The notes beneath the pieces were generated by a model. That model saw nothing but the letters and a program-made list of their open reading frames with translations. It searched no databases and had not been told where the DNA came from. Source: Zhaonella formicivorans (GTDB lineage: Bacteria > Bacillota > DUOV01 > Zhaonellaceae). Taken from it: a stretch of DNA of 64,000 nucleotides. The position numbers and the translations under genes were made by a program. Below, piece by piece: positions 1-64,000 of this stretch. The stretch's first letter is position 1; each line of letters begins with the position of its first letter. Location of the stretch: the NCBI RefSeq assembly GCF_004353525.1, contig NZ_CP085524.1:124001-188000 (forward strand), read 5' to 3'.

Positions 1-942
1 TCCGGTGCCCAAGTAACTGCCCTGGAAGACGGGACAATCATCATTAATTCCGGTACTGCCGAAAACGGGCAGGGTTTAAAGACCGCCTATACGCAGATTG
101 CAGCTGAAGCTTTGGGGGTGCGGGTGGAGGATATCCACCATATCGGTGTGGATACCCATGCTATCGCCGACAGCGGTATGACTGTTGCTTCCCGGGGAAC
201 GGTAATGGGTGCCCAGTCCATGAGAAAAGCAGCATTGAAGCTGAGAAAACTCCTTGAGGAAACTGCTGCGGATATGTTGAACCTTTCCCCGCTGGATGAA
301 GTGGTAATCGAAGACAGCATGTGTTATGCCAAAAGCGATCCCAACACAAAGATACCGCTAAGCAAAGTATGTGCTGCCCGGCTCTGGTCCGGTAAACAGC
401 TGAGCGTCTACGAATGGTTTGAACCCAAACCGCTGCATTTTGATCACCATACCGGCCAGGGGGATGTGTTCCCCACCTATTCCTACGCCTGCGTAGTGGC
501 GGAAGTGGAGGTTGATCTGGAAACAGGCTATGTGGATGTGCTGAAAGTGTCTTCCGGCCATGACTGCGGCACAGTAATCAACCCCGCTTTGGCCAAAGGC
601 CAGATCTACGGCGGTATAGCCATGGGAATGGGGTTTGCGCTTACTGAAGAAGTGGAAGTGGAGCAAGGAAAAGTAGGGACGGTAAACTTCGATTCCTATA
701 TTTTCCCCACAGCCATGGATGTACCTGAAATGGAACCGGTATTGTTTGAATGCGACGATCCCGAGGGGACTTACGGGGCAAAAAGTTTAGGCGAGCCTGC
801 GACGGAAGCTGTGGGAGCGGCAATTGCCAGCGCAGTGAACAGCGTGCTGAAAGAAGCCAGAGGTGAACGTCTCAGAAGGCTGCCCTTCGACCTGGAACGT
901 GTGCTGTTAGGTAAATCCTTAAGGGCAGGAGGTAATTCCTGA
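1..942 (+). CDS. Molybdenum hydroxylase large subunit (xanthine dehydrogenase family), 5' end outside window
   Basis: Mo-pterin-binding subunit of a xanthine dehydrogenase / aldehyde oxidase family enzyme, which hydroxylates an N-heterocycle or aldehyde and passes electrons through the 2Fe-2S subunit to the FAD subunit. The frame is open from base 1, so the N-terminal part is missing; 313 codons are visible. Seen: GTAENGQG near visible residue 18, a pterin-contacting loop, and LGEPATEA near residue 262, whose Glu matches the catalytic base of the family. The stop TGA (940-942) overlaps the ATG of the FAD subunit, indicating translational coupling. The substrate cannot be told from this part; the neighbouring dihydropyrimidine-dehydrogenase-like fusion suggests a purine, pyrimidine or other N-heterocycle (inference). 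Confidence 0.9.
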   Translation, partial: SGAQVTALEDGTIIINSGTAENGQGLKTAYTQIAAEALGVRVEDIHHIGVDTHAIADSGMTVASRGTVMGAQSMRKAALKLRKLLEETAADMLNLSPLDEVVIEDSMCYAKSDPNTKIPLSKVCAARLWSGKQLSVYEWFEPKPLHFDHHTGQGDVFPTYSYACVVAEVEVDLETGYVDVLKVSSGHDCGTVINPALAKGQIYGGIAMGMGFALTEEVEVEQGKVGTVNFDSYIFPTAMDVPEMEPVLFECDDPEGTYGAKSLGEPATEAVGAAIASAVNSVLKEARGERLRRLPFDLERVLLGKSLRAGGNS

Positions 943-1817
943 TGATGCGCTTTGCATACTTAAGACCTGCTTCGGTTCAGGAAGCATGTGAGTTGCTGAA
1001 TAAATACGGCGGCGCGGCTAAAGTCATAGCCGGCGGCACCGACCTGATGGTCCAAATCCGCGATGAGGATAAAAAATTGGCGGGACTGAAATACGTGGTG
1101 GATATCAGCCAATTGAACGGCCTGCGCTACATCCAGGGAGACGAGGACGTGGTCCGCATTGGCGCCCTGGTTACCCATGACCAGATTTATAATTCGCCCA
1201 TGCTCAGGACAGCAGCGCCTTTTCTCCCCGCAGCCTGTAACACTGTCGGCTCACCCCAGATCAGGCACCGTGGCACCATCGGGGGAAGTGTCTGCAACGC
1301 TTCCCCGGCGGCGGACCCGGTACCGGCGCTGGTGGCACTGGATGCCAGCTTAAAGCTGGAAAGCGTGCGGGGGGTCAGGGTAGTGCCGGTTACAAGTGTT
1401 TTTGAAAAACCCTACCGTACGAATATCGCTGCTGATGAGCTGTTGACGGAAATCAGCTTTAAGCGGCTGCCGGCAGGAGCCAAAACAGCTTTCCTGAAGC
1501 TGGGCAGGAGAAAAGCGCTGGCCATTGCCAGAATGAATGTGGCTGTCTGCCTGGTTTTGGACGGAGAGGGGAAAGTGGCCGAGGCCCGTATTGCTCCCGG
1601 TTCCGTCCTGCCGAAGCCCGGCCGGGTAGCTGCTGCAGAGGAAGTGCTGGTAGGTAAGGTGCCAACTGCTGAGCTTTTGGAAGAGGCCGGTAAGAAAGTG
1701 GCGGAAGAAATGGTCAAACAATCGGGAATCAGGTGGTCTACTCCATATAAAGAGCCTGTGATTGCGGTTTTGACCCGCAGGGCGCTGCAGCAAGCGATAG
1801 TGTTAACTAACTTATGA
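942..1817 (+). CDS. Molybdenum hydroxylase FAD-binding (medium) subunit
   Basis: FAD subunit of the same hydroxylase (XdhB/CoxM type), 291 residues, the usual length. It takes electrons from the 2Fe-2S clusters and hands them to NAD or another acceptor. Two FAD-binding signatures are visible: AGGTDL around residues 30-35 and TIGGSVCNASPAAD around 112-125. There is no roughly 40-residue Fe-S insertion as found in 4-hydroxybenzoyl-CoA reductase, so that enzyme is unlikely. ATG at 942 overlaps the preceding stop, and a second ATG follows immediately at 945. Order is large-FAD-[IS]-small, so the insertion sequence downstream separates this gene from its 2Fe-2S partner by about 1.8 kb and may be polar on it. 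Confidence 0.92.
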   Translation: MMRFAYLRPASVQEACELLNKYGGAAKVIAGGTDLMVQIRDEDKKLAGLKYVVDISQLNGLRYIQGDEDVVRIGALVTHDQIYNSPMLRTAAPFLPAACNTVGSPQIRHRGTIGGSVCNASPAADPVPALVALDASLKLESVRGVRVVPVTSVFEKPYRTNIAADELLTEISFKRLPAGAKTAFLKLGRRKALAIARMNVAVCLVLDGEGKVAEARIAPGSVLPKPGRVAAAEEVLVGKVPTAELLEEAGKKVAEEMVKQSGIRWSTPYKEPVIAVLTRRALQQAIVLTNL

Positions 1818-1907
1818 AAAATGCAGTTTAAGGAGTATATGGGACAGACTAAACCCAAAATGTCACCTGAAAAACGAGATAGCCCAGAAGAACAGTAAAA
1901 CAAAACA

Positions 1908-2031
1908 CCTCCAACCTCTATGAAGAGCATAACAATGCGGATTCAAAGCCTGTCAAGAGGTCATTGCCTTCGAAGAAAGGCATTTGACAGTCTTTGAACC
2001 GCATGTTTAAGGGCAGATAAGAGGTTGAAGG
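1908..2031. repeat. Long imperfect palindrome at left end of the IS
   Basis: Left arm 1908-1956 pairs with right arm 1984-2031. Matched blocks: CCTCCAACCTCTAT (1908-1921) with ATAAGAGGTTGAAGG (2017-2031), and ATGCGGATTCAAAGCCTGTC (1935-1954) with GACAGTCTTTGAACCGCAT (1986-2004). The RNA would be a long rod with small bulges just beyond the transposase stop. It could act as a bidirectional terminator or as a transposase recognition structure. Confidence 0.7.
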
Positions 2032-2053
2032 ATTAAGGGTGCTACCGCCTGTT

Positions 2054-2860
2054 CTATGGTGTTTGCTGTGACAGGATAAGCTGCTGTGATAATTCAATAA
2101 GCTTCTGCCATTTAGCAGGCATGTTTGGGATAGACTCAAGTTCCGGAATAGAGTTTAGTGGCTGCCAGTAAGTATAGGAGTGTGGGCGCAGGAAGTTGTA
2201 ATAGGCTACAAAAAGTGACACATGGGTATTTGAGCCTTCCCCACTACCATAGCCGTTTGTCACCTGATAGGAGAATTTAAAGGTCCTGTTAAGGCGTTCA
2301 ATAATTTGCTTAAGCCAGCGATATTCTTCCGAAACAGGATCATCATTGGTGAGTCCGAATACCTGCGTAAGGTTAAAATCCATGTCTTTAAGCATGAACT
2401 GCTGCTGTGCAAGCTTGTAGGCAGAGTAGCCATCAGCAACAAACTTTAGGGCTTGAGCGGGGAAATCTTTAAACTTAGCAAAAGCCATACGCATAGCCAG
2501 GATACAAGGACCTACATCCCTTGTATCAGATACACAATAGCCCAAGATAGATTTTTTGAGTGCATCCATAATAAACCAGACATAATGCTTGATGCCTCTG
2601 ACCTTAACGTAGGTTTCATCAGCAGCCAGGTAGTTTGTGGGTTTGTAATCAAAATTATCAACGTAAGGTTTAACCAAAGCGGCAGCAGTTTTGGCATATT
2701 TACTGACCATAACATGAGAGATTTTAACGCCGTGGATCTCCCAAAGGGCCCTGGAAGTAGCCCGTGTGGACAGCCCAAGGTTTACAAGATAGGTCAGGCA
2801 AAGACCAAGAATGTGAGGAGAAAAGTGACGAAAAGTAAAATTGACTGATCCTTTAGGCAT
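2054..2860 (-). pseudogene. IS transposase, DDE catalytic part (second frame)
   Basis: C-terminal part of a DDE/rve-type transposase, 268 residues from an internal ATG; the frame is open further upstream toward the junction. Catalytic acidic residues are visible in ADETY (about residue 80), VADGYSAY (about 142) and QIIERLNRTFK (about 188). It lies in a different frame from the upstream zinc-ribbon ORF. Reading across a 5-T run (minus strand, near 2880) with a one-base shift joins them smoothly as ...FTVDFFKVDLNSMPKGSV. Either the product is made by frameshifting or the transposase is inactivated by a one-base loss; the sequence cannot decide. IS family not assigned. Confidence 0.75.
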
Positions 2861-2865
2861 ACTGT

Positions 2866-3489
2866 TTAAATCGACCTTAAAAAGTCGACAGTGAACTCGC
2901 GGTAGATGTAGTGTAGCTTAAATTTATGCTTATCTTTCTTGTATTCTTCCAGGTCTTCCGGAGAAAGGTTTTTAAGGGACTGAAGATAAAAAGGACATTT
3001 CTTGTTCGTACACTTGTGGATATTAAATTGCTTGCGCTCCTTCTTTTTCTCAAGGATTCTGCCACAATAAGGGCAAGTAAGTGCACCGATTTTAAAGTCC
3101 TTCTTATCTTTGTTGAACCTTAGCCCGCAGACTTTGCATAAAAGCTGACCACGGCCTCCTGTATTGTCGTAGAGGTATGTATGAGGGGCGCCGCAACGGT
3201 GGCAAACAACATCGGGAGAAACAGGGTTTTTCCCACGGGACTTAACAGGTTTAAGCTCTTTACCATGCTTAGACTTGTAATCGTTAAGCAGCTGCTTGTA
3301 GTCAAGTTTTTCAGGCTGTTTAATAATGGGGAGCCTGTCCACAGTAAGCTTACGATACTTCGGGCTGGTGATATCCTGTTTAGGAGTTTTTAAGGGAATA
3401 TTTTTAACGATAAACAAAAGTAACTGGCGAATTTGTTTAAGTAAAAATTGATTGTATAGTATCAAAAATGGTATAATTGAGTTCAACAA
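2866..3489 (-). pseudogene. IS transposase N-terminal part with two zinc ribbons (first frame)
   Basis: N-terminal part of the same transposase. Two Cys-rich segments are seen: CHRCGAP...CKVCGLRF and CPYCGRIL...CTNKKCPFY, typical zinc-ribbon DNA-binding modules in front of a DDE domain. The start is placed at TTG 3489 (or TTG 3486) because AAAAGGAGAG lies about 7 bases upstream. A longer frame reaches 3531 but its first 14 codons precede the ribosome site and overlap the promoter. It ends at a stop just after the T-run where the frame changes. The leader can pair with the start region (see inverted repeat 3469-3539). Confidence 0.7.
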
Positions 3490-3539
3490 TAACACTCTCC
3501 TTTTGGTGGATTGTTGTTTTGAACGACTCAATTATACCA
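3469..3539. repeat. Inverted repeat spanning transposase promoter and start region
   Basis: Perfect 14-bp arms TGGTATAATTGAGT at 3469-3482 and its complement at 3526-3539. On the minus strand the outer arm contains TATAAT (a -10-like hexamer) and the inner arm covers the first codons after the TTG start. Only transcripts entering from outside the element would contain both arms and could fold to hide the start. Confidence 0.75.
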
Positions 3540-3661
3540 AAAACGGGGGTGTTATTGTTTTTTATTGTAAAAAAACTTGAAACCCCCGATATATAAGACT
3601 TTAGAATCTATTTTGGTGTAAATTAATTAACACTACGCAGCAAGCACTGGGGGTGGAATAA

Positions 3662-4153
3662 ATGGAAAAAGTCAAATTGAATATGGTTGTTAACGGCAAA
3701 CCGGAGAGCCTTGAGGTAAAGCCCTATGCCAGGCTATTGGATGTGCTGCGGGAAGACTTGGGCCTTACCGGGACAAAAGAAGGCTGCGGCGTGGGTGAAT
3801 GCGGCGCATGTACCGTCATCGTGGACGGAGAGACTGTTAACACCTGTTTGACATTGGCTCTCTCCATGGAAGGCAAGCACATTACCACTATTGAAGGGTT
3901 AATGGAAAATGAAAAACTGCATCCGATTCAGGAAGCATTTATCAAGCACAATGCGCTGCAATGCGGTTTTTGCACTCCCGGCTTAATCATGAGCGCCAAG
4001 GCGCTGCTCGATGCTAACCCCGCGCCGACCCGCCAGGAAATCAAAGTTGCTATTTCCGGCAATCTCTGCCGCTGCACCGGCTACGAGCAGGTAGTCGATG
4101 CGATTGCGGAGGTAGCCGGGCAACTGAAGTCTGAAAAAAGCTTAAAAAAATAA
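3662..4153 (+). CDS. Molybdenum hydroxylase [2Fe-2S] small subunit
   Basis: Iron-sulfur subunit (XdhC/CoxS type), 163 residues, normal length. Plant-ferredoxin-like cluster ligands are seen at Cys42, 47, 50 and 62 (CGVGECGAC...C) and the second cluster at Cys101, 104, 136 and 138 (CGFC...CRC). It relays electrons between the Mo centre and FAD. ATG 3662 is preceded by GGGGGTGGAATAA. It is separated from the FAD subunit by the IS, so its present promoter is unclear; transcription might come from the IS boundary or from within it. The next gene starts 15 bases after the stop. Confidence 0.95.
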   Translation: MEKVKLNMVVNGKPESLEVKPYARLLDVLREDLGLTGTKEGCGVGECGACTVIVDGETVNTCLTLALSMEGKHITTIEGLMENEKLHPIQEAFIKHNALQCGFCTPGLIMSAKALLDANPAPTRQEIKVAISGNLCRCTGYEQVVDAIAEVAGQLKSEKSLKK

Positions 4154-4168
4154 GTGGAGGGTGTGACT

Positions 4169-6685
4169 ATGATCGATCTCAAAAGTCTGAAAGGTGCAGA
4201 TCTCACAACAGAACTATGCGGCATTAAATTGCAAAGCCCGTTCATCCTCTCTTCCGGCCCGCTGACCTATGCTGCCGAAGGCATGATCAGGGCTCACCAG
4301 GCAGGCTGCGGTGCGGTGGTTACCAAGACCATCAGGCACCATGCGGCCATTAACCCGGTACACCACATCGGAAAAATTGGCAAGGATTCTTTGATTAACT
4401 GCGAAAAATGGGCAGACTCACCGCCGGAGGTGTGGTTTGAAAGAGAAATTCCTATGGCCAAAAAAGCCGGCGTAGTGGTAATTGCCAGCGTCGGCCATAC
4501 CCTGCCGGAGGCTGAAGATTTAGTTAAGCCTTGCGAAGATGCCGGTGCTGATATGATTGAGCTTGTATCCTACACTGAAGATACCCTGCTGCCCATGCTG
4601 GAGGCAACTTTAAAGAGAGTAAAAATTCCGGTGCTCTGCAAGCTTAGCGGCAACTGGCCCGACCCTGTAACCACTGCCAAGAAAGCTTTGGAAATGGGAG
4701 CATCGGGTATTACCGCCATTGACTCCATCGGTCCAACCCTGAAGATCGATATCAAAAAAGCTAAACCGGAAATGATGGGTAAAAACGGTTACGGCTGGTT
4801 GTCCGGCGGTGCAATCAGGCCTATCGCCTTGCGGATAAACTCAGAGATAGCGAGAAACGGCTGTCCGAACCTGGTAGGAACCGGCGGCGTGACCTGTGCT
4901 GAAGACGCAGTTGAGTATTTAATGGTAGGGTGTAATGCCATCGGTGTCCACTCCATCGCTGTCTTAAAAGGCGTGGAGTACTTTGAAAAATTAAATTATG
5001 ATTTGGCAAGACTGCTGGAGCAGCTTGGCTATAAGGATATCCCCAGTGTCAGAGGGGTTGCTCTCCCCAACTTCCCCAAAGATGAAATTGTTGCCGAACT
5101 GGAGTTCCATTATGAACCCAACTATGCTCCATGCCAGCAAGCTTGCCCTGCCGGTGTGGATGCTCCGCTATATATCGATCAGATCAGAAAAGGACAATAT
5201 GTGGAGGCATACAAGACAGTCAGCATTGCCAACCCGTTCCCGGCCATCTGCGGCAGGGTGTGCGACCATCCTTGTGAAGGCAAATGCCGCAGGGCTACTT
5301 TAGATGATGCTGTTCAAATCCGCTTGCTGAAGCGCATGGCGGCCGATAAGACCTTTGAAAGCTGTGGGGACAGCCTGCCGCTGCCTTCAATGCTTCCCAA
5401 CAACGGCAAAAAAGTGGCTGTTGTGGGTGCCGGGCCTGCAGGACTTAGCGCTGCCTACTACCTGGCCAGAAAAGGTTACGGAGTTAAAGTATTGGAAGCA
5501 CTGCCCATCGCGGGAGGCATGCTGGCCGTAGGTATTCCCGATTACAGGCTGCCCAAAGAGCCCATGAACAGGGAAATTGGCCGCTTAGAAAAGATGGGCG
5601 TGGAAATCCGCACCGGTGTTAGAGTGGGGAGCGATATTACGCTGGAGGAACTGAGGCAAAACTACGACAGCGTATTAATTGCTGTTGGCGCCCACGGTGA
5701 CAGCAAGCTGGGCATCCCCGGTGAGGATTTGGCAGGCGTAATTTCAGGAGTTACTTTCCTCCGCGATGTGAATTTAGGCAGGGCCGGAGGCCTCCATGGC
5801 AAGAAAGTGGTTGTAGTGGGCGGTGGCAACGTGGCCATTGACGCAGCCCGTTCCGCCCTCAGAATGGGCGCAGCCGAAGTCACTGTGGCATACCGCAGGA
5901 CGGAAGAAGAAATGCCGGCCTATGCTGAGGAAGTAGCCCACGCTAAACAGGAGGGAGTCAAGTTCATCTTCCTGGCCGGTCCCAGCAAGATTGAGGGAAC
6001 AGGCAAAGTAGAGAAATTCTATTATGATCCGATGAAACTGGGCGACGTGGACAGCTCAGGCAGAAGGAAGCCTGTGAAGACCGGCGAACCGGCGGTTGCA
6101 CTTGAGGCAGACGTAGTTATTGCCGCAGTGGGACAAGTTGTGGACGCGCCGTTCATGCCTGCCGTCACTGACAGGGCTAAAGGATTAACCGAAGCCGCAG
6201 GTGTATTTGTAGCCGGTGACTGTGCTACCGGTCCTGCCTCCGTAATTAAGGCCATTGCTGCCGGCAGGGAAGCTGCTGCTACCATCGATAAGTATCTGGG
6301 CGGCGACGGAAGCGTTATGGAGACCTACGGCGTAGAGCGCAGCCGCGCAGTTGATATTATCGTGGCCGACGACGGCACCAGAAGGGCAAAAGCACAATTC
6401 CTCTCGGTTGAAAAGAGCATTCCCGGCTTTGCGGAAGTGGAGCTCGGTCTGGCAGAAAAAGATGCAAAAGAGGAAGCCAACCGTTGCTTGCACTGCGGAT
6501 GCACCAACTGCATGCGCTGTGTGGCTGCTTGCTCGTACAAAGCCCGTAAGCTGGAATTCCCGATTATGACTGTAGACAAAGAGCTATGCCGTCACTGCGG
6601 TGCTTGTGTATCCGTGTGCCCCACAGGTGCCTTGACTGCTACAGTTGTTAACCCCAGGATCGGTACCCAGGGCGACGGGCACTAG
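4169..6685 (+). CDS. FMN-barrel / GltD-like / ferredoxin fusion oxidoreductase (dihydropyrimidine dehydrogenase-like, permuted)
   Basis: About 838 residues with these modules in order: a dihydroorotate-dehydrogenase-like TIM barrel (about 1-310, FMN phosphate loop GTGGVTCAEDA), a GltD-type Fe-S helical domain (CQQACPAG...CGRVCDHPCEGKC, about 325-375), FAD and NAD(P)H Rossmann domains (VVGAGPAGLSAA about 418; VVVGGGNVAIDAA about 548), and a C-terminal two-cluster ferredoxin (CLHCGCTNCMRCVAAC, CRHCGACVSVCP). Mammalian DPD has the FMN barrel after the FAD domain, so the order is permuted, as if PreA were fused in front of PreT. The barrel lacks the usual N-x-S-CP active-site motif; the corresponding stretch reads ELVSYTED, so the substrate may differ. 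ATG 4169 is chosen over GTG 4154 because GGAGG lies at 4156-4160. Likely an electron partner of the hydroxylase (inference). Confidence 0.85.
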   Translation: MIDLKSLKGADLTTELCGIKLQSPFILSSGPLTYAAEGMIRAHQAGCGAVVTKTIRHHAAINPVHHIGKIGKDSLINCEKWADSPPEVWFEREIPMAKKAGVVVIASVGHTLPEAEDLVKPCEDAGADMIELVSYTEDTLLPMLEATLKRVKIPVLCKLSGNWPDPVTTAKKALEMGASGITAIDSIGPTLKIDIKKAKPEMMGKNGYGWLSGGAIRPIALRINSEIARNGCPNLVGTGGVTCAEDAVEYLMVGCNAIGVHSIAVLKGVEYFEKLNYDLARLLEQLGYKDIPSVRGVALPNFPKDEIVAELEFHYEPNYAPCQQACPAGVDAPLYIDQIRKGQYVEAYKTVSIANPFPAICGRVCDHPCEGKCRRATLDDAVQIRLLKRMAADKTFESCGDSLPLPSMLPNNGKKVAVVGAGPAGLSAAYYLARKGYGVKVLEALPIAGGMLAVGIPDYRLPKEPMNREIGRLEKMGVEIRTGVRVGSDITLEELRQNYDSVLIAVGAHGDSKLGIPGEDLAGVISGVTFLRDVNLGRAGGLHGKKVVVVGGGNVAIDAARSALRMGAAEVTVAYRRTEEEMPAYAEEVAHAKQEGVKFIFLAGPSKIEGTGKVEKFYYDPMKLGDVDSSGRRKPVKTGEPAVALEADVVIAAVGQVVDAPFMPAVTDRAKGLTEAAGVFVAGDCATGPASVIKAIAAGREAAATIDKYLGGDGSVMETYGVERSRAVDIIVADDGTRRAKAQFLSVEKSIPGFAEVELGLAEKDAKEEANRCLHCGCTNCMRCVAACSYKARKLEFPIMTVDKELCRHCGACVSVCPTGALTATVVNPRIGTQGDGH

Positions 6686-6944
6686 GAGCTAAATTAATAA
6701 GTTAGCGGGATATTATAGGAGGGGACTTTTGCGGTCTCCTCCAATTTAATTTCGTCTACGTAATTTCTTTAAAACTTTTTTGACTTTAGCAGGAGATTTT
6801 AGGGTAGATATAGAATAAAAATAAAAGTATATATGTAGGTATTTTTAGGGGCATTAAAATGCTTTTTTTTGTTACCAAAAAGTGTCGAAAACTTAGACAT
6901 AAGTCTCAAAATAAGACGTAAAAATTGTGAGAGGGGTGTTTGTA
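6686..6944. other. Intergenic region with hairpins upstream of homocitrate synthase-like gene
   Basis: No gene is seen. A 9-bp stem GGAGGGGAC / GTCTCCTCC (6718-6739) follows the fusion gene without a good T-run. A second, weaker stem GCATT-AA-AATGC followed by eight T lies near 6852-6873 and is the likelier terminator. The rest is AT-rich; no convincing promoter spacing was found. Confidence 0.5.
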
Positions 6945-8075
6945 ATGACTAAACATATCACTATAGTGGATACCACTTTACGTGATGGAGAACAAACTGC
7001 GGGAGTGGTTTTCGCTAACCAGGAAAAGTTGCGCATTGCCAAGCTGTTGGATGAGATTGGCGTTCACCAGATCGAAGCAGGAATTCCCGTTATGGGCGGC
7101 GATGAAAAGGCGGTTATCAAGGAAATTGTTAATGCGGGTCTTAAGGCAAGCATTATGGGCTGGAATAGGGCTGTCATATCCGACATTCAACATTCCATTG
7201 ACTGCGGTGTGGATGCAGTAGCTATTTCCATTTCCACCTCCGATATCCACATCGAATATAAGCTGCACAGCACCAGGGACAAGGTGCTGTCCAGCATGGT
7301 GGCTGCCTGCGAATTTGCCAAAAAGCACAACCTGTATGTTTCCGTTAATGCCGAAGATGCTTCCCGTTCGGACATGGAATTTTTGCTTCGCTTTGCTAAA
7401 GAGGCCAGGGAGGCCGGCGCAGACCGTCTGCGTTTCTGCGATACCGTAGGTATTATGGAGCCCTTTTCCACTTACGAGAAAATTAAGACAATCAGGGATG
7501 AAGTAGGTATCGACATCGAGATGCACATGCATAACGACTTCGGTATGGCCACGGCCAACACCTTTGCCGGAATTAGGGCCGGGGCCACCCATGCCGGTGT
7601 AACTGTCAATGGTTTGGGTGAGCGGGCCGGTAACGCTGCTCTGGAAGAAGTTGTAATGGCTCTCAAGTACCTGGATGATACAGATTTGAACTTCAAGACC
7701 GAAAGGTTCAGAGAGGTTTCCGAATATGTGGCTCGGGCTTCTGGCCGGCAATTGCCTGCTTGGAAATCCATTGTCGGTTCCAATATGTTTGCCCATGAGT
7801 CGGGTATTCATGCCGACGGAGCTTTGAAGAACCCGTTGACATATGAAGTATTTAAGCCAGAGGAAGTTGGGCTGGAACGCCAAATTGTAATTGGCAAGCA
7901 TTCCGGAACAGCTGCCATTAAGGCTAAGTTTAGCAAGGAATACGGCATTGAGCTGGATGAAAAAGAAGCTGCTGATATACTGGCCATGGTCCGGGCTCAT
8001 GCGGTAGAGCTAAAAAGATCCCTGTTTGACAAAGAGCTCATGTATATTTATGAGGAATATAAGAAACGCGGATAA
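6945..8075 (+). CDS. Homocitrate synthase-like (NifV/AksA-type) enzyme
   Basis: LeuA-like TIM-barrel acyltransferase joining acetyl-CoA to a 2-oxoacid, most likely 2-oxoglutarate to give homocitrate. Family signatures: DTTLRDGEQTAG near the N-terminus, HMHNDFGMA (metal-binding HxHND) about residue 190, NGLGERAGNAALEE about 225, and HESGIHADG about 280. It is about 376 residues and lacks the C-terminal regulatory domain of isopropylmalate synthase, which fits NifV-like enzymes. ATG 6945 is chosen over GTG 6927 because GAGAGGGG ends 8 bases before it. Possible roles are the nitrogenase cofactor or a lysine / coenzyme B-like pathway; no nif gene is in the window, so the pathway is open. A good terminator follows. 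Confidence 0.85.
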   Translation: MTKHITIVDTTLRDGEQTAGVVFANQEKLRIAKLLDEIGVHQIEAGIPVMGGDEKAVIKEIVNAGLKASIMGWNRAVISDIQHSIDCGVDAVAISISTSDIHIEYKLHSTRDKVLSSMVAACEFAKKHNLYVSVNAEDASRSDMEFLLRFAKEAREAGADRLRFCDTVGIMEPFSTYEKIKTIRDEVGIDIEMHMHNDFGMATANTFAGIRAGATHAGVTVNGLGERAGNAALEEVVMALKYLDDTDLNFKTERFREVSEYVARASGRQLPAWKSIVGSNMFAHESGIHADGALKNPLTYEVFKPEEVGLERQIVIGKHSGTAAIKAKFSKEYGIELDEKEAADILAMVRAHAVELKRSLFDKELMYIYEEYKKRG

Positions 8076-8080
8076 AGATG

Positions 8081-8103
8081 AGCCGGTTTAACACCGGCTT
8101 TTT
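8081..8103 (+). terminator. Rho-independent terminator
   Basis: Stem GCCGGT-TTAAC-ACCGGC followed by five T, just after the homocitrate synthase-like gene. Confidence 0.9.
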
Positions 8104-8275
8104 CACTGTGCCAATTATATCTTACAAAGCACTGAGCATAATCTTGACAGCAAAATATAACAATGCCCAGAGCACAGCGCTCAACAACAATCCATTTATC
8201 AATCCAACATAAAAGTTTTTCCCAACTTTTCTATAACCGTACAACTATTTTTGCCAACTATTGTTGCCAAGCTGG

Positions 8276-8281
8276 TATAAT
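8276..8281 (+). promoter_or_regulatory. Extended -10 promoter element for threonine aldolase gene
   Basis: TGGTATAAT (TG one base upstream of TATAAT) lies 40 bases before the start codon. No good -35 at 17 bp; the TG extension could compensate. Confidence 0.5.
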
Positions 8282-8321
8282 GTTATACAGAGTCTAATGT
8301 AAGAGCAATGGAGTGAGTGTT

Positions 8322-9359
8322 ATGGGAAGAATAGTTGATTTGCGCAGCGATACTGTAACTCAGCCTACGGAAGCTATGCGAGAGGCCATGTATAGGGCAA
8401 AAGTGGGGGATGACGTTTACGGGGAGGACCCTACTGTAAATGAGCTGGAAGAATATACAGCTGCTCTGCTTGGCAAGGAAGCGGGATTATTTGTGACCAG
8501 CGGCACCATGGGTAATTTGGTTGCCCTCTTAACTCATTTGAAAAAAGGGGATGAAGTGTTGTTAGGTGCAGAATCCCACATCTATTATTACGAAGTTGGT
8601 GGGGTTTCTGCATTGGTTGGTGCACTGCCCTGTCTTTTACCCCACCGGGATGGCAAGATTTTGCCGGAGGATATTAGAGCAGCCCTTCGTCCCAAAAGCA
8701 TGCATTTCCCTAACCCAACCCTGCTTTGTCTGGAAAACACCCACAATCGGGGCGGGGGCACGGTGACGACAGTAGAAGAGATGGAAGCAGCGGTTGAATG
8801 CGCAAAAGAGCATGGTTTAATGACCCACCTGGATGGGGCCCGAATTTTCAACGCAGCTGTTGCCTTAGGGGTCGAAGCAAAAGAGATTGCTAAGCATGTT
8901 GATTCCGTACAGCTTTGTCTGTCCAAGGGCCTTGCAGCTCCTGTAGGCTCGGTTCTGGTGGGCTCCCGCCAGTTTATTGCCAGGGCCCGCAAATGGCGGA
9001 AGATGGTAGGAGGCGGCATGCGCCAGGCCGGAGTAATGGCAGCCGCCGGACTGGTGGCGCTGCAAACCATGATCGAACGCTTGAAAGAGGATCACGGCTT
9101 AGCCAAAAAACTGGCTGAGGGCTTGGCTAAGCTGCCAGGAGTCAGCATTAATCCCGATTCTGTGCAGACTAATATAGTAGTGGTTGAAATTGATTGCAAA
9201 TCTTTGGGCGCCGAAGCATTTGTGCAACAATGTGCGGCCAGGGGAATTAAAATGAACCTGGTATCTGATAATATGGTTAGACTGGTAACCCATAAGGATG
9301 TAAATGAGCAGGATATAGATTATGCCCTGGAAATATTTGCTCAAGTTTTGTGCAAATAA
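8322..9359 (+). CDS. ltaE: Low-specificity L-threonine aldolase
   Basis: PLP enzyme of fold type I that cleaves L-threonine / L-allo-threonine to glycine and acetaldehyde. N-terminal DLRSDTVTQPT and GDDVYGEDPTVNELE are hallmarks of the family; the PLP lysine is in LSKGLAAPVGS around residue 200. Length of 345 residues is normal. ATG 8322 is preceded by GGAG at 8310-8313 with 8-base spacing; an in-frame GTG at 8313 lies inside the ribosome site and is less likely. It stands alone between an extended -10 promoter and a strong terminator, so it is a single-gene unit. Confidence 0.93.
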   Translation: MGRIVDLRSDTVTQPTEAMREAMYRAKVGDDVYGEDPTVNELEEYTAALLGKEAGLFVTSGTMGNLVALLTHLKKGDEVLLGAESHIYYYEVGGVSALVGALPCLLPHRDGKILPEDIRAALRPKSMHFPNPTLLCLENTHNRGGGTVTTVEEMEAAVECAKEHGLMTHLDGARIFNAAVALGVEAKEIAKHVDSVQLCLSKGLAAPVGSVLVGSRQFIARARKWRKMVGGGMRQAGVMAAAGLVALQTMIERLKEDHGLAKKLAEGLAKLPGVSINPDSVQTNIVVVEIDCKSLGAEAFVQQCAARGIKMNLVSDNMVRLVTHKDVNEQDIDYALEIFAQVLCK

Positions 9360-9375
9360 GTATGATCTTTGAGGA

Positions 9376-9402
9376 AAGAGCAGCAAGCTGCTCTTTTTTT
9401 TT
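9376..9402 (+). terminator. Rho-independent terminator after ltaE
   Basis: AAGAGCAGC-AA-GCTGCTCTT followed by a run of T. Confidence 0.92.
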
Positions 9403-9471
9403 ATCAATTGCCTTTTCTCCGAATACCTATATAATAGTAGAAAAAGTAATGCGGTATTACTTTTGTGCATC

Positions 9472-10284
9472 ATGAAAAGCGGAAAGGGGAAGAAGGTTGT
9501 GGGTGGAACTTGGAGGCATCCGGCAGGATATTACTCTGTAAATTTGGGGACAAATTGGGAAGTTAACCCTGTTATTTTTGCCGAGGCCAGCCAAGGGGCA
9601 GGTCCTTCTACCATAATTAGATTTGTGGCTGAAACAGAAGGCTACAAGGCACAAGTTCAGCACTATCCTTCCAATGGTTTACCTGATGAAGTTTTAAAAA
9701 GAGCCCTGGCAGGGCCGCTCATGGCTGCAGGGCTATTGTTCGACTGGCAGGTGGAGAACCTTGCAGGAAATAAGCTTTATTATGCCGGAGTGGATATTAA
9801 TGGGAATACGGTAGTTACGGCATTTATCAGGCATGGGGATATAACTTTTGGGATAGACGTTTATAATAACTGGGAGATGGATTTAGAGAAGCTGAAAAAA
9901 TTAGCGGAAACCATAGCGGGCTCCATTCATACCAGGCATAAACTGGGAGCCGATCCGACTAACGGCAACTCTTACCTTTTAGGCCAATGGACAGCCGATT
10001 GGGGCCAGTATTCCCAAGGGCTTTATGTCCATAATTCGTTCGGGGTAAGTAAATCATGGGCCTTTCACCCCGATGGCACTTTGGAATACTATGAAGCAAC
10101 TTCTTTTACATTTTACGGTTCCGGTGATTACGGCGGGGCAGAGAATGCAACCAGAGCCGTAGCTTTTTACAGGGTTCTAGACGATATTCTTTATATCTAT
10201 GCCGATGCTGTCATCCTGGCACCTTTTTTCTTCAGTGACGGGAAAATGCAGCTTGGCATTGAGCAGCTGGTCAAAGTAAACTAG
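9472..10284 (+). CDS. Hypothetical protein of unknown function
   Basis: About 270 residues, not recognised. The first half (to about residue 145) looks like an alpha/beta domain ending in LKKLAETIAGSI, in the style of small secreted or PsbP/DcrB-like domains but without a signal peptide. The second half (about 160-270) is rich in aromatic residues and Gly (LLGQWTADWGQYSQGLY, FTFYGSGDYGG), reminiscent of a beta-barrel lipid-binding or copper-resistance-type fold; this is only an impression. Start uncertain: ATG 9472 has little ribosome site, whereas GTG 9499 is preceded by GGGGAAGAAGG. A weak hairpin terminator follows. Confidence 0.75.
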   Translation: MKSGKGKKVVGGTWRHPAGYYSVNLGTNWEVNPVIFAEASQGAGPSTIIRFVAETEGYKAQVQHYPSNGLPDEVLKRALAGPLMAAGLLFDWQVENLAGNKLYYAGVDINGNTVVTAFIRHGDITFGIDVYNNWEMDLEKLKKLAETIAGSIHTRHKLGADPTNGNSYLLGQWTADWGQYSQGLYVHNSFGVSKSWAFHPDGTLEYYEATSFTFYGSGDYGGAENATRAVAFYRVLDDILYIYADAVILAPFFFSDGKMQLGIEQLVKVN

Positions 10285-10290
10285 AATGCA

Positions 10291-10335
10291 AAAAAGGCAG
10301 CCTTGGCTGCTCTTTGATTTTTAACTTTTTTTTTT
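10291..10335 (+). terminator. Probable terminator (weak)
   Basis: AAAGGCAG-CCTTGG-CTGCTCTTT hairpin, followed after a few bases by two T-runs. Confidence 0.55.
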
Positions 10336-10459
10336 AGGCAGTTTTACCTAAACATAAAAATTTTCATAAAATGACTAAAATAATTATAACGGATAGGGAA
10401 AAATTTCAAAAATTGCATAAAATACAAAAAAGCCTAAGGTTAAAAGAGGGGTATAAACT

Positions 10460-10690
10460 ATGGATGACAATAAGGCTCAAATTATTATGGACATCAAGGG
10501 AATAAAAAAACAATTGGTGGAACAAGGAGTCGGAGAAATGTACTTAAATGATCTTATTGTGGAGATGGGTAAAAATACCAACCTAAAGCAGCTGGATGTT
10601 AAAACGCTGCATAAAATCCGGTTTAGGCTGCAGGACCTGCTGGACTTCCTGGTACTGCATAAGTTTGAGAAAACAGGCAAAGTAAGATAA
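10460..10690 (+). CDS. Small hypothetical protein
   Basis: 76 residues, highly charged and predicted largely helical (MDIKGIKKQLVEQGVGE..., LHKIRFRLQDLLDFL). No family recognised. ATG is preceded by AGAGGGG with good spacing, so translation is credible. It lies alone between two AT-rich intergenic stretches. Confidence 0.65.
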   Translation: MDDNKAQIIMDIKGIKKQLVEQGVGEMYLNDLIVEMGKNTNLKQLDVKTLHKIRFRLQDLLDFLVLHKFEKTGKVR

Positions 10691-10924
10691 TATTGTATAA
10701 AAACCTTTTGGGAATAATATTGAAAATTTTTACGTCTATTCTGTAGATATATCCTGAAGAAAGTCAGTTTTAGCAACTAACAACTAAAAATTTTTTTGCA
10801 GCAGGAATATGACAAAGTATAGCGAATATTTACCTAGTTAATACAATAAATAAGAACTTTTGAGCACAAACCTCCTCCCCGAATGAGGGGGATTTTTATG
10901 TGACTTTTGAGGAGATGAGGTAGG
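10691..10924. other. Intergenic region before GT2 gene
   Basis: AT-rich, no gene seen. A hairpin TCCCC-GAATGAG-GGGGA followed by five T (about 10876-10898) sits 25 bases before the GT2 start; it can be a terminator or attenuator. Confidence 0.45.
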
Positions 10925-12349
10925 ATGGAAACTTCTGAGTTTTTATATCTGGTCAGTATAGCTTTTGGATTGCTTGTTGCTTTTCTCTTTTTCCGTTACC
11001 TTTATTGGGGCGTTAAAGCCAGGTTAACTTACTGGAAAAAGATTCCTAACTTGTCTATTGAACAAGTACAGGTGGATGCCAGGGAAAAGGGCATGCAGCT
11101 GCCTTACTTTTCCATTCTGGTTCCTGCCAGGGATGAGGCGGATGTAATTGCACTTACCATCGATCATTTGGCTACCCTTAATTACCCCAAAGACCGCTAC
11201 GAAGTAGTGATTATCACTGATGGCAAGGAACTGCGGACCAAAAGACATGAACCGGGCAAAATCACCACTCAGGATGTAGTAGAAGAAAAAATCAAGGAAT
11301 TTGCCGCAAGGCAAAATGTTCCGGCGTTAAAGCATGCCGTTGTGCCCTATGATTTTGACGGACGGGTAGGCGGGGTTTGTTTAGGCAGGGAAGTTACTTC
11401 AACCAAAGCAAGAGCCCTGAATTACGGTCTGGGGTATATTGACAAGGGAACGACAATTTGCAGTTTTTATGATGCGGAAAGCAGGCCGGAACAAGACGCT
11501 CTGCTTTACGTTGCTGCCCGTTATGTTGCTACCGGAGGACGCCAGAAGCTGTGGCAGGGCCCGGTTTTTCAGGTACGCAATTTTTACCAACTGGGACCTA
11601 TGAATAAGATTATTGCTTTATACCAGGCCTTGGCCCACGAATGGTATTATCCGATTTTAATGCAGCACCTGCCTTTCCTGGGGGGGACTAATTTACATGT
11701 GGAACGTGATCTGCTCATCAAAATAGGAGGATATGACCCCAAGGTTCTTTCCGAAGACCTGGAATTGGGGGTAAGAGCCTACTTGGAAACAGGGGAGTGG
11801 CCTGAATACCTGCCGGTAGTCAGTACCGAACAAACCCCGGCCAGATACAAAGCCTATTTCCGGCAGCGGTTGCGCTGGGGCAGCGGGCACCTGCAGGTTT
11901 TTGACAAGTTGCAGGGAGCTGTCCAGTATTCTGACGAAATACGTTTACCGCTGTTAAAGACCCTTTTTTGGAAAGGTCATGCCCAGTGGTATTTCTACCA
12001 GGCTCTGGTAGTGGCACCTTTGGTATTTTTGGTTTTGGCCTTGCAAGGCCAATTGGACCCCTCTATTATTCCCAAACAAGTGAAATTAGTTTTAGGCTGG
12101 ATGGCACCGATTTACTATAGTTTTACTTTTTACCTTTTCTACAGGTATCGTAGCTATATTAATTTTGCTGTTGCCCCGAAAGGCATTGGGAAATACCTGG
12201 CGGTGCTGCAGTTGTGTGTACTACCAATAGTAGGGTTCTTCATCGCCCTGCCCTTTACCACCGCGCTGGTACTCAGGGCCATGAATCGCCAGCCTCAGGT
12301 GTGGGTAAAAACACCCCGTACTCAGGAAATGCGGGCTAAAGCATCTTAG
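10925..12349 (+). CDS. Membrane GT2 family glycosyltransferase (cellulose synthase-like)
   Basis: 474 residues. An N-terminal membrane segment (about 8-28) precedes a GT-A domain: VPARDEADV (start of the nucleotide-binding fold), YDAESRPE (DxD-like position), LSEDLELG (acceptor-side ED) and RQRLRWGSGH, matching the Q/RxxRW motif of processive beta-glycosyltransferases. Two or more C-terminal membrane segments follow (about 345-370, 385-405, 420-445). It probably makes or exports a surface polysaccharide or glycolipid; the sugar is unknown. ATG 10925 follows GAGGTAGG. The region holds several glucan and nucleotide-sugar genes but this one is transcriptionally separate from them. Confidence 0.85.
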   Translation: METSEFLYLVSIAFGLLVAFLFFRYLYWGVKARLTYWKKIPNLSIEQVQVDAREKGMQLPYFSILVPARDEADVIALTIDHLATLNYPKDRYEVVIITDGKELRTKRHEPGKITTQDVVEEKIKEFAARQNVPALKHAVVPYDFDGRVGGVCLGREVTSTKARALNYGLGYIDKGTTICSFYDAESRPEQDALLYVAARYVATGGRQKLWQGPVFQVRNFYQLGPMNKIIALYQALAHEWYYPILMQHLPFLGGTNLHVERDLLIKIGGYDPKVLSEDLELGVRAYLETGEWPEYLPVVSTEQTPARYKAYFRQRLRWGSGHLQVFDKLQGAVQYSDEIRLPLLKTLFWKGHAQWYFYQALVVAPLVFLVLALQGQLDPSIIPKQVKLVLGWMAPIYYSFTFYLFYRYRSYINFAVAPKGIGKYLAVLQLCVLPIVGFFIALPFTTALVLRAMNRQPQVWVKTPRTQEMRAKAS

Positions 12350-12444
12350 ACATAAATAGCAGCGTCGCCTATGAAATAACAAAAAGTGGATCTATTACAT
12401 AATACTACAAAAAACTCCAAAAAAGCCTTATTGCGTTAAAACAT

Positions 12445-12503
12445 AATACCTCCGCAATTTTTAAATACTAACTATAGTCCACTTTAGAAATTGAGGAGGT
12501 ATT
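12445..12503 (+). promoter_or_regulatory. Hairpin masking the ribosome site of the CBM25-like gene
   Basis: AATACCTCCGCAATTT (12445-12460) pairs with AAATTGAGGAGGTATT (12488-12503), 15 of 16 positions, around a 27-base loop. The right arm contains the GGAGG of the downstream gene, so the folded mRNA would be translationally closed. Confidence 0.7.
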
Positions 12504-12508
12504 TCTTG

Positions 12509-12886
12509 ATGACTGACCATAGACGCAGCAATTTTGATGACGGTGATATGCGGCTGTTGGGAATGCGGGAGGCCAATTACCCAGGTGGAGTAGTAGTCGA
12601 TCCTATACCTATTACCTTGGGGGAAGAGATTACTGTTCTTTACTACGGTTTATTGCCGCAAAGCGGGGCTGATCAAGTATGGATGCACTGCGGGTATGGC
12701 GACGCCAACAACTGGCATAATGTGCAGGATATCAAAATGGAGTGGACAGAAAGAGGTTTTGCCAAAAAAATTAAGATCAATGATGGCAGCCGTTTTAACT
12801 TTTGTTTCAAAGACAGTGCCAACAACTGGGATAACAATAATGGATTAAACTGGAGCTTTGAGGTTCACAACGGTCAGCAAATTTAA
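12509..12886 (+). CDS. CBM25-like carbohydrate-binding protein
   Basis: 125 residues. After a short leader the chain looks like a single starch-binding module of the CBM25/26 type: GEEITVLYYGLL, VWMHCGYGDANNW, FCFKDSANNWDNNNGLNW, with the aromatic residues that bind alpha-glucan in this family. No signal peptide, so it is probably cytoplasmic and could tether enzymes to glycogen. This suits the nearby glycogen-synthase-like, branching-enzyme and glucosidase genes (inference). ATG 12509 is chosen because GAGGAGGT lies at 12493-12500; an in-frame TTG at 12491 overlaps that site. The ribosome site is inside a strong hairpin. Confidence 0.82.
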   Translation: MTDHRRSNFDDGDMRLLGMREANYPGGVVVDPIPITLGEEITVLYYGLLPQSGADQVWMHCGYGDANNWHNVQDIKMEWTERGFAKKIKINDGSRFNFCFKDSANNWDNNNGLNWSFEVHNGQQI

Positions 12887-12890
12887 CATT

Positions 12891-12917
12891 GCGCAGCTTG
12901 CGTAGCTGCGTTTTTTT
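12891..12917 (+). terminator. Rho-independent terminator
   Basis: CGCAGC-TTGCGTA-GCTGCG followed by seven T. Confidence 0.88.
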
Positions 12918-12975
12918 GTTTTTTCATGCATAAATGATAGTTGTTTTTCGAACAATAGTGATGGAGGTGATAAAG

Positions 12976-13134
12976 TTGCCGCATAACAGCAACATCAAAT
13001 GCACTGTTTCTAACTGCAGGTACTGGCATGATGAGCATTGTGATGCTTCAGCAATCGAAGTAAATGTAGATGGTGGCGGGATATCGGCTCAAGGGAAAAA
13101 ATATACTCAATGCCATACATTTGAACAAAAGTAA
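12976..13134 (+). CDS. DUF1540 small Cys protein
   Basis: 52 residues with the DUF1540 pattern: CTVSNCRYW, then HCDA, then a C-terminal CHTF, probably a small metal-binding domain of clostridial type. TTG 12976 is chosen as start because a perfect GGAGGTGA lies at 12963-12970, 5 bases upstream; the longer in-frame form from 12934 has no such site. Function unknown; these proteins often appear in sporulating Firmicutes. A terminator follows about 60 bases downstream. Confidence 0.82.
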   Translation: MPHNSNIKCTVSNCRYWHDEHCDASAIEVNVDGGGISAQGKKYTQCHTFEQK

Positions 13135-13196
13135 GCAGACCGTAGCAGGTTCGACTGGACTGTGGTAAATTTTTTATGCTTTAATACAAGCTCAGG

Positions 13197-13222
13197 GCAG
13201 ACTGTAGAAGGTCTGCTTTTTA
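13197..13222 (+). terminator. Rho-independent terminator
   Basis: GCAGAC-TGTAGAAG-GTCTGC followed by five T. The sequence GCAGAC(C/T)GTAG also occurs once 62 bases upstream, apparently a partial duplication. Confidence 0.8.
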
Positions 13223-13340
13223 ATTTCCTTATATTAGCAAACATACTTGGCTTCAAAAAAGTTGTTTGGGCAGAGATGGAATAAAAGCAGTCCCGGATTG
13301 AAAAACTAATAACTGTGGTAATTTCGGATTACGGAAGGAA

Positions 13341-14657
13341 GTGGTGAATATCCGGGTATTGATGTTGTCATGGGAGTACCCGCCACACAGTGTAGGCGGT
13401 CTGGCTAAGCACGTGGAAGAATTGTCGGAAGCTCTAGTTGCCAAAGAACTGGAAATTCATGTTTTATCCGTCGGTTCACCGGATGGTTCCCGGATGGAGA
13501 AGAGAAACGGAGTATTTGTCTACCGGATAGAGCCTTACAATATTTCCGCTCCCAATTTTTTATCCTGGGTACACCAGCTCAATTTCAGGATGGTTGAAGA
13601 AGCTATAAAACTGTTTAAACAGTATAAAACTTACGATTTGCTCCACGCCCATGATTGGTTGGTAGGTTATGCGGGACGGGTATTAAAACATGCTTATGTT
13701 ACACCGCTGGTGGCCACCATTCATGCTACCGAAGCCGGGCGTAACCAGGGACTGCATAATGATGACCAGCGCTACATCAATAGTATTGAGTGGTGGCTGA
13801 CATATGAGTCTTGGAAAGTTATTGCCTGCAGCGAGCATATGCGCCGCGAAGTCAAAGGACTTTTTGGACTGCCCGATGACAAAATACAAGTTATACCTAA
13901 CGGGGTAGACTGGAAGAAGTTTAAAGCAGGCCTGTACAATATCAGCTTTGGGGATGGCAAGATTATTTTTTTTGTGGGGCGTTTAGTAAGAGAAAAAGGG
14001 GTACAGGTGCTGTTGGATGCTGCTCCCGCCATCCTGGCCAGGGAACCGGCAGCTCGTTTTGTTATTGCCGGCACGGGTCCAATGGAAGATCAGCTTAAAT
14101 ATCAAGCTAGGTTGATGGGTTTAGAACATAAGGTCGAATTCCTAGGCTATATCGATGATGCAACCAAGGGCGCTCTTTACCAACAGGCCAGTGTAGCTGT
14201 TTTTCCCAGTTTATATGAACCATTTGGCATTGTGGCTCTGGAAGCAATGGCTGCCGGAGTACCTGTGGTAGTGTCGGATACAGGCGGCATGGGTGAAATT
14301 GTTACCCATGGAGTAAACGGCTTAAAGGCCTATCCCGGCAATGCGGAATCATTGGCCTACAATATTCTTCATGCATTGCAAAATGAAGTGCTGCGTCAGG
14401 AATTGAAAAAGAACGGCAAACGGCTGATAGAGGAAGTTTACAGCTGGGACAAAATCGCCGAACGTACTATCCAAGTCTACCGCCAGGTACGGGATGAATA
14501 TTTGCAGAGCCCTTGGTACAAGGAGAACAACGTGGCACCTGGCGATAGGCCGGAGCCTGGGGAACAAGAACAAAATTATACGGCCCCAGAGCGCTATAGC
14601 CTGGTGGAAAGACGGGCCGGCTCTTTTAGCAGGCCGGAAAGGAGGAATTGGCAGTGA
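13341..14657 (+). CDS. GT4 family glycosyltransferase, glycogen synthase-like
   Basis: 438 residues, GT-B fold of family 4. N-terminal [19 protein letters not shown] is the acceptor/nucleotide loop typical of glycogen synthase-like enzymes; [10 protein letters not shown] and [14 protein letters not shown] (E-x7-E) mark the donor site. It most likely transfers glucose from a nucleotide sugar into an alpha-glucan, given the GH57, GH15 and CBM25-like genes in the region, but other sugars remain possible. GTG 13341 (or the adjacent GTG 13344) follows GGAAGGAAG. The last bases overlap the start of the next gene (GTGA), so the two are translationally coupled. Confidence 0.85.
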
Positions 14658-17137
14658 AAGCCATTATTATGGCCGGGGGTGAAGGCTCCCGCTTACGGCC
14701 TTTAACCTGCGGCAGGCCGAAACCTTTGGTGCCGGTGGCTAACCGTCCGGTAATGGAGTATGCAGTTGAGCTTTTAAAAAGGTGCGGTATCACGGAAATC
14801 GGAGTTACTCTCCAATACCTGCCCGAAGCTATACAGGACTGGTTTGGAGACGGCAGTCAGTTTGGAGTCGAGCTCCGTTACTTTGTGGAAGAAAAGCCGC
14901 TGGGAACGGCCGGCAGCGTAAAAAATGCCCAGGAGTTTTTGGATGAAACTTTCCTGGTCGTCAGCGGCGATGCTCTAACCGATCTCAACCTGTTGGAAGC
15001 GGTTAAATTTCACCGGGATAGAGGGGCGCTGGCAACTTTAGTATTGACTGCTGTGGACACCCCACTGGAGTACGGTGTGGTGTTGACTTTCCCCGACGGG
15101 CGAATTGAGAAATTTCTGGAGAAGCCGGGTTGGGGCGAGGTATTCAGCGATCAGGTGAATACCGGCATATACGTGTTGGAGCCTGAGGTTTTAGGGTATA
15201 TCCCGGAAGGCACCATGTATGACTTTAGCAAGGACCTGTTTCCCAAGCTTTTACGGGAAAACAGACCATTATATGGCTGTGTTCTGCCTGGGTATTGGTG
15301 TGATATCGGCAATCTCCAGCAGTATCAACAGGCCCATTATGATATCCTGGATGGCCGGGTGGCGGTGGATTTGAAAGCCACCTACCAAGGCGATGGCATT
15401 TGGCTGGGAAAAGGGGTGGACTTAAGTCCGGGTGCCAGGCTGCGGGGCCCGCTGATTCTAGGCGATTATGTTAAAGTTGGTCCTGGGGCTACTATTGACT
15501 CTTATACGGTAATCGGTAATAACTGCAAAGTCGGCGAGGGGGCAAGCCTTAAAAAAGCGGTTCTCTGGGATGGTGTCTACTTGGCAAATTTTACGGAAGT
15601 AAGAGGAGCCGTGCTTTGCAACCGGGTAATTCTAAAAGCAAAATCCCAGGTATACGAAGGAGCAGTTATCGGGGATGAAACAAGCGTTGCTGAAAACAGC
15701 GTGATTAAACCCGAGGTTAAAGTCTGGCCCCACAAACAGCTTAATCAGGGGATTACTTTGAACTCCAGCCTGGTCTGGGGAACAAAAGGAAATAGAAACC
15801 TTTTCGGGGTAGAAGGGATATCCGGTACTGCCAACTGGGATATTACCCCTGAATTTGCCGCAAAGCTAGGTGCTGCCTATGGCAGTACCCTGAGCACTGA
15901 ACAAAAGGTAGCTGTCAGCTCTGACGGCTATGCCGCTACCCAGATGCTGAAGACTGCACTTATTGCCGGTATAGTAAGTGCCGGGGTAGAGGTGTGCGAT
16001 CTGGGCCCGGTAACCATGCCGGTGCACCGCTTTGCAGTTCGCTCTTTGGGGGCGGCGGGAGGTATGCATGTAAAATTGGATACCCGGGATCCTGAAAAAG
16101 TATGGATGCAATTTGTTGACGACCGCGGCATAGATTTTAACCGTGGGGCGGAGCGCAAAGTGGAAAATGCTTTCTGGCGGGAGGAGTATCGCCGGGCTGC
16201 TGAAGGTAAGATCGGAGTTATCAACTATTTTCCCCGCTTCAAAGAATCCTACCGGGATTATGTGGTCAGTGCCGTAGACGGGGCAGCTATTCGCGGCGCC
16301 CGCTTTAAAATTGTTATCGATTATGAGCTGCCCAACTTGCGTTTGATGCTGCCTAATTTGCTGGAACAATTGGGTATAAAAAGCATACCCTTCGATACCA
16401 GCTTTGACCATGAACTGAAGACTTTTGAACGGGTCAAGGACTTGCATTCTTTTCTTGCCGCTGAAGTGATTCACCAGCGGGCTGACCTGGGAGTAATTAT
16501 GGATAATAACGGGGAGAGGCTCTTCCTCATCGATGATGAAGGTAAACCGGTAGATGAAGAGCGGCTGATGGTTTTAATGTCCCTGGTTATTTTCAGGTCG
16601 AAACCGGGAGCTACTGTAGCTGTTCCAGTGACCGCCCCTTCAGTCATCGATAAGCTGGCTGCCCGTTATAACGGGAAGGTGCTTAGAACTAAGACGGCCC
16701 ACAACTTTCTTTTGGAAAAAGTCTTTAGCCCCGAAATTATGGAACAACAGGGCAAATACCAACAGGCAGCTTTCCAGTTTGATGCTGTTCAGTCGCTGGT
16801 TAAACTTCTTGATTTTTTGGCCCAGGAACATACCCGGCTGTCGGAATTGTCTACCTCAATCCCCGAATATTTTACGCATGTGCAGACGACGCCTTGCCCA
16901 TGGGAAGCCAAAGGTAAAGTGATGCGGAGCCTCATCAGCGAGCATCAGGGTGATAATATCGATTTAATTGACGGCATTAAAATCCAGCGGGAAAATGGTT
17001 GGGCATTGGTGCTGCCTCATGTGGAGGAACCCGTTTACCAGGTATATGGGGAAGGCATGAGTCAGGAGGTTGCTGAAGAATTGACTAACTTTTATGCTAA
17101 AAAGATCCAGGAAATGGTGAAGAGCCAAAAGCAGTAA
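14654..17137 (+). CDS. Sugar-1-phosphate nucleotidyltransferase fused to degenerate phosphomannomutase
   Basis: About 827 residues in three parts: a nucleotidyltransferase domain ([20 protein letters not shown] at the N-terminus, about 1-235), left-handed hexapeptide repeats (about 245-350), and a phosphomannomutase-like region (about 380-820). The first part activates a sugar-1-phosphate (mannose or glucose) with NTP. The mutase active-site motif TASHNP is absent; the matching place reads [16 protein letters not shown], so no phosphoserine is available and the mutase part is probably regulatory. GTG 14654 is chosen because GGAGG at 14641-14645 is 8 bases upstream; TTG 14648 would be too close. 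It overlaps the GT4 gene by 4 bases and probably supplies or senses its donor. Confidence 0.88.
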
Positions 17138-17140
17138 TCC

Positions 17141-17168
17141 AAAGAGCGCACCGGCGCTCTTTTTTTTG
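17141..17168 (+). terminator. Rho-independent terminator
   Basis: AAAGAGCGC-ACCG-GCGCTCTTT followed by more T; ends the GT4-nucleotidyltransferase unit. Confidence 0.93.
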
Positions 17169-17251
17169 TTTTAAAGAAGATTTGGTGTTTGAACGGCGAA
17201 TATATTGGATCTAACAGCTAAAGGCTAATAATCATTGAAGGGGGTAAATAG

Positions 17252-18142
17252 ATGCAAATTACGTTGCCGTGGTTAAAAGAAGCATTGAAAGGGGCAGGAT
17301 ATATTTGCGGAGACGATATTGTAATGGCTGTGTACCTGGCGCTCCATTTGGAAAAGCCGCTCCTAGTTACCGGCGCCCCTGGTGTGGGTAAAACGGAACT
17401 GGCTAAGGTCTTAAGCGCCATTTTCCAGACGGAATTAATCAGGCTGCAGTGTTACGAAGGGCTTGATGAAAACAAGGCGCTCTACGAATGGAATTATCAA
17501 AAGCAGCTTTTGGCTATTCAACTGGCAAAGGAGCATGGATTGGCCGGAGGGAAGGAGCAAGATTTGTTCTCGGAGGACTACCTTTTACCCAGGCCCCTTT
17601 TAAAAGCTCTGCTGGCCCCTAAAAAACCGGTACTTTTAATCGATGAAGTTGATAAAACCGATGAAGAGTTTGAGGCCTTTCTGTTTGAGGTGCTTTCCGA
17701 TTTTCAGGTTTCTATCCCTGAGCTAGGCACTCTGCAAGCCAAACAGGTTCCCATAGTGGTATTGACCAGCAACGGGGAAAGGGAGCTTTCCGATGGCCTC
17801 AAAAGACGCTGCATTTTTTTATATATGGATTACCCCGAGGTGGAAAAAGAGGTGGCCATTATCCGGGCCAAGGTGTCCGGTATTGAAGCGCGCTTGGCAT
17901 TGGAAATTGCTAAAGCGGTCAACCGGATTAGGAGTTTGGAGCTGGAAAAAAAGCCTTCCATCGCGGAAACTCTGGATTGGGCCAAAGCATTGCTGCTTTT
18001 GGGTGCGGGGGGTTTAACGCCTGAGCTGGTGGACAAAACCTGCAATTTGCTTTTAAAAGAAAAAGCTGATTTGGATACTTTTTTGACCCAATTGGGTCCC
18101 GAAGAGCTTTGCAGCATGGCACGGGAGCGGGGGCTAGCTTAA
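17252..18142 (+). CDS. MoxR/CoxD-like AAA+ ATPase
   Basis: 296 residues. Walker A GAPGVGKTELAK around residue 42, Walker B LLIDEVDK around 128, sensor region TSNGERELSDGLKRRC around 170. MoxR-family ATPases act as chaperones that insert metal cofactors or mature enzyme complexes, usually with a VWA-domain partner; CoxD does this for the Mo-Cu centre of CO dehydrogenase. The VWA partner follows immediately (stop 18142, next start 18144). A molybdenum hydroxylase operon 12 kb upstream could be a client, but distance makes this only an inference. ATG 17252 follows GAAGGGGG. Confidence 0.88.
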   Translation: MQITLPWLKEALKGAGYICGDDIVMAVYLALHLEKPLLVTGAPGVGKTELAKVLSAIFQTELIRLQCYEGLDENKALYEWNYQKQLLAIQLAKEHGLAGGKEQDLFSEDYLLPRPLLKALLAPKKPVLLIDEVDKTDEEFEAFLFEVLSDFQVSIPELGTLQAKQVPIVVLTSNGERELSDGLKRRCIFLYMDYPEVEKEVAIIRAKVSGIEARLALEIAKAVNRIRSLELEKKPSIAETLDWAKALLLLGAGGLTPELVDKTCNLLLKEKADLDTFLTQLGPEELCSMARERGLA

Positions 18143-18143
18143 G

Positions 18144-19421
18144 ATGGAACAGGGTCAGCAAAAAGGTTTGTTGGAAAATCTTTTAAGGTTCGTCTTGGTC
18201 CTTAGGGGGCTGGGTTTAAAAGTTAGTGCTGCGGAAGTGGCGGACGCCCTGGAGGCATTGCTGCTGGTCAATTTTGCCGACCAAAGTGAGGTGTATCAAG
18301 CCCTGCGTTATACCTTGGTCAAGGAGCAGCGGGGGGAAAAGCTTTTTAAACAAGCTTTTGAGGATTACTTTGCTGCTTTGGGTGAGGTTTCTGAACAAGG
18401 GAAAGGTAATGCGGAATTGTCTTTTCAAGATCAGCCGTTGAACTTAACCCGGGAAGAGCAGGCTGTGTACAGCCGGCTGACCCGGGAACAGCGGCAGGGT
18501 TTACAGGAGTTTTTAGCCCGGAGTTCGGAAGGCAAAAATGTCTCTCCCCGTTTTTTGCCGGTGATTGAAGGGCTGGTCAAGGGACAGCTTGACTATTACA
18601 GACGGCATATGGGGGAAGTTCTTCCAGTAGAGTTTACCGGCGACGAGAAGCTGGACAGCATACTTCTTAATATCAGCCAACAATTACCGGAATACGAGGA
18701 ACTGTTAAGCAGGGACATGGGCTTATTTTCCCAGGATGATTTGACCAGGGTAAAAAGGGTTATTAACAAATTAACCCGTAAGCTCTCCCACGGCTTTAAC
18801 CGCAGGAAGCGGCAGTCCAACCGGGCCGGGATGCTGGATCTGCGCAACAGCATCCGCCATAGCATTCAACATGGCGGCACTATATTTAAAATCAAATATC
18901 GCCAAAAAAGACAACGCAAACCCGATTTAATGCTTTTATGTGATATCTCCGGCTCCATGGAAAGGTATAGCTCTTTTGTACTGCAGTTCTGCTACTGCTT
19001 AAACCGTGTATTCCAAAAAATGGACACTTTTGTTTTTGCCGAAAAGCTGGCTTTGGGAGGTCCAGGGCTGAAAAACAGCGAAACCATGGAAAAAGAATTG
19101 CAGTTGGCCAAACAGGAATGCGGTCGAGGTACCAACGTGGGCCGGAGTTTACAGGAACTGCAGCAAAACTTTCACAGGTTTTTGGGCAAAAATAGAGTGA
19201 TCGTGGTAGTCAGCGATGCCAAAACTATGGAATCTCAGTTGGCCGCAGCAGAGCTTAAAAAGTTGGCCGGCAAGGCCAAGGACATCATTTGGCTGAATCC
19301 ATTGGCAAAAAGCGAATGGGAGCGGTACAACGCTGTTAAAATGCTGCGCAAGTACTGCCGCATGGAGGAATGCAGCACCTTGGCCCAGTTAGACAGCGCC
19401 ATGCGCAAAGCATTAATTTAG
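18144..19421 (+). CDS. CoxE-like VWA domain protein
   Basis: 425 residues. N-terminal two thirds are charged and helical; the C-terminal VWA domain carries the MIDAS motif DISGSMERYSSF (about residue 269), a Thr in GRGTNVGRS and an Asp in VVVVSDAKT. This arrangement matches CoxE / YehP-like partners of MoxR ATPases. The gene starts one base after the ATPase stop with no own promoter, so both are one transcript. Likely role: metal-dependent substrate recognition for the ATPase. No obvious terminator follows within 100 bases. Confidence 0.87.
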   Translation: MEQGQQKGLLENLLRFVLVLRGLGLKVSAAEVADALEALLLVNFADQSEVYQALRYTLVKEQRGEKLFKQAFEDYFAALGEVSEQGKGNAELSFQDQPLNLTREEQAVYSRLTREQRQGLQEFLARSSEGKNVSPRFLPVIEGLVKGQLDYYRRHMGEVLPVEFTGDEKLDSILLNISQQLPEYEELLSRDMGLFSQDDLTRVKRVINKLTRKLSHGFNRRKRQSNRAGMLDLRNSIRHSIQHGGTIFKIKYRQKRQRKPDLMLLCDISGSMERYSSFVLQFCYCLNRVFQKMDTFVFAEKLALGGPGLKNSETMEKELQLAKQECGRGTNVGRSLQELQQNFHRFLGKNRVIVVVSDAKTMESQLAAAELKKLAGKAKDIIWLNPLAKSEWERYNAVKMLRKYCRMEECSTLAQLDSAMRKALI

Positions 19422-19496
19422 TCGCCAGTGCCTGGCAGGTTTGCTGACGTAAAAGAAAAAAATTATAAAATCGAAGCAAAAATTTTACCAAAACAA

Positions 19497-19525
19497 TTGC
19501 AAGCGTAATATAATATAAGTATAAT
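19497..19525 (+). promoter_or_regulatory. Sigma-A promoter of the methyltransferase / Cys-peptide / radical SAM operon
   Basis: TTGCAA (19497-19502), 17-bp spacer, TATAAT (19520-19525). Confidence 0.75.
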
Positions 19526-19536
19526 TATACATAAAT

Positions 19537-19555
19537 AATACCCGTAAGGGGTATT
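19537..19555 (+). promoter_or_regulatory. CsoR/CstR-like operator
   Basis: Perfect inverted repeat AATACCC-GTAAG-GGGTATT, starting about 12 bases after the -10 element and ending 14 bases before the start codon. The layout TACCC...GGGTA resembles operators of CsoR-family repressors (copper sensor CsoR, persulfide sensor CstR). A repressor here would block early elongation. No csoR-like gene is in the window. Confidence 0.6.
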
Positions 19556-19569
19556 TTGGAGTGTTTAAC

Positions 19570-20214
19570 ATGGTGTCAGAACAGGCAATCAGAGAAGCAA
19601 TTATTGCCAGGTATACCGCGGAAGCGGGGCTTGAGGGTTGCTTAAGCTGCGGCACAGTTTTAAATGATGCTCTGGTCAAGTCTGGGGAGACAGTGCTGGA
19701 CCTGGGGTGCGGTAAAGGGTATGATGTGATCAATGCGGCCCGGTTAACCGGTGAGGAAGGAAAAGTATACGGCTTGGATTTAACCCCAGCCATGCTGGAG
19801 GCAGCCAGAGCAAATGCCCGGAAAGAGTCGGTAGCGAATGTGGAATTTATCCAGGCGGCTCTGGAGGAAATTCCTTTGCCGGACGCAAGCATTGACTTAG
19901 TCATCAGCAACTGTACCATTAACCACAGTTTAAATAAGCTTCAAGCCTATCGGGAAATTTACCGGGTTTTAAAGCCAGGGGGGAGATTTGTGATTTCCGA
20001 TGTAATGGCGGAAGAGCCCCTTCCTCCGGAAGTAGTGCAAGATCCCCAAGCCTGGGCGGAATGTTACGGCGGCGCTTTACCGGCAGCAGCATACTATGAT
20101 CTAATTAAAATGGCAGGTTTTCTACATATTTATACCTTAAAAAGCAGATCCTATCTAAAAAACGGGCATAAAATGACAAGCCGTACGTTGCATGCATTTA
20201 AGCCGGGAGAGTAG
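19570..20214 (+). CDS. ArsM-like SAM-dependent methyltransferase
   Basis: 214 residues, class I methyltransferase with VLDLGCGKGYDV (motif I) around residue 42. Three Cys positions agree with the As(III)-binding cysteines of ArsM: one in the N-terminal LSCGT (Cys27), one in ISNCTIN (Cys115) and one in AECYGGAL (Cys165). It is shorter than typical ArsM (about 260-380 residues) because the C-terminal part is missing. It may methylate arsenite or another thiol-bound metalloid or a peptide thiol. ATG 19570 follows TTGGAG; GTG 19561 lies inside that site. First gene of the operon leading to the Cys-rich peptide and radical SAM enzyme. Confidence 0.8.
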   Translation: MVSEQAIREAIIARYTAEAGLEGCLSCGTVLNDALVKSGETVLDLGCGKGYDVINAARLTGEEGKVYGLDLTPAMLEAARANARKESVANVEFIQAALEEIPLPDASIDLVISNCTINHSLNKLQAYREIYRVLKPGGRFVISDVMAEEPLPPEVVQDPQAWAECYGGALPAAAYYDLIKMAGFLHIYTLKSRSYLKNGHKMTSRTLHAFKPGE

Positions 20215-20259
20215 CAGAGGAGCGACGGTTATTTTAGGGAACTGAAAGGAGGTGTGACT

Positions 20260-20385
20260 ATGAAAGCTCTAACCCAGGTCAAACTAGGTAAAAAAGAGCA
20301 AAGCTGCTGCTGCGGCAAAAATGAGTTTACAGTAGCCCAGTGTTGTTCCAAATCATCCAAAATTATTGCCGGGTGCCACGACTGA
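20260..20385 (+). CDS. 41-residue Cys-rich peptide, candidate modified-peptide precursor
   Basis: Small gene with an excellent ribosome site (AAAGGAGGTG, 6 bases before ATG 20260). The peptide has a Lys-rich N-terminal half without Cys (residues 1-15) and a C-terminal half with six Cys: 16-18 (SCCCG), 28-29 (QCCS) and 39 (GCHD end). Leader-like half plus Cys-rich core, followed by a SPASM radical SAM enzyme and thiol-redox enzymes, is the layout of a ribosomally made, post-translationally modified peptide. An alternative is a metal- or arsenic-binding metallothionein-like peptide. No known family recognised. Stops are TGA then TAA. Confidence 0.7.
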   Translation: MKALTQVKLGKKEQSCCCGKNEFTVAQCCSKSSKIIAGCHD

Positions 20386-20420
20386 TAAGATTGGGGTACA
20401 GTTCGGCAGCACTTTTTGCT

Positions 20421-20467
20421 GTATAGGAAACTTTGCTTGCATAAAATCTGTGGATAGTTTCCTATAC
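20421..20467 (+). repeat. Perfect 12-bp inverted repeat between peptide and maturase genes
   Basis: GTATAGGAAACT (20421-20432) and AGTTTCCTATAC (20456-20467) flank a 23-base loop. No T-run follows, so it is more likely an mRNA-stabilising or processing hairpin than a terminator. A small CAGCA-CTTTT-TGCTG hairpin abuts it on the left (20407-20421). Confidence 0.85.
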
Positions 20468-20549
20468 AAGGGGGATTGTCAAGGGGTAAGCTCCAAGGGG
20501 GCAGCTTCTGTCTCCTTGCTTCCTCCTTCCGGCAGGGAGGTTAGTGAAA

Positions 20550-21905
20550 GTGAGTTATGTTAGTAAATATAATCTGGTTCTGGAGAATAGGGTAAGAGCA
20601 GGGGAATACTTGCTCTACAATCCGCTTTCCGGCGCTGTAGATTTGGCTGATGCTTCGGAAATAAGGGCCTTGGAGGACATTGTAAGTGGCAGTGAACCGG
20701 AAAGGGAATTTATAGAATACCTCAGGTCCAGAGGTTATGTATTCGATTCCAAAGAAGAAGAAGATGAGCTTATAGCTTTCAAATATAAAGAGTTTCAGGA
20801 GGCCATGGCTCAGTCGCCGGTACAGCTGTTTCTGATACCGACTTATGGCTGTAATTTGGCTTGCACTTACTGCTTCCAGGAAGGTATTAAAAAGAAAAAA
20901 GCGCTGATTGATTCCGCAACTATTGAAGCTTTTTTCACCAGTGTGGATAAAAAGTTTGGTTCGGCTCCGGTTAAGCCATTCGTTACATTGTTTGGTGGCG
21001 AGCCATTAATTGATACTCCCAACCACCGGGAGGCAATAAGGCAAATCATTGCCGGCTGCAATGAACGGGGATATGAACTGGCTGTGGTCACTAACGGGTA
21101 TGATCTTAAAGAATATCTGGATCTGCTTGGTCAGGCGGCAATCAAGGAAATTCAAGTTACTTTGGACGGTGACCGCGAAACCCATGATGCCAGGAGGTTT
21201 ACTAAGGGCCGAGAAGGAACTTTTGACAAAATCTTGGAAAGTCTGTCAGGAGCTGTAGAGCGGGGTTTTCCGATTAATTTGCGCACTGTGGTAGACAAAT
21301 CCAACCTGATGGGACTGGTCAAATTGGCTGAACTATTGGATGCTAAGGGTTGGCTTGATTTACCCCAGGAGAGGTTTAAGACCCAAATCGGGAGAAACTA
21401 TGAACTGATTGATGCTAACTGTTCCGAGGGACTGCTTTCCCAGCTGGAGCTTTGGCAAAATGTTGTTAAGTTGAGCGAAAATTACCCGCTTTTGCGCAAA
21501 TTTCACCAGCCGCAGTTTAAAGGCATGAAATATCTGGTATTAACAGGCGAAACTTCTCTGCCCAGCTTTGACACCTGTCCGGCATGCAAGGGAGAGTGGG
21601 TTTACGACTTGTACGGAGATATATACGGTTGTACCGCCAGCTGTGGCCGGGAAGAATATAAGTTGGGTACCTTTTATCCTGCAGAGCAGCTGGACATGAA
21701 GCAGGTTGAGCAGTGGACCGGCCGGAATGTGCTGCAGATGGAAGAGTGCCGTGATTGCCCGACCAGCCTGATCTGCGGTGGCGGCTGCGGTGTGGTGGCC
21801 AAAGAGAAGAATGGCATAATCTTGAGCCCTGACTGTCGGCCTATCAAGGAATTGCTGGAACTGGGCATGGAGTATTATCGGGAAGAACTTCTCAAGTTAG
21901 GATAG
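20550..21905 (+). CDS. Radical SAM / SPASM domain enzyme, probable peptide maturase
   Basis: About 451 residues. N-terminal region (1-85, YNLVLENRVRAGEYLLYNPL) resembles the leader-binding or pre-SAM region of SPASM maturases; the radical SAM CxxxCxxC is at Cys101, 105 and 108 (CNLACTYC); GGEPL, TNGYDL and the barrel follow. The C-terminal SPASM region holds nine Cys (about 343, 346, 361, 365, 400, 403, 409, 413, 429), enough for two auxiliary 4Fe-4S clusters. Such enzymes modify peptides (thioether or carbon bonds) or activate enzymes. GTG 20550 is favoured because GGGAGG at 20535-20540 is 9 bases upstream; GTG 20544 is the alternative. It sits between the Cys-rich peptide and thioredoxin genes. 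Confidence 0.88.
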   Translation: MSYVSKYNLVLENRVRAGEYLLYNPLSGAVDLADASEIRALEDIVSGSEPEREFIEYLRSRGYVFDSKEEEDELIAFKYKEFQEAMAQSPVQLFLIPTYGCNLACTYCFQEGIKKKKALIDSATIEAFFTSVDKKFGSAPVKPFVTLFGGEPLIDTPNHREAIRQIIAGCNERGYELAVVTNGYDLKEYLDLLGQAAIKEIQVTLDGDRETHDARRFTKGREGTFDKILESLSGAVERGFPINLRTVVDKSNLMGLVKLAELLDAKGWLDLPQERFKTQIGRNYELIDANCSEGLLSQLELWQNVVKLSENYPLLRKFHQPQFKGMKYLVLTGETSLPSFDTCPACKGEWVYDLYGDIYGCTASCGREEYKLGTFYPAEQLDMKQVEQWTGRNVLQMEECRDCPTSLICGGGCGVVAKEKNGIILSPDCRPIKELLELGMEYYREELLKLG

Positions 21906-21915
21906 AGGTGATAAA

Positions 21916-23190
21916 ATGAGTGATTTAATCAGTTATATTAGTGCTGCAGATTTTCAACAAGAGGTTTTAGAATCAAGCTTGCCGGTGGCAGTTGATTTTT
22001 ACTCGGAGGATTGCCCTCCTTGCGCCCAGCTGGCGCCCATTTATGAAAAACTGGCCCAAAAATACGGCAGCAAGATGAAATTTGTAAAGATCTTGCGCCA
22101 GGCTAACCGGGAACTGGCATTGCAATTAGGTGTAAAGAGCAGCCCGACAGTTTTGTTTTTCCAGAACGGTAAGGAGATCGGCAGCCGGTTTACCGGCTAT
22201 ATCAAGAAAGCGGAATTACGGCAAGCTGTGGAAAAGATCCTGGGGATCGATGAAACAAACAGGGATATGACAGTGGAAGAGTGTGATGTCTTGATCCTGG
22301 GTGGAGGTCCGGCCGGATTAACTGCCGGTATTTATACAGGCAGGGCTAAGCTTAAGACCATCATTGTTGACGAAGGTCTGGCAGGAGGTCAGGCGGCAAC
22401 TACCTACCATATTGCCAATTACCCCGGCACCGGTGAGGTTGTGCGCGGCAATGAGCTGATGGCCAAAATGGCTGAACAGGCCAGGAGTTTTGGAGTACGG
22501 ATTGAAGAGTTGAAAGAAGTCTCGGAAGTTGATTTAAATGGCCCGGTGAAAAGGATTCAGACTGAAGACGTAGTATATTATGCTAAGAGCGTGATTATCG
22601 CTACCGGGGCAGAACCAAGGAAGCTGCCGGCGGAAGGGGAAGACCTATTCAGGGGTCGGGGTGTCCACTACTGCGCCACCTGCGACGGGATCATGTACGA
22701 AGGGAAACACGTGGTTGTGGTAGGCGGTGGCAACAGCGCTGTGGAAGAAGCGGTCTACCTAACCCGCTTTGCCGACAAAATTACCATTATTCATGAATTT
22801 GATCACTTCCAGGCTTCCAAAACGGCTCAGGAAGAAGCTTTTAAGAACCCGAAAATCGATATAATCTGGGGGGCCCATGTTAAAAAAGTTCTGGGAGAAG
22901 GCCACTTGCAAGGCGTTGTCTATCAGGACCTGGCCAGCGGAGAGATGCATGAGCTGGCAGCAGACGGTGTTTTTGTTTACATCGGTACTCAGCCCCGCAC
23001 CGGCTTGTTTAAAGAACAACTAGATTTGAACCAATATGGGTATATTAAAACTGATGAAGAAATGCAGACAGCTATTCCAGGTGTGTTTGCGGCCGGCGAT
23101 GTCCGGGTTAAAGGAGTACGGCAGGTAATAACCGCCTGCGGAGATGGCTGCATAGCCGCCCTCAGCGCGGAAAAATATTTAGCACAATGA
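21916..23190 (+). CDS. Thioredoxin-thioredoxin reductase fusion
   Basis: 424 residues: an N-terminal thioredoxin fold (1-110) with an unusual CPPC motif (Cys33, Cys36, replacing WCGPC), a short linker, and a complete thioredoxin reductase-like flavoprotein (about 122-424) with GGGPAGLTAG for FAD, the redox pair CATC (Cys253, Cys256), and VVVGGGNSAVEEA for NAD(P)H. It would move electrons from NAD(P)H through its own disulfide to its own or a separate thioredoxin. ATG 21916 follows GAGGTGAT, 10 bases after the radical SAM stop. A free thioredoxin follows. Fusions usually put thioredoxin at the C-terminus (mycobacterial type); here it is N-terminal. Confidence 0.92.
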   Translation: MSDLISYISAADFQQEVLESSLPVAVDFYSEDCPPCAQLAPIYEKLAQKYGSKMKFVKILRQANRELALQLGVKSSPTVLFFQNGKEIGSRFTGYIKKAELRQAVEKILGIDETNRDMTVEECDVLILGGGPAGLTAGIYTGRAKLKTIIVDEGLAGGQAATTYHIANYPGTGEVVRGNELMAKMAEQARSFGVRIEELKEVSEVDLNGPVKRIQTEDVVYYAKSVIIATGAEPRKLPAEGEDLFRGRGVHYCATCDGIMYEGKHVVVVGGGNSAVEEAVYLTRFADKITIIHEFDHFQASKTAQEEAFKNPKIDIIWGAHVKKVLGEGHLQGVVYQDLASGEMHELAADGVFVYIGTQPRTGLFKEQLDLNQYGYIKTDEEMQTAIPGVFAAGDVRVKGVRQVITACGDGCIAALSAEKYLAQ

Positions 23191-23210
23191 TGAAAGTGAG
23201 GTAATTCAAG

Positions 23211-23531
23211 ATGAGCATTGTAAAAGTAACTGACAGCAATTTTAAAACAGAGGTACTGGAATCCGAAAAGCCTGTATTAGTTGACTTTTGGGCTGAGTGG
23301 TGCGGTCCTTGCCGGATGGTGGCCCCTGTAGTGGAGGCAGTGGCCCAGGAGTACGGAGATAGGCTGAAAGTCGCCAAATTAAATGTGGATGAAAACCCGC
23401 TTACCGCCAGCCAGTATGGAATTATGAGCATTCCCTCCTTGTTCATCTTCAAGGACGGCGAAATTGCCAACCGCATGGTAGGGTATATGCCAAAAGAGAA
23501 GCTGAAGCAGTCCATCGATCAAACGATATAA
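23211..23531 (+). CDS. trxA: Thioredoxin
   Basis: 106 residues, complete thioredoxin with [13 protein letters not shown] (Cys31, Cys34) and the cis-Pro loop MSIPSLF. ATG follows GTGAGGTAATTCAAG. Last gene of the methyltransferase-peptide-radical SAM operon, ended by a strong convergent terminator. It probably receives electrons from the upstream fusion reductase and may reduce the Cys-rich peptide or the radical SAM enzyme's substrate (inference). Confidence 0.95.
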
Positions 23532-23571
23532 TCTGCAGTGCTTGTAACTATCAGCTAAAAAACACAGAATT

Positions 23572-23598
23572 AAAGGTGCAGTTTTGTGCTGCACCTTT
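23572..23598. terminator. Bidirectional terminator between convergent genes
   Basis: AAAGGTGCAG-TTTTGTG-CTGCACCTTT with A-run on one side and T-run on the other; serves both trxA (+) and the GH57 gene (-). Confidence 0.92.
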
Positions 23599-23602
23599 TT
23601 TG

Positions 23603-25225
23603 CTAAATAGCTGATGGCTGTAAGCTACCCACTTCCGCCTGGTGAGAGCGGTAAACCCGATAGTCCATTTCCGGAAAGATGTTATCCTTTAATTCAATTT
23701 TTCTCAGCCAAGCCCTGTCGATTTCTCCCCGCTGCAGGCTTTCATAAAGCCTGTTAAACCGCCCGATATGCTCTACGGTACGCTTTTTGGCATAGTCAAC
23801 CATCGTGCCGGTTTTCATGATGAAGGCCCAATCACTGCTTTGGGCGAGCAGCAGTTCCCGGGCAGCCTGGTTTAGAGCCCGTTTCTGTACAGGATCGGGT
23901 TGTATAAACGTATCAGCTAGCTGGACCATTTTTTCACCTGCCCGATGCAGGTGGCGGTAGATCCAGTCGTTGGAGCCTTCCAGCCAGACTTCGTTATACC
24001 CGTTATTGCCCCAACTGGAAAGGCAGGGGGTGGAGGGCTGAAGTTTCGGGTGCTCAGCCAGGTAGTCCGAAGGCGTAGCAAGCCGGAAGGTTTCCTGATC
24101 GTAGGCCACCTTCCGTAACAGGAAATCAAGCCATAGGGGTCCCTCAAACCACCAGTGGCCGAAAAGTTCGGCATCGTAAGGCGAAACAACAATAGGATCA
24201 TGCTCCATGTGGCAGGCCAGGAATTCCAGCTGTTTTTGCCGGTTGAACATGAAGTTGCCGGCGTGAATGGCTGCTTTTTCCCGCGCCCATTCCGGTTTGT
24301 AAGGCTCTTTCCAATCCCCCTTGCCTGTAATCCGGTAATATTTAAAACCTGTGTCGATGCGAATTCCGTCTGGGTGAATATAATCTTTAATGTACTCATA
24401 ATCTAAATCATAGCCTATATCCCTGTAGAACTCGCGGTAATCGTAGTCACCGGGATAGCCTTCCGAGGCGCTCCAAACCTGCACCGATGATTCCACATCC
24501 CTGCCAAAAACTGCTGTTCCGGATGGACAGCGAACGGGCATGTAAATGCCATAACGGGGACGAGGTGTTGCAAAAAGCAAACCATGGGAATCTACAAAGA
24601 AATAGCCTAATCCTTCTTTGGCTAAAATATCATCTATGCCAGGGGCATAACCGCATTCCGGCAACCAGATTCCTTGCGGAACTTTGCCAAAATGCTGCCG
24701 GTATGTTTGCATGGCTAGTTTTACCTGGGCTGTAATGACTTGGGGCTGAAGGTTTAATAAGGGGAAATATCCATGAGTACCGGCACAGGTGATGATTTCC
24801 AAATTACCGTTATCCTGCAATTTCTTAAAGCCTTGCAAGATATTGCGTTTATAGCGTTCTAAATAAGTATTGCTTGCTTTTTGCAAGAGTTCTTGGTACA
24901 TTTTGGCCAGATTATGAAAATGAGGCTCGTGTTTTGTACGGGCCACTTCCCGCTCCGCTAATTCCAGGCACATCTCTAAATGCTTTTGATATTTATCTTG
25001 CAGAAATTCATCGGTTAGCATAGACAGCAGAGTTGGGCTGAAGGAAATGGTTAAGCGGTAAGGTACTCCTTCCTCACTTAACCTTTCCAAGACATGGAGC
25101 AGGGGCAGATATGTTTCGGTGATAGCCTCATACAGCCATCGCTCCTCCAGGTATCCTTCTTTTTCCGGGTGACGTACATAGGGTAAGTGGGCATGTAAAA
25201 CCAATGCCATGTAGCCTTTAGCCAA
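23603..25225 (-). CDS. GH57 family 1,4-alpha-glucan branching enzyme (DUF1957 type)
   Basis: 540 residues. It transfers alpha-1,4-glucan segments to make alpha-1,6 branches in glycogen. Start motif KGYMALVLHAHLPYVRHPE is the first conserved region of GH57; the nucleophile Glu is in WLPECGYAPG and the acid Asp in VSPYDAELFGHWW. C-terminal DUF1957-like region GSNDWIYRHLHRA is present. TTG 25225 is chosen since AAGGA lies 9 bases upstream; ATG 25234 touches that site. It follows the DUF4912 gene by 14 bases in one operon and, with the GT4 enzyme and GH15 glucosidase nearby, suggests a glycogen-like store. Confidence 0.9.
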   Translation of the reverse strand: MAKGYMALVLHAHLPYVRHPEKEGYLEERWLYEAITETYLPLLHVLERLSEEGVPYRLTISFSPTLLSMLTDEFLQDKYQKHLEMCLELAEREVARTKHEPHFHNLAKMYQELLQKASNTYLERYKRNILQGFKKLQDNGNLEIITCAGTHGYFPLLNLQPQVITAQVKLAMQTYRQHFGKVPQGIWLPECGYAPGIDDILAKEGLGYFFVDSHGLLFATPRPRYGIYMPVRCPSGTAVFGRDVESSVQVWSASEGYPGDYDYREFYRDIGYDLDYEYIKDYIHPDGIRIDTGFKYYRITGKGDWKEPYKPEWAREKAAIHAGNFMFNRQKQLEFLACHMEHDPIVVSPYDAELFGHWWFEGPLWLDFLLRKVAYDQETFRLATPSDYLAEHPKLQPSTPCLSSWGNNGYNEVWLEGSNDWIYRHLHRAGEKMVQLADTFIQPDPVQKRALNQAARELLLAQSSDWAFIMKTGTMVDYAKKRTVEHIGRFNRLYESLQRGEIDRAWLRKIELKDNIFPEMDYRVYRSHQAEVGSLQPSAI

Positions 25226-25239
25226 AAAACTCATCCTTT

Positions 25240-25926
25240 CTAATGTTTCTGCTCCATTTGAGTTGAACCGGAGGGCCAAACCGAAGGGCCCAAGGCAGAG
25301 TGTAAACTCTGCCAGACAATTTCATGCGGCGGCCATTCAGGGTCGATGATTTCCGATACTCCATCTGCTGGCGTGGAAACCTGGTTGGAGCGAACCAGGG
25401 GGTAAAAACTACCCTCAAATGTTCTACCTACCTCGACTATAAAGCTGTTTTTAGGTTTTCCTACTTTAATGTACCAGTTGGCAGCTTCATCATGGATTGG
25501 GATATCGAAATAAGGCGCCCGGTGGAGTGGCTCATTGGTCACGTTATATACCCTGAGCACAGGACTGGATTTAGACCAAACCTCAGGGTCTTTAGTTGTT
25601 TCAACGAATTCCTTTTTAGCTTCCTCGCCGATATCCCAGTAGGCGTAAATCCAATAAGGATCCTTTACTAACAGCACCGCTTTGCTTTCTCCATACAAAG
25701 TCGGCAAAAAATAATCCGGTTCATCCCAAGTAAAATCACTTTCCTCTTTGCTCCGGTGAAAATCAATTTCCTCGGCAAATTCGGTATCGGCATAACCATG
25801 GCCTTGAGTGCCGAGCAAAGGTTTTTTTTGGATGACCGGTTGAGCTTGGTTGCGAATGCTGTAGATGGTGAAACTTGCAACAACCACGAACAGCAGGATA
25901 ATTATGAAGGTTAATAAAGTCAGCAT
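25240..25926 (-). CDS. DUF4912 protein with N-terminal membrane anchor
   Basis: About 228 residues. One strongly hydrophobic segment (about residues 2-22, LLTFIIILLFVVVASF) anchors the protein; the rest is a DUF4912 domain with LLVKDPYWIYAYWDI and the tail ending EWPPHEIVWQSL. DUF4912 proteins are regularly found beside GH57 branching enzymes in Firmicutes and may bind polysaccharide. ATG 25926 is chosen because AAAGGAG stands 9 bases upstream; a longer TTG form starts at 25947. First gene of the operon that continues into the branching enzyme. Confidence 0.82.
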   Translation of the reverse strand: MLTLLTFIIILLFVVVASFTIYSIRNQAQPVIQKKPLLGTQGHGYADTEFAEEIDFHRSKEESDFTWDEPDYFLPTLYGESKAVLLVKDPYWIYAYWDIGEEAKKEFVETTKDPEVWSKSSPVLRVYNVTNEPLHRAPYFDIPIHDEAANWYIKVGKPKNSFIVEVGRTFEGSFYPLVRSNQVSTPADGVSEIIDPEWPPHEIVWQSLHSALGPSVWPSGSTQMEQKH

Positions 25927-26119
25927 ACTCTCATTCTCCTTTTGCAATTGGTTTATAATCGCTTACAGTAAATTGGAAAAAGCACTATAGAAAGGCTTTT
26001 TATAATAATCGAAGTTAAGTGGAATAATGGTAAAGAGAGTTTGGCTAAAATTTATTATGTCCAGAAAACAAAGGTTTATTTGATCCGTTAGCATAAATAC
26101 TCTGAAAGGAGAGGAGACT

Positions 26120-28126
26120 TTGCCAAGGGAGATCGTGTTGGGCAACGGGCACATGCTGGTTAATTTCGATGCAGGTTTAAATATGAGGGATTTATACTTT
26201 CCATACATTGGCTGGGAAAACCATATCGGAGGCAACAGAAACAGCACTGGAGTGTGGGTTGAGGGGAAATTTTCCTGGATAGACGAGAAAAGCTGGCTGC
26301 GTCATATTGGTTATTTGGACGAGACCCTGGTATCCAGCTGTTCGGCATTTAATGAGGGAATGGGTGTAAAGCTCACCATCAATGATGCTGTCCACTTCCG
26401 GCATGACCTGTTTTTAAAAAAAGTAAGGGTAACTAACCTCGGAAATTCGGCCCGGGAAATTAGGATCTTCTTTACCCACGACTTTTGCATTGATGGCACA
26501 GAAGTGGGAGATACAGCTGCCTATGATCCGGCGTTAAAGGCGATCTATCATTACAAAAGAAACCGCTATTTTTTGACAAACGGGCAGGTCGGGGAGGATG
26601 GCATTTACCAATATGCCGTGGGCACTAAACGCTTTGGCGGGGCAGAGGGTACTTGGCGGGACGCAGAAGACGGCAGGCTGGAAGGCAATCCTATTGCCCA
26701 GGGGTCTGTAGATAGTACCATCAGCTTTCGCCTCTACTTGGAACCTGAAGCCAGCCAGGATTTATATTACTGGATAGCAGTAGGCAGGAGTTATAACGAA
26801 GTCCGGGAAGGGAACAACTACGTTTTGAAAAACACCCCTGCGAAACTGCTGCGTAAAATTACTGATTACTGGAGGACCTGGGTAAATAAAACCGAGCGGG
26901 AATTTGCCGACTTGCCGCAGCGGGTAGTTGATCTTTATAAAAAAAGCCTGCTGATTGTGCGCACCCAGGTGGACAGCGGAGGAGCCATAATCGCTGCCAA
27001 CGACAGCGATATCCTAAAATGGGCCAGGGACCACTACAGTTACATGTGGCCCCGGGATGGGGCGCTGGTAGCTCATGCTCTGGATAAAGCCGGTTACCCG
27101 GAAGTCACTACTTCCTTCTACAGGTTTTGCCGAAAAGTCCTGACTGAGGAAGGATACTTATTGCATAAATATAACCCGGACGGTTCTCTCGGGTCCAGCT
27201 GGCATCCCTGGTATAATCAGGGCAAAGCCCAGCTGCCTATTCAGGAAGATGAGACTGCCCTGGTACTCATTTCCCTGTGGCACTACTATGTCTGGTATAA
27301 GGATTTTGAATTTATTGATACTCTCTACAAGCCATTAATCAGGAAAGCCGCTGAATTTATGGTTGATTACCGGGAGCCTGCCACAGGGCTGCCCAAGGAA
27401 AGCTATGACCTGTGGGAGGAACGGCGGGGAGTGTTTACCTTTACTGCTTCCGCCGTTTACGGAGGGTTGATGGCAGCGGCCAATTTCGCCAAGCTTTTCG
27501 GAGATTTTTACCTTTCGGATAAATATGAGCAAGCAGCGGAAGAAATGAGAGGCGCGATTTTAAAACATCTCTACAGCCCGGAACTGGGGCGTTTCCTCCG
27601 TGGAGTTTATGTATCTCCGGATGGAACTTTAAAGCCGGATTTGACCTTGGAAAGCAGTTTGTTCGGGGTCTTTGCCTTCGGAGTCCTTCCTGCCGATGAT
27701 CCCAGGGTGGTGCAAACCATGCGGGCCATTCAGGATGGTTTATGGGTAAAGACGGAAATAGGGGGCATCGCCCGCTACACCAATGACTACTACTTCCAAA
27801 AAAGCCATGACGTTGAAACAGTGCCAGGCAACCCTTGGTTTATCTGCACTTTATGGCTAGCCCAATGGTATATAGCTATAGCTAAGAGTGAAAAGGAATT
27901 GAACGTGGCTAAAACCATTCTCGATTGGGTTGCCGACCATTCCTTGGAAAGCGGTGTCCTACCCGAGCAATTACATCCTTATACAGGGGAACCTCTCTCA
28001 GTGGCTCCTTTGACCTGGTCCCATTCAACTTTAATTTTGGCAGTGCTGGATTACCTCGATAAATACAGGGAAATCAACAAGTACTCTTTTCCAGAAGTGC
28101 ATAATAAGATTATAATATGTGAATAA
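26120..28126 (+). CDS. GH15 family glucoamylase-like glucosidase
   Basis: 668 residues: an N-terminal beta-sandwich domain (about 1-270) and an (alpha/alpha)6 GH15 domain (about 280-650). YMWPRDGALVAHA and LWEERRG carry conserved substrate and catalytic residues of the family. It releases glucose from alpha-glucans or trehalose-like compounds; it has no signal peptide, so acts in the cytoplasm. TTG 26120 is used because AAAGGAGAGGAG stands just upstream and no ATG is near. It is divergent from the branching-enzyme operon; the 190 bp between them must hold both promoters. Confidence 0.88.
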   Translation: MPREIVLGNGHMLVNFDAGLNMRDLYFPYIGWENHIGGNRNSTGVWVEGKFSWIDEKSWLRHIGYLDETLVSSCSAFNEGMGVKLTINDAVHFRHDLFLKKVRVTNLGNSAREIRIFFTHDFCIDGTEVGDTAAYDPALKAIYHYKRNRYFLTNGQVGEDGIYQYAVGTKRFGGAEGTWRDAEDGRLEGNPIAQGSVDSTISFRLYLEPEASQDLYYWIAVGRSYNEVREGNNYVLKNTPAKLLRKITDYWRTWVNKTEREFADLPQRVVDLYKKSLLIVRTQVDSGGAIIAANDSDILKWARDHYSYMWPRDGALVAHALDKAGYPEVTTSFYRFCRKVLTEEGYLLHKYNPDGSLGSSWHPWYNQGKAQLPIQEDETALVLISLWHYYVWYKDFEFIDTLYKPLIRKAAEFMVDYREPATGLPKESYDLWEERRGVFTFTASAVYGGLMAAANFAKLFGDFYLSDKYEQAAEEMRGAILKHLYSPELGRFLRGVYVSPDGTLKPDLTLESSLFGVFAFGVLPADDPRVVQTMRAIQDGLWVKTEIGGIARYTNDYYFQKSHDVETVPGNPWFICTLWLAQWYIAIAKSEKELNVAKTILDWVADHSLESGVLPEQLHPYTGEPLSVAPLTWSHSTLILAVLDYLDKYREINKYSFPEVHNKIIICE

Positions 28127-28153
28127 GAGCGCTTAAGAAAGGTGTGAATATGC

Positions 28154-28864
28154 TTGGCACTTAAACGCCGGTGGCCCGGCCCGCCTTGGGGCTTGGTCGA
28201 TGCGATGCTTGCCCTGGTTTTGGTGTTTATAATCAACAATTCTATGGGGTTTATCGCCAAGGCGCTGGGCATAAGGTGGTCTACGCTGGGGTTTTTCACC
28301 TTCGCCAGCGTCCTGCAAACTGCGGGAATAATTGGCGTAGTGTTTTACTATGCATTGGTAAGATATCATACGGGAGGCAGGGCATTAGGTCTTAGTGCCC
28401 GAGATTTAGGCAGGTATATATTTACCGGTTTGGCAGGAGGAGTCCTGATTTTTCTTGTGGTAATGCTCAGCGGCATTTTTGTGCAGCGGTTTTATCCGGT
28501 GACGGCAGAACTGCAGCCTTTCGCCCAACTGGTTCTTAATGCCAACACCTGGCCTCAACTGGCTGTGCTTTTTGTGTTGGGCGTTGTGCTGGCCCCTTTG
28601 GGGGAAGAGTTGTATTTCCGCGGTTTCCTCTACCCTGTACTGCGCAGCTATTTGGGAGTACCGGCAGCCGTTCTTTTGTCGGGAGGATTTTTCGGGCTGC
28701 TCCATTTTGACCTGCTGCGTTTTTTGCCGCTGGCTTTAGGCGGGGCCGGGCTGGCCTGGTTGTATGAACGTACCGGTTCGCTTTACACTTCCATAGCAGC
28801 CCATGGTTTATGGAACTTTGTAATGTTGGCCCTCTTGGCCGCGAAAAATCCAAATTTTATTTAA
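28154..28864 (+). CDS. CPBP family intramembrane metalloprotease
   Basis: 236 residues with about six membrane segments. Motif 1 EELYFRG (about residue 155) and motif 2 FFGLLHFD (about 178) match the CPBP/CAAX-protease (Abi) family, which cleaves substrates inside the membrane. TTG 28154 is used with AAAGGTGTGA about 7 bases upstream; ATG 28150 opens only a 4-codon frame. The substrate is unknown. A palindromic element begins at its stop codon and provides its terminator. Confidence 0.85.
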   Translation: MALKRRWPGPPWGLVDAMLALVLVFIINNSMGFIAKALGIRWSTLGFFTFASVLQTAGIIGVVFYYALVRYHTGGRALGLSARDLGRYIFTGLAGGVLIFLVVMLSGIFVQRFYPVTAELQPFAQLVLNANTWPQLAVLFVLGVVLAPLGEELYFRGFLYPVLRSYLGVPAAVLLSGGFFGLLHFDLLRFLPLALGGAGLAWLYERTGSLYTSIAAHGLWNFVMLALLAAKNPNFI

Positions 28865-29112
28865 ACTAACCGCAGGTTAGTTTCAGACCCTCGACAAACT
28901 ATTTTCAGCCCGCATGTATTATGGAGCGGGACTGGTTTCCTCTAGGCTGGCGGCTTTGCCAAAGGTCAACGGCGTAGGAGCTTATTAATTGTGGACATTC
29001 CTCAGCAAAAGTGAACAACATGCATAAGAGGCGTGTCCCCTGACCGCTGCACAAAATAATACATGCGGGCTTTGTCTACAAGCTGAAACTAACCGGCAGG
29101 TTAGTTTTTTTA
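28864..29112. repeat. Imperfect palindrome of about 250 bp without genes
   Basis: The stretch 28865-29198 holds no gene. Arms pair over most of the length: AACTAACC-GCA-GGTTAGTTTCAG (28864-28887) with CTGAAACTAACC-GGCA-GGTTAGTT (29083-29106); GCCCGCATGTATTAT (28908-28922) with ATAATACATGCGGGC (29056-29070); and inward GGGAC...CCTCT with AGAGGC...GTCCC. Each outer arm is itself a small AACTAACC/GGTTAGTT hairpin, and the right one ends in seven T, acting as terminator for the protease gene. Looks like a MITE remnant or a structured RNA. Confidence 0.75.
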
Positions 29113-29198
29113 TGTGTAAAATTATTTAGCTTTATCAAAAGGAAAAAGGAAACCAAGGGCGAATCATTATTTAGATACAACAGGGAGGGAATTCGCGA

Positions 29199-29489
29199 AT
29201 GCCTTGCAGGGTTAAATACAACCAGCCCAAAAAAGTGAAAATCATAGTAGAAAAAGTGCCTCATGACGAAATAGGTCCTTGCAGCTGCCATACGGAAGGG
29301 CAGGTTTTTGAAGTGGATTTTGAACGCTGTCCCGCCAATTTCTGTGCTGCTGCCTTTCACAGCCTGTGGCCCCACCTCAGAGTTCTGGAACTGGGAGGCA
29401 GGCACCCCTGGGATAAAAATGCCGGTGAAACCCGGGTTTGCTGCCCCGATCCCAACAAGCCGGTAATTTTTAAAATACTTGCTGAATAA
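29199..29489 (+). CDS. TIGR04076 family protein
   Basis: 96 residues. CSCHTEGQVFEVDFERCP, FCAAAFHSLWPHL and GGRHPWDKNAGETRVCCPD are close to the TIGR04076 family signature; its five or more Cys and His suggest metal binding. Function unknown; often found near radical SAM or metalloenzyme genes in anaerobes. ATG 29199 follows AGGGAGGGAATTCGCGA. Single-gene unit ended by a perfect hairpin. Confidence 0.88.
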   Translation: MPCRVKYNQPKKVKIIVEKVPHDEIGPCSCHTEGQVFEVDFERCPANFCAAAFHSLWPHLRVLELGGRHPWDKNAGETRVCCPDPNKPVIFKILAE

Positions 29490-29490
29490 T

Positions 29491-29518
29491 AAGAGCCCGG
29501 CGGAAAAGCCGGGCTCTT
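29491..29518. terminator. Hairpin between convergent genes
   Basis: Perfect 11-bp stem AAGAGCCCGGC-GGAAAA-GCCGGGCTCTT. T-rich tails are weak on both sides. A second inverted repeat GAAAGTGC...GCGCTTTC (29523-29550) follows and overlaps the end of the minus-strand gene. Confidence 0.8.
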
Positions 29519-29548
29519 CATGTGAAAGTGCTATTTTCAAAAGCGCTT

Positions 29549-30667
29549 TCATTTAATATAAACTTCTGTTGTGCATTCAACCGGCTCTTTTTGTGATATT
29601 TCCGGATCAAAATATCTTCGGCCCAGGTTAAGTTGAAACCAGTCTTTAGCCAGTTCGTAGGCAGGCAATCTCTCTTCTCCTTCGATGATTACAATATGCC
29701 CGTCATCTACAGTAAACATTATTCCCCGGTCAACTGCCATGGTATAATCAGTTTGAGGGGCATAATAGCTTTTTTCCTCCAACAGCTTAAACCGGTAAGC
29801 AATCGGGTGTTTCTCCCCTAAAGGAAAAATTAAAAGGCGGGCTTCTACTTCCACCGGAGGCAAATCCCCCCAGTTGCACCAGCCCAGGGTGATATTTACA
29901 TTGCGTCCTACCGGAACCGGTTTGCCTGTAACCGGGTCAGGAGGAAAAAGCAACTGCAGGTGGCCGAAAGCCACAAAATGCTTAAGCGTATGCGGCTTTT
30001 TTTGTAAAGGAAACGAAAAATAGTAAAAAAAATCATCGAAGGACAGCTCTTCTTTTAAGACAATTTCCGCATCATAACAGGTCTGGCCGGAGCTTTTTCC
30101 CCGCTTTACTTTGCGAAAAACAACTCTGAGCCGCGCTTGCTGCAGCAAAGAGCGGACTGAAACGTTCACGTACCTGGAAAGAAAAGAAACACTGCGCAGT
30201 TGGACAGGTGGGGGAATAATGGCGTTAAGCATCTGGTTTTCCAAGGGATTAATGGCATTTTGCAAAAGCTTGCGGTAGTAGATCATCAGGCTCAAGCTCC
30301 CCAATATGGGCAGCACGTGGAGCAGAACCCTGTATTGGAAAGGTGGTTTGAATGTTAAAATTAGAAGCCCTAACCAGCTGATAATTACCAGAGCCATGGT
30401 AAAATCCAGGTAACGCATGATGGTTTTACTGGGTCCGTGGGGCAGAATATAGTACATCTGGTATTTCTGGATGAGCCGGTAGATGTTGCTGGTTAAATTT
30501 TGCTCGGTCTGGTAGGAGAGGTCCACCAGTTCTTCCAGGATTTCCTGCAGCCTTTCCACCCGGCGCTGGATTATTAATGAGACAAAAATACCTACTGAGC
30601 CCAGCAGGCTGATTAAACCTCCGGCCAAGGAGAGGATGACAAGATTATAGGCTGAAGTGTCAAACAA
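29549..30667 (-). CDS. Membrane protein of unknown function
   Basis: 372 residues, not recognised. An N-terminal hydrophobic segment (about 8-32), a charged helical stretch (RRVERLQEILEELVDL), then two further membrane segments (about 90-107 and 113-130), followed by a soluble C-terminal half of mostly beta character (about 165-370). It follows the minus-strand gene upstream by 11 bases, so the two form one operon. It could be a membrane-anchored sensor or envelope protein; nothing in the sequence fixes a role. Confidence 0.75.
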   Translation of the reverse strand: MFDTSAYNLVILSLAGGLISLLGSVGIFVSLIIQRRVERLQEILEELVDLSYQTEQNLTSNIYRLIQKYQMYYILPHGPSKTIMRYLDFTMALVIISWLGLLILTFKPPFQYRVLLHVLPILGSLSLMIYYRKLLQNAINPLENQMLNAIIPPPVQLRSVSFLSRYVNVSVRSLLQQARLRVVFRKVKRGKSSGQTCYDAEIVLKEELSFDDFFYYFSFPLQKKPHTLKHFVAFGHLQLLFPPDPVTGKPVPVGRNVNITLGWCNWGDLPPVEVEARLLIFPLGEKHPIAYRFKLLEEKSYYAPQTDYTMAVDRGIMFTVDDGHIVIIEGEERLPAYELAKDWFQLNLGRRYFDPEISQKEPVECTTEVYIK

Positions 30668-30678
30668 AAGTAATCCTC

Positions 30679-31287
30679 CTAATTCTCCAGGTTATGCCGT
30701 AAATTTTTCACTAGGGCAGCTAATTGGCTATAGCCTTGTTCGTCTGCCTCAACTTCAAAAATGCGTAAACTGCGCTGGAGACGATCGGTGTGCAATCCGT
30801 GTTTCAAAGCCAGTTTCCCCATCTTGGAGGCGTATTCCCAGAAAGTAGCGCAGGCCGCCAAGAGTTGTTGCTCCAGAAGGTAGAGGCTAATGGGGCAAAA
30901 ACAATTGCCCAAGTATATCCACACTTCTTCGCTGTAGCAGAAGGTATTCAGGCTTCTGCGAAATAGATATAATATCCTTTTACAATAATGGTCGGTGAGC
31001 TCCTTTTGGTTACCAGGAGTCAAGTTTCTAAGATAGGATTTAAAGAGTTCGTTGAAACCAAAGATTACTTTATCTAAGTGTTCTTTCTCTATTTCCACCA
31101 GTAGCAGTTCAAAAGCCAGCTCAACCGGGTCATTGACCGGCAGGTCCGGCGTTCGGAAAAGTTCTTCTTTGTCAATAGTGTTCACCGTGCTTAAGTCGAA
31201 ATATTTTTCTTGGCTAGATTCGCTGGGGATTTTTAGAATACGTTGGAGGTTGGCTACAAAGTCAGCACAAGTTTGAATGTCAGTCAT
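30679..31287 (-). CDS. Hypothetical soluble protein
   Basis: About 202 residues, mostly helical and acidic, no known motif (MTDIQTCADFVANLQR..., VELAFELLLVEIEKEH, a Cys-containing centre NCFCPISLYLLEQQ). ATG 31287 is chosen since GGGGGAAAACAG precedes it; a longer form begins at 31314. It is the first gene of the minus-strand pair and is divergent from the rRNA methyltransferase gene. Confidence 0.7.
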   Translation of the reverse strand: MTDIQTCADFVANLQRILKIPSESSQEKYFDLSTVNTIDKEELFRTPDLPVNDPVELAFELLLVEIEKEHLDKVIFGFNELFKSYLRNLTPGNQKELTDHYCKRILYLFRRSLNTFCYSEEVWIYLGNCFCPISLYLLEQQLLAACATFWEYASKMGKLALKHGLHTDRLQRSLRIFEVEADEQGYSQLAALVKNLRHNLEN

Positions 31288-31376
31288 CTGTTTTCCCCCG
31301 CTTTTGGATTGCATACCTCTATTTTTACCACTACCTTTGCTTTTCTATGCGCAGCAAAGCAGGAGGCGATGAAAAG

Positions 31377-32741
31377 GTGAAACCGCAAGTTGGCGGCACA
31401 TATCAGATTGAAATAGCCGGTCTATCCCATGAAGGCGCCGGAGTAGGCAGGCTGGAAGGACTGGCTGTTTTTATTCCCGGGGCTTTGCCGGGGGAATTGG
31501 TGGAAGCGAAATTGACCAGGCTGAAAAGCAAGTTTGCCTCAGCAGAGTTACTTAAAGTTTTGAAACCTTCTGCGTCCAGGGTTGAGCCTGCTTGTTCCCA
31601 TTACGCTGGATGCGGCGGCTGCCAATTACAGCATTTGGAATACCCGGAGCAGTTAAAACAGAAAACCCGGCGGGTCCGGGAGACTTTAATCCGCATCGGT
31701 AAATTGCAAGACTTTAAGCTCCATGAGACTTTAGGCATGTCGGAGCCCTGGTACTACAGGAACAAAGCTCAACTTCATGCTGGGTTGGTAGAGGGCAAGC
31801 TGAAACTTGGCTATTACAGCCCGGGTACTCATGAGCTGGTGCCTCTCCAGGAATGCAGCCTTTTGCCGCCAGTGTTTGTAGCCTTAATTTCAGGACTGGA
31901 AAAGTTATTTAACCAATGGAGGCTGGTACCGTTTAACCGAAAAACGGGGGAGGGCACTTTAAAGCATGTTATTTTAAAAAGAAGCCGCGCAACCGGTGAA
32001 GTTATGGTAATACTGGTGACTGCCGGCACAGTGCTGCCTGACGGAGAGGCTATGGCCCAGGAAATCTTAAAAGGTTTTCCGCAAATCGTTTCAGTAGTGC
32101 AAAATATTAATCCAGGCTATAAACAGGTCCTGGGTACGGATTTTAGACTCTTAGTCGGTGCTGAGCGAATAAAAGAGAGTTTGGGGAACCTGGAGTTTTT
32201 AATTTCCGCAGCCTCATTTTTCCAGGTCAACCCGGAACAAACAGAAGTGTTGTATAACAAGGCTCTGGAGTATGCCGAGCTGAGCGGTACGGAAACAGTG
32301 CTGGATCTCTATTGCGGCACTGGCACAATTTCTCTCTTTTTGGCCCGCAAAGCCAGGATGGTTTATGGTATTGAGGAAGTGGAACCAGCGATTGAGGATG
32401 CCAGGCAGAACGCAGAACAAAACGGCATAACAAACGTGGAGTTTCAAGCGGGTACAGTTGAGACTGTGCTTCCCAGGCTGGCAGCCAAAGGGATAAAACC
32501 AGAGGTTATTGTACTGGATCCGCCGCGGCAGGGGTGTGACCGAACTGTGCTGGAAGCAGCATCTTCTTTAAAACCCCGCCGCATGGTCTACGTCTCCTGC
32601 GACCCCGGCACCCTGGCCAGGGACCTTGGCATATTGAGCAATTTGGACTATCAGACCACTGAAGTGCAGCCGGTGGATATGTTTCCGCAGACTTATCACG
32701 TGGAGTGTGTGGTATCGCTCAAAAGAAAACACAGTGAGTAA
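31377..32741 (+). CDS. rlmD: TrmA/RlmD-family 23S rRNA (uracil-C5)-methyltransferase
   Basis: About 454 residues. N-terminal TRAM RNA-binding domain (about 1-58, GGTYQIEIAGLSHEGAGVG), a 4Fe-4S site CSHYAGCGGC (about 75-84), SAM motif VLDLYCGTGTISLFLA (about 307), and the catalytic Cys in VYVSCDPGTLARDL (about 418). This is the bacterial RlmD/RumA layout, methylating U1939 (or U747) of 23S rRNA. GTG 31377 is taken because AGGAGG at 31361-31366 is 10 bases upstream; ATG 31347 would put the ribosome site inside the gene. A hairpin terminator overlaps its stop. Confidence 0.88.
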   Translation: MKPQVGGTYQIEIAGLSHEGAGVGRLEGLAVFIPGALPGELVEAKLTRLKSKFASAELLKVLKPSASRVEPACSHYAGCGGCQLQHLEYPEQLKQKTRRVRETLIRIGKLQDFKLHETLGMSEPWYYRNKAQLHAGLVEGKLKLGYYSPGTHELVPLQECSLLPPVFVALISGLEKLFNQWRLVPFNRKTGEGTLKHVILKRSRATGEVMVILVTAGTVLPDGEAMAQEILKGFPQIVSVVQNINPGYKQVLGTDFRLLVGAERIKESLGNLEFLISAASFFQVNPEQTEVLYNKALEYAELSGTETVLDLYCGTGTISLFLARKARMVYGIEEVEPAIEDARQNAEQNGITNVEFQAGTVETVLPRLAAKGIKPEVIVLDPPRQGCDRTVLEAASSLKPRRMVYVSCDPGTLARDLGILSNLDYQTTEVQPVDMFPQTYHVECVVSLKRKHSE

Positions 32742-32764
32742 AGCCTTGCCGCGCAAGGCTTTAT
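32741..32764 (+). terminator. Hairpin terminator after rRNA methyltransferase
   Basis: AAGCCTTGC-CGC-GCAAGGCTT; short T-run only. Confidence 0.7.
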
Positions 32765-32862
32765 AGGTATTTGGGATAATTTGGGTATGTTCCCGCAGAC
32801 GGGCGGAGAAAACAGGGGGTTTTATAGATGTGATAAAATATCAGAAATCTTCTGCTAGTATA

Positions 32863-32891
32863 TTGTTTTTATTCGTTTCTTCGCATATAAT
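32863..32891 (+). promoter_or_regulatory. Promoter of the restriction-modification region
   Basis: TTGTTT (32863-32868), 17-bp spacer, TATAAT (32886-32891), 36 bases before the HTH gene. Confidence 0.65.
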
Positions 32892-32927
32892 TTTAATTGG
32901 ATTATTTTTCCTTGGAGGCATCAGAAG

Positions 32928-33119
32928 ATGGAATACATTACGGCAAAACAGGCGGCAGAGAAATGGAACATATCTCAGCGCAGAGTTCAGGTTCTATGTG
33001 AGCAGGGACGAGTAAAAGGCGCTGTGCGCCTGGGCTGGGCCTGGGCGATACCAAAAGATGCGGACAAGCCCGCTGATTTGCGGATAAAGTCTGAGAAAAT
33101 GCACCAAAATCGGAGTTAG
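32928..33119 (+). CDS. Small helix-turn-helix (excisionase/MerR-like) protein
   Basis: 63 residues. ITAKQAAEKWNISQRRVQVLC is a winged helix-turn-helix of the excisionase type, followed by GAVRLGWAWAIPKDADKP, a common tail of this family in Clostridia. ATG 32928 follows TTGGAGGCATCAGAAG. It precedes hsdM by about 50 bases and probably controls the restriction-modification operon so that methylation precedes restriction (inference). It might instead be a leftover excisionase of an island. Confidence 0.85.
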   Translation: MEYITAKQAAEKWNISQRRVQVLCEQGRVKGAVRLGWAWAIPKDADKPADLRIKSEKMHQNRS

Positions 33120-33170
33120 GATATTTCCTGCCGTTATTTATATAGAATTTTGGTAAGGAGCGATGAGAAT

Positions 33171-34997
33171 ATGGACAGCCAGACCTACAATTCAATTGTC
33201 AGCTTTATATGGAGCATCGCAGACGACTGCCTGCGCGATGTATATGTGCGCGGAAAGTATCGTGATGTCATCCTTCCAATGACAGTAATCCGCAGACTTG
33301 ACGCGGTTCTCGAAGAAACAAAGCCGGCTGTGCTTGAAATGAAAAAGAAACTTGATGAAGCAGGCATCACAAATCAGACTGCCGCCTTATGCAACGCCGC
33401 AGGGCAGTCTTTCTGCAACAGTTCCCCTTTTTGCCTGCGCGACCTTACTTCAAGGGCAAAAAAACAAACCCTGAAGGCGGATTTTATAGCTTATCTTGAC
33501 GGGTTTTCGCCTAATGTTCAGGAGATCCTGGACAAATTCAAGTTCCGCAATCAAATAGACACAATGGTGGATGCAGATATTCTTGGAGCCGTTATTGAGA
33601 AGTTTGTGTCTCCCACTATTAACCTGAGTCCGAACCCGGTATATAAGGACGATGAAAAGAAGGAAATACGGCTGCCCGGGCTTGACAACCATACGATGGG
33701 ATTGATTTTTGAGGAGCTGATCCGCCGTTTCAATGAAGAAAACAACGAAGAAGCCGGAGAGCACTTCACACCGCGCGATGTCGTGGAGTTGATGGCCGAC
33801 CTTATTTTTATTCCCATTGCCGACAAAATCAAGGATGCCACATATTCCTGCTATGACGGAGCCTGTGGTACCGGCGGTATGCTGACTGTTGCGCAGGATC
33901 GCCTTTTGGAGCTCGCCGAAAAAACAGGCAAAAAAGTATCCATTCACCTGTTTGGGCAGGAAATAAACCCTGAAACATATGCAATCGCGAAATCCGACCT
34001 TTTGCTACAGGGGCAGGGGGATCAGGCCGACCATATCGCTTTTGGTTCTACGCTCTCGAACGACCAGTTTCCTTCTTACCAGTTTGACTTCATGCTAAGT
34101 AATCCGCCGTACGGAAAATCGTGGAAGGTTGATGCCGAGAAGCTGGGCGGCAAAAAGGACATTATGGACAGCCGTTTTGTAACATATTTCGATGATGACC
34201 CTGAATTCAGCATGATTCCGAGGACAAGCGACGGCCAATTGCTTTTCCTTCTGAATAACGTATCAAAAATGAAGAAAACCACAGAACTGGGCAGCCGCAT
34301 TGCTGAAGTACATAACGGTTCTTCCCTGTTTACCGGCGACGCCGGTTCCGGGGAAAGCAATGCCCGCCGCTATTTAATTGAGAATGACCTTGTGGAAGCG
34401 ATCATCGCTTTGCCGGAAAACATGTTCTACAACACAGGCATAGGCACCTATATCTGGGTTCTTTCAAACAACAAAGCTGAACACAGAAAAGGCAAAATCC
34501 AGCTTATTGATGCAACTTCACTGAAGTCACCGCTCCGAAAGAACCTTGGGAATAAGAACTGTGAACTCACCCCTGAAATCCGCCGGCAAATTGTAGATCT
34601 TTACATGGCGTTCGAGGAAAACGAATACAGCAAGATATTCAACAATAACGAATTCGGTTATTGGAAAGTAACCGTCCTGCGCCCTGCATACAACGAGGAC
34701 GGCTCGATTAAGCGGGATAAAAAAGGCAATCCTGTTGCTGATAAAGAACTGACCGATGCCGAGCAGATACCCTTCACCTATAAAGGTGGCATTGAAGCTT
34801 TCTTTGAGAAGGAAGTAAAGCCCTTTGCGCCGGATGCATGGATAGACGAAAAGCAGACAAAAATCGGTTATGAGATAAGCTTTACGAAATATTTCTACAA
34901 GCCCATTCAGCTTCGCTCCCTGGAAGAAATAACAGCGGATCTCCGCGCGCTTGAAGCTGAGACCAAAGGGTTGCTCGATGAGATTATAGGGGGGTGA
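33171..34997 (+). CDS. hsdM: Type I restriction-modification methyltransferase subunit
   Basis: 608 residues. Adenine-specific methyltransferase subunit that modifies the target strand with HsdS and joins HsdR in the restriction complex. N-terminal HsdM helical domain (about 1-165), SAM motif I in YDGACGTGGMLTVAQ (about 230), motif IV NPPYG (about 310, N6-adenine type), LPENMFYNTGIGTYIW (about 422). ATG 33171 is preceded by TAAGGAG with 10-base spacing; a longer TTG form starts at 33150. Stop is 4 bases from hsdS. Intact and of normal length. Confidence 0.95.
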   Translation: MDSQTYNSIVSFIWSIADDCLRDVYVRGKYRDVILPMTVIRRLDAVLEETKPAVLEMKKKLDEAGITNQTAALCNAAGQSFCNSSPFCLRDLTSRAKKQTLKADFIAYLDGFSPNVQEILDKFKFRNQIDTMVDADILGAVIEKFVSPTINLSPNPVYKDDEKKEIRLPGLDNHTMGLIFEELIRRFNEENNEEAGEHFTPRDVVELMADLIFIPIADKIKDATYSCYDGACGTGGMLTVAQDRLLELAEKTGKKVSIHLFGQEINPETYAIAKSDLLLQGQGDQADHIAFGSTLSNDQFPSYQFDFMLSNPPYGKSWKVDAEKLGGKKDIMDSRFVTYFDDDPEFSMIPRTSDGQLLFLLNNVSKMKKTTELGSRIAEVHNGSSLFTGDAGSGESNARRYLIENDLVEAIIALPENMFYNTGIGTYIWVLSNNKAEHRKGKIQLIDATSLKSPLRKNLGNKNCELTPEIRRQIVDLYMAFEENEYSKIFNNNEFGYWKVTVLRPAYNEDGSIKRDKKGNPVADKELTDAEQIPFTYKGGIEAFFEKEVKPFAPDAWIDEKQTKIGYEISFTKYFYKPIQLRSLEEITADLRALEAETKGLLDEIIGG

Positions 34998-35001
34998 GAA
35001 T

Positions 35002-36384
35002 ATGTTGAAGCCCTATGCCAAATATAAATCTATACCAGAATTGTGGATTACACAAATTCCAGATAATTGGTCTTATCGCAAAATAAAGTATTTATTTAAC
35101 GAGAGATGTGAAAAGGGTTATCCTCAAGAACCTTTACTTGTTGCTTCACAAAACATGGGGGTTGTTCCTAAAGATGTATATGGTAATAGAACTGTTGAGG
35201 CACAAAAAGATTTACATCTTCTTAAGCTTGTGAAAGTTGGCGACTTCGTCATCAGTTTACGTTCATTTCAAGGCGGAATAGAATATTCCTATTACCAGGG
35301 AATTATTAGCCCTGCCTATACAGTGATGGCACCTAAAGAAGAAATCAATTCAGGATACTTTAGACATTTAGCAAAATCCCGCATGTTTATTGAATTATTA
35401 CAAATGTGTGTAACTGGTATTAGAGAAGGACAAAACATTGACTATACTAAACTAAAAAACCATTTGATCCCTATTCCTCCCCGCAAGGAACAAGACCAAA
35501 TAGTACGCTTTCTCGACTGGAAGCTTGCAAAAATAAATAAACTTATCCGGGTAAAGAAAAAGCAGATTGAACTGTTGAATGAACAGAAACAGGTAATTAT
35601 CAACAACGCTGTCACAAAAGGTTTAGACAAGAATTCATACACAAAAGATAGTGGGATCAAATGGATAGGAAATATACCTGAAGGCTGGAATATTAGAAGG
35701 CTTAAAACAGTTGGTGAAGCAATCATTGGACTCACATATTCGCCTGCTGATTTGACCGATGAAAATGATGGTATGCTGGTATTCCGTTCTTCAAATATAA
35801 AGAACGGTAAAATTGTATTTGGTGATAATGTTTACGTTAATTGCAAAATTCCTGAAAAATTAATAACGAGAATTGGTGATATTCTAATATGCTCTCGTAA
35901 CGGAAGTAGAGAGTTGGTCGGAAAATGTGCACTAATTGATGAAAAGAGCAAAGGCTACAGTTTTGGCGCTTTTACAACTGTTTTTCGAACACAATATCCA
36001 GAATTTATATATTATGTTTTGAATTCATATATTCTTAAAAATATAATGGGATTATTCTCAACCTCAACCATAAACCAATTAACAACATCTATACTAAACA
36101 ATATTCGAATACCATTTCCACCGTACGATGAGCAAAGAAAGATTGTATCTTTTCTTGACGAAGAATGCTCAAAAATCGATATAATGGTTTCAAAAATTGA
36201 ACGTGAAATATTACTGTTTCAAGAATACCGCGCCCGCCTTATTTCCGATGTTGTCACCGGCAAGGTGGATGTGCGCGGTATCGAAATCCCGGAATATGAA
36301 GCCGTTCCCGATGACGTCACCGAAGACGAGTTTGACGGCGAAAATGCCATGGATGATGAAGCCGAAGAAGCGGAGGTGGAATAA
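35002..36384 (+). CDS. hsdS: Type I restriction-modification specificity subunit
   Basis: 460 residues. Two target-recognition domains, each starting with a W-containing signature (PDNWSYRKIKYLF near residue 20; PEGWNIRRLKTVG near 228), and two long helical spacers (IPPRKEQDQIVRFLDWKL about 155; FPPYDEQRKIVSFLDEEC about 375). The TRDs decide the two halves of the recognition sequence. The body (35002 to about 36220) is clearly AT-rich, while the last 50 codons and the flanking hsdM/hsdR are not, which suggests an exchanged specificity gene body. Followed by hsdR with a 1-base overlap (TAATG). Confidence 0.93.
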   Translation: MLKPYAKYKSIPELWITQIPDNWSYRKIKYLFNERCEKGYPQEPLLVASQNMGVVPKDVYGNRTVEAQKDLHLLKLVKVGDFVISLRSFQGGIEYSYYQGIISPAYTVMAPKEEINSGYFRHLAKSRMFIELLQMCVTGIREGQNIDYTKLKNHLIPIPPRKEQDQIVRFLDWKLAKINKLIRVKKKQIELLNEQKQVIINNAVTKGLDKNSYTKDSGIKWIGNIPEGWNIRRLKTVGEAIIGLTYSPADLTDENDGMLVFRSSNIKNGKIVFGDNVYVNCKIPEKLITRIGDILICSRNGSRELVGKCALIDEKSKGYSFGAFTTVFRTQYPEFIYYVLNSYILKNIMGLFSTSTINQLTTSILNNIRIPFPPYDEQRKIVSFLDEECSKIDIMVSKIEREILLFQEYRARLISDVVTGKVDVRGIEIPEYEAVPDDVTEDEFDGENAMDDEAEEAEVE

Positions 36385-39300
36385 TGACTGCGACCAACAC
36401 AAGAGAAAGCGGACTTGAATCTTTGATTGTGAACTGGCTCGTAAATCACAACGGTTATGAGCAGGGCACCAATGCCGACTATAACTGCGACTACGCTATT
36501 GACGAAACGCGCTTGTTCCGTTTTCTTTCGGCGACACAGCCGGACGAGATGGAAAAACTCGGCGTGTTCAAAAACGACTTGAAAAAGGCGCAGTTTCTCA
36601 ACCGCCTGCGCGGAGAAATAGCAAAGCGCGGGATTATCGACGTTCTTCGCAACGGCATCAAAGTCTACCCCACCGACCTTGTCATGTTCTACATGACCCC
36701 TACGGAAAGAAACGTAAAGGCGAAAGCCCTCTTTGAGCAGAATATTTTCAGCGTTACACGTCAGTTGCAGTATTCCAAAGACGCAACAAGACTGGCGCTT
36801 GACCTTTGTATCTTTATCAACGGCCTGCCAGTAATAACCTGTGAGCTAAAAAACCAGCTTACAAAACAGAATGTTGACGATGCCGTATACCAATACCAGA
36901 CCGACCGAGACCCGAAGGAGCTGCTTTTTCAGTTTAAGCGCTGCATGGTTCATTTTGCTGTTGATGACGAGAGAGTAAAATTCTGCTCAAGGCTTGATGG
37001 CAAAGCTTCATGGTTCCTGCCCTTCGACAAGGGATACAACGACGGTGCGGGAAACCCGCCGAATCCAGACGGCCTCAAGACTGATTACCTCTGGAAAACA
37101 ATCTTTGAGAAGTACATGCTCGCCCGCATTATTGAAAACTATGCACAGGTAGTCGAAGAAACCGACCCGGAAACCGGGCGCAAAAAGTACAAGCAAATAT
37201 TCCCGCGTTACCACCAGCTTTCTGTTGTGGAAAGCCTGCTGGCTGATGTGCGGGAAAAAGGTGTCGGGCAGAAATATCTTATTCAGCACAGCGCCGGCAG
37301 CGGAAAGTCAAATTCCATTGCATGGCTTGCCCACCAGCTTATCGGCCTTGAAAAAGACGGCAAACCAATTATAGATTCTGTGGTTGTGGTTACCGACCGC
37401 GTTATCCTTGATAAGCAGATAAGGGATACCATAAAGCAGTTTATGCAGGTATCCAATACCGTCGCGTGGGCTGAGCATTCCGATGATCTGAGAAAGGCAA
37501 TCAGCGGCGGCAAGAAAATCATCATTACCACCGTACATAAATTCCCTGTAATTCTGGACAGCATAGGCAGCGAACATAAAGGGCGCTCATTCGCCATCAT
37601 TATAGATGAAGCCCATTCTTCCCAAAGCGGAAGCATGTCCGCTAAAATGAATATTGTGCTTTCCGGTGAGTATTCCGCTGAAGATGACAGCATTGAGGAT
37701 AAAATCAACCGCCTTATTGAAGGACGCAAAATGCTGACAAATGCCAGCTATTTTGCCTTTACCGCCACTCCGAAAAACAAGACGCTGGAAATGTTCGGGG
37801 TACCTTATCAAGAAGGAGATGAAATTAAACATCGCCCGTTCCATGTATACACAATGAAACAGGCAATTCAGGAAGGTTTTATTCTCGACGTGCTTAAAAA
37901 TTACACGCCGATTGACAGCTATTACAGGCTGGTTAAAGCCATCGAAGATGACCCTATGTTTGACAAGAAAAAGGCCCAAAAGAAACTGCGCTATTTTGTT
38001 GAGAGCAATCAGTTTGCCATCGCGCAGAAAGCTGAAATCATGGTCAACCACTTCCATGAACAGGTAATATCAAAAGGCAAGATTGGCGGCAAGGCACGTG
38101 CTATGGTTGTTACCAGCAGCATAGAACGATGCATTGAATACTATTATGCCATTTGCAAGTGTCTTGCGGACAGGCGCAGCCCGTACAAGGCAATCATAGC
38201 GTTTTCAGGCGAAAAAGAATACGGAGGCAAGACCCTTACCGCTGCTTCCATTAACGGTTTTCCGGATAATACAATAGAAAAGGTTTTCCGCAATGATCCC
38301 TACCGCTTCCTTGTTGTGGCTGATATGTTCCAGACCGGCTATGACGAACCATTGCTTCATACAATGTATGTGGACAAAATGCTGTCCGATATCAAGGCGG
38401 TACAGACGCTTTCCCGTTTGAACCGTTCCCACCCGCAAAAACACGACACCTTTGTGCTTGACTTTGCCAATAAAACAGAAGTTATTGCAGCAGCATTTTC
38501 AAGATATTACCGGACAACAATCCTGTCCTCCGAAACTGACCCCAATAAACTGTATGACCTTATTGCAATACTGGAATCCCATCAGGTATACACCGATGAA
38601 CATGTGGATACTCTTGTGGAGTTATATCTTAATGGCGCGGAGCGCGACAGGCTTGACCCGATTCTTGATGCCTGTGCAGCTCTTTATAAAGCATTGGATA
38701 ATGATGCTAAAATCGAATTCAAAAGTGCAGCCAAGTCTTTTGTGCGCACATACGGGTTTCTCGGTGCAATATTGCCGTACGGAAATGCTGATTGGGAAAA
38801 GCTGTCCATATTCCTTAATCTGCTGATTCCAAAACTGCCCTCTCCGCAGGAAGACGACCTTTCAAAAGGTATTCTTGACGCAATAGATCTTGACAGTTAC
38901 CGCGTCGAAGCTCGTGCGTCTATGTCGATTGTGCTGGAAGATTCAGACGCAGAAGTCGGGCCTGTGCCTGCAGGCAAAGTCATAGGCACACCGGAACCAG
39001 AGATGGATCTGCTTTCCAGAATACTCACCGAATTTAACGACCTATTCGGAAACATTGAATGGAATGACGCAGACAATGTTCGCCGCCAGATTATGGAGAT
39101 TCCTGCCATGGTTTCCAAAGACGAGAAGTATCGGAATGCGATGAAAAACTCTGATAAGCAGAATGCCCGCATGGAAAGCGAGCGTGCACTGCAATCAGTT
39201 ATTTTCAGCATAATGGCTGACAATATGGAATTATTCAAGCAGTTTAATGACAATATGTCTTTCAAAAAGTGGCTTTCCGATCTTGTATTCAACCTGACAT

Positions 39301-39428
39301 ATAACCCTGAAGGCAAACCATTTGAATTGCCAGGGAAGCAGGATAGTATTCGGGCGACATCGGAAAATATTTACAAGACAAATACGGCTTTCGGCCTTGC
39401 CAATGTTGCGGAAGAGAAGGTTAATTAA
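36384..39428 (+). CDS. hsdR: Type I restriction enzyme translocase/nuclease subunit
   Basis: 1014 residues. N-terminal nuclease domain with GLPVITCELKNQ (ExK of the PD-ExK site, about residue 150), SF2 motor with Walker A QHSAGSGKSNSIAW (about 303), DEAH box IIIDEAHSSQSG (about 407), FTATPKNKTL (motif III, about 458), and RLNRSHPQK (motif VI, about 677). It cuts unmodified DNA after translocation. ATG 36384 follows GGAGGTGGA and overlaps the hsdS stop. Intact. A strong terminator lies 30 bases beyond the stop. Confidence 0.95.
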   Translation: MTATNTRESGLESLIVNWLVNHNGYEQGTNADYNCDYAIDETRLFRFLSATQPDEMEKLGVFKNDLKKAQFLNRLRGEIAKRGIIDVLRNGIKVYPTDLVMFYMTPTERNVKAKALFEQNIFSVTRQLQYSKDATRLALDLCIFINGLPVITCELKNQLTKQNVDDAVYQYQTDRDPKELLFQFKRCMVHFAVDDERVKFCSRLDGKASWFLPFDKGYNDGAGNPPNPDGLKTDYLWKTIFEKYMLARIIENYAQVVEETDPETGRKKYKQIFPRYHQLSVVESLLADVREKGVGQKYLIQHSAGSGKSNSIAWLAHQLIGLEKDGKPIIDSVVVVTDRVILDKQIRDTIKQFMQVSNTVAWAEHSDDLRKAISGGKKIIITTVHKFPVILDSIGSEHKGRSFAIIIDEAHSSQSGSMSAKMNIVLSGEYSAEDDSIEDKINRLIEGRKMLTNASYFAFTATPKNKTLEMFGVPYQEGDEIKHRPFHVYTMKQAIQEGFILDVLKNYTPIDSYYRLVKAIEDDPMFDKKKAQKKLRYFVESNQFAIAQKAEIMVNHFHEQVISKGKIGGKARAMVVTSSIERCIEYYYAICKCLADRRSPYKAIIAFSGEKEYGGKTLTAASINGFPDNTIEKVFRNDPYRFLVVADMFQTGYDEPLLHTMYVDKMLSDIKAVQTLSRLNRSHPQKHDTFVLDFANKTEVIAAAFSRYYRTTILSSETDPNKLYDLIAILESHQVYTDEHVDTLVELYLNGAERDRLDPILDACAALYKALDNDAKIEFKSAAKSFVRTYGFLGAILPYGNADWEKLSIFLNLLIPKLPSPQEDDLSKGILDAIDLDSYRVEARASMSIVLEDSDAEVGPVPAGKVIGTPEPEMDLLSRILTEFNDLFGNIEWNDADNVRRQIMEIPAMVSKDEKYRNAMKNSDKQNARMESERALQSVIFSIMADNMELFKQFNDNMSFKKWLSDLVFNLTYNPEGKPFELPGKQDSIRATSENIYKTNTAFGLANVAEEKVN

Positions 39429-39456
39429 TCGGGGATATTATTAAATTTATTTCTAG

Positions 39457-39484
39457 GCGACCAGTAAAATGCTGGTCGCTTTTG
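39457..39484 (+). terminator. Terminator after hsdR
   Basis: GCGACCAG-TAAAATG-CTGGTCGC followed by four T. Confidence 0.9.
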
Positions 39485-39510
39485 TACGATTGTGTACGAA
39501 AAGATACGAT
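39485..39510 (+). repeat. Three TACGAW direct repeats at 10-bp spacing
   Basis: TACGAT (39485), TACGAA (39495) and TACGAT (39505) repeat every 10 bases, one helical turn, ending 7 bases before the -35 hexamer of the ATPase/protease promoter. Likely a cooperative regulator site. Confidence 0.75.
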
Positions 39511-39517
39511 AATCACA

Positions 39518-39546
39518 TTGACGAAATACCCAATAGAATATATAAT
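39518..39546 (+). promoter_or_regulatory. Consensus sigma-A promoter of ATPase/protease pair
   Basis: TTGACG (39518-39523), 17-bp spacer, TATAAT (39541-39546), 46 bases before the start codon. Confidence 0.88.
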
Positions 39547-39592
39547 TAAAATATAATCTGTATGAATATGAACGAATATGAGAGGTGAAAGC

Positions 39593-40768
39593 ATGAAAGC
39601 GTCACTTATTATTAATTTAATCGCGGCTCACAACAGTGGTGATGAAAATGAATTTGCACATGCTTTAGAAGCACTTGCGTCTGATGAAGAAAAAAAGGGA
39701 AATGTGCCATTAGCAAATCAGATACGCAACACATATAAGAATAGAAGCAAGGTAGGGACTGTCAAGAAGACTGATTTTACACCTATAAGTTCTACATTTA
39801 TGCCACAAGCTGCGACCATGTCGACGATTGCGCCGCGCGATAAGGATAGTATGCTGGAATTATATGAACTGATTAATCCAGAAGTTGGATTAGAAGATGT
39901 TGTTCTTCCAAAAGCACAAAAAGAAGCATTGCAAAGGATAATCGAGGAACAAAAAAATATAAAAATGCTTCACAAGCATAATATTATGCCTTCAAATCGT
40001 CTATTACTTTGTGGGCCTCCAGGTTGTGGGAAAACGCTAACAGCAAAAGCATTAGCTAAAGAAATGGGATTACCGATGGCGTATGTTCGTTTGGATGGAT
40101 TAGTTTCTTCATACCTTGGACAAACGAGTACGAATCTACGAAAGATTTTTGATTCGGTAAAAAATCAAAGAATCGTTTTGTTTTTAGATGAGTTTGATAC
40201 AATAGCAAAAAAACGTGATGATTCTAATGAGCTTGGAGAATTAAAAAGAGTAGTCACAACATTACTGCAAAATTTTGATAATATGCCAGAACATGTTTTT
40301 TTAATTGCGGCAACAAATCATCATCATCTTCTTGATCCAGCAATATGGAGAAGGTTTAATTTATCAATTATTCTGGAATTACCAAATGAAGAGCAGCGTA
40401 CTGAACTGATAAAGAAGTGGATTATAGAATTCAAAATTGGCGCAAAAATTGATGTTCAATTGATTTCCAAAATTACAGAAGGATTAAACGGTGCACAAAT
40501 AAGAGAGCTGATGGTCGCTGCAACAAAGCATTATATTACAAATAACAATAACCTTGAAAACGAGGATGTAGTAAAGATTCTTATACAGCAATTGACTATG
40601 TTTACTGAAAATAAGGATTCATATTGGGCAGTACTTAAGGATATGCATCAACGTGGTGTATCTTTAAGAAGTCTTGAAAAAGCTACAGGAATAAAACATT
40701 CAACTATCCAATATCGTGTGGGCAACAAATCAAAGAATACAAAGGAGAGTGAAAATAATGCCGAATAG
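39593..40768 (+). CDS. AAA+ ATPase of an ATPase-subtilase pair
   Basis: About 391 residues. Single AAA+ domain (about 95-320) with Walker A CGPPGCGKTLTAKALAKE, Walker B VLFLDEFDTIAKK and an RRFN-type arginine finger; SpoVK/FtsH-like clade without membrane or protease parts. The C-terminus (about 335-365, RSLEKATGIKHSTIQYRVG) resembles a helix-turn-helix. Together with the subtilisin-like protease that overlaps its end by 12 bases, it forms an ATPase/protease cassette of the sort seen in defence islands; the ATPase could present or unfold substrates or sense a trigger. ATG 39593 is preceded by GAGAGGTGA; ATG 39578 lies before that site. AT-rich compared with host genes. Confidence 0.85.
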   Translation: MKASLIINLIAAHNSGDENEFAHALEALASDEEKKGNVPLANQIRNTYKNRSKVGTVKKTDFTPISSTFMPQAATMSTIAPRDKDSMLELYELINPEVGLEDVVLPKAQKEALQRIIEEQKNIKMLHKHNIMPSNRLLLCGPPGCGKTLTAKALAKEMGLPMAYVRLDGLVSSYLGQTSTNLRKIFDSVKNQRIVLFLDEFDTIAKKRDDSNELGELKRVVTTLLQNFDNMPEHVFLIAATNHHHLLDPAIWRRFNLSIILELPNEEQRTELIKKWIIEFKIGAKIDVQLISKITEGLNGAQIRELMVAATKHYITNNNNLENEDVVKILIQQLTMFTENKDSYWAVLKDMHQRGVSLRSLEKATGIKHSTIQYRVGNKSKNTKESENNAE

Positions 40769-42971
40769 ACATGAGCATTTATGGATACCGGATGGCGAGG
40801 TTGTAAATTTACCTTATGAACCTCAGGGGAGAGATAAAGACATGGGACTTGAACCTGCGGAACATGGAAGTAAACTTTCACTTGGTCTTCAAAACATTCT
40901 ATCAACCTTTGAACGTATTAGGAGCAACGACTCACTTGGCGCAGACGATATAATGGTTTTTAAAGTACTTTTGCCGGAAGGACAAAAAATTGATAATGCA
41001 ATGCGACAGAAATTTTTAGAAGGAGAAGGCCTTAAAATAAATGCTGTTAAAGATAGCCGTCAAGTAATTGTTTCCACGAAAAAGTCCATGTTTGAACGAT
41101 TGACAAATCGAGTTAACACATACAAAAACAGTGGTAGGCTAAAGAACTTTCAGTATATTGAGGGATTTGAGCCTTATACTTCAGAAGAAAAGCAGGCCGC
41201 AACTCTACGGAGACATTTAATTGAGTTGGGTGAAAATATTCAAATTGATATTCAAATGATGTTGCTTCCTAAAATGGATCATATCAGCCAAGAAAAAGCA
41301 GTAGGTACTCTGATGAAAAAAATTATACAGTTGGAAGGCAAAGTTATTGATGAAGCATACGAACTTTCGGATGGAACAGCAGTAATTCGTGCAATGATGC
41401 CTATGAATATGGTAAGTATCATTGCTGATGACTTGGCTATTTACCGTGTTGAAGAAACCCGCTTTTTTTCAGATTTAGATACTAGTGGTTTTAATCCTTT
41501 CAAAGAAGTTTTAAAAAGGAATTCAAACGTAGATGTAAATGGCTTGCCTATTGTTGCAATCCTTGACACGGGAATTAAATTTCCGCCCGAATTGGAAGAT
41601 CTTGTTATAGAACACTGGGCTCCTAAAGGTGTTACTATGGGTAGTGGTGACCATGGAACCAAAGTAGCCAGTAAAGTGGTATTTGGGAATCTAGGTTATC
41701 AACTAGCTAGCAAAGTTTTTACTCCTAGAGCAAGGGTTATTGATTGCTGTGTGATAGATGGAAAAGTTCCAGAAAATGTAATGATTAAGCGTTTGCAAGA
41801 TGCTGTTGAAAGATATAAAGACATAGCTTCAATTTTTAATTTTTCTGCAAATGCAGACAAGCCTATAGATGGTGATGAGATTAGTATTACTGGATATGAA
41901 TTGGACAACTTAATGCTTAAATATGGTGTGCAATTTGTTATTTCGGCTGGTAATCATTATGTTTGGAGGACAGCATCAACCCTTGATGATATTTTGGATG
42001 ATGATGATACACAAATAGCTTCTCCTGCGGATTCAATGCTCGGAATTACTGTAGGATCTATTGTGGGGGTTGATCATGGCGGTAGTATCAGTAATACGAA
42101 CATGATTGCCCCTTATTCTAGGAAGGGTCCTGGTTTTGCTGGTTTAAGGAAGCCTGATTTAGTTGCATATGGTGCCACACTTCTCCCCGGGGGAAGAGTC
42201 GCTAGAGATCAGTATTCAGTATTAATTGGTCCAAATGGCATATTTTGTGATGATGCAGGGACAAGCTTTACTGCCCCCGATGTTTCTGGAGCCTTGGCAG
42301 ATATCTTATCAATCGTACCGAATAAGGATGTCTTATTGGCAAAGGCCTTATTATATCATGGGGCACAGCCTGTATGGGATAATAACAAAATAACAAGTGA
42401 AGAGGCTACATATATAGCAAATCTTTATGGTAGAGGCTTAGTCAATCCGGATATTAGTAAGTTTTCGTCAGATAATAGGGTGACATTTGTCCGAACGGGT
42501 GAACTGAATAAGAAAACTAAGCAAATAGTTAAATTTCATATGCCATCGATATTAGAAAATATAAAAGGACGTAACATTGTTAGGGTAGCGGTAACATGTG
42601 TAACTAAGCCGCCTGTTGATAAAAGTAAAGGGGAAAATTATCTTAGTGCGTATATAGAGGCTTCACTTCATAAAATTGATACTAAAGGGAAAAAGCCTAG
42701 CGCAAACCCCAATATAAAGGAAGGCCGGATGAAATGGGATACTTGTTATCATTTTGAGAAGATTTTTTCAAACTTTTCAGCGGGAGATTGGGAAGTCTGG
42801 CTTGTTTTACATACTCGCTGGGAAATAGATGAAGAAATGAACATCCCATATGGCCTTGCTGTTACCGTCGAAGAGCTGAGTGGTAAGATTGACATATATA
42901 CTGAAATCAGGAACGAAGTTGCTGGAAGGTTTATGCCACTCAGCAACGTAAGAATTCCAATTTCTTTTTAA
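40757..42971 (+). CDS. S8 (subtilisin-like) serine protease of the ATPase-subtilase pair
   Basis: About 737 residues with no signal peptide, so probably intracellular. Catalytic triad: Asp in IVAILDTGIKF (about 266), His in GSGDHGTKVAS (about 300), Ser in GTSFTAPDVSGA (about 511). A 250-residue N-terminal region precedes the protease domain and a beta-rich region of 170 residues follows. ATG 40757 is chosen because AAGGAGAGTG lies at 40741-40750. Overlap with the ATPase gene implies coupled translation and joint function. A substrate cannot be inferred; cleaving a host or phage protein upon infection is a reasonable hypothesis. Confidence 0.88.
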
Positions 42972-42987
42972 AAGATTAAGCAAAAAA

Positions 42988-43026
42988 GAGAGGAGTATGA
43001 CGAACGCTATACACCTCTCATTTTTT
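42988..43026. terminator. Terminator between the protease gene and prophage repressor
   Basis: GAGAGGAGTAT-...-ATACACCTCTC, one mismatch in 11 bp, then ATTTTTT on the plus strand. The right side overlaps the stop of the minus-strand repressor. Confidence 0.82.
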
Positions 43027-43416
43027 TCTTCTGGCAAGCTCTATACATATTTCAACTTGGCGGATAATGTCTTGAAAATCATCTTCAGATAGATCATCAT
43101 TTTCAGATATATCTTTTATAATTTTGAGTGCGGCATCTTTTTGTTTTTTGCTAGTCAGCTGTTTTAAGCCAAATTCCAGTTGTTGAGAGCTAATATCTAA
43201 ATTTTCAATATATCCGGCCATCTGCAAAAGTTCTTCGCTTGGAATATTTAGTGCTGCAGCAATTGATTTTAATACGGGAACAGAAGGATTTTTTCGTTGG
43301 CCTTTCTCAATTCTATGGATTTCAGTATGACTAATATTTGCAGCATCAGCTAAGGCACGCTTTGAAAGTCCTTTTGATTCTCTTTTTGCTTTTATATAAT
43401 CACCTAATTTGTTCAT
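43018..43416 (-). CDS. XRE family phage repressor (CI-like)
   Basis: 132 residues. N-terminal helix-turn-helix (about 3-60: KLGDYIKAKRESKGLSKRAL, ADAANISHTEIHRIEKG) and an acidic helical C-terminal half without LexA-like protease residues. Transcribed away from the lytic genes, as expected for a lysogeny repressor. ATG 43416 is preceded by GAGGTGAATGCT; a longer frame reaches 43458 but has no ribosome site. Probably binds the GGAAC...GGTTC repeats in the divergent promoter region. Confidence 0.88.
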   Translation of the reverse strand: MNKLGDYIKAKRESKGLSKRALADAANISHTEIHRIEKGQRKNPSVPVLKSIAAALNIPSEELLQMAGYIENLDISSQQLEFGLKQLTSKKQKDAALKIIKDISENDDLSEDDFQDIIRQVEICIELARRKK

Positions 43417-43450
43417 AGCATTCACCTCATAAAATAAGTTTAGCACATAT

Positions 43451-43536
43451 GGAACCAAAAAGCAACATTATTGTTATTAGTGTTGACAAAAAGTTTCAGA
43501 AATAATACAATGATATTGGAACTTAAAGGTTCAACA
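43451..43536. promoter_or_regulatory. Divergent lysogenic/lytic control region
   Basis: Rightward promoter TTGACA (43483-43488)-17 bp-TACAAT (43506-43511). Operator-like copies: GGAACCAAAAAGCAACATT (43451) and GGAACTTAAAGGTTCAACAT (43518), both ending in CAACATT. A third copy lies inside the next gene (43763). Confidence 0.72.
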
Positions 43537-43556
43537 TTGTGATCGGAGGTAATAAT

Positions 43557-43793
43557 ATGCAACCTAATCGAGAGTACATTTTAGAACTAGTTAGAAAAAA
43601 TGACTGGTCTGGTGGGGAACTTGGTAGGCGTATGGGAATATCAAGAGCAGAGGCAAACCGGTTATTAAATGGGACGCGGGTTGGCGGAAAGAAAATAATT
43701 GCTGGATTGATGAAAGCATTTCCTGATGAACCTATTGAAAGGCTTTTTATTTTGCCTCAAGTGGAACCTAAAGGTTCAAGTGAGGTGAGGTAG
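43557..43793 (+). CDS. Small HTH regulator (Cro-like) 1
   Basis: 78 residues, helix-turn-helix SGGELGRRMGISRAEANRLL. First rightward gene of the prophage. ATG 43557 follows GGAGGT at 43545-43550. Similar in pattern to the next gene (both have K..I.GL...FP.E..E.L), so the two look like diverged duplicates. An operator-like GAACC-TAAA-GGTTC palindrome lies at its 3' end (43764-43777). Confidence 0.82.
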   Translation: MQPNREYILELVRKNDWSGGELGRRMGISRAEANRLLNGTRVGGKKIIAGLMKAFPDEPIERLFILPQVEPKGSSEVR

Positions 43794-43795
43794 TT

Positions 43796-44029
43796 TTGTT
43801 TATAAATGATAAGAAAGTCAAAGAAAAAATTATGATTATTGGCTGGTCACAGAACGAACTTGCCAGACGCATGCAACTGCCAAAGGGGACTCTCAGTAAT
43901 GTCCTCTTAGGCAGGCGTGGTGCAGGCCGAAAAGTCATTTCAGGACTGCTTCGGGTGTTTCCGGAGGAAAGGCTAGAAGACCTTGTCTATATGGAAGGGC
44001 GGAAGGAACAACATGCATGCAATTTATGA
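43796..44029 (+). CDS. Small HTH regulator (Cro-like) 2
   Basis: 77 residues, helix-turn-helix SQNELARRMQLPKGTLSNVL. TTG 43796 is used with GAGGTGAGG just upstream, two bases after the stop of the previous gene. It may be repressed by the operator-like palindrome located at 43764-43777. Its 3' end overlaps the start of the helicase gene. Confidence 0.75.
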   Translation: MFINDKKVKEKIMIIGWSQNELARRMQLPKGTLSNVLLGRRGAGRKVISGLLRVFPEERLEDLVYMEGRKEQHACNL

Positions 44030-45687
44030 AAATGGCAGGATAGCAATTTATGATGCTTACCTTTACCGGGAGGTCATCAAAGAAATGCAAGGACGATATT
44101 GGGATCCGGAGCGCAAGGTTTGGACTGTACCCTTTAAGCCAGAAAACATATCAACGCTTAAAGTTATCGGCTGCGAGTTCAAGGGTGTACTGGTTGATAT
44201 GGTTATAAGTCTTACAAAGAGCGGGGACAAAGCAGAAATTTCTGTTAAACCTGTGGAGCCAATGCCCATCAGGGTAAAGCCTTATCAGCATCAGGTACAG
44301 GCCTACAACTTTATAGGAAACCTTCTTGGTTGGTTTGAAAGGGGTGATGCAGCATGAAAAACTCCATACGAGGAGCAGCACTCCTTATGGAGATGGGTTA
44401 GGTACAGGCAAAACCCTTACCACAATCGCTTTGCTTGGCAGGGCATTTCTTAACGGCCTTATACGCCGGGTGCTTATTGCAGCGCCGCTATCGGTGGCCA
44501 GTGTGTGGGCGGAAGAATTCGAGAAGTTTGCAGCCTTCGACTATGTGCTGGCTGTGCTGGAGGGTGACAGCGGCAAAAAGGCTGATACCATAAGACACAT
44601 GACGGGAACAGGGCTGCAGGTAGTGGTGCTGAACTACGAAAGCACCTGGCGGCTGGAGGAGGAATTGCGGAAATGGAAGCCGGACGTAATAGTGTGCGAT
44701 GAATCCAGTCGCATCAAAAACCCCAACGCCAAGCAGTCAAAAGCTCTGCACCGGTTAGCTAAGCAGGCCAAGTACCGGCTAATTTTGACGGGGACTCCAA
44801 TTCAGAATAACCCGCTGGACTTCTTCAGCCAGTACAAGGTGCTGGATGAGAGCATTTTTGGCCCAAGCTATTATGCTTTTCGTTCCAGGTATGCCACCAT
44901 GGGCGGCTATGGCAACCATCAGATTGTCGGGTATAAAAACCTGCCGGAACTGGTACAGAAGGCGCACTCGGTGGCTTACCGGGTAACCAAGGAAGAAGCG
45001 CTGGATTTGCCGGAGATGGTGGATGAAACAAGGTATGTGACCCTTGACCCGCAGGGCATGAAAATTTACGAAAGCTTAGAGGCAGCCTGTTATGCAGAAC
45101 TGCTGAAGGGCGAGGTGGTTGTTAGGAACATCCTCACGCAACTATTACGCTTGCAGCAGGTGACGGGCGGCTTTATCCGGGATGATGAAGGCGGCCCGGT
45201 GCAGCAGGTGTCAAAGGCAAAGCTTATGGCTCTCGAGGAAATCATCGAGGATGTGCTGGGTGAGGGCAACAAGCTGGTCATTTTTGCAAGGTTCGTGCCG
45301 GAGATCGAGGCTATATGCAAGCTTCTTGAAGGAAAGGGCATCAAGCATTCGGTGATATCCGGCGAGGTTAAGAACCGGTCAGAGCAGGTGCAGCATTTTC
45401 AGACAAATCCGGAAGTTAGGGTGTTTGTGGGACAGATACAGACAACTGGGCTTGGCTTGACACTAACAGCGGCAAGTACGGCGGTGTTTTACAGCCTGGA
45501 CTTCAACTATGCAAACTACTCCCAGGCCCGAGCCCGCATCCACAGAATCGGACAGCGCAACATCTGTACATATATTCATCTGGTCGCTAAGGGCACGATT
45601 GATGAAAAGGTTTTAAAAGCCCTGCAGCGCAAGGAAGACGTGGCAAAGCTGCTGGTCGATAACTGGCGCACTTTTTTCAGGAGGTAA
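44013..45687 (+). pseudogene. Phage SNF2-family helicase, frameshifted at Walker A
   Basis: A SNF2-like DNA helicase about 550 codons long in three frames. Frame one (44013-44357) carries the N-terminal domain to RVKPYQHQVQAYNF and ends at a TGA inside an ATGA. Frame two from ATG 44354 reads ...GAALLMEMG and hits TAG. Frame three from about 44390 reads GLGTGKTLTTIALL onward to DNWRTFFRR at 45687 with CDESSRIKN (DExx box), LILTGTPIQNN and ARIHRIGQ (motif VI). A five-base insertion (TAGGT) within a normal MEMGTGKT would explain the last switch. As it stands no single frame holds both Q-motif and Walker A, so helicase activity is probably lost. Confidence 0.85.
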
Positions 45688-45692
45688 GAGAT

Positions 45693-46103
45693 ATGCAAAA
45701 TGAGATGTTTGAACTGGCGGACAGGCTGAAGAATCTCAAAGAGAGCAAGAAGGAAGCTGAGGATGCCCTCAAGGCCATCAATGCGGAACTTGAGCAGGTG
45801 GAGCTAAAGCTGGCGGAGCAGATGGTTAATGAAGAGACGCAATCCTTCAACCGGTCAGGTACCCTGTTTTACCTGACCACCAAAACCTACGCTTCGGCTG
45901 TGGGGGACAGCAAGGAACAGCTGCATGAGGCATTAAAACAGAACGGGTACGGTTCATTGATTTACGAGACGGTCAATGCAAACAGCCTGTCTGCCTTTAC
46001 AAAGGAACAGATAGAAGCCAACGACGGTGAATTGCCGGAATGGCTCAAAGGCTTGGTCAATGTGTTTGAAAAAACAACAGTTGCCTTGAGAAAGGCGAAA
46101 TAA
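45693..46103 (+). CDS. Phage protein with N-terminal coiled coil
   Basis: 136 residues, no family recognised. Residues 1-45 are a strong heptad-like coiled coil (FELADRLKNLKESKKEAEDA...). The rest (FNRSGTLFYLTTKTYASAVG, TKEQIEANDGELPEWL) resembles small early proteins that sit between helicase and polymerase in Firmicutes prophages. ATG follows AGGAGGTAAGAG; starts 5 bases after the helicase stop. Probably replication-associated by position. Confidence 0.75.
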   Translation: MQNEMFELADRLKNLKESKKEAEDALKAINAELEQVELKLAEQMVNEETQSFNRSGTLFYLTTKTYASAVGDSKEQLHEALKQNGYGSLIYETVNANSLSAFTKEQIEANDGELPEWLKGLVNVFEKTTVALRKAK

Positions 46104-46123
46104 GGGAAAGGGGCTTGAGAACT

Positions 46124-46876
46124 ATGAAAAGTAATGAACAGGAAAAGGCTATGACGGTAATAAACGGTGGCTTTGTGCTTCCCAACCTGGAGGGGGAAAT
46201 CGCAGAAGCGATGGACAGTGAAATGGAGGGCCTTCCAATCACCTTTGACAGGGCGAAGATTCCTGCAGGCGGTGGGCTTGCCTTCGAGGTGCCGGGAGAG
46301 GACCCGGACTCGCCGGATATGCTCAAGGAGCTTGTCGGCGTGATTGTAGACCACCATCCGGTCAATGCTTACTGGCAGGAAAAGTTCAACGGCCAGAACA
46401 ACCCACCGGATTGCTCCTCCATGGATGGAAAGAACGGAGAGGGCAGCCCGGGCGGCAAATGCGCCTCCTGTCCATATAACCAGTTTGGCAGCGGGGATGA
46501 TGGTTCAGGTAAGGCCTGCAAGAATATGCATCGCGTCTACCTCTTAAGGAGCGGTGAGCTTATTCCAATCCTTCTGACGCTGCCTCCAACCAGTATCAAG
46601 GCCTTTGCGGATTATCTCGGCAAGCGCGTGGTTTCAAAGGGCAAACGCTCCTATGGCGTGCTGACCAGGGTGGCGCTTAAAAAGGCAGTCAGCAGCACAG
46701 GCATCCAATACAGCCAGGCGCAGTTTTCGGTGGCGGCAAGCCTTGAGCCTGAAGCAGTAAAGATTATGAAGGAATTCTCTGAAAGAATTAAGCCGGTTAC
46801 AAGAAAGCTTGCCATTACTGAGGTGGATACGGTAGAAGAGGTCAAAGAAGCAGAGGAAGAGGTACTTCCTCTTTAG
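46124..46876 (+). CDS. Phage early protein with Cys cluster, unknown function
   Basis: 250 residues. A central segment with five Cys and several Gly/Asp (PPDCSSMDGKNGEG, GGKCASCPYNQFGSG, ACKN) looks like a metal-binding knuckle. The C-terminal tail is acidic (EEVKEAEEEVLPL), as in single-stranded DNA-binding proteins, so an SSB-like role is a possibility but not shown. ATG 46124 taken with AAAGGGGC upstream; TTG 46115 is the alternative. It lies directly before DNA polymerase. Confidence 0.72.
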   Translation: MKSNEQEKAMTVINGGFVLPNLEGEIAEAMDSEMEGLPITFDRAKIPAGGGLAFEVPGEDPDSPDMLKELVGVIVDHHPVNAYWQEKFNGQNNPPDCSSMDGKNGEGSPGGKCASCPYNQFGSGDDGSGKACKNMHRVYLLRSGELIPILLTLPPTSIKAFADYLGKRVVSKGKRSYGVLTRVALKKAVSSTGIQYSQAQFSVAASLEPEAVKIMKEFSERIKPVTRKLAITEVDTVEEVKEAEEEVLPL

Positions 46877-46939
46877 ATAAAAGGGTCGCCGGGGGCAGGC
46901 TGCCTGCTCCCGGAGGCCTCAGGCAAAGGAGGTCAGTAA

Positions 46940-48883
46940 ATGGCGTATGAGCTTGTAACAACCTTGGCTGCCTTGAAAGAATATCTGAAGCCATTATTGG
47001 AAGGCGAAACAAAGGTGGTGGCCTTCGACTTTGAGACTTCGCCCATAGATGAATGGCGTGGAGATAAGGATGCCGCCCTGGACCCGCACAAGGCAGATAT
47101 TACTGGTGTTTCTTTAAGTATTGCGCCCAGAACAGGCATATATGTTCCGATTAGGCATCAGACGGGCAAAAATGCAGAGGATATAGGCGGCATTATGCTT
47201 TTCCTGTCAAAAGAAATAGTCCAAAACAAGCACATAATCAAGGTGGCGCAAAACCTGAGCTTCGAGGCGATGTTCCTGTATAAATACGGCGTTGTGGTAT
47301 TGCCGCCGGTCTATGATACCATTGCGGCTGCGCAGCTTACCCTGAAGGAGGAAATGGGCTTCAGGGAGCTTAAGGACTGCGGCTTGAAAACACTGGTACC
47401 CGTGCTTTTTAATGTGGAACTTCCCACATACATCGAGGTTACTGAAGGAAAGCACTTTGACGAGTTGGATCCTGAGGATGATGAGACAGTGCGTTATGCG
47501 TGCGCAGACTCGGATTTTGCTCTCCAGCTGTATTACCGGTTTAATGAGTGGTTTGACCGGTTCCTTCCCAAGCACCGCTTTGTGTGTGAGGAAATCGAAA
47601 GCCCCACCGCAGTTTATACCGGCATCATGAAATATAACGGGATTGCTGTTGACCGGGAGCTGATGGAGCAGAAAAAGCAGGAAGCAGAACAGAAGCTTGC
47701 AGAGCTTAAGAGACAGATCTGTGAAGCGGCGGGCAGGGAGCTTGAGATTGGTGCCAATGCGGCAACGGACGAGTTTAAGCGGTTTCTTTACGAGGAACTG
47801 AAGCTGCCGGTAGTAAAAACCACTGCCAAGTTTGCAGAGGCGGCAGATGATGAAACCATGGTGCTTTTGAAGGAATGGTGCGCTGTGCATAACCCTGTGC
47901 TGGTGAGGTTCTTTGAGCTTATTCAGGAATACCGCAAGTGGGGCAAAATCAAGTCTACATATTTTGATGGCTACCTGCAGTATATAAACGAGACAACAGG
48001 ACGGATTCATCCTGATTTATTCCCGCTGGGTACCGATACAGGACGTTTTGCTTCAAGGAAACCCAACCTTCAGAATGCACCCAGAAAGGACAATGACCCG
48101 ATAGGGGTGAGGAACTTCTTTGTAGCACGACCGGGGTATAAGTTCCTGGACTTTGACTTTTCACAGATTGAGCTTCGCGTGGGAGCATACTTTTGCAGGG
48201 ACAAAAGGATGCTGGAGGTTTATCAAAAGGGCGGGGACATCCATGCGCAGACTACCTCAGTCATCTACAAAATACCCTTTGAGCAGGCAGTGGATAAGGC
48301 AGCTACACAGTATAAGGAGCGGCGAACCATCGCAAAGAACTGCAATTTTGGCGTATTCTTCGGGCTTTTCCCCAGGGGGCTGCAGCGGACATTGAAGTTT
48401 AAGGCTGGCTTGGAGGCTTCCCTTGAGGAATGTGAACAGATAATCAGAAACCTGAAAAACGGCTACCCGGGCCTTATGCGCTGGCAGGCAGAAACCAAAC
48501 GCAGAGCGGCAATCAGGAAATATGCGGAAACGGCTCTAGGAAGGCGCAGGTACTTGAAAGGCATCGACTCTGAGGACTGGGGTGTAAAAAGCTATTGGGA
48601 AAGATGCGCACTGAACACTCCAATTCAGGGAACAGCTGCAGATATTCTGAAGCTGGCGCTTCGCAGGATACTTGAGGGTTTGCCTGAGAGGACATACATC
48701 AAACCCTTGCTACAGATTCATGATGAGCTTTTGTTTGAGGTGGAGGAGGATAAGGTATCAGAGACGGCTGATTTCATTAAGGCCTGTATGGAGGCAGTTC
48801 CTTTTCCGGAGTTTGATGTGCCGATAAAGGCAGAAGGCGCAGTAGGAGTAAGGTTTGGAGAATTAGAAGAAATGGAGGGTTAA
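46940..48883 (+). CDS. Phage family A DNA polymerase
   Basis: 647 residues. N-terminal 3'-5' exonuclease domain (VAFDFETSP near residue 28; NTIAAAQL-like region; CADSDFALQL about 190) and a Pol I polymerase domain with DFDFSQIELRVGAYF (motif A, about 402), the O-helix RTIAKNCNFGVFFGL (motif B, about 462) and QIHDELLFEVEED (motif C, about 594). No 5' nuclease domain, as in phage enzymes. ATG 46940 follows AAAGGAGGTCAGTAA. Appears intact. Confidence 0.95.
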   Translation: MAYELVTTLAALKEYLKPLLEGETKVVAFDFETSPIDEWRGDKDAALDPHKADITGVSLSIAPRTGIYVPIRHQTGKNAEDIGGIMLFLSKEIVQNKHIIKVAQNLSFEAMFLYKYGVVVLPPVYDTIAAAQLTLKEEMGFRELKDCGLKTLVPVLFNVELPTYIEVTEGKHFDELDPEDDETVRYACADSDFALQLYYRFNEWFDRFLPKHRFVCEEIESPTAVYTGIMKYNGIAVDRELMEQKKQEAEQKLAELKRQICEAAGRELEIGANAATDEFKRFLYEELKLPVVKTTAKFAEAADDETMVLLKEWCAVHNPVLVRFFELIQEYRKWGKIKSTYFDGYLQYINETTGRIHPDLFPLGTDTGRFASRKPNLQNAPRKDNDPIGVRNFFVARPGYKFLDFDFSQIELRVGAYFCRDKRMLEVYQKGGDIHAQTTSVIYKIPFEQAVDKAATQYKERRTIAKNCNFGVFFGLFPRGLQRTLKFKAGLEASLEECEQIIRNLKNGYPGLMRWQAETKRRAAIRKYAETALGRRRYLKGIDSEDWGVKSYWERCALNTPIQGTAADILKLALRRILEGLPERTYIKPLLQIHDELLFEVEEDKVSETADFIKACMEAVPFPEFDVPIKAEGAVGVRFGELEEMEG

Positions 48884-48886
48884 AAC

Positions 48887-49684
48887 ATGCAGAACATGCA
48901 AGTATTTCACAATACAGAATTTGGTGAATTGAGAATTTTGTTACTGGATGGTAGGGAATATTTTCCTGCAACTGAATGTGCAAAGATGCTCGGTTATAGC
49001 AATCCCCATAAAGCAATTCATGATCATTGTAGGTACCTAACGAAACGTGAGGTACCACATCCACAAAATCCGAACACTATGCTGGAAATGAATTTTATCC
49101 CAGAAGGCGACCTTTACCGGCTCATTGTGAAATCCAAGCTGCCTGCAGCAGAGCGCTTTGAGCGCTGGGTTTTTGATGAAGTATTACCTACTATCAGAAA
49201 GTATGGTATTTATGCAACGGAAAAGGTTATGGACGAAATATTAGTTAATCCGGATTACGGCATTAGGCTGCTGACGGAATTGAAATTGGAACGTGAGCGT
49301 AGAAAGCAATTGGAACTTGAAAACGCTCAAAATAAACAACTTATAGGAGAACTCAAGCCAAAAGCTTCCTATTACGATTTAATCCTCCAAAACAAATCTC
49401 TTGTCCCCATCAGCGTTATTGCGAAAGACTACGGTATGTCAGCAAGGGCGATGAACAAACTCCTTCATGAACTGGGTGTCCAGTATAAACTGGGGGATAC
49501 CTGGCTCCTTTATCAGAAATATGCTGATATGGGCTATACTCAATCCAAGACCCATGCTATCGACGCAGAAAGAAGCGTGATGCACACCTACTGGACCCAG
49601 AAGGGCCGCTTGTTTCTGTATGACCTTCTAAAAAACAAAAAAAGGCTTTTGCCGTTGATTGAACGTTCGCAAAAAACTGCCTAA
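48887..49684 (+). CDS. Phage antirepressor (Bro-N / KilAC)
   Basis: 265 residues. N-terminal BRO domain (about 1-115: NTEFGELRILLLDGREYFPA, ECAKMLGYSNPHKAI, RFERWVFDEVLPTIRKYG), a linker coiled coil (about 140-165), and a C-terminal KilAC/ANT DNA-binding domain (about 180-260: VPISVIAKDYGMSARAMNKL, WTQKGRLFLYDLL). Such proteins counter repressors or regulate lysogeny. ATG 48887 follows GGAGGG, 3 bases after the polymerase stop. Intact. Confidence 0.93.
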   Translation: MQNMQVFHNTEFGELRILLLDGREYFPATECAKMLGYSNPHKAIHDHCRYLTKREVPHPQNPNTMLEMNFIPEGDLYRLIVKSKLPAAERFERWVFDEVLPTIRKYGIYATEKVMDEILVNPDYGIRLLTELKLERERRKQLELENAQNKQLIGELKPKASYYDLILQNKSLVPISVIAKDYGMSARAMNKLLHELGVQYKLGDTWLLYQKYADMGYTQSKTHAIDAERSVMHTYWTQKGRLFLYDLLKNKKRLLPLIERSQKTA

Positions 49685-49697
49685 AGGGGGAGTTGGG

Positions 49698-50039
49698 ATG
49701 GGGCAAAAACCTTTAATATACGTCTGCTCCCCTCTTCGGGGAGATATCGAAAGAAATATTCAGCGTGCTATTGGATATAGCAGGTTTGTTTACAGCGAGG
49801 GAGGCATTCCCCTTGCCCCCCATGCTATCTTCACTCAGTTTCTTGATGACAACATACCAAAGGAGCGGGAAGCCGGAATTGAACTGGGCCTGCAGCTATT
49901 AAGGCGGTGTGATGAGCTGTGGGCCTTTGGCTCAAAGCTAAGCACAGGCATGGCGGTTGAGATGGCGGCAGCTAAAACCTTAGGATTAAAAGTCCGGCGC
50001 TTCAATGACCGCTGTGAGCCCTTGGAGGTGGGCGCATGA
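49698..50039 (+). CDS. DUF4406-like protein (nucleoside deoxyribosyltransferase-like fold)
   Basis: 113 residues. YVCSPLRGDIERNIQRA and LGLQLLRRCDELWAFG match DUF4406, distantly related to nucleoside 2-deoxyribosyltransferases; phages may use it in nucleotide metabolism. ATG 49698 follows AAGGGGGAG; the longer upstream frame lacks a site. The stop overlaps the primase start (ATGA). Confidence 0.82.
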   Translation: MGQKPLIYVCSPLRGDIERNIQRAIGYSRFVYSEGGIPLAPHAIFTQFLDDNIPKEREAGIELGLQLLRRCDELWAFGSKLSTGMAVEMAAAKTLGLKVRRFNDRCEPLEVGA

Positions 50040-52618
50040 AGCTGGAACTGGAGAGGCTTCCGCAGGAGCTTAAAGAGCAGAAGTGCTGGATCTGCTGGAG
50101 GCTGGAGCCGAAGGGTGAAGGGGAAAAGCCTGACAAGATTCCATACAATCCGATAACCGGCAGGAAGGCCATGTCCAATAATCCGGCCACCTGGGGCAGC
50201 TTCCAGCAGGCGGTCAAGGCATTGGAGAAGTACGGGTTTTCCGGCATCGGTTTTGTGTTCAGCAAGGCTAATGCTTATGTGGGAGTGGACATCGACAACT
50301 GCCGCAATCCCGAAACAGGGGAACTGACAGCCGAAGCACAGGAGATCGTCGATATCCTTTCGTCTTATACGGAAATCAGCCCCTCGGGAAGAGGTATCCA
50401 TATAATCGTAAAAGGCGAACTTCCCAAGTCGGGCCGGAAAAACAGCAGGACCGGCGTTGAGATGTATGAAAGCGGCAGGTATTTTACAATGACGGGCAAC
50501 CGGCTACCCGGTACGCCTTCTGAAGTGGCTGAGCGGACAGAAGCCCTGCAGGAGGTGCACAGCAAGTACATTCTTGGTAAGCGTAAAAAGAATTCAAAAG
50601 CAAGGGATAAAAAGCGTGTATCAGTGCCGCTGTCCGATGAGGCGGTGCTGCAGAAGGCGAAGACGGCACAGAATGGCGAGGAATTTGCCTTGCTCTGGGA
50701 GGGCAACTGGCAGGAGAGGTATGCCTCCCAGTCGGAGGCCGATTTGGCCTTATGCATGCACCTGGCCTTCTGGACAGGACGGAACAAGGAGCAGATGGAC
50801 AGGCTTTTCAGGCAGTCAAAGCTTTACCGGGAGAAATGGGACAAGGCGCACTATGCCGATGGCAGGACCTACGGAGAAGAGGTGCTGGCCAAGGCGGCGG
50901 AAAACACTGCTGACTGTTACTCTCCCGTTGAGGATAAGGGCAGCATTGTTGAAAAGGATGGCAGGTACCTGAAGCTGAAAGGCGACGGCAGCGTGCTTGC
51001 CATTTCAAACTTTATCATCAGGCCCATTGAAATTATTGAGGCTGAAGAGGAAGCGCAAGTATCGGCTGAGGTTATCAACGACCGGGGTGAAAGCTTCAGG
51101 AGGACTTACCTGACTACTGAGTTCGGCAACCTGCAGAAATTCAAAAACGTATTGAACCAGAACACCCTGTCCCTTTGTTATACCGGCACCGAGGGTGATC
51201 TGGAGCTCTTGAAAAATCATATTTCAAAACAGGATTGCCAGCAGAAGAAGGGTGTCAAGGGAATAGGCAGCTTTCTATTTGAGGGTAGGTGGGTGTTTGT
51301 CGGAGAGGATCGAAGCGTTGATGCTGCCGGAAATGAGGTTCAAGGCATCGTATCCTTGAAGAAAACGAGGGAAATCAAAACACAGCTTTTGGACTTTCCG
51401 TCTGCAGACAAGCATGACCTGCAGAAAATTGGCACAGCGTTGTTTGAATATAACGAACCGGCAAAGACGGTTTCGATTATCGGCTTCTGTGCGGGCTGTT
51501 TTCTGAAGGAAAAACTTAGAACACTGCAGATCAAATTCCCTCATCTTGTGCTTACCGGTGAACAGGGCAGCGGTAAAAGCAATACGCTGGAGAGAGTTAT
51601 TATCCCCATATTCTCTACAGGCATTGCTTCAGGTGCTTCCAAAGTAACACCCTTTACTGTTATGAAGGCTTCAGCCAGCAGCAACCTGATCCCGCAGCTT
51701 TTTGACGAATTCAAGCCTTCCACCATGGACAAATACAGGCTAGAGACCCTGTACAACCACCTGCGGGATGCTTATGACGGGCATGACGGCCAGCGTGGCC
51801 GGCCGGATTTGTCGGTAATGCAGTATAAATTGTCGGCGCCCATCGTGCTGGTGGGAGAAGGCGCTCCGACGGAGCCTGCCATCAGGGAACGCTGCATTGA
51901 GCTTTTATTTAATAAAAAGGACTTGAAGGACGCGGCAAGACGCAGGGCGTTTTCACTCCTTGCCAAAAGCAGCAGTGCTCTTGACCGTCTTGGGAGGAGC
52001 TTATTAACCCAGGCGCTTAAATTTGATATGGCAAAAATCAAGGCGGTGCATGAGGAGGCAAGCCGGAGGCTTGAGGAGGATTACCCGTCTAGGGTTGCAA
52101 ACAATCTCGCTTGCTGTGTTGTGGGTTTAAGGCTGTTTGAGGAGGTTTGCCGGGAACTGGGGCTGACCTTTGAGGAGGTTTCGGGCATGACCATGGTGCA
52201 GGCTGAACAGGCTCTTGAGTTTGGAGCAAAGGAGTATCTCCTGGATGGAGGCACCTACAACAAAAGCGTGGTTGATTTGACCTTTGAGATTTTTGACAGG
52301 ATGGGGCTTGAACACGAGCATGATTTCAACTTCATAAACGGCGGTACCGAGGTTGGCTTCGATATTAAGCGTTTCTATGATCGTTACACAAAGTACCGAA
52401 GAGAGCATGTAATTGGTAATGAATGCCTGGAATACGGGCAGTTTATAAAACAGCTCAAGCACAAGGAATATTTTGTGAACTACCGCAATGTGAGGTTTGA
52501 TGGGGAAAGTCGCAAGGCTTATGTAATCAACTTTGATTTGCTGGCAAAGTGCTGCGATATGGGCAACCTTGAAGCCTTGAGGGACAAACTGTTTTTCAAG
52601 GGAAAAGTGAGTTCGTAA
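50036..52618 (+). CDS. Phage primase-polymerase/helicase
   Basis: 860 residues. The N-terminal third is an archaeo-eukaryotic-type primase-polymerase domain: VGVDIDNCRNPETG (metal-binding D-x-D, about 81), SPSGRGIHIIVKG (about 116), GRYFTMTGNR (about 147). A spacer with WTGRNKEQMDRLFRQSKL resembles the conserved linker of such proteins. The C-terminal half is a P-loop ATPase: VLTGEQGSGKSNTLERV (Walker A, about 508) and DEFKPSTMDKY. It should prime and unwind phage DNA. ATG 50036 overlaps the upstream stop. It appears intact. Downstream lies the repeat-rich stretch that may be the origin. Confidence 0.88.
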   Translation: MKLELERLPQELKEQKCWICWRLEPKGEGEKPDKIPYNPITGRKAMSNNPATWGSFQQAVKALEKYGFSGIGFVFSKANAYVGVDIDNCRNPETGELTAEAQEIVDILSSYTEISPSGRGIHIIVKGELPKSGRKNSRTGVEMYESGRYFTMTGNRLPGTPSEVAERTEALQEVHSKYILGKRKKNSKARDKKRVSVPLSDEAVLQKAKTAQNGEEFALLWEGNWQERYASQSEADLALCMHLAFWTGRNKEQMDRLFRQSKLYREKWDKAHYADGRTYGEEVLAKAAENTADCYSPVEDKGSIVEKDGRYLKLKGDGSVLAISNFIIRPIEIIEAEEEAQVSAEVINDRGESFRRTYLTTEFGNLQKFKNVLNQNTLSLCYTGTEGDLELLKNHISKQDCQQKKGVKGIGSFLFEGRWVFVGEDRSVDAAGNEVQGIVSLKKTREIKTQLLDFPSADKHDLQKIGTALFEYNEPAKTVSIIGFCAGCFLKEKLRTLQIKFPHLVLTGEQGSGKSNTLERVIIPIFSTGIASGASKVTPFTVMKASASSNLIPQLFDEFKPSTMDKYRLETLYNHLRDAYDGHDGQRGRPDLSVMQYKLSAPIVLVGEGAPTEPAIRERCIELLFNKKDLKDAARRRAFSLLAKSSSALDRLGRSLLTQALKFDMAKIKAVHEEASRRLEEDYPSRVANNLACCVVGLRLFEEVCRELGLTFEEVSGMTMVQAEQALEFGAKEYLLDGGTYNKSVVDLTFEIFDRMGLEHEHDFNFINGGTEVGFDIKRFYDRYTKYRREHVIGNECLEYGQFIKQLKHKEYFVNYRNVRFDGESRKAYVINFDLLAKCCDMGNLEALRDKLFFKGKVSS

Positions 52619-52619
52619 G

Positions 52620-52900
52620 CTTGTGCCTTGTTTCAAAAAGGGAAATAAGGCACGTCTTAAACACAGTAATTGCAAGGCTTTTGAGCTTTGTGCCTTTGTG
52701 ACTTAAAAATTTAAATATAGATGCTCTACACGAAAAATGCCTTTCGCGCGTGTGTATATACGCGTGTATATATAAGCGTCTTATATATGTCCAGAAAATC
52801 AAGGCACAAAGTCACAAAGCCTTAAAACCCAGTAATATCAATGCTTTGAGTGTGTTTAACAATAGGCCACAAATGAAAAAGGAAAAAGGCACAAAAAGGA
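52620..52900. repeat. Repeat-rich stretch after primase gene, candidate replication origin
   Basis: No gene between 52619 and 52912. AAGGCAC or its complement occurs five times: 52623 (GTGCCTT), 52647, 52690 (GTGCCTT), 52801, 52886. Two larger copies, TTTGTGCCTTTGTGACTTA (from 52688) and AAGGCACAAAGTCACAAAG (52801), are inverted relatives. Tandem CGCGTGTGTATATA / CGCGTGTATATATA (52747-52774) lies between them in a very AT-rich tract. Pattern suits iterons next to an unwinding element. Confidence 0.6.
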
Positions 52901-52912
52901 GTGGAAATAAAA

Positions 52913-53206
52913 ATGTCTGAAAAGGCTGTAGTTAATGCAATTATTGCATATTTGCAGGGGCTGGAAGGCTGCTTTGCCTGGAAGGAGCATGGCGGCATGT
53001 ATGGTACTGCCGGATTGCCGGACATTATCTGTTGCTATAAAGGCAGGTTTGTTGGAATCGAAGTAAAAAAGCCCGGAGGCAAATTGACGAAGCTTCAGGA
53101 GATAACTCTTCGGGATATAGAGCGGGCTGGCGGTGTGGCAGATAAGGTAAGCTCGCTGAAAGAAGTTATCGAACTATTAAATGCTTTACAGGGAGGGGGC
53201 CTTTAA
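52913..53206 (+). CDS. VRR-NUC domain nuclease
   Basis: 97 residues. PD-ExK nuclease of the VRR-NUC family: GTAGLPDIICCYKGRF (Asp) and VGIEVKKPGGKLTKLQ (E-x-K). Phage VRR-NUC proteins are thought to resolve branched DNA in replication or recombination. ATG 52913 is preceded by AAGGAG; GTG 52901 would overlap it. The stop overlaps the ATG of the next gene. Confidence 0.92.
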   Translation: MSEKAVVNAIIAYLQGLEGCFAWKEHGGMYGTAGLPDIICCYKGRFVGIEVKKPGGKLTKLQEITLRDIERAGGVADKVSSLKEVIELLNALQGGGL

Positions 53207-53688
53207 TGGAGACAAAGGAATATGTGGAATACCTTCTCAAAAATTACAACAGGATAAAAAAGGACATTGAATATCTGAAATTTGAACTTGAGCATCTTCA
53301 AAATATCACCGAGGACGAGACAATAGAGGCTCTCTGTTTTAAGCAGCCGGAAGGAGAAAAAGTAAATACTGGCGGCATATCCGACAAAACCGCCCGTATT
53401 GCCTTGATTTTCCGACAGTATATGCAGAGAATGAACAATAATGCGAGGGCGGAAATTGTGAAGGAAATCAGGGCGGCTGAATTTGAAATCATGAGGCTTG
53501 AGCACTGTGTGGACAGGCTTGACAGGAAGGTTAGGGATGTAATAAAGGATTTATATTTTAACGAAATGACATGGAGCAAAATTTGCGATAAATATGTAAT
53601 AAGTGAGCGGACACTCAATAGGTATAGAAAAATTGCTGTTGATGAGCTTGTAATGGTGTTTGACGGCAAGAGAGATGTTGTTTGGTAA
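53206..53688 (+). CDS. ArpU/RinA-like phage late transcription regulator
   Basis: 160 residues, helical. The C-terminal part WSKICDKYVISERTLNRYRKIAV is a sigma-region-4-like helix-turn-helix, as in DUF1492/ArpU regulators, which switch on late genes. Overlaps the nuclease gene by one base. A possible target is the late promoter region near 54710-54750. Confidence 0.82.
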   Translation: METKEYVEYLLKNYNRIKKDIEYLKFELEHLQNITEDETIEALCFKQPEGEKVNTGGISDKTARIALIFRQYMQRMNNNARAEIVKEIRAAEFEIMRLEHCVDRLDRKVRDVIKDLYFNEMTWSKICDKYVISERTLNRYRKIAVDELVMVFDGKRDVVW

Positions 53689-53699
53689 CAAAATTGTGA

Positions 53700-53728
53700 T
53701 TGACAAAATTTTATAGCTGGAGTATTAT
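53700..53728 (+). promoter_or_regulatory. Promoter of the Abi gene and its leader RNA
   Basis: TTGACA (53700-53705), exact 17-bp spacer, TATTAT (53723-53728). Confidence 0.85.
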
Positions 53729-53734
53729 AATATT

Positions 53735-53785
53735 AACAGAGCTCACCACGCCTCTTAACAATGCGTACCAAGGTGAGACTTTTTA
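53735..53785 (+). ncRNA. Candidate AbiF-associated small RNA / leader hairpin
   Basis: From the expected start point about 7 bases after the -10 element, the RNA folds as CTCACC (53742-53747) with GGTGAG (53772-53777) around a nested ACGC (53748-53751) / GCGT (53763-53766) stem, followed by ACTTTTT. It would be an about 45-50-nt RNA ending at the T-run 20 bases before the Abi start. Structured RNAs beside AbiF genes are known (abiF RNA motif); whether this one matches that consensus was not checked. Confidence 0.6.
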
Positions 53786-53802
53786 TTTTGTGAGGGTTTT
53801 TT

Positions 53803-54687
53803 ATGGTGACTGATTTGTCAGCAAATAATAATATAAAAAAACCTACCACATTTGAGGAACAAATTGAAATATTAAAAGCGCGAAACATGGTTATTTCAGA
53901 TGTGGAGAAGGCAAAAAATATCTTAAAAAGAATAAGCTATTATCGCTTAAGTGCATATATGCTGACACTAAAAGAAAATGACAGGTTTTATGACGGTATT
54001 TCTCTTGAAGATGTTTATAACCTTTACGAATTTGATAAGAAATTAAGAAATTTGCTGTTGGGTATGCTCGAAAGCATAGAAATAACTTTCAGGACTCATA
54101 TAGCATATTTACTTGCGCATAAATATGGACCTATAGGATATCTAGACAAAAACAATTTCCAAAATGATCAATTTCACAATGACATGATTTTACAAATTAA
54201 CAAAGAAATAGACAGAAGTGATGAATTGTTTATCAAGCACTATAAGGATAAGTATAAAGGAATATTTCCTATATGGGTTGCAATTGAAGTTACATCCTTT
54301 GGGTTATTATCAAAGATTTTTTCAAATATGAAAAGTGAAGACAAAAAAGAAATAGCCGAAAATTATTATCATATTCCCTATAAGTATATTGAAAGCTGGC
54401 TATATGTCTTTTCTACTATTAGAAATATTTGTGCCCATTATGGTAGACTTTATAATCGTAAACTGACAATTACACCTCGTTTAGACAAAAAAGATAAAAT
54501 GAAAGGCATTGACAATAATAGTTTTTTTTCAGTTCTATATGTAATGGGAAAGGTCTATTTAAACAAGCCTGCGTGGGATTCTTTTGTAACTAACATTAAG
54601 TCATTAATCGAAGAATATGAAAATGCAGATATAAAGCTGATGGGTTTCCCAGCAAAATGGGAAACATTATTAAGACAGGTACAGTAA
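53803..54687 (+). CDS. Abi_2 (AbiD/AbiF-like) HEPN protein
   Basis: 294 residues of the Abi_2 family: TTFEEQIEILKARNMVI, ISYYRLSAYMLTLKE, YEFDKKLRNLLLGMLESIEI, and near residue 207 RNICAHYGRLYNR, an R-x4-6-H motif of HEPN ribonucleases. Such proteins abort phage infection by cleaving RNA; AbiF-type members are held inactive by an adjacent small RNA. The gene has its own promoter within the phage early-late junction and is AT-rich, so it is a cargo (moron) gene that protects the lysogen. ATG 53803 has a modest site (GTGAGGG). Intact. Confidence 0.9.
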   Translation: MVTDLSANNNIKKPTTFEEQIEILKARNMVISDVEKAKNILKRISYYRLSAYMLTLKENDRFYDGISLEDVYNLYEFDKKLRNLLLGMLESIEITFRTHIAYLLAHKYGPIGYLDKNNFQNDQFHNDMILQINKEIDRSDELFIKHYKDKYKGIFPIWVAIEVTSFGLLSKIFSNMKSEDKKEIAENYYHIPYKYIESWLYVFSTIRNICAHYGRLYNRKLTITPRLDKKDKMKGIDNNSFFSVLYVMGKVYLNKPAWDSFVTNIKSLIEEYENADIKLMGFPAKWETLLRQVQ

Positions 54688-54750
54688 AAGTACAGTAAAA
54701 GTACAGTAAAGTGCCAGTGACATGTCATTTTTCCTATGCTAAAATTTAAG
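54679..54750 (+). promoter_or_regulatory. Candidate late promoter with 11-bp tandem repeats
   Basis: GTACAGTAAAA repeats three times (54679, 54690, 54701; last copy ends in G), spanning the abi stop codon. Next come GTGCCAGTGACATGTCA and TATGCTAAAAT, a -10-like element at about 54735. Position after the ArpU-like regulator suggests an activator-dependent late promoter. Confidence 0.5.
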
Positions 54751-54769
54751 CTGAAGAAGTATAGATATT

Positions 54770-54799
54770 ACTCTCGGTTTTGCCGCCGGGAGTTTTTTT
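54770..54799 (+). terminator. Terminator just downstream of the candidate late promoter
   Basis: ACTCTCGG-TTTTGCCG-CCGGGAGT, one G-T pair, followed by seven T. An RNA from the promoter above would be only about 50 nt unless antiterminated. Confidence 0.75.
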
Positions 54800-54931
54800 A
54801 TTGCCTGAAAAACGGAGAGATATATATAATTAAATGCAAAGGCTGTATCTGGGGAACATGGCTTACACGAAAAAAGGTGTACTGCATGTTCCCTATTTGT
54901 TTTAAGGAACAGAGGAAACGAGGGATAGAAA

Positions 54932-55297
54932 ATGCCAAGGAAACCAAAACGTCCTTGCTCTTATCCCGGGTGCCCAGCATTAACGGAGGACAGGTATTGC
55001 CTAGAACACAAGAAAAAGTCGGACATGGCATATAACCGGCAGCGTGGGTCGTCAACGCAGCAGGGATATAATGCCCGTTGGCGTGCGGCGAGGAAGCGTT
55101 ACCTTGCGGAGCATCCTCTTTGTGCCCAGTGTTTAAAACAGGGGAAGCTGATACCGGCTACTGTGGTTGACCATATTGTACCCCACAAGGGCGACCAGCG
55201 GTTGTTTTGGGATGAGAGCAATTGGCAGGCCCTCTGTAAGATTTGTCATGACTCAAAGACTGCCCGAGAGGACGGACGTTGGGGCAAGGGGGGCTGA
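54932..55297 (+). CDS. HNH endonuclease
   Basis: 121 residues. HNH signature: CAQCLKQGKLIPATVVDHIVPHKGD (first Cys pair and DH), then NWQALCKICHDSKT (N and second Cys pair). A Zn site CSYPGCPAL...CLEHKK precedes it. In HK97-type phages this gene sits just left of cos and assists terminase in genome packaging. ATG 54932 follows GAGGGATAGAAA. Intact. Confidence 0.92.
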   Translation: MPRKPKRPCSYPGCPALTEDRYCLEHKKKSDMAYNRQRGSSTQQGYNARWRAARKRYLAEHPLCAQCLKQGKLIPATVVDHIVPHKGDQRLFWDESNWQALCKICHDSKTAREDGRWGKGG

Positions 55298-55520
55298 AAT
55301 CCTCCCAAGGCGGGCACCGAGAGCGGGCGCGCGGTCATGCGCGAAAAGTCGCGAAATTCAAGGCGGGGGGTTAAGACGGTTGCAAAATACCAAACCCCAT
55401 ACAGAAGGCGGATTAACGAAGAATGGGCATGCTTGAAAAAGCCGCAAAACACCGGCTATTTTCAGGCATTTTTTATATTTTTTAATTAGGGCATTTGGAA
55501 ACAAAAGGAAGGTGGCGTTT
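55298..55520. other. Intergenic GC-rich stretch, candidate cos region
   Basis: No gene. 55300-55372 is far more GC-rich than its surroundings, with CGCGC-GGTCAT-GCGCG and repeated GTCGCG/GCGCG and GGCGGG blocks. In HK97-like phages cos lies between HNH and terminase genes. A short AGCCG...CGGCT hairpin with T-tract at 55440-55465 may end the HNH transcript. Confidence 0.4.
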
Positions 55521-56855
55521 TTGGATATTCAGAAGGTTTCGATAGACAAACTGAACCCTGCAAAATTCAACCCAAGAAAAGATTTGAAGCCGGGTGATAA
55601 GGAATACGAAAAGTTGAAGCGCTCTATAACCGAGTTTGGCTATGTAGAGCCGATTATTTGGAATAAGCAGACCGGAAATGTTGTCGGTGGCCACCAGCGG
55701 CTTAAAGTATTGCAGGAAATGGGGCAGACGGAGATCGACTGTGTGGTTATCGACTTGCCGGAGGACAGAGAAAAGGCATTGAATGTTGCCCTTAATAAAA
55801 TCCAAGGTGAATGGGATGTGCTGAAACTCTCAGAACTCATTGCTGAATTAGACAAATCTATGTTTGATATAACGCTTACCGGTTTTGATGCTGCGGAGAT
55901 TGATGAATTGATGGAGAGCTTCCACTCTACCACCTGCAAGCAGGATGAGTTTGATGTGGATAAAGCCTATGACGATATTTCGCAAAAGGAAACCTTGACA
56001 CAAAAAGGAGACATCTGGAGACTGGGTAGGCACCGCTTGATGTGTGGCGACAGCACTAAGCACGAGGATTTTATTGCGCTGATGGACGGGCGAAAAGCCC
56101 AGCTTTGCGTTACATCGCCGCCCTATGGCGTGGGTAAGGACTATGAAAAGAAGGGTATTGAGCCGTGGTTTGAAACGATGCGCCCGGTTATCAAGAACGT
56201 CTGTAGGTTCTCTGAAATTGTGTGCTGGAACCTGGGCGACCTTTACGCCACAGGCTCGCAATTTATCGAGCCCACCACCATGTATTCTCTGGATATGTTC
56301 CGGGAGCAGGGTTTTCGCCCCATATGGATCCGCATCTGGGAGAAGCAGGGGATGAACTTCGGCGTAGGGCCCTACCACCTGGTTTCCAATAAGCCGGTGC
56401 AGCAGTACGAATACATCTCGGCTCTGGCGGATGTGGAACTGCAAAAGCAGACCGAAGAGGACATACCAGACGAATACAACTTTCTGGTGGGCATGGCACG
56501 GCATAACTATAAATTTGTCAGGCGCCTTACCAAAGAGGAGAGGAAAAACTGGGGCTACAAGGGCATCTGGCGCATCAATACTGTCCGGGCCAACAAGGAG
56601 CACCCGGCCATGTTCCCGGTAGAGCTTCCCTGGCGTTGTATCAAGATGCACTCCGACAGGGACGGCATTATACTTGAACCTTTTACAGGTTCTGGAACAA
56701 CCATCATTGCAACGGAGCAGCTTGAAAGAAGCTGCTTTGGTATGGAGATAAGCCCCGTATACTGCGACCTTGCCATCAGGCGGTGGGAGGAATTTACCGG
56801 ACAGAAGGCAGAGAGGATATGCAATGCATATGAGGAAGGCGGTGGCAACGGATGA
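55521..56855 (+). CDS. ParB-like domain / DNA methyltransferase fusion (copy 1)
   Basis: About 444 residues. N-terminal ParB/sulfiredoxin-like domain (about 1-95: FNPRKDLKPGD, GYVEPIIWN, VVGGHQRLKVL) and a beta-class DNA methyltransferase (about 155-440) with TSPPYGVG (motif IV, S/TPPY form, often N4-cytosine) and EPFTGSGTTIIATEQL (motif I). Phages use such enzymes to protect their DNA from restriction, which fits a host with a type I system. TTG 55521 is preferred because AAGGAAGG is 8 bases upstream and it aligns with the start of copy 2. Stop overlaps the start of copy 2 (ATGA). Confidence 0.88.
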   Translation: MDIQKVSIDKLNPAKFNPRKDLKPGDKEYEKLKRSITEFGYVEPIIWNKQTGNVVGGHQRLKVLQEMGQTEIDCVVIDLPEDREKALNVALNKIQGEWDVLKLSELIAELDKSMFDITLTGFDAAEIDELMESFHSTTCKQDEFDVDKAYDDISQKETLTQKGDIWRLGRHRLMCGDSTKHEDFIALMDGRKAQLCVTSPPYGVGKDYEKKGIEPWFETMRPVIKNVCRFSEIVCWNLGDLYATGSQFIEPTTMYSLDMFREQGFRPIWIRIWEKQGMNFGVGPYHLVSNKPVQQYEYISALADVELQKQTEEDIPDEYNFLVGMARHNYKFVRRLTKEERKNWGYKGIWRINTVRANKEHPAMFPVELPWRCIKMHSDRDGIILEPFTGSGTTIIATEQLERSCFGMEISPVYCDLAIRRWEEFTGQKAERICNAYEEGGGNG

Positions 56856-57649
56856 ACCTACAGAAAATCGCGATAGATAAACTTAAGCTTGCCAAATACA
56901 ACCCGAGAAAAGACCTTAAGCCCGGCGATCCGGAATATGAAAAACTCAAACGGTCGATTCTGGAGTTTGGTTATGTGGAGCCAATAGTCTGGAACAGCCA
57001 TACAGGGAATGTAGTGGGAGGCCACCAGAGATTAAAAATTTTAAAAGAACAAGGGCTTAAAGAAGTGGACTGCGTTGTTGTGGACATGGACGAACAGCGG
57101 GAAAAGGCCCTTAATGTCGCCCTGAACAAAGTGCGGGGGGATTGGGACCTGCCGCTCCTTAAAGATTTACTTCAAGAATTGGACAAGGCGATGTTCGACG
57201 TTTCCCTTACCGGCTTTGACGCGGCAGAAGTGGATGAGCTTCTTTCCAAGGTGCACGATAAGGAGGTCAAAGAGGACGATTTCGACGCAGAAAAAGCTAT
57301 CGCGGAAATCAAGGAGCCGGTTTCAAAATATGGGGACATCTGGCTTCTCGGCAGGCATCGGCTGATGTGCGGGGACGCCACTTGCCTTTCCGACATTTTG
57401 ACCCTGATGGATGGAAAGAAGGCCAACATGTGCATCACCGACCCACCCTACAACGTGAACTATGAAGGCGCAACCCAGGACAAACTGAAAATCATCAACG
57501 ATAAAATGGCCAGCGGGAAGTTTTATGAGTTTCTATTTCATGCTTTTAAAAACATATTTGAGGTATTGGACGACGGGTGTGCAGTTTTGGGGAACAAAAA
57601 CATATATCTGAGGTTCAAAAGCAGCCGGTACAGGCTTAAAGATACTTGA
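56852..57649 (+). pseudogene. ParB-like domain / DNA methyltransferase fusion (copy 2), truncated
   Basis: 265 residues of a protein that should be about 410-420. The ParB-like domain is complete and closely parallels copy 1 (YNPRKDLKPGDPEYEKLKRS). The methyltransferase begins normally (LGRHRLMCGD, TDPPYNVNYEG, motif IV of DPPY form) but stops after EVLDDGCAV; the tail NIYLRFKSSRYRLKDT is out of character and motif I (FxGxG) is missing. A deletion joining this gene to the fragment at 57719 explains this. Without the SAM-binding motif it cannot methylate. Confidence 0.82.
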
Positions 57650-57718
57650 CTTCCTGTGCTTAAAGAGCGTTAATTCTACTTACAAAAAGCACAAGGGAGG
57701 TATTATCAATAAATTTAG

Positions 57719-58000
57719 GCCTACATTCAGCTCGTACAGGCCGTAAATAAACAGGCTCTAACACAGAAACATTCCACGCCTAAGCTAACAAAGAACGAAA
57801 ATGAAAAGTATGCTATCAGGGTGTGGCTTTTGAGGATAGGTTTTGTCGGTGATGCGTATAAGACCAGCCGTAAACTTCTGCTTGAAAGGCTTTCCGGAAA
57901 CAGCGCCTTCCGTACAGAGGAGGCCGCACAAAAGGTGGCAATGCAGAGGGCCAATCGGAAAAAAGAAGCAGAAGGTGTAGAGGTGGCGGCTGCAGTATGA
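57719..58000 (+). pseudogene. 3' fragment of a phage 'virulence-like' gene
   Basis: Open frame of 93 codons without a start: QLVQAVNKQALTQKH, NEKYAIRVWLLRIGFVGD, YKTSRKLLLERLSGNSAFR. This matches my memory of the C-terminal end of a protein usually found after ParB-methyltransferases in clostridial prophages (often annotated virulence-related). An in-frame TAG at 57716 precedes it. Its 5' part was lost, most simply by the same deletion that truncated the methyltransferase. Confidence 0.65.
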
Positions 58001-58092
58001 AACAGGCCCATTTTTTTAGAAAAATCTCAACACTTGAGGAACTGAAGGAGCACACACTGGCTGAAGAGAAAAATCGAGGGAAGCCCAAGTAA
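57997..58092 (+). CDS. Small phage ORF (31 residues)
   Basis: ATG overlaps the stop of the preceding fragment (ATGA). Charged helical peptide (ISTLEELKEHTLAEEKNRG). No family recognised; coupling suggests it was translated with the lost gene. Its end lies inside a terminator stem. Confidence 0.4.
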   Translation: MKQAHFFRKISTLEELKEHTLAEEKNRGKPK

Positions 58093-58106
58093 AGGCTTCC
58101 TTTTTT
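58078..58106 (+). terminator. Terminator before terminase genes
   Basis: GGAAGCC-CAAGTAAA-GGCTTCC followed by six T. Confidence 0.85.
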
Positions 58107-58140
58107 CATGTTGTTTTTATGAAGAGGGAGGTGAAAGACG

Positions 58141-58620
58141 ATGGCGACCAGAGGAAGAAAACCAAAGCCAACAGCCCTTAAGGTACTCGAGGGAAATCCC
58201 GGTAAGCGTCCACTTAACATGAATGAGCCAAAACCAGAGAAAAAGGAGCCGAAGTGCCCTTCCTGGCTTGAGCCGGAGGCAAAGAAGGAGTGGCGCAGAA
58301 TGTCCAAGCAGCTTGAGGAACTGGGGGTGCTGACACAGGTGGATGCCGCAGCCTTTGCAGGCTATTGCCAGGCCTATGCACGCTGGAAAGAGGCGGAGGA
58401 ATTTCTCTCCAAGCACGGTACCATTTTTAAGACACCGTCGGGATATATCCAGCAGGTGCCGCAGGTATCCATCGCCCAGACCTACCTTAAGATAATGAGG
58501 GATTTCTGTTCGGAATTTGGACTTACGCCTTCCAGCCGCTCCAGAATTGCTGTTGATAATGCCGTAAAAGATAGCGCCGACCCCATGGAAAAGCTGCTTA
58601 TGAGGAGGCATAACGGGTAA
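58141..58620 (+). CDS. terS: P27-family phage terminase small subunit
   Basis: 159 residues. N-terminal RGRKPKPTALKVLEGNPGKR and PEAKKEWRRM, LTQVDAAAFAGYCQAYARW are hallmarks of the P27 family; it recognises the packaging site and loads the large subunit. ATG 58141 follows GAGGGAGGTGAAAGACG. Stop overlaps the terL start by one base. Intact. Confidence 0.94.
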   Translation: MATRGRKPKPTALKVLEGNPGKRPLNMNEPKPEKKEPKCPSWLEPEAKKEWRRMSKQLEELGVLTQVDAAAFAGYCQAYARWKEAEEFLSKHGTIFKTPSGYIQQVPQVSIAQTYLKIMRDFCSEFGLTPSSRSRIAVDNAVKDSADPMEKLLMRRHNG

Positions 58621-60164
58621 TGTATGACGATAGGAAAGCGCAGCATGCGGTGGACTTTATCCAAAATCTGAAGCACACCAAGGGCATCTGGTATGGGGTG
58701 CCCTTTGAACTCCTCCCCTGGCAGGACAAAATCATCCGGGATATTTTTGGAACGGTCAAGGAAAACGGGTACAGGCAATATAACACCGCGTATGTGGAAA
58801 TACCGAAAAAGCAAGGTAAAAGTGAGATGGCTGCAGCGGTGGCTCTCTACCTCACCTGCGCTGATGGTGAATGGGGTGCGGAAGTTTACGGTTGTGCTTC
58901 TGACAGGCAGCAGGCCTCCATTGTTTTTGATGTTGCGGTGGATATGGTGGAGCAGTGTCCGGCCCTGAAAAAGAGAATCAAACCGGTGCTCTCTCAGAAA
59001 CGGCTAGTATATACACCGCTCAACAGCTTTTATCAGGTACTCTCGGCTGAAGCCTATACCAAGCATGGATTGAATGTGCATGGTGTAGTATTTGATGAAC
59101 TGCATGCCCAGCCAACAAGGGAACTGTACGATGTTATGACCAAAGGTTCCGGTGATGCCCGGATGCAGCCATTGTTTTTCCTCATAACGACTGCAGGGAC
59201 TGACCGCAACAGCATCTGCTGGGAGATCCACCAAAAGGCTGAGGATATTTTAAAGGGGCGGAAAATCGACCCTACTTTTTATCCTGTCATCTACGGCATT
59301 GATGATGATGACGACTGGACAGATGAAAGAAACTGGTACAAAGCTAACCCGTCCTTGGGTGTGACGGTGGATATAGATAAGATGAGGGATGCCTTTAACA
59401 GCGCCAAAGATAATCCAGCGGAGGAAAATCTATTCCGGCAGCTTCGGTTAAACCAATGGGTGAAGCAGTCGGTCAGGTGGATGCAGATGGACAAATGGGA
59501 TGCCTGCACCTTTCCCGTTAATGCGGAGGAACTCCGAGGGCGAATTTGCTATGGAGGCTTAGACTTATCCTCTACGACAGACATAACTGCTTTCGTGCTG
59601 GTATTTCCACCGCAAGACGAGGAGGACAAGTATCAGGTGCTACCCTTTTTCTGGATTCCGGAGGAGAACCTTCAGATTCGGGTGCGGCGTGACCATGTGC
59701 CCTATGATGTATGGGAAAGATAAGGATATCTTAAAACCACTGAGGGAAATGTTGTGCACTATGGCTTTATCGAAGCCTTTATTGAAGAACTGGGCACCAA
59801 ATATAACATCAAAGAAATTGTCTTTGACCGCTGGGGGGCGGTCCAGATGGTGCAAAACCTTGAGGGCATGGGCTTTACGGTAGTGCCCTTCGGGCAAGGG
59901 TATAAGGATATGTCACCGCCCACCAAGGAACTTATGAAGCTGGTACTGGAAGGGAAAATCGCCCATGGAGGAAACCTGGTGCTGCGCTGGATGATGGACA
60001 ATATCTATGTTAAAACCGACCCGGCAGGCAATATCAAGCCGGACAAAGAAAAAAGCACCGAGCGGATTGACGGTGCTGTTGCGCTTATAATGGCTCTCGA
60101 TAGAGCAGTTAGACATCAGAATAGAGGGTCTGTGTATGACAACAGAGGGATTCTTGTGCTATAG
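58620..60164 (+). pseudogene. terL: Phage terminase large subunit with in-frame TAA
   Basis: 514 codons interrupted at codon 368 by TAA (59721-59723); the same frame continues as GYLKTTEGNVVHYGFIEAF to the normal end. Before the stop: EIPKKQGKSEMAAA (Walker A) and VVFDELHAQPTR (Walker B) of the packaging ATPase, and GGLDLSSTTDITAF starting the nuclease domain; after it: VFDRWGAVQMVQ and the nuclease end ERIDGAVALIMALDRA. The stop replaces what is most likely Gln (CAA to TAA). The nuclease is cut from the motor, so packaging should fail. Confidence 0.93.
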
Positions 60165-60169
60165 AATTT

Positions 60170-60583
60170 TTATTTGTTAATTTCCTCTATTTTTCGAACA
60201 ACCCTCATGGTAGCATTTCCAACATATTTGTAAACAGTGGCTGATGTTACAAATTCAGCAGAGCAGGATTTTGGCATGTCTTTTTGTGTATCGGGCTGAT
60301 AGCCAAAAGGTTCTAAAATAGTTTTTACCATCCGTCCCAGTGCTTGTTTTGTGAAATTATCAGTTAAATCAAAAGTAGGTGATGGGAGATTTTTATAATA
60401 ATTTTCTACTTCTTGAATGCAGGCAGATAAAGCAGGTTTATCTGCTTCGGTTGCGTCTATCATTGCGATAATGTTATCGTCCTTTGACAGGATGTTTTCA
60501 AAAATATGGATCGCTTCCGGATTGCCGTCAAATTTTTTACAGTTTGGGTTTTGGGCAATAAAATCCCTAAATGATGCTTTCGT
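60170..60583 (-). CDS. Unknown protein with ACG at the start position
   Basis: About 137 residues, not recognised. AGGAGGG (complement of 60591-60597) stands 7 bases before an ACG codon at 60583-60581 exactly where an ATG is expected; the frame is open from there. The first in-frame ATG is 40 codons later (60463) without a ribosome site. Content: KASFRDFIAQNPNCKKFDGN, NIIAMIDATEADKPALSAC, SAEFVTSATVYKYVGNATM. It runs against the phage genes and has its own palindromic promoter, so it is a moron gene. Either ACG serves as a weak start or the gene lost its start by one transition. Confidence 0.6.
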   Translation of the reverse strand, partial: TKASFRDFIAQNPNCKKFDGNPEAIHIFENILSKDDNIIAMIDATEADKPALSACIQEVENYYKNLPSPTFDLTDNFTKQALGRMVKTILEPFGYQPDTQKDMPKSCSAEFVTSATVYKYVGNATMRVVRKIEEINK

Positions 60584-60606
60584 AGGTTATCCCTCCTAAA
60601 AAAAGA

Positions 60607-60648
60607 TTTTTACATATGTATTATCACATATGTAAAAATAAATGTCAA
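60607..60648 (-). promoter_or_regulatory. Promoter with -10 element inside a perfect 13-bp palindrome
   Basis: Minus-strand TTGACA (complement of 60643-60648), 17-bp spacer, GATAAT (complement of 60620-60625). The -10 is the centre of TTTTTACATATGT-ATTATC-ACATATGTAAAAA (60607-60638). Confidence 0.85.
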
Positions 60649-60732
60649 CACTATAGAAAAACTTTAATTTATTTTTTATTGAAGATTTGAGGGCTTCAGG
60701 TATAAATATTCTAAGTCCCTTCATTGTTGCTG

Positions 60733-60761
60733 TTGTATTTTACGAAGAATATTGCTATAAT
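60733..60761 (+). promoter_or_regulatory. Promoter of toxin-antitoxin pair
   Basis: TTGTAT (60733-60738), 17-bp spacer, TATAAT (60756-60761). Confidence 0.65.
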
Positions 60762-60792
60762 AATAACAGCAAAAAGGGAAAGGAGATTTATT

Positions 60793-61047
60793 ATGCCTAA
60801 CATTAAGCCGATTTCTGATTTAAGGAATTACAATGAAGTGTTGCGCAGCATAGAGGAGGGTTCACCGGTCTTTTTAACAAAAAATGGCCGCGGCCGCTAT
60901 GTGATAATGGATATACAGGAATATGAAAAAATGCAGGCGAAATTAAAATTGCTTATTGAACTTGCTAAAGGTGAAAAGGCGGGGCAGGAAAATGGATGGC
61001 TAACCATTGATGAACTAGAAGCATCCCTGGGGGTAACGAATGGTTAA
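60793..61047 (+). CDS. Phd/YefM-like antitoxin
   Basis: 84 residues. IKPISDLRNYNEVLRSIEEG and PVFLTKNGRGRYVIMDIQEYEKM are the DNA-binding fold of Phd/YefM antitoxins; the acidic C-terminal part (WLTIDELEASLG) would wrap the toxin. ATG 60793 follows AAAGGAGA; the upstream in-frame extension lacks a site. Overlaps the toxin gene by 8 bases, the usual coupling. It represses its own promoter in known pairs. Confidence 0.9.
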   Translation: MPNIKPISDLRNYNEVLRSIEEGSPVFLTKNGRGRYVIMDIQEYEKMQAKLKLLIELAKGEKAGQENGWLTIDELEASLGVTNG

Positions 61048-61372
61048 TCTTAAAATCTCGCCCAAAGCGCAAAAGGATATGCTGGAGATAAAAGAATATA
61101 TCTCCGAGGAATTAGGTAATCCTACAGCAGCAACGAATGTGCTGGCCAAAATCACCAAACGATTCAGAGATCTTATGGAATTCCCGTTGATTGGAACGCC
61201 CTTGTCCTCTGTTATTAAAATTGAAACAAGCTATCGTTACCTTGTGTGTGGGCAATATACAGCTTTTTACCGTTATGAAAATGATACTGTATATGTGGAC
61301 AGAGTGCTATATGGCAAACGAGATTTTATGCGAATCCTCTTTGGGGATGTTGCAGAGGAAGAAGACAACTGA
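61040..61372 (+). CDS. ParE/RelE-family toxin
   Basis: 110 residues. KISPKAQKDMLEIKEYISEE, NPTAATNVLAKI and YRYLVCGQYTAFYRYENDTVYVDRVLYGKRD match the ParE/RelE fold; members poison gyrase or cleave mRNA on ribosomes. ATG 61040 overlaps the antitoxin end. Inserted with its antitoxin between terminase and portal, where structural phage genes are usually contiguous, so it is cargo that stabilises the prophage. Confidence 0.9.
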   Translation: MVNLKISPKAQKDMLEIKEYISEELGNPTAATNVLAKITKRFRDLMEFPLIGTPLSSVIKIETSYRYLVCGQYTAFYRYENDTVYVDRVLYGKRDFMRILFGDVAEEEDN

Positions 61373-61453
61373 TTATCAAATATAAGATTTTGATTGGTAA
61401 GAGCATCGCTTAGACGGTGCTTTTTTCATGCCTTTTTTTCAGGAGGATCGAGC

Positions 61454-62619
61454 ATGAAACTATCGATATTATCAAGATTTTTTCAACCCAGAGCAGGTCC
61501 TAACGACAGGCGGGACAGTCCCATAAGCAGCAGGCTTAAGGCCTTCCTGCTGGGAGAGGATGTCGGCTTAGGCTTGGCTTCTACTGCAGGTGTCAGGGTA
61601 GATGAGGAAACCGCAATGCGCGTAACTGCTGTTTATGCCTGTGTTAAGCCCACCCTTTATATTCCATACTTCACGATATGCCCAATCCGGAGATGACCAG
61701 CTTTACCTTCCGGGAGGTGCTAATGACCCAACTTCTGTTGTGGGGAAATGCTTATGCGCAGATAGTACGGGGCAAGGGTGGACAGGTGCTGGAGCTGTGG
61801 CCGCTTTCACCTGCAGGCATGGAGATCATCCGGGATGAGAAAACCAAGCAGCTGGTTTACAGGCATACAGAAGGTGTGAAAACCACTGAGTACAAGCCTG
61901 AACAAATATTCCATATTCCGGGTTTAGGCTTTGACGGGGTGAAAGGTTTATCTCCAATTGCCATGGCGAGAGAAGCTATCGGGCTGGCGCTGGCAACTGA
62001 AGAATTCGGCGCGAGGTTTTTCGGCAACGGGGCGCGCCCGGGAGGAATCCTTGAGCATCCAGGGGTGGTAAAGGACCCGGAGAAGCTGAGAAAATCCTGG
62101 GAGGAGGTATATAAAGGGCTTCAGAACTCCCACAAGATAGCAGTTCTTGAGGAGGGCATGAAATACCATGAAATCGGCATACCGCCGGAGGATGCACAGT
62201 TTCTTGAAACCCGCAAATTCCAGCTTAACGAAATTTGCAGGCTTTTTAGGGTACCACCCCACCTTGTAGGAGACTTGGAGAGGGCCACCTTCTCAAATAT
62301 CGAGCATCAGAGCATCGACTTTGTGGTGCATACCATCAGGCCATGGCTGGTGCGCTGGGAGCAGGCTATTATAAAAGATTTGCTGCTGCCCGAGGAAAGG
62401 AAGCTGTATTTCCCCAAATTCAACGTTGACGGGCTTTTAAGAGGCGACTTCAAAACAAGGATGGAAGGCTATGCCATTGGCCGCCAGAACGGCTGGTACA
62501 GCGCCAACGACATCCGCGAGTTGGAGGATATGAACCCTATCCCTGAGGAAGCAGGCGGCGACCTTTACCTTGTGAACGGCAATATGCTGCCAGTCTCTCT
62601 GGTGGGCAGTAAAACTTAA
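61454..62619 (+). pseudogene. HK97-type portal protein with internal deletion and frameshift
   Basis: Frame one (61454-61696) reads normally to VTAVYACVK (about residue 65), then continues out of register. The correct sequence resumes in another frame from about 61653 as HPLYSILHDMPNPEMTSFTF and continues to 62619 (FREVLMTQLLLWGNAYAQI, RVPPHLVGDLERATFSNIE, portal hallmarks). About 30-40 codons between VYACV and HPLY, normally present in this family, are missing. ATG 61454 follows AGGAGGATCGAGC. No functional portal can be made without repair. Confidence 0.88.
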
Positions 62620-62636
62620 GGGAGGTGAGAACTTAA

Positions 62637-63281
62637 ATGGACAAACAGAAAAGAAGACAGGCTGAGCCAGCGCAGCTGGAGAGAAGAACGGTATCCATGA
62701 CGGAGCTCAGGGTACTTAGCGAGGGTGATGAAGAAGCGACAAAGCCCATCATTGAGGGCCATGCCGCTGTTTTCAACCAGTGGTCGGAGGAGCTTGGGTG
62801 GAGTTTTCCCTTCCGGGAAAAGGTAATGCCCGGCGCCTTTAAGGAGACTATCCAGGTGGATGACATACGGGCGCTGTTCAACCATGATCCAAACTATGTG
62901 CTGGGCAGGAACCGTTCAGGCACCCTTGAACTCAAGGAAACGCAAAAGGGGCTGCTGGTAAGGATAACACCTCCGGAAACGCAATGGGCCCGAGACCTTT
63001 TAGTCAGCATAGACCGAGGAGACATTTCGCAAATGTCCTTCGGTTTTTTAGTTATTGAGGACCGTTGGGGCACCGAGGACGGCGGTGATATCAGGGAGCT
63101 TCAAAAGGTAAAGCTTTTTGATGTTTCTCCGGTAACCTTTCCGGCATACCCCCAGACCGATGTCGGCGTAAGAGGCGCCCTTTTAAGCTATGAGAGGCAT
63201 TTAAAGGAATTGTCCGAGGCGGAAGAGTCGCGCGCAAGGCAGCGGTTGGCACTGATAAAACGGAAAATAGAACTACTTTGA
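62637..63281 (+). CDS. HK97-family prohead protease
   Basis: 214 residues. Peptidase S78: GHAAVFNQWSEELG, FNHDPNYVLGRNRSGTLEL (catalytic His in FNHD, about residue 82) and GDISQMSFGF (catalytic Ser, about 133). It trims the capsid scaffold domain. ATG 62637 follows GGGAGGTGAGAACTTAA. Intact, though both neighbours are damaged. Confidence 0.94.
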   Translation: MDKQKRRQAEPAQLERRTVSMTELRVLSEGDEEATKPIIEGHAAVFNQWSEELGWSFPFREKVMPGAFKETIQVDDIRALFNHDPNYVLGRNRSGTLELKETQKGLLVRITPPETQWARDLLVSIDRGDISQMSFGFLVIEDRWGTEDGGDIRELQKVKLFDVSPVTFPAYPQTDVGVRGALLSYERHLKELSEAEESRARQRLALIKRKIELL

Positions 63282-63298
63282 CAGGAGGTATTCTAAAC

Positions 63299-64000
63299 AT
63301 GAACAAAATTAAAGAAATGGAAGCACGTAAAAAGGATGCAAGGCTTAGGGCCCTTGCCATCCTTTAGAAGGCTCAGGCTGAAGGCCGATTTCTGACTGAG
63401 GAAGAGGAAAAGTTGGTCAAGCAGCTTGAGGAGGAAATGAAAAGATGGGACGATACAATTGCCCGCACCAGGGCGCTGATGGAGGAAGAGGAGCAGCCGG
63501 AGGAAAGGGACATGGAGCCTGCAAGGCCCAATCCCAAGGCGGCGGTAGCTTTAGGAGAGCAACGCTTTGCCAGCTTCGGCGAGCAGATGTTGGCTGTGTA
63601 CCGGGCGGCGGCGCCGGATGGCCGTATTGACCCGAGGCTTACCACAAGAGCCGCCAGCGGTCTAAGCGAGAGCGTACCCTCTGACGGCGGTTTTCTGGTG
63701 CAGCAGGACTTTGTCACAGACCTTTTAAAGCGCACCTATGAGACAGGGGTTCTCGCTTCAAGAGTCAGCAAGATTCCGCTTTCCACCAATGCTAACGGGC
63801 TGAAAATCAATGGCGTGGACGAATCCAGCAGGGCGAACGGCGCTCGCTGGGGCGGCATTCAGACCTACTGGGAGAACGAGGCTGACCAGCTTATCGCCTC
63901 CAAGCCCAAATTCAGGGTGATGGATTTGTCCCTGAAGAAATTGACCGGCCTTTGCTACGCAACAGACGAGCTTCTGCAGGATGCGGCAGCCTTGGAGAGT
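63299..64000 (+). pseudogene. HK97-type major capsid protein with in-frame TAG, 3' end outside window
   Basis: ATG 63299 follows ACAGGAGG. After 22 codons (ending LRALAIL) TAG at 63365-63367 interrupts; the same frame continues KAQAEGRFLTEEEEKLVKQL and on to the window edge. The N-terminal delta domain is coiled (about 1-75), the capsid fold begins near SGLSESVPSDGGFLVQQDF. TAG most likely replaces CAG (Gln). A downstream restart could in principle make a protein lacking part of the scaffold domain, but no ribosome site is evident. Confidence 0.9.

Follow-up and report, generated by a model that had tools for sequence, protein, structure and literature searches.

Genes and promoter of the Cys-peptide operon

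The window, by which we mean the whole 64,000-nucleotide stretch of Zhaonella formicivorans DNA analysed here, carries on its plus strand an operon built around a short Cys-rich peptide. The operon opens with an ArsM-like SAM methyltransferase gene (19570–20214) and continues with a 41-aa Cys-rich precursor peptide (MKALTQVKLGKKEQSCCCGKNEFTVAQCCSKSSKIIAGCHD; 20260–20385), a radical SAM/SPASM peptide maturase (20544–21905; 48–57% identity to its orthologues), a thioredoxin-thioredoxin reductase fusion (Trx-TrxR; 21916–23190; it passes the TIGR01292 cut-off and has a thioredoxin domain at the N-terminus) and a thioredoxin (Trx; 23211–23531; TIGR01068 above cut-off), with gene starts deduced from the sequence. 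The methyltransferase shares with ArsM arsenite methyltransferases the fold and the three arsenic-site cysteines, which are kept in all 22 orthologues, but it differs from them in scoring below the cut-off of PRK11873 (214 bits against 263) and in its place within a peptide operon behind a CsoR-type site. Among NCBIfam models the maturase comes nearest to CefB and TIGR04463, both radical SAM maturases of Cys-rich peptides, at 153–156 bits against cut-offs of 525–600 (CefB, the best match, 156 against 600), so that no NCBIfam model exceeds its cut-off; the precursor matched no NCBIfam or Pfam model.

With the radical SAM protein as query, orthologues were found in 18 further Bacillota genomes (E below 1e-90, two samples), and also in a Desulfosporosinus MAG, another Bacillota MAG and a Myxococcales MAG. 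Peptide and methyltransferase are present at all 22 loci (22/22), and the Trx-TrxR gene is adjacent in most. The peptide family ends in the core AQCCSKxSxxVxGCHD, found at 20260–20385 of the window and at 21 orthologous loci, the Myxococcales one (locus L041) included; within it, AQCC-K ... GCH is invariant across 15 aligned representatives. Thus a short Cys-rich precursor is kept beside a radical SAM/SPASM enzyme at 22 loci, the arrangement by which radical SAM RiPPs are recognised, and the enzyme likely modifies the peptide. Thioredoxin is known to re-reduce ArsM; here the Trx-TrxR pair could keep the thiols of the peptide reduced or regenerate the methyltransferase by reduction.

Ahead of the first gene, a consensus scan places a -35 element (TTGCAA, 19497–19502, plus strand) at a 17-nt spacing from a -10 element (TATAAT, 19520–19525, plus strand) that has counterparts in the orthologous promoters. 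Eleven nucleotides downstream of the -10 lies a perfect 7-bp inverted repeat of 19 bases, AATACCC-GTAAG-GGGTATT (19537–19555, no strand assigned; arms 19537–19543 and 19549–19555, 5-nt centre GTAAG), followed by the Shine-Dalgarno GGAG (19558–19561, plus strand) and the ATG at 19570. The preliminary description had set this palindrome between the -10 element and the ribosome site, which these positions bear out.

A CsoR-type site and a single CsoR in the Z. formicivorans genome

Type-2 operators of the CsoR family combine a TAC/GTA dyad spanning nine bases with G-tracts (PMC3902906). The palindrome reads TAC-CCGTAAGGG-GTA (TAC 19539–19541, GTA 19551–19553), an exact fit, and the earlier characterisation of CsoR operators as TACCC...GGGTA palindromes agrees with the published TAC-N9-GTA rule (PMC3902906). 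We scored the site with a position weight matrix (PWM) trained only on copper and csoR sites from outside the operon, gathered by hand from such promoters and set against a background of the pooled loci with the sites included; 19537–19555 scores 21.4, against a training mean of 22.3. On sequence, genome and orthologue scans and the PWM, we annotate it as a predicted CsoR-family type-2 operator.

The palindrome by itself proves little, because roughly four arbitrary palindromes with 7-bp arms and a 5-nt gap are expected by arithmetic per 64 kb and because the window shows no enrichment of loose matches (at three mismatches, 4 found vs. 3.0 expected). Loose 14-base matches are likewise not enriched genome-wide, and the 3.3 Mb contain the full 14-base pattern only once. 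The core TACCC-N5-GGGTA has seven copies in the genome vs. nine for a reversed-pattern control; there is no excess, and the case therefore rests on where the sites lie rather than on how many there are. The scan for further copies, which had been proposed as a check, thus found the full pattern to be unique and three of the seven cores in front of copper-ATPase genes: two precede one copper-translocating P-type ATPase gene and one precedes a second copA, after which copZ follows. The proximal site of the first copA, the site of the second and 19537–19555 share their placement after the -10.

The other core sites have contexts of their own. One precedes a small His/Cys/Met-rich protein beside copA (MAQFFNDYGSWLLIGGLFFLMMRMHGGGGCCGGGHHQQRKEETGKPNAHEYTGHKH; L063:1420–1700, minus strand, about 1481930–1482200 of contig G000:C1), which has its own CsoR-type promoter and no Pfam or NCBIfam match. 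Another lies inside the 17-nt spacer of a strong promoter (TTGACT-N17-TAAAAT) serving an 18-codon ORF, MFTKHWMLRETAHCKEGC, that is followed by a strong hairpin (L036:2990–3200; G000:C1:2811490–2811700), a candidate copper-induced micropeptide or small RNA. A core at 2733460, before a small Cys-containing ORF in an unrelated context, was taken as accidental.

Whether the genome has a regulator of this family was a further question raised beforehand, and it does: the single 3.31-Mb contig codes, at G000:C1:674928, for exactly one PF02583 protein (profile search, E 6.6e-29), whose closest solved relative is a CsoR (4m1p, E 4e-24). A second-shell Tyr predicts Cu(I) selectivity in the CsoR family, and it occurs with His and an acidic B residue and never with an acidic C residue (PMC4235346). 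The Z. formicivorans protein carries this Cu(I) fingerprint complete (A=Tyr, X=Cys, Y=His, Z=Cys, B=Glu), with a non-acidic Met at position C. A CstR would have a dithiol site without the Cu(I) His, Tyr and Glu, all three of which are present here. The gene after csoR encodes a thioredoxin. Autoregulation would call for a site before csoR; this genome's own csoR has none, while several relatives do have one.

The predicted operator at orthologous operons

Here G000 denotes this genome, other G numbers the genomes of relatives and L numbers loci. We scanned 252 kb of pooled loci for ATACCC-N5-GGGTAT with at most two mismatches, taking as the upstream zone the 130 nt before a system gene. Of 23 sites, 12 fell within upstream zones that make up 3.3% of the DNA, and these were distributed over 8 genomes (vs. 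0.37 expected from shuffled zones, and 1 with the reversed motif). The operator is strict in five family-level Bacillota groups, namely G000, G006/G052, G123, G230/G278 and G398/G399, where paired genomes are close relatives and not independent. One of the two matches in G230 lies within coding sequence, and a better-placed site there, in the Trx-TrxR promoter, is spaced N10. Orthologous promoters show TTGACA-N17/18-TATAWT-like elements at a distance from the operator like that in the window, and every system promoter with a site has it 10–15 nt after the -10. Conservation upstream of orthologous operons, on which the preliminary description had staked its reading, is thus found in five lineages with like promoter geometry.

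Degenerate operators appear in three more lineages, G046 (ATACCCC..GGGGGTGT), the G119 family (CCCCTATATAGGGG) and G170, of which the PWM backs only G046. No operator was found at the system in G111, G284, G080 and the G049 group, though CsoR is present in them, and this tells against the CsoR reading; it is likewise missing from G246 and G400, in which no CsoR-family gene was found either (the G246 assembly being only 85% complete), and this agrees with that reading.

The inducing signal, competing readings and known systems

Two readings dispense with a repressor. The inverted repeat could work at the level of RNA, through a hairpin of the 5′ leader that controls the ribosome site or attenuates transcription; the transcript would form a 7-bp hairpin, and the minus strand scores as terminator-like. 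However, 22 of 200 shuffled leaders fold at least as well as the real one (z -1.4), there is no converging minus-strand gene at that place, a site of the same type elsewhere falls between the -35 and -10 of another promoter and would thus be outside the RNA, and what is conserved is TAC..GTA and how far it stands from the -10, whereas neither stem length nor loop is kept. We disfavour both the hairpin and the terminator, and hold RNA control to be very improbable. Chance could also supply such a repeat, since palindromes with arms this long are frequent and the core is not over-represented against the reversed pattern genome-wide, yet its position, its PWM score and its presence in five lineages whose promoters share one geometry leave a functionless palindrome scarcely credible.

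Given the computed site and its position, the single csoR with its Cu fingerprint, the sharing of the site type with copA promoters and conservation among orthologues, we consider it quite likely that the palindrome serves as operator for a CsoR-type repressor, which Cu(I) would release so that the Cys-peptide operon is induced together with the copA genes. The steps of binding, repression and Cu(I) induction are borrowed from known CsoR biology: effector-free CsoR tetramers would sit on TAC-N9-GTA at about +6 to +24, just past the -10, and would stop RNA polymerase from starting at or leaving the promoter, until Cu(I), bound in the Tyr/Cys-His-Cys/Glu site, would release CsoR and allow transcription of the operon and the two copA genes. 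Induction would then yield the Cys-rich peptide, the radical-SAM enzyme and the ArsM-like methyltransferase, with thioredoxin and thioredoxin reductase for reducing power, and its purpose would likely be to deal, in the cytoplasm, with Cu(I) or some other soft agent that seeks thiols. Copper, then, probably switches on this modified-peptide system; the role of the peptide is speculative, and we infer that its product may respond to or handle copper and hypothesise that it binds the metal.

CstR of Staphylococcus aureus senses persulfide, and its operators resemble the present case in the DUF156 family of their regulator, in operator type and in a sulfur/thiol gene context. The preliminary description had named CsoR and CstR side by side. 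In this genome we favour CsoR and Cu(I) as regulator and inducer, because the Cu ligands are present in the regulator and sites of this type precede both copA genes; the regulator also differs from CstR in that csoR has no rhodanese/sqr context. Cu(I) is less certain as inducer of the system at large, where the choice between CsoR and CstR stands, because G006 and G052 retain the sites with a Cys-Asn-Cys regulator. Their sole family protein has Asp/Cys/Asn/Cys/His at A-X-Y-Z-B, without Tyr, His or Glu; with the Cu ligands missing it resembles CstR, copper cannot be the signal there by the CsoR mechanism, and the protein is most simply read as a dithiol, CstR-like sensor. These two genomes (loci L031 and L083) offer an observation in its own right: a ligand-losing CsoR at tcdA-csoR-trx whose apparent regulon is the Cys-peptide operon, Trx-TrxR and rex, and leaves out copA.

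Thiol or persulfide sensing is hence still a serious rival for the system as a whole: the operator would still be of the CsoR family, but the ancestral signal would be thiol redox or persulfide stress, as for CstR, with copper induction here secondary or a by-product of sharing the regulator. Besides the altered G006/G052 protein, that reading can point to copA without a site in those genomes, where the methyltransferase, Trx-TrxR and rex promoters have one; to csoR adjoining trx in most genomes that carry the system, with a common tcdA-csoR-trx location in many of them; and to the Trx and TrxR genes of the operon itself. Set against these are the full Cu(I) fingerprint of the only CsoR in Z. 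formicivorans, whose sites precede both copA genes, and the sites that precede copA also in G111, G284, G080, G046 and G170, so that we judge an ancestral thiol signal rather unlikely. Copper stress and sulfur stress both attack thiols, and the system may therefore be a thiol/soft-metal defence with an exchangeable sensor.

Regulation by a copper-released CsoR would resemble the copZA/csoR systems of S. lividans, B. subtilis and L. monocytogenes, with their type-2 operators, in the TAC-N9-GTA dyad, the G-tracts, the N5 centre, the C-H-C/Y/E Cu(I) repressor and the same sites at this genome's copA (PMC3902906). Unlike in those systems, the target is a radical-SAM peptide operon instead of copper export, and the whole operator lies past the -10. 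Bufferins, oxazolins and methanobactins are copper RiPPs modified by MNIO enzymes (PMC12452194); they too join a Cys-rich ribosomal peptide and a dedicated modifying enzyme to copper, a connection that is here a candidate one. The maturase of the window is of the radical SAM/SPASM type and not an MNIO, no Sec signal peptide was seen, the partners are an ArsM-like methyltransferase and Trx/TrxR, and copper binding by the peptide is hypothetical.

Our literature search for CsoR with a RiPP or radical SAM system found none described. We could match this conserved peptide-modification operon to no named family or paper, and the CsoR site would give it a signal that is concrete and can be tested. 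Whereas the known copper RiPPs depend on MNIO enzymes, a radical-SAM peptide switched by copper and accompanied by an arsenic-type methyltransferase would, if true, be another kind of solution. We propose, tentatively and with less than even confidence, a new RiPP class: a CsoR-controlled, cytoplasmic, radical-SAM-modified Cys peptide with the C-terminal core given above, induced by copper or thiol stress, that would be acted upon by an ArsM-type methyltransferase and a Trx-TrxR of its own and would serve anaerobic Bacillota as a buffer for Cu(I) or a different soft metal(loid). The loss of Cu ligands in one lineage that has kept the sites provides a natural test of signal change in a CsoR regulon.

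A DUF5714 protein (PF18978; related to the NCBIfam model MbdU, 'metal-binding double selenoprotein') turns up repeatedly as a neighbour of the Cys-peptide operon or of a CsoR-like gene, at L023, L028 and L029 (next to the radical SAM gene), at the csoR locus of G230 (L093) and at L031.
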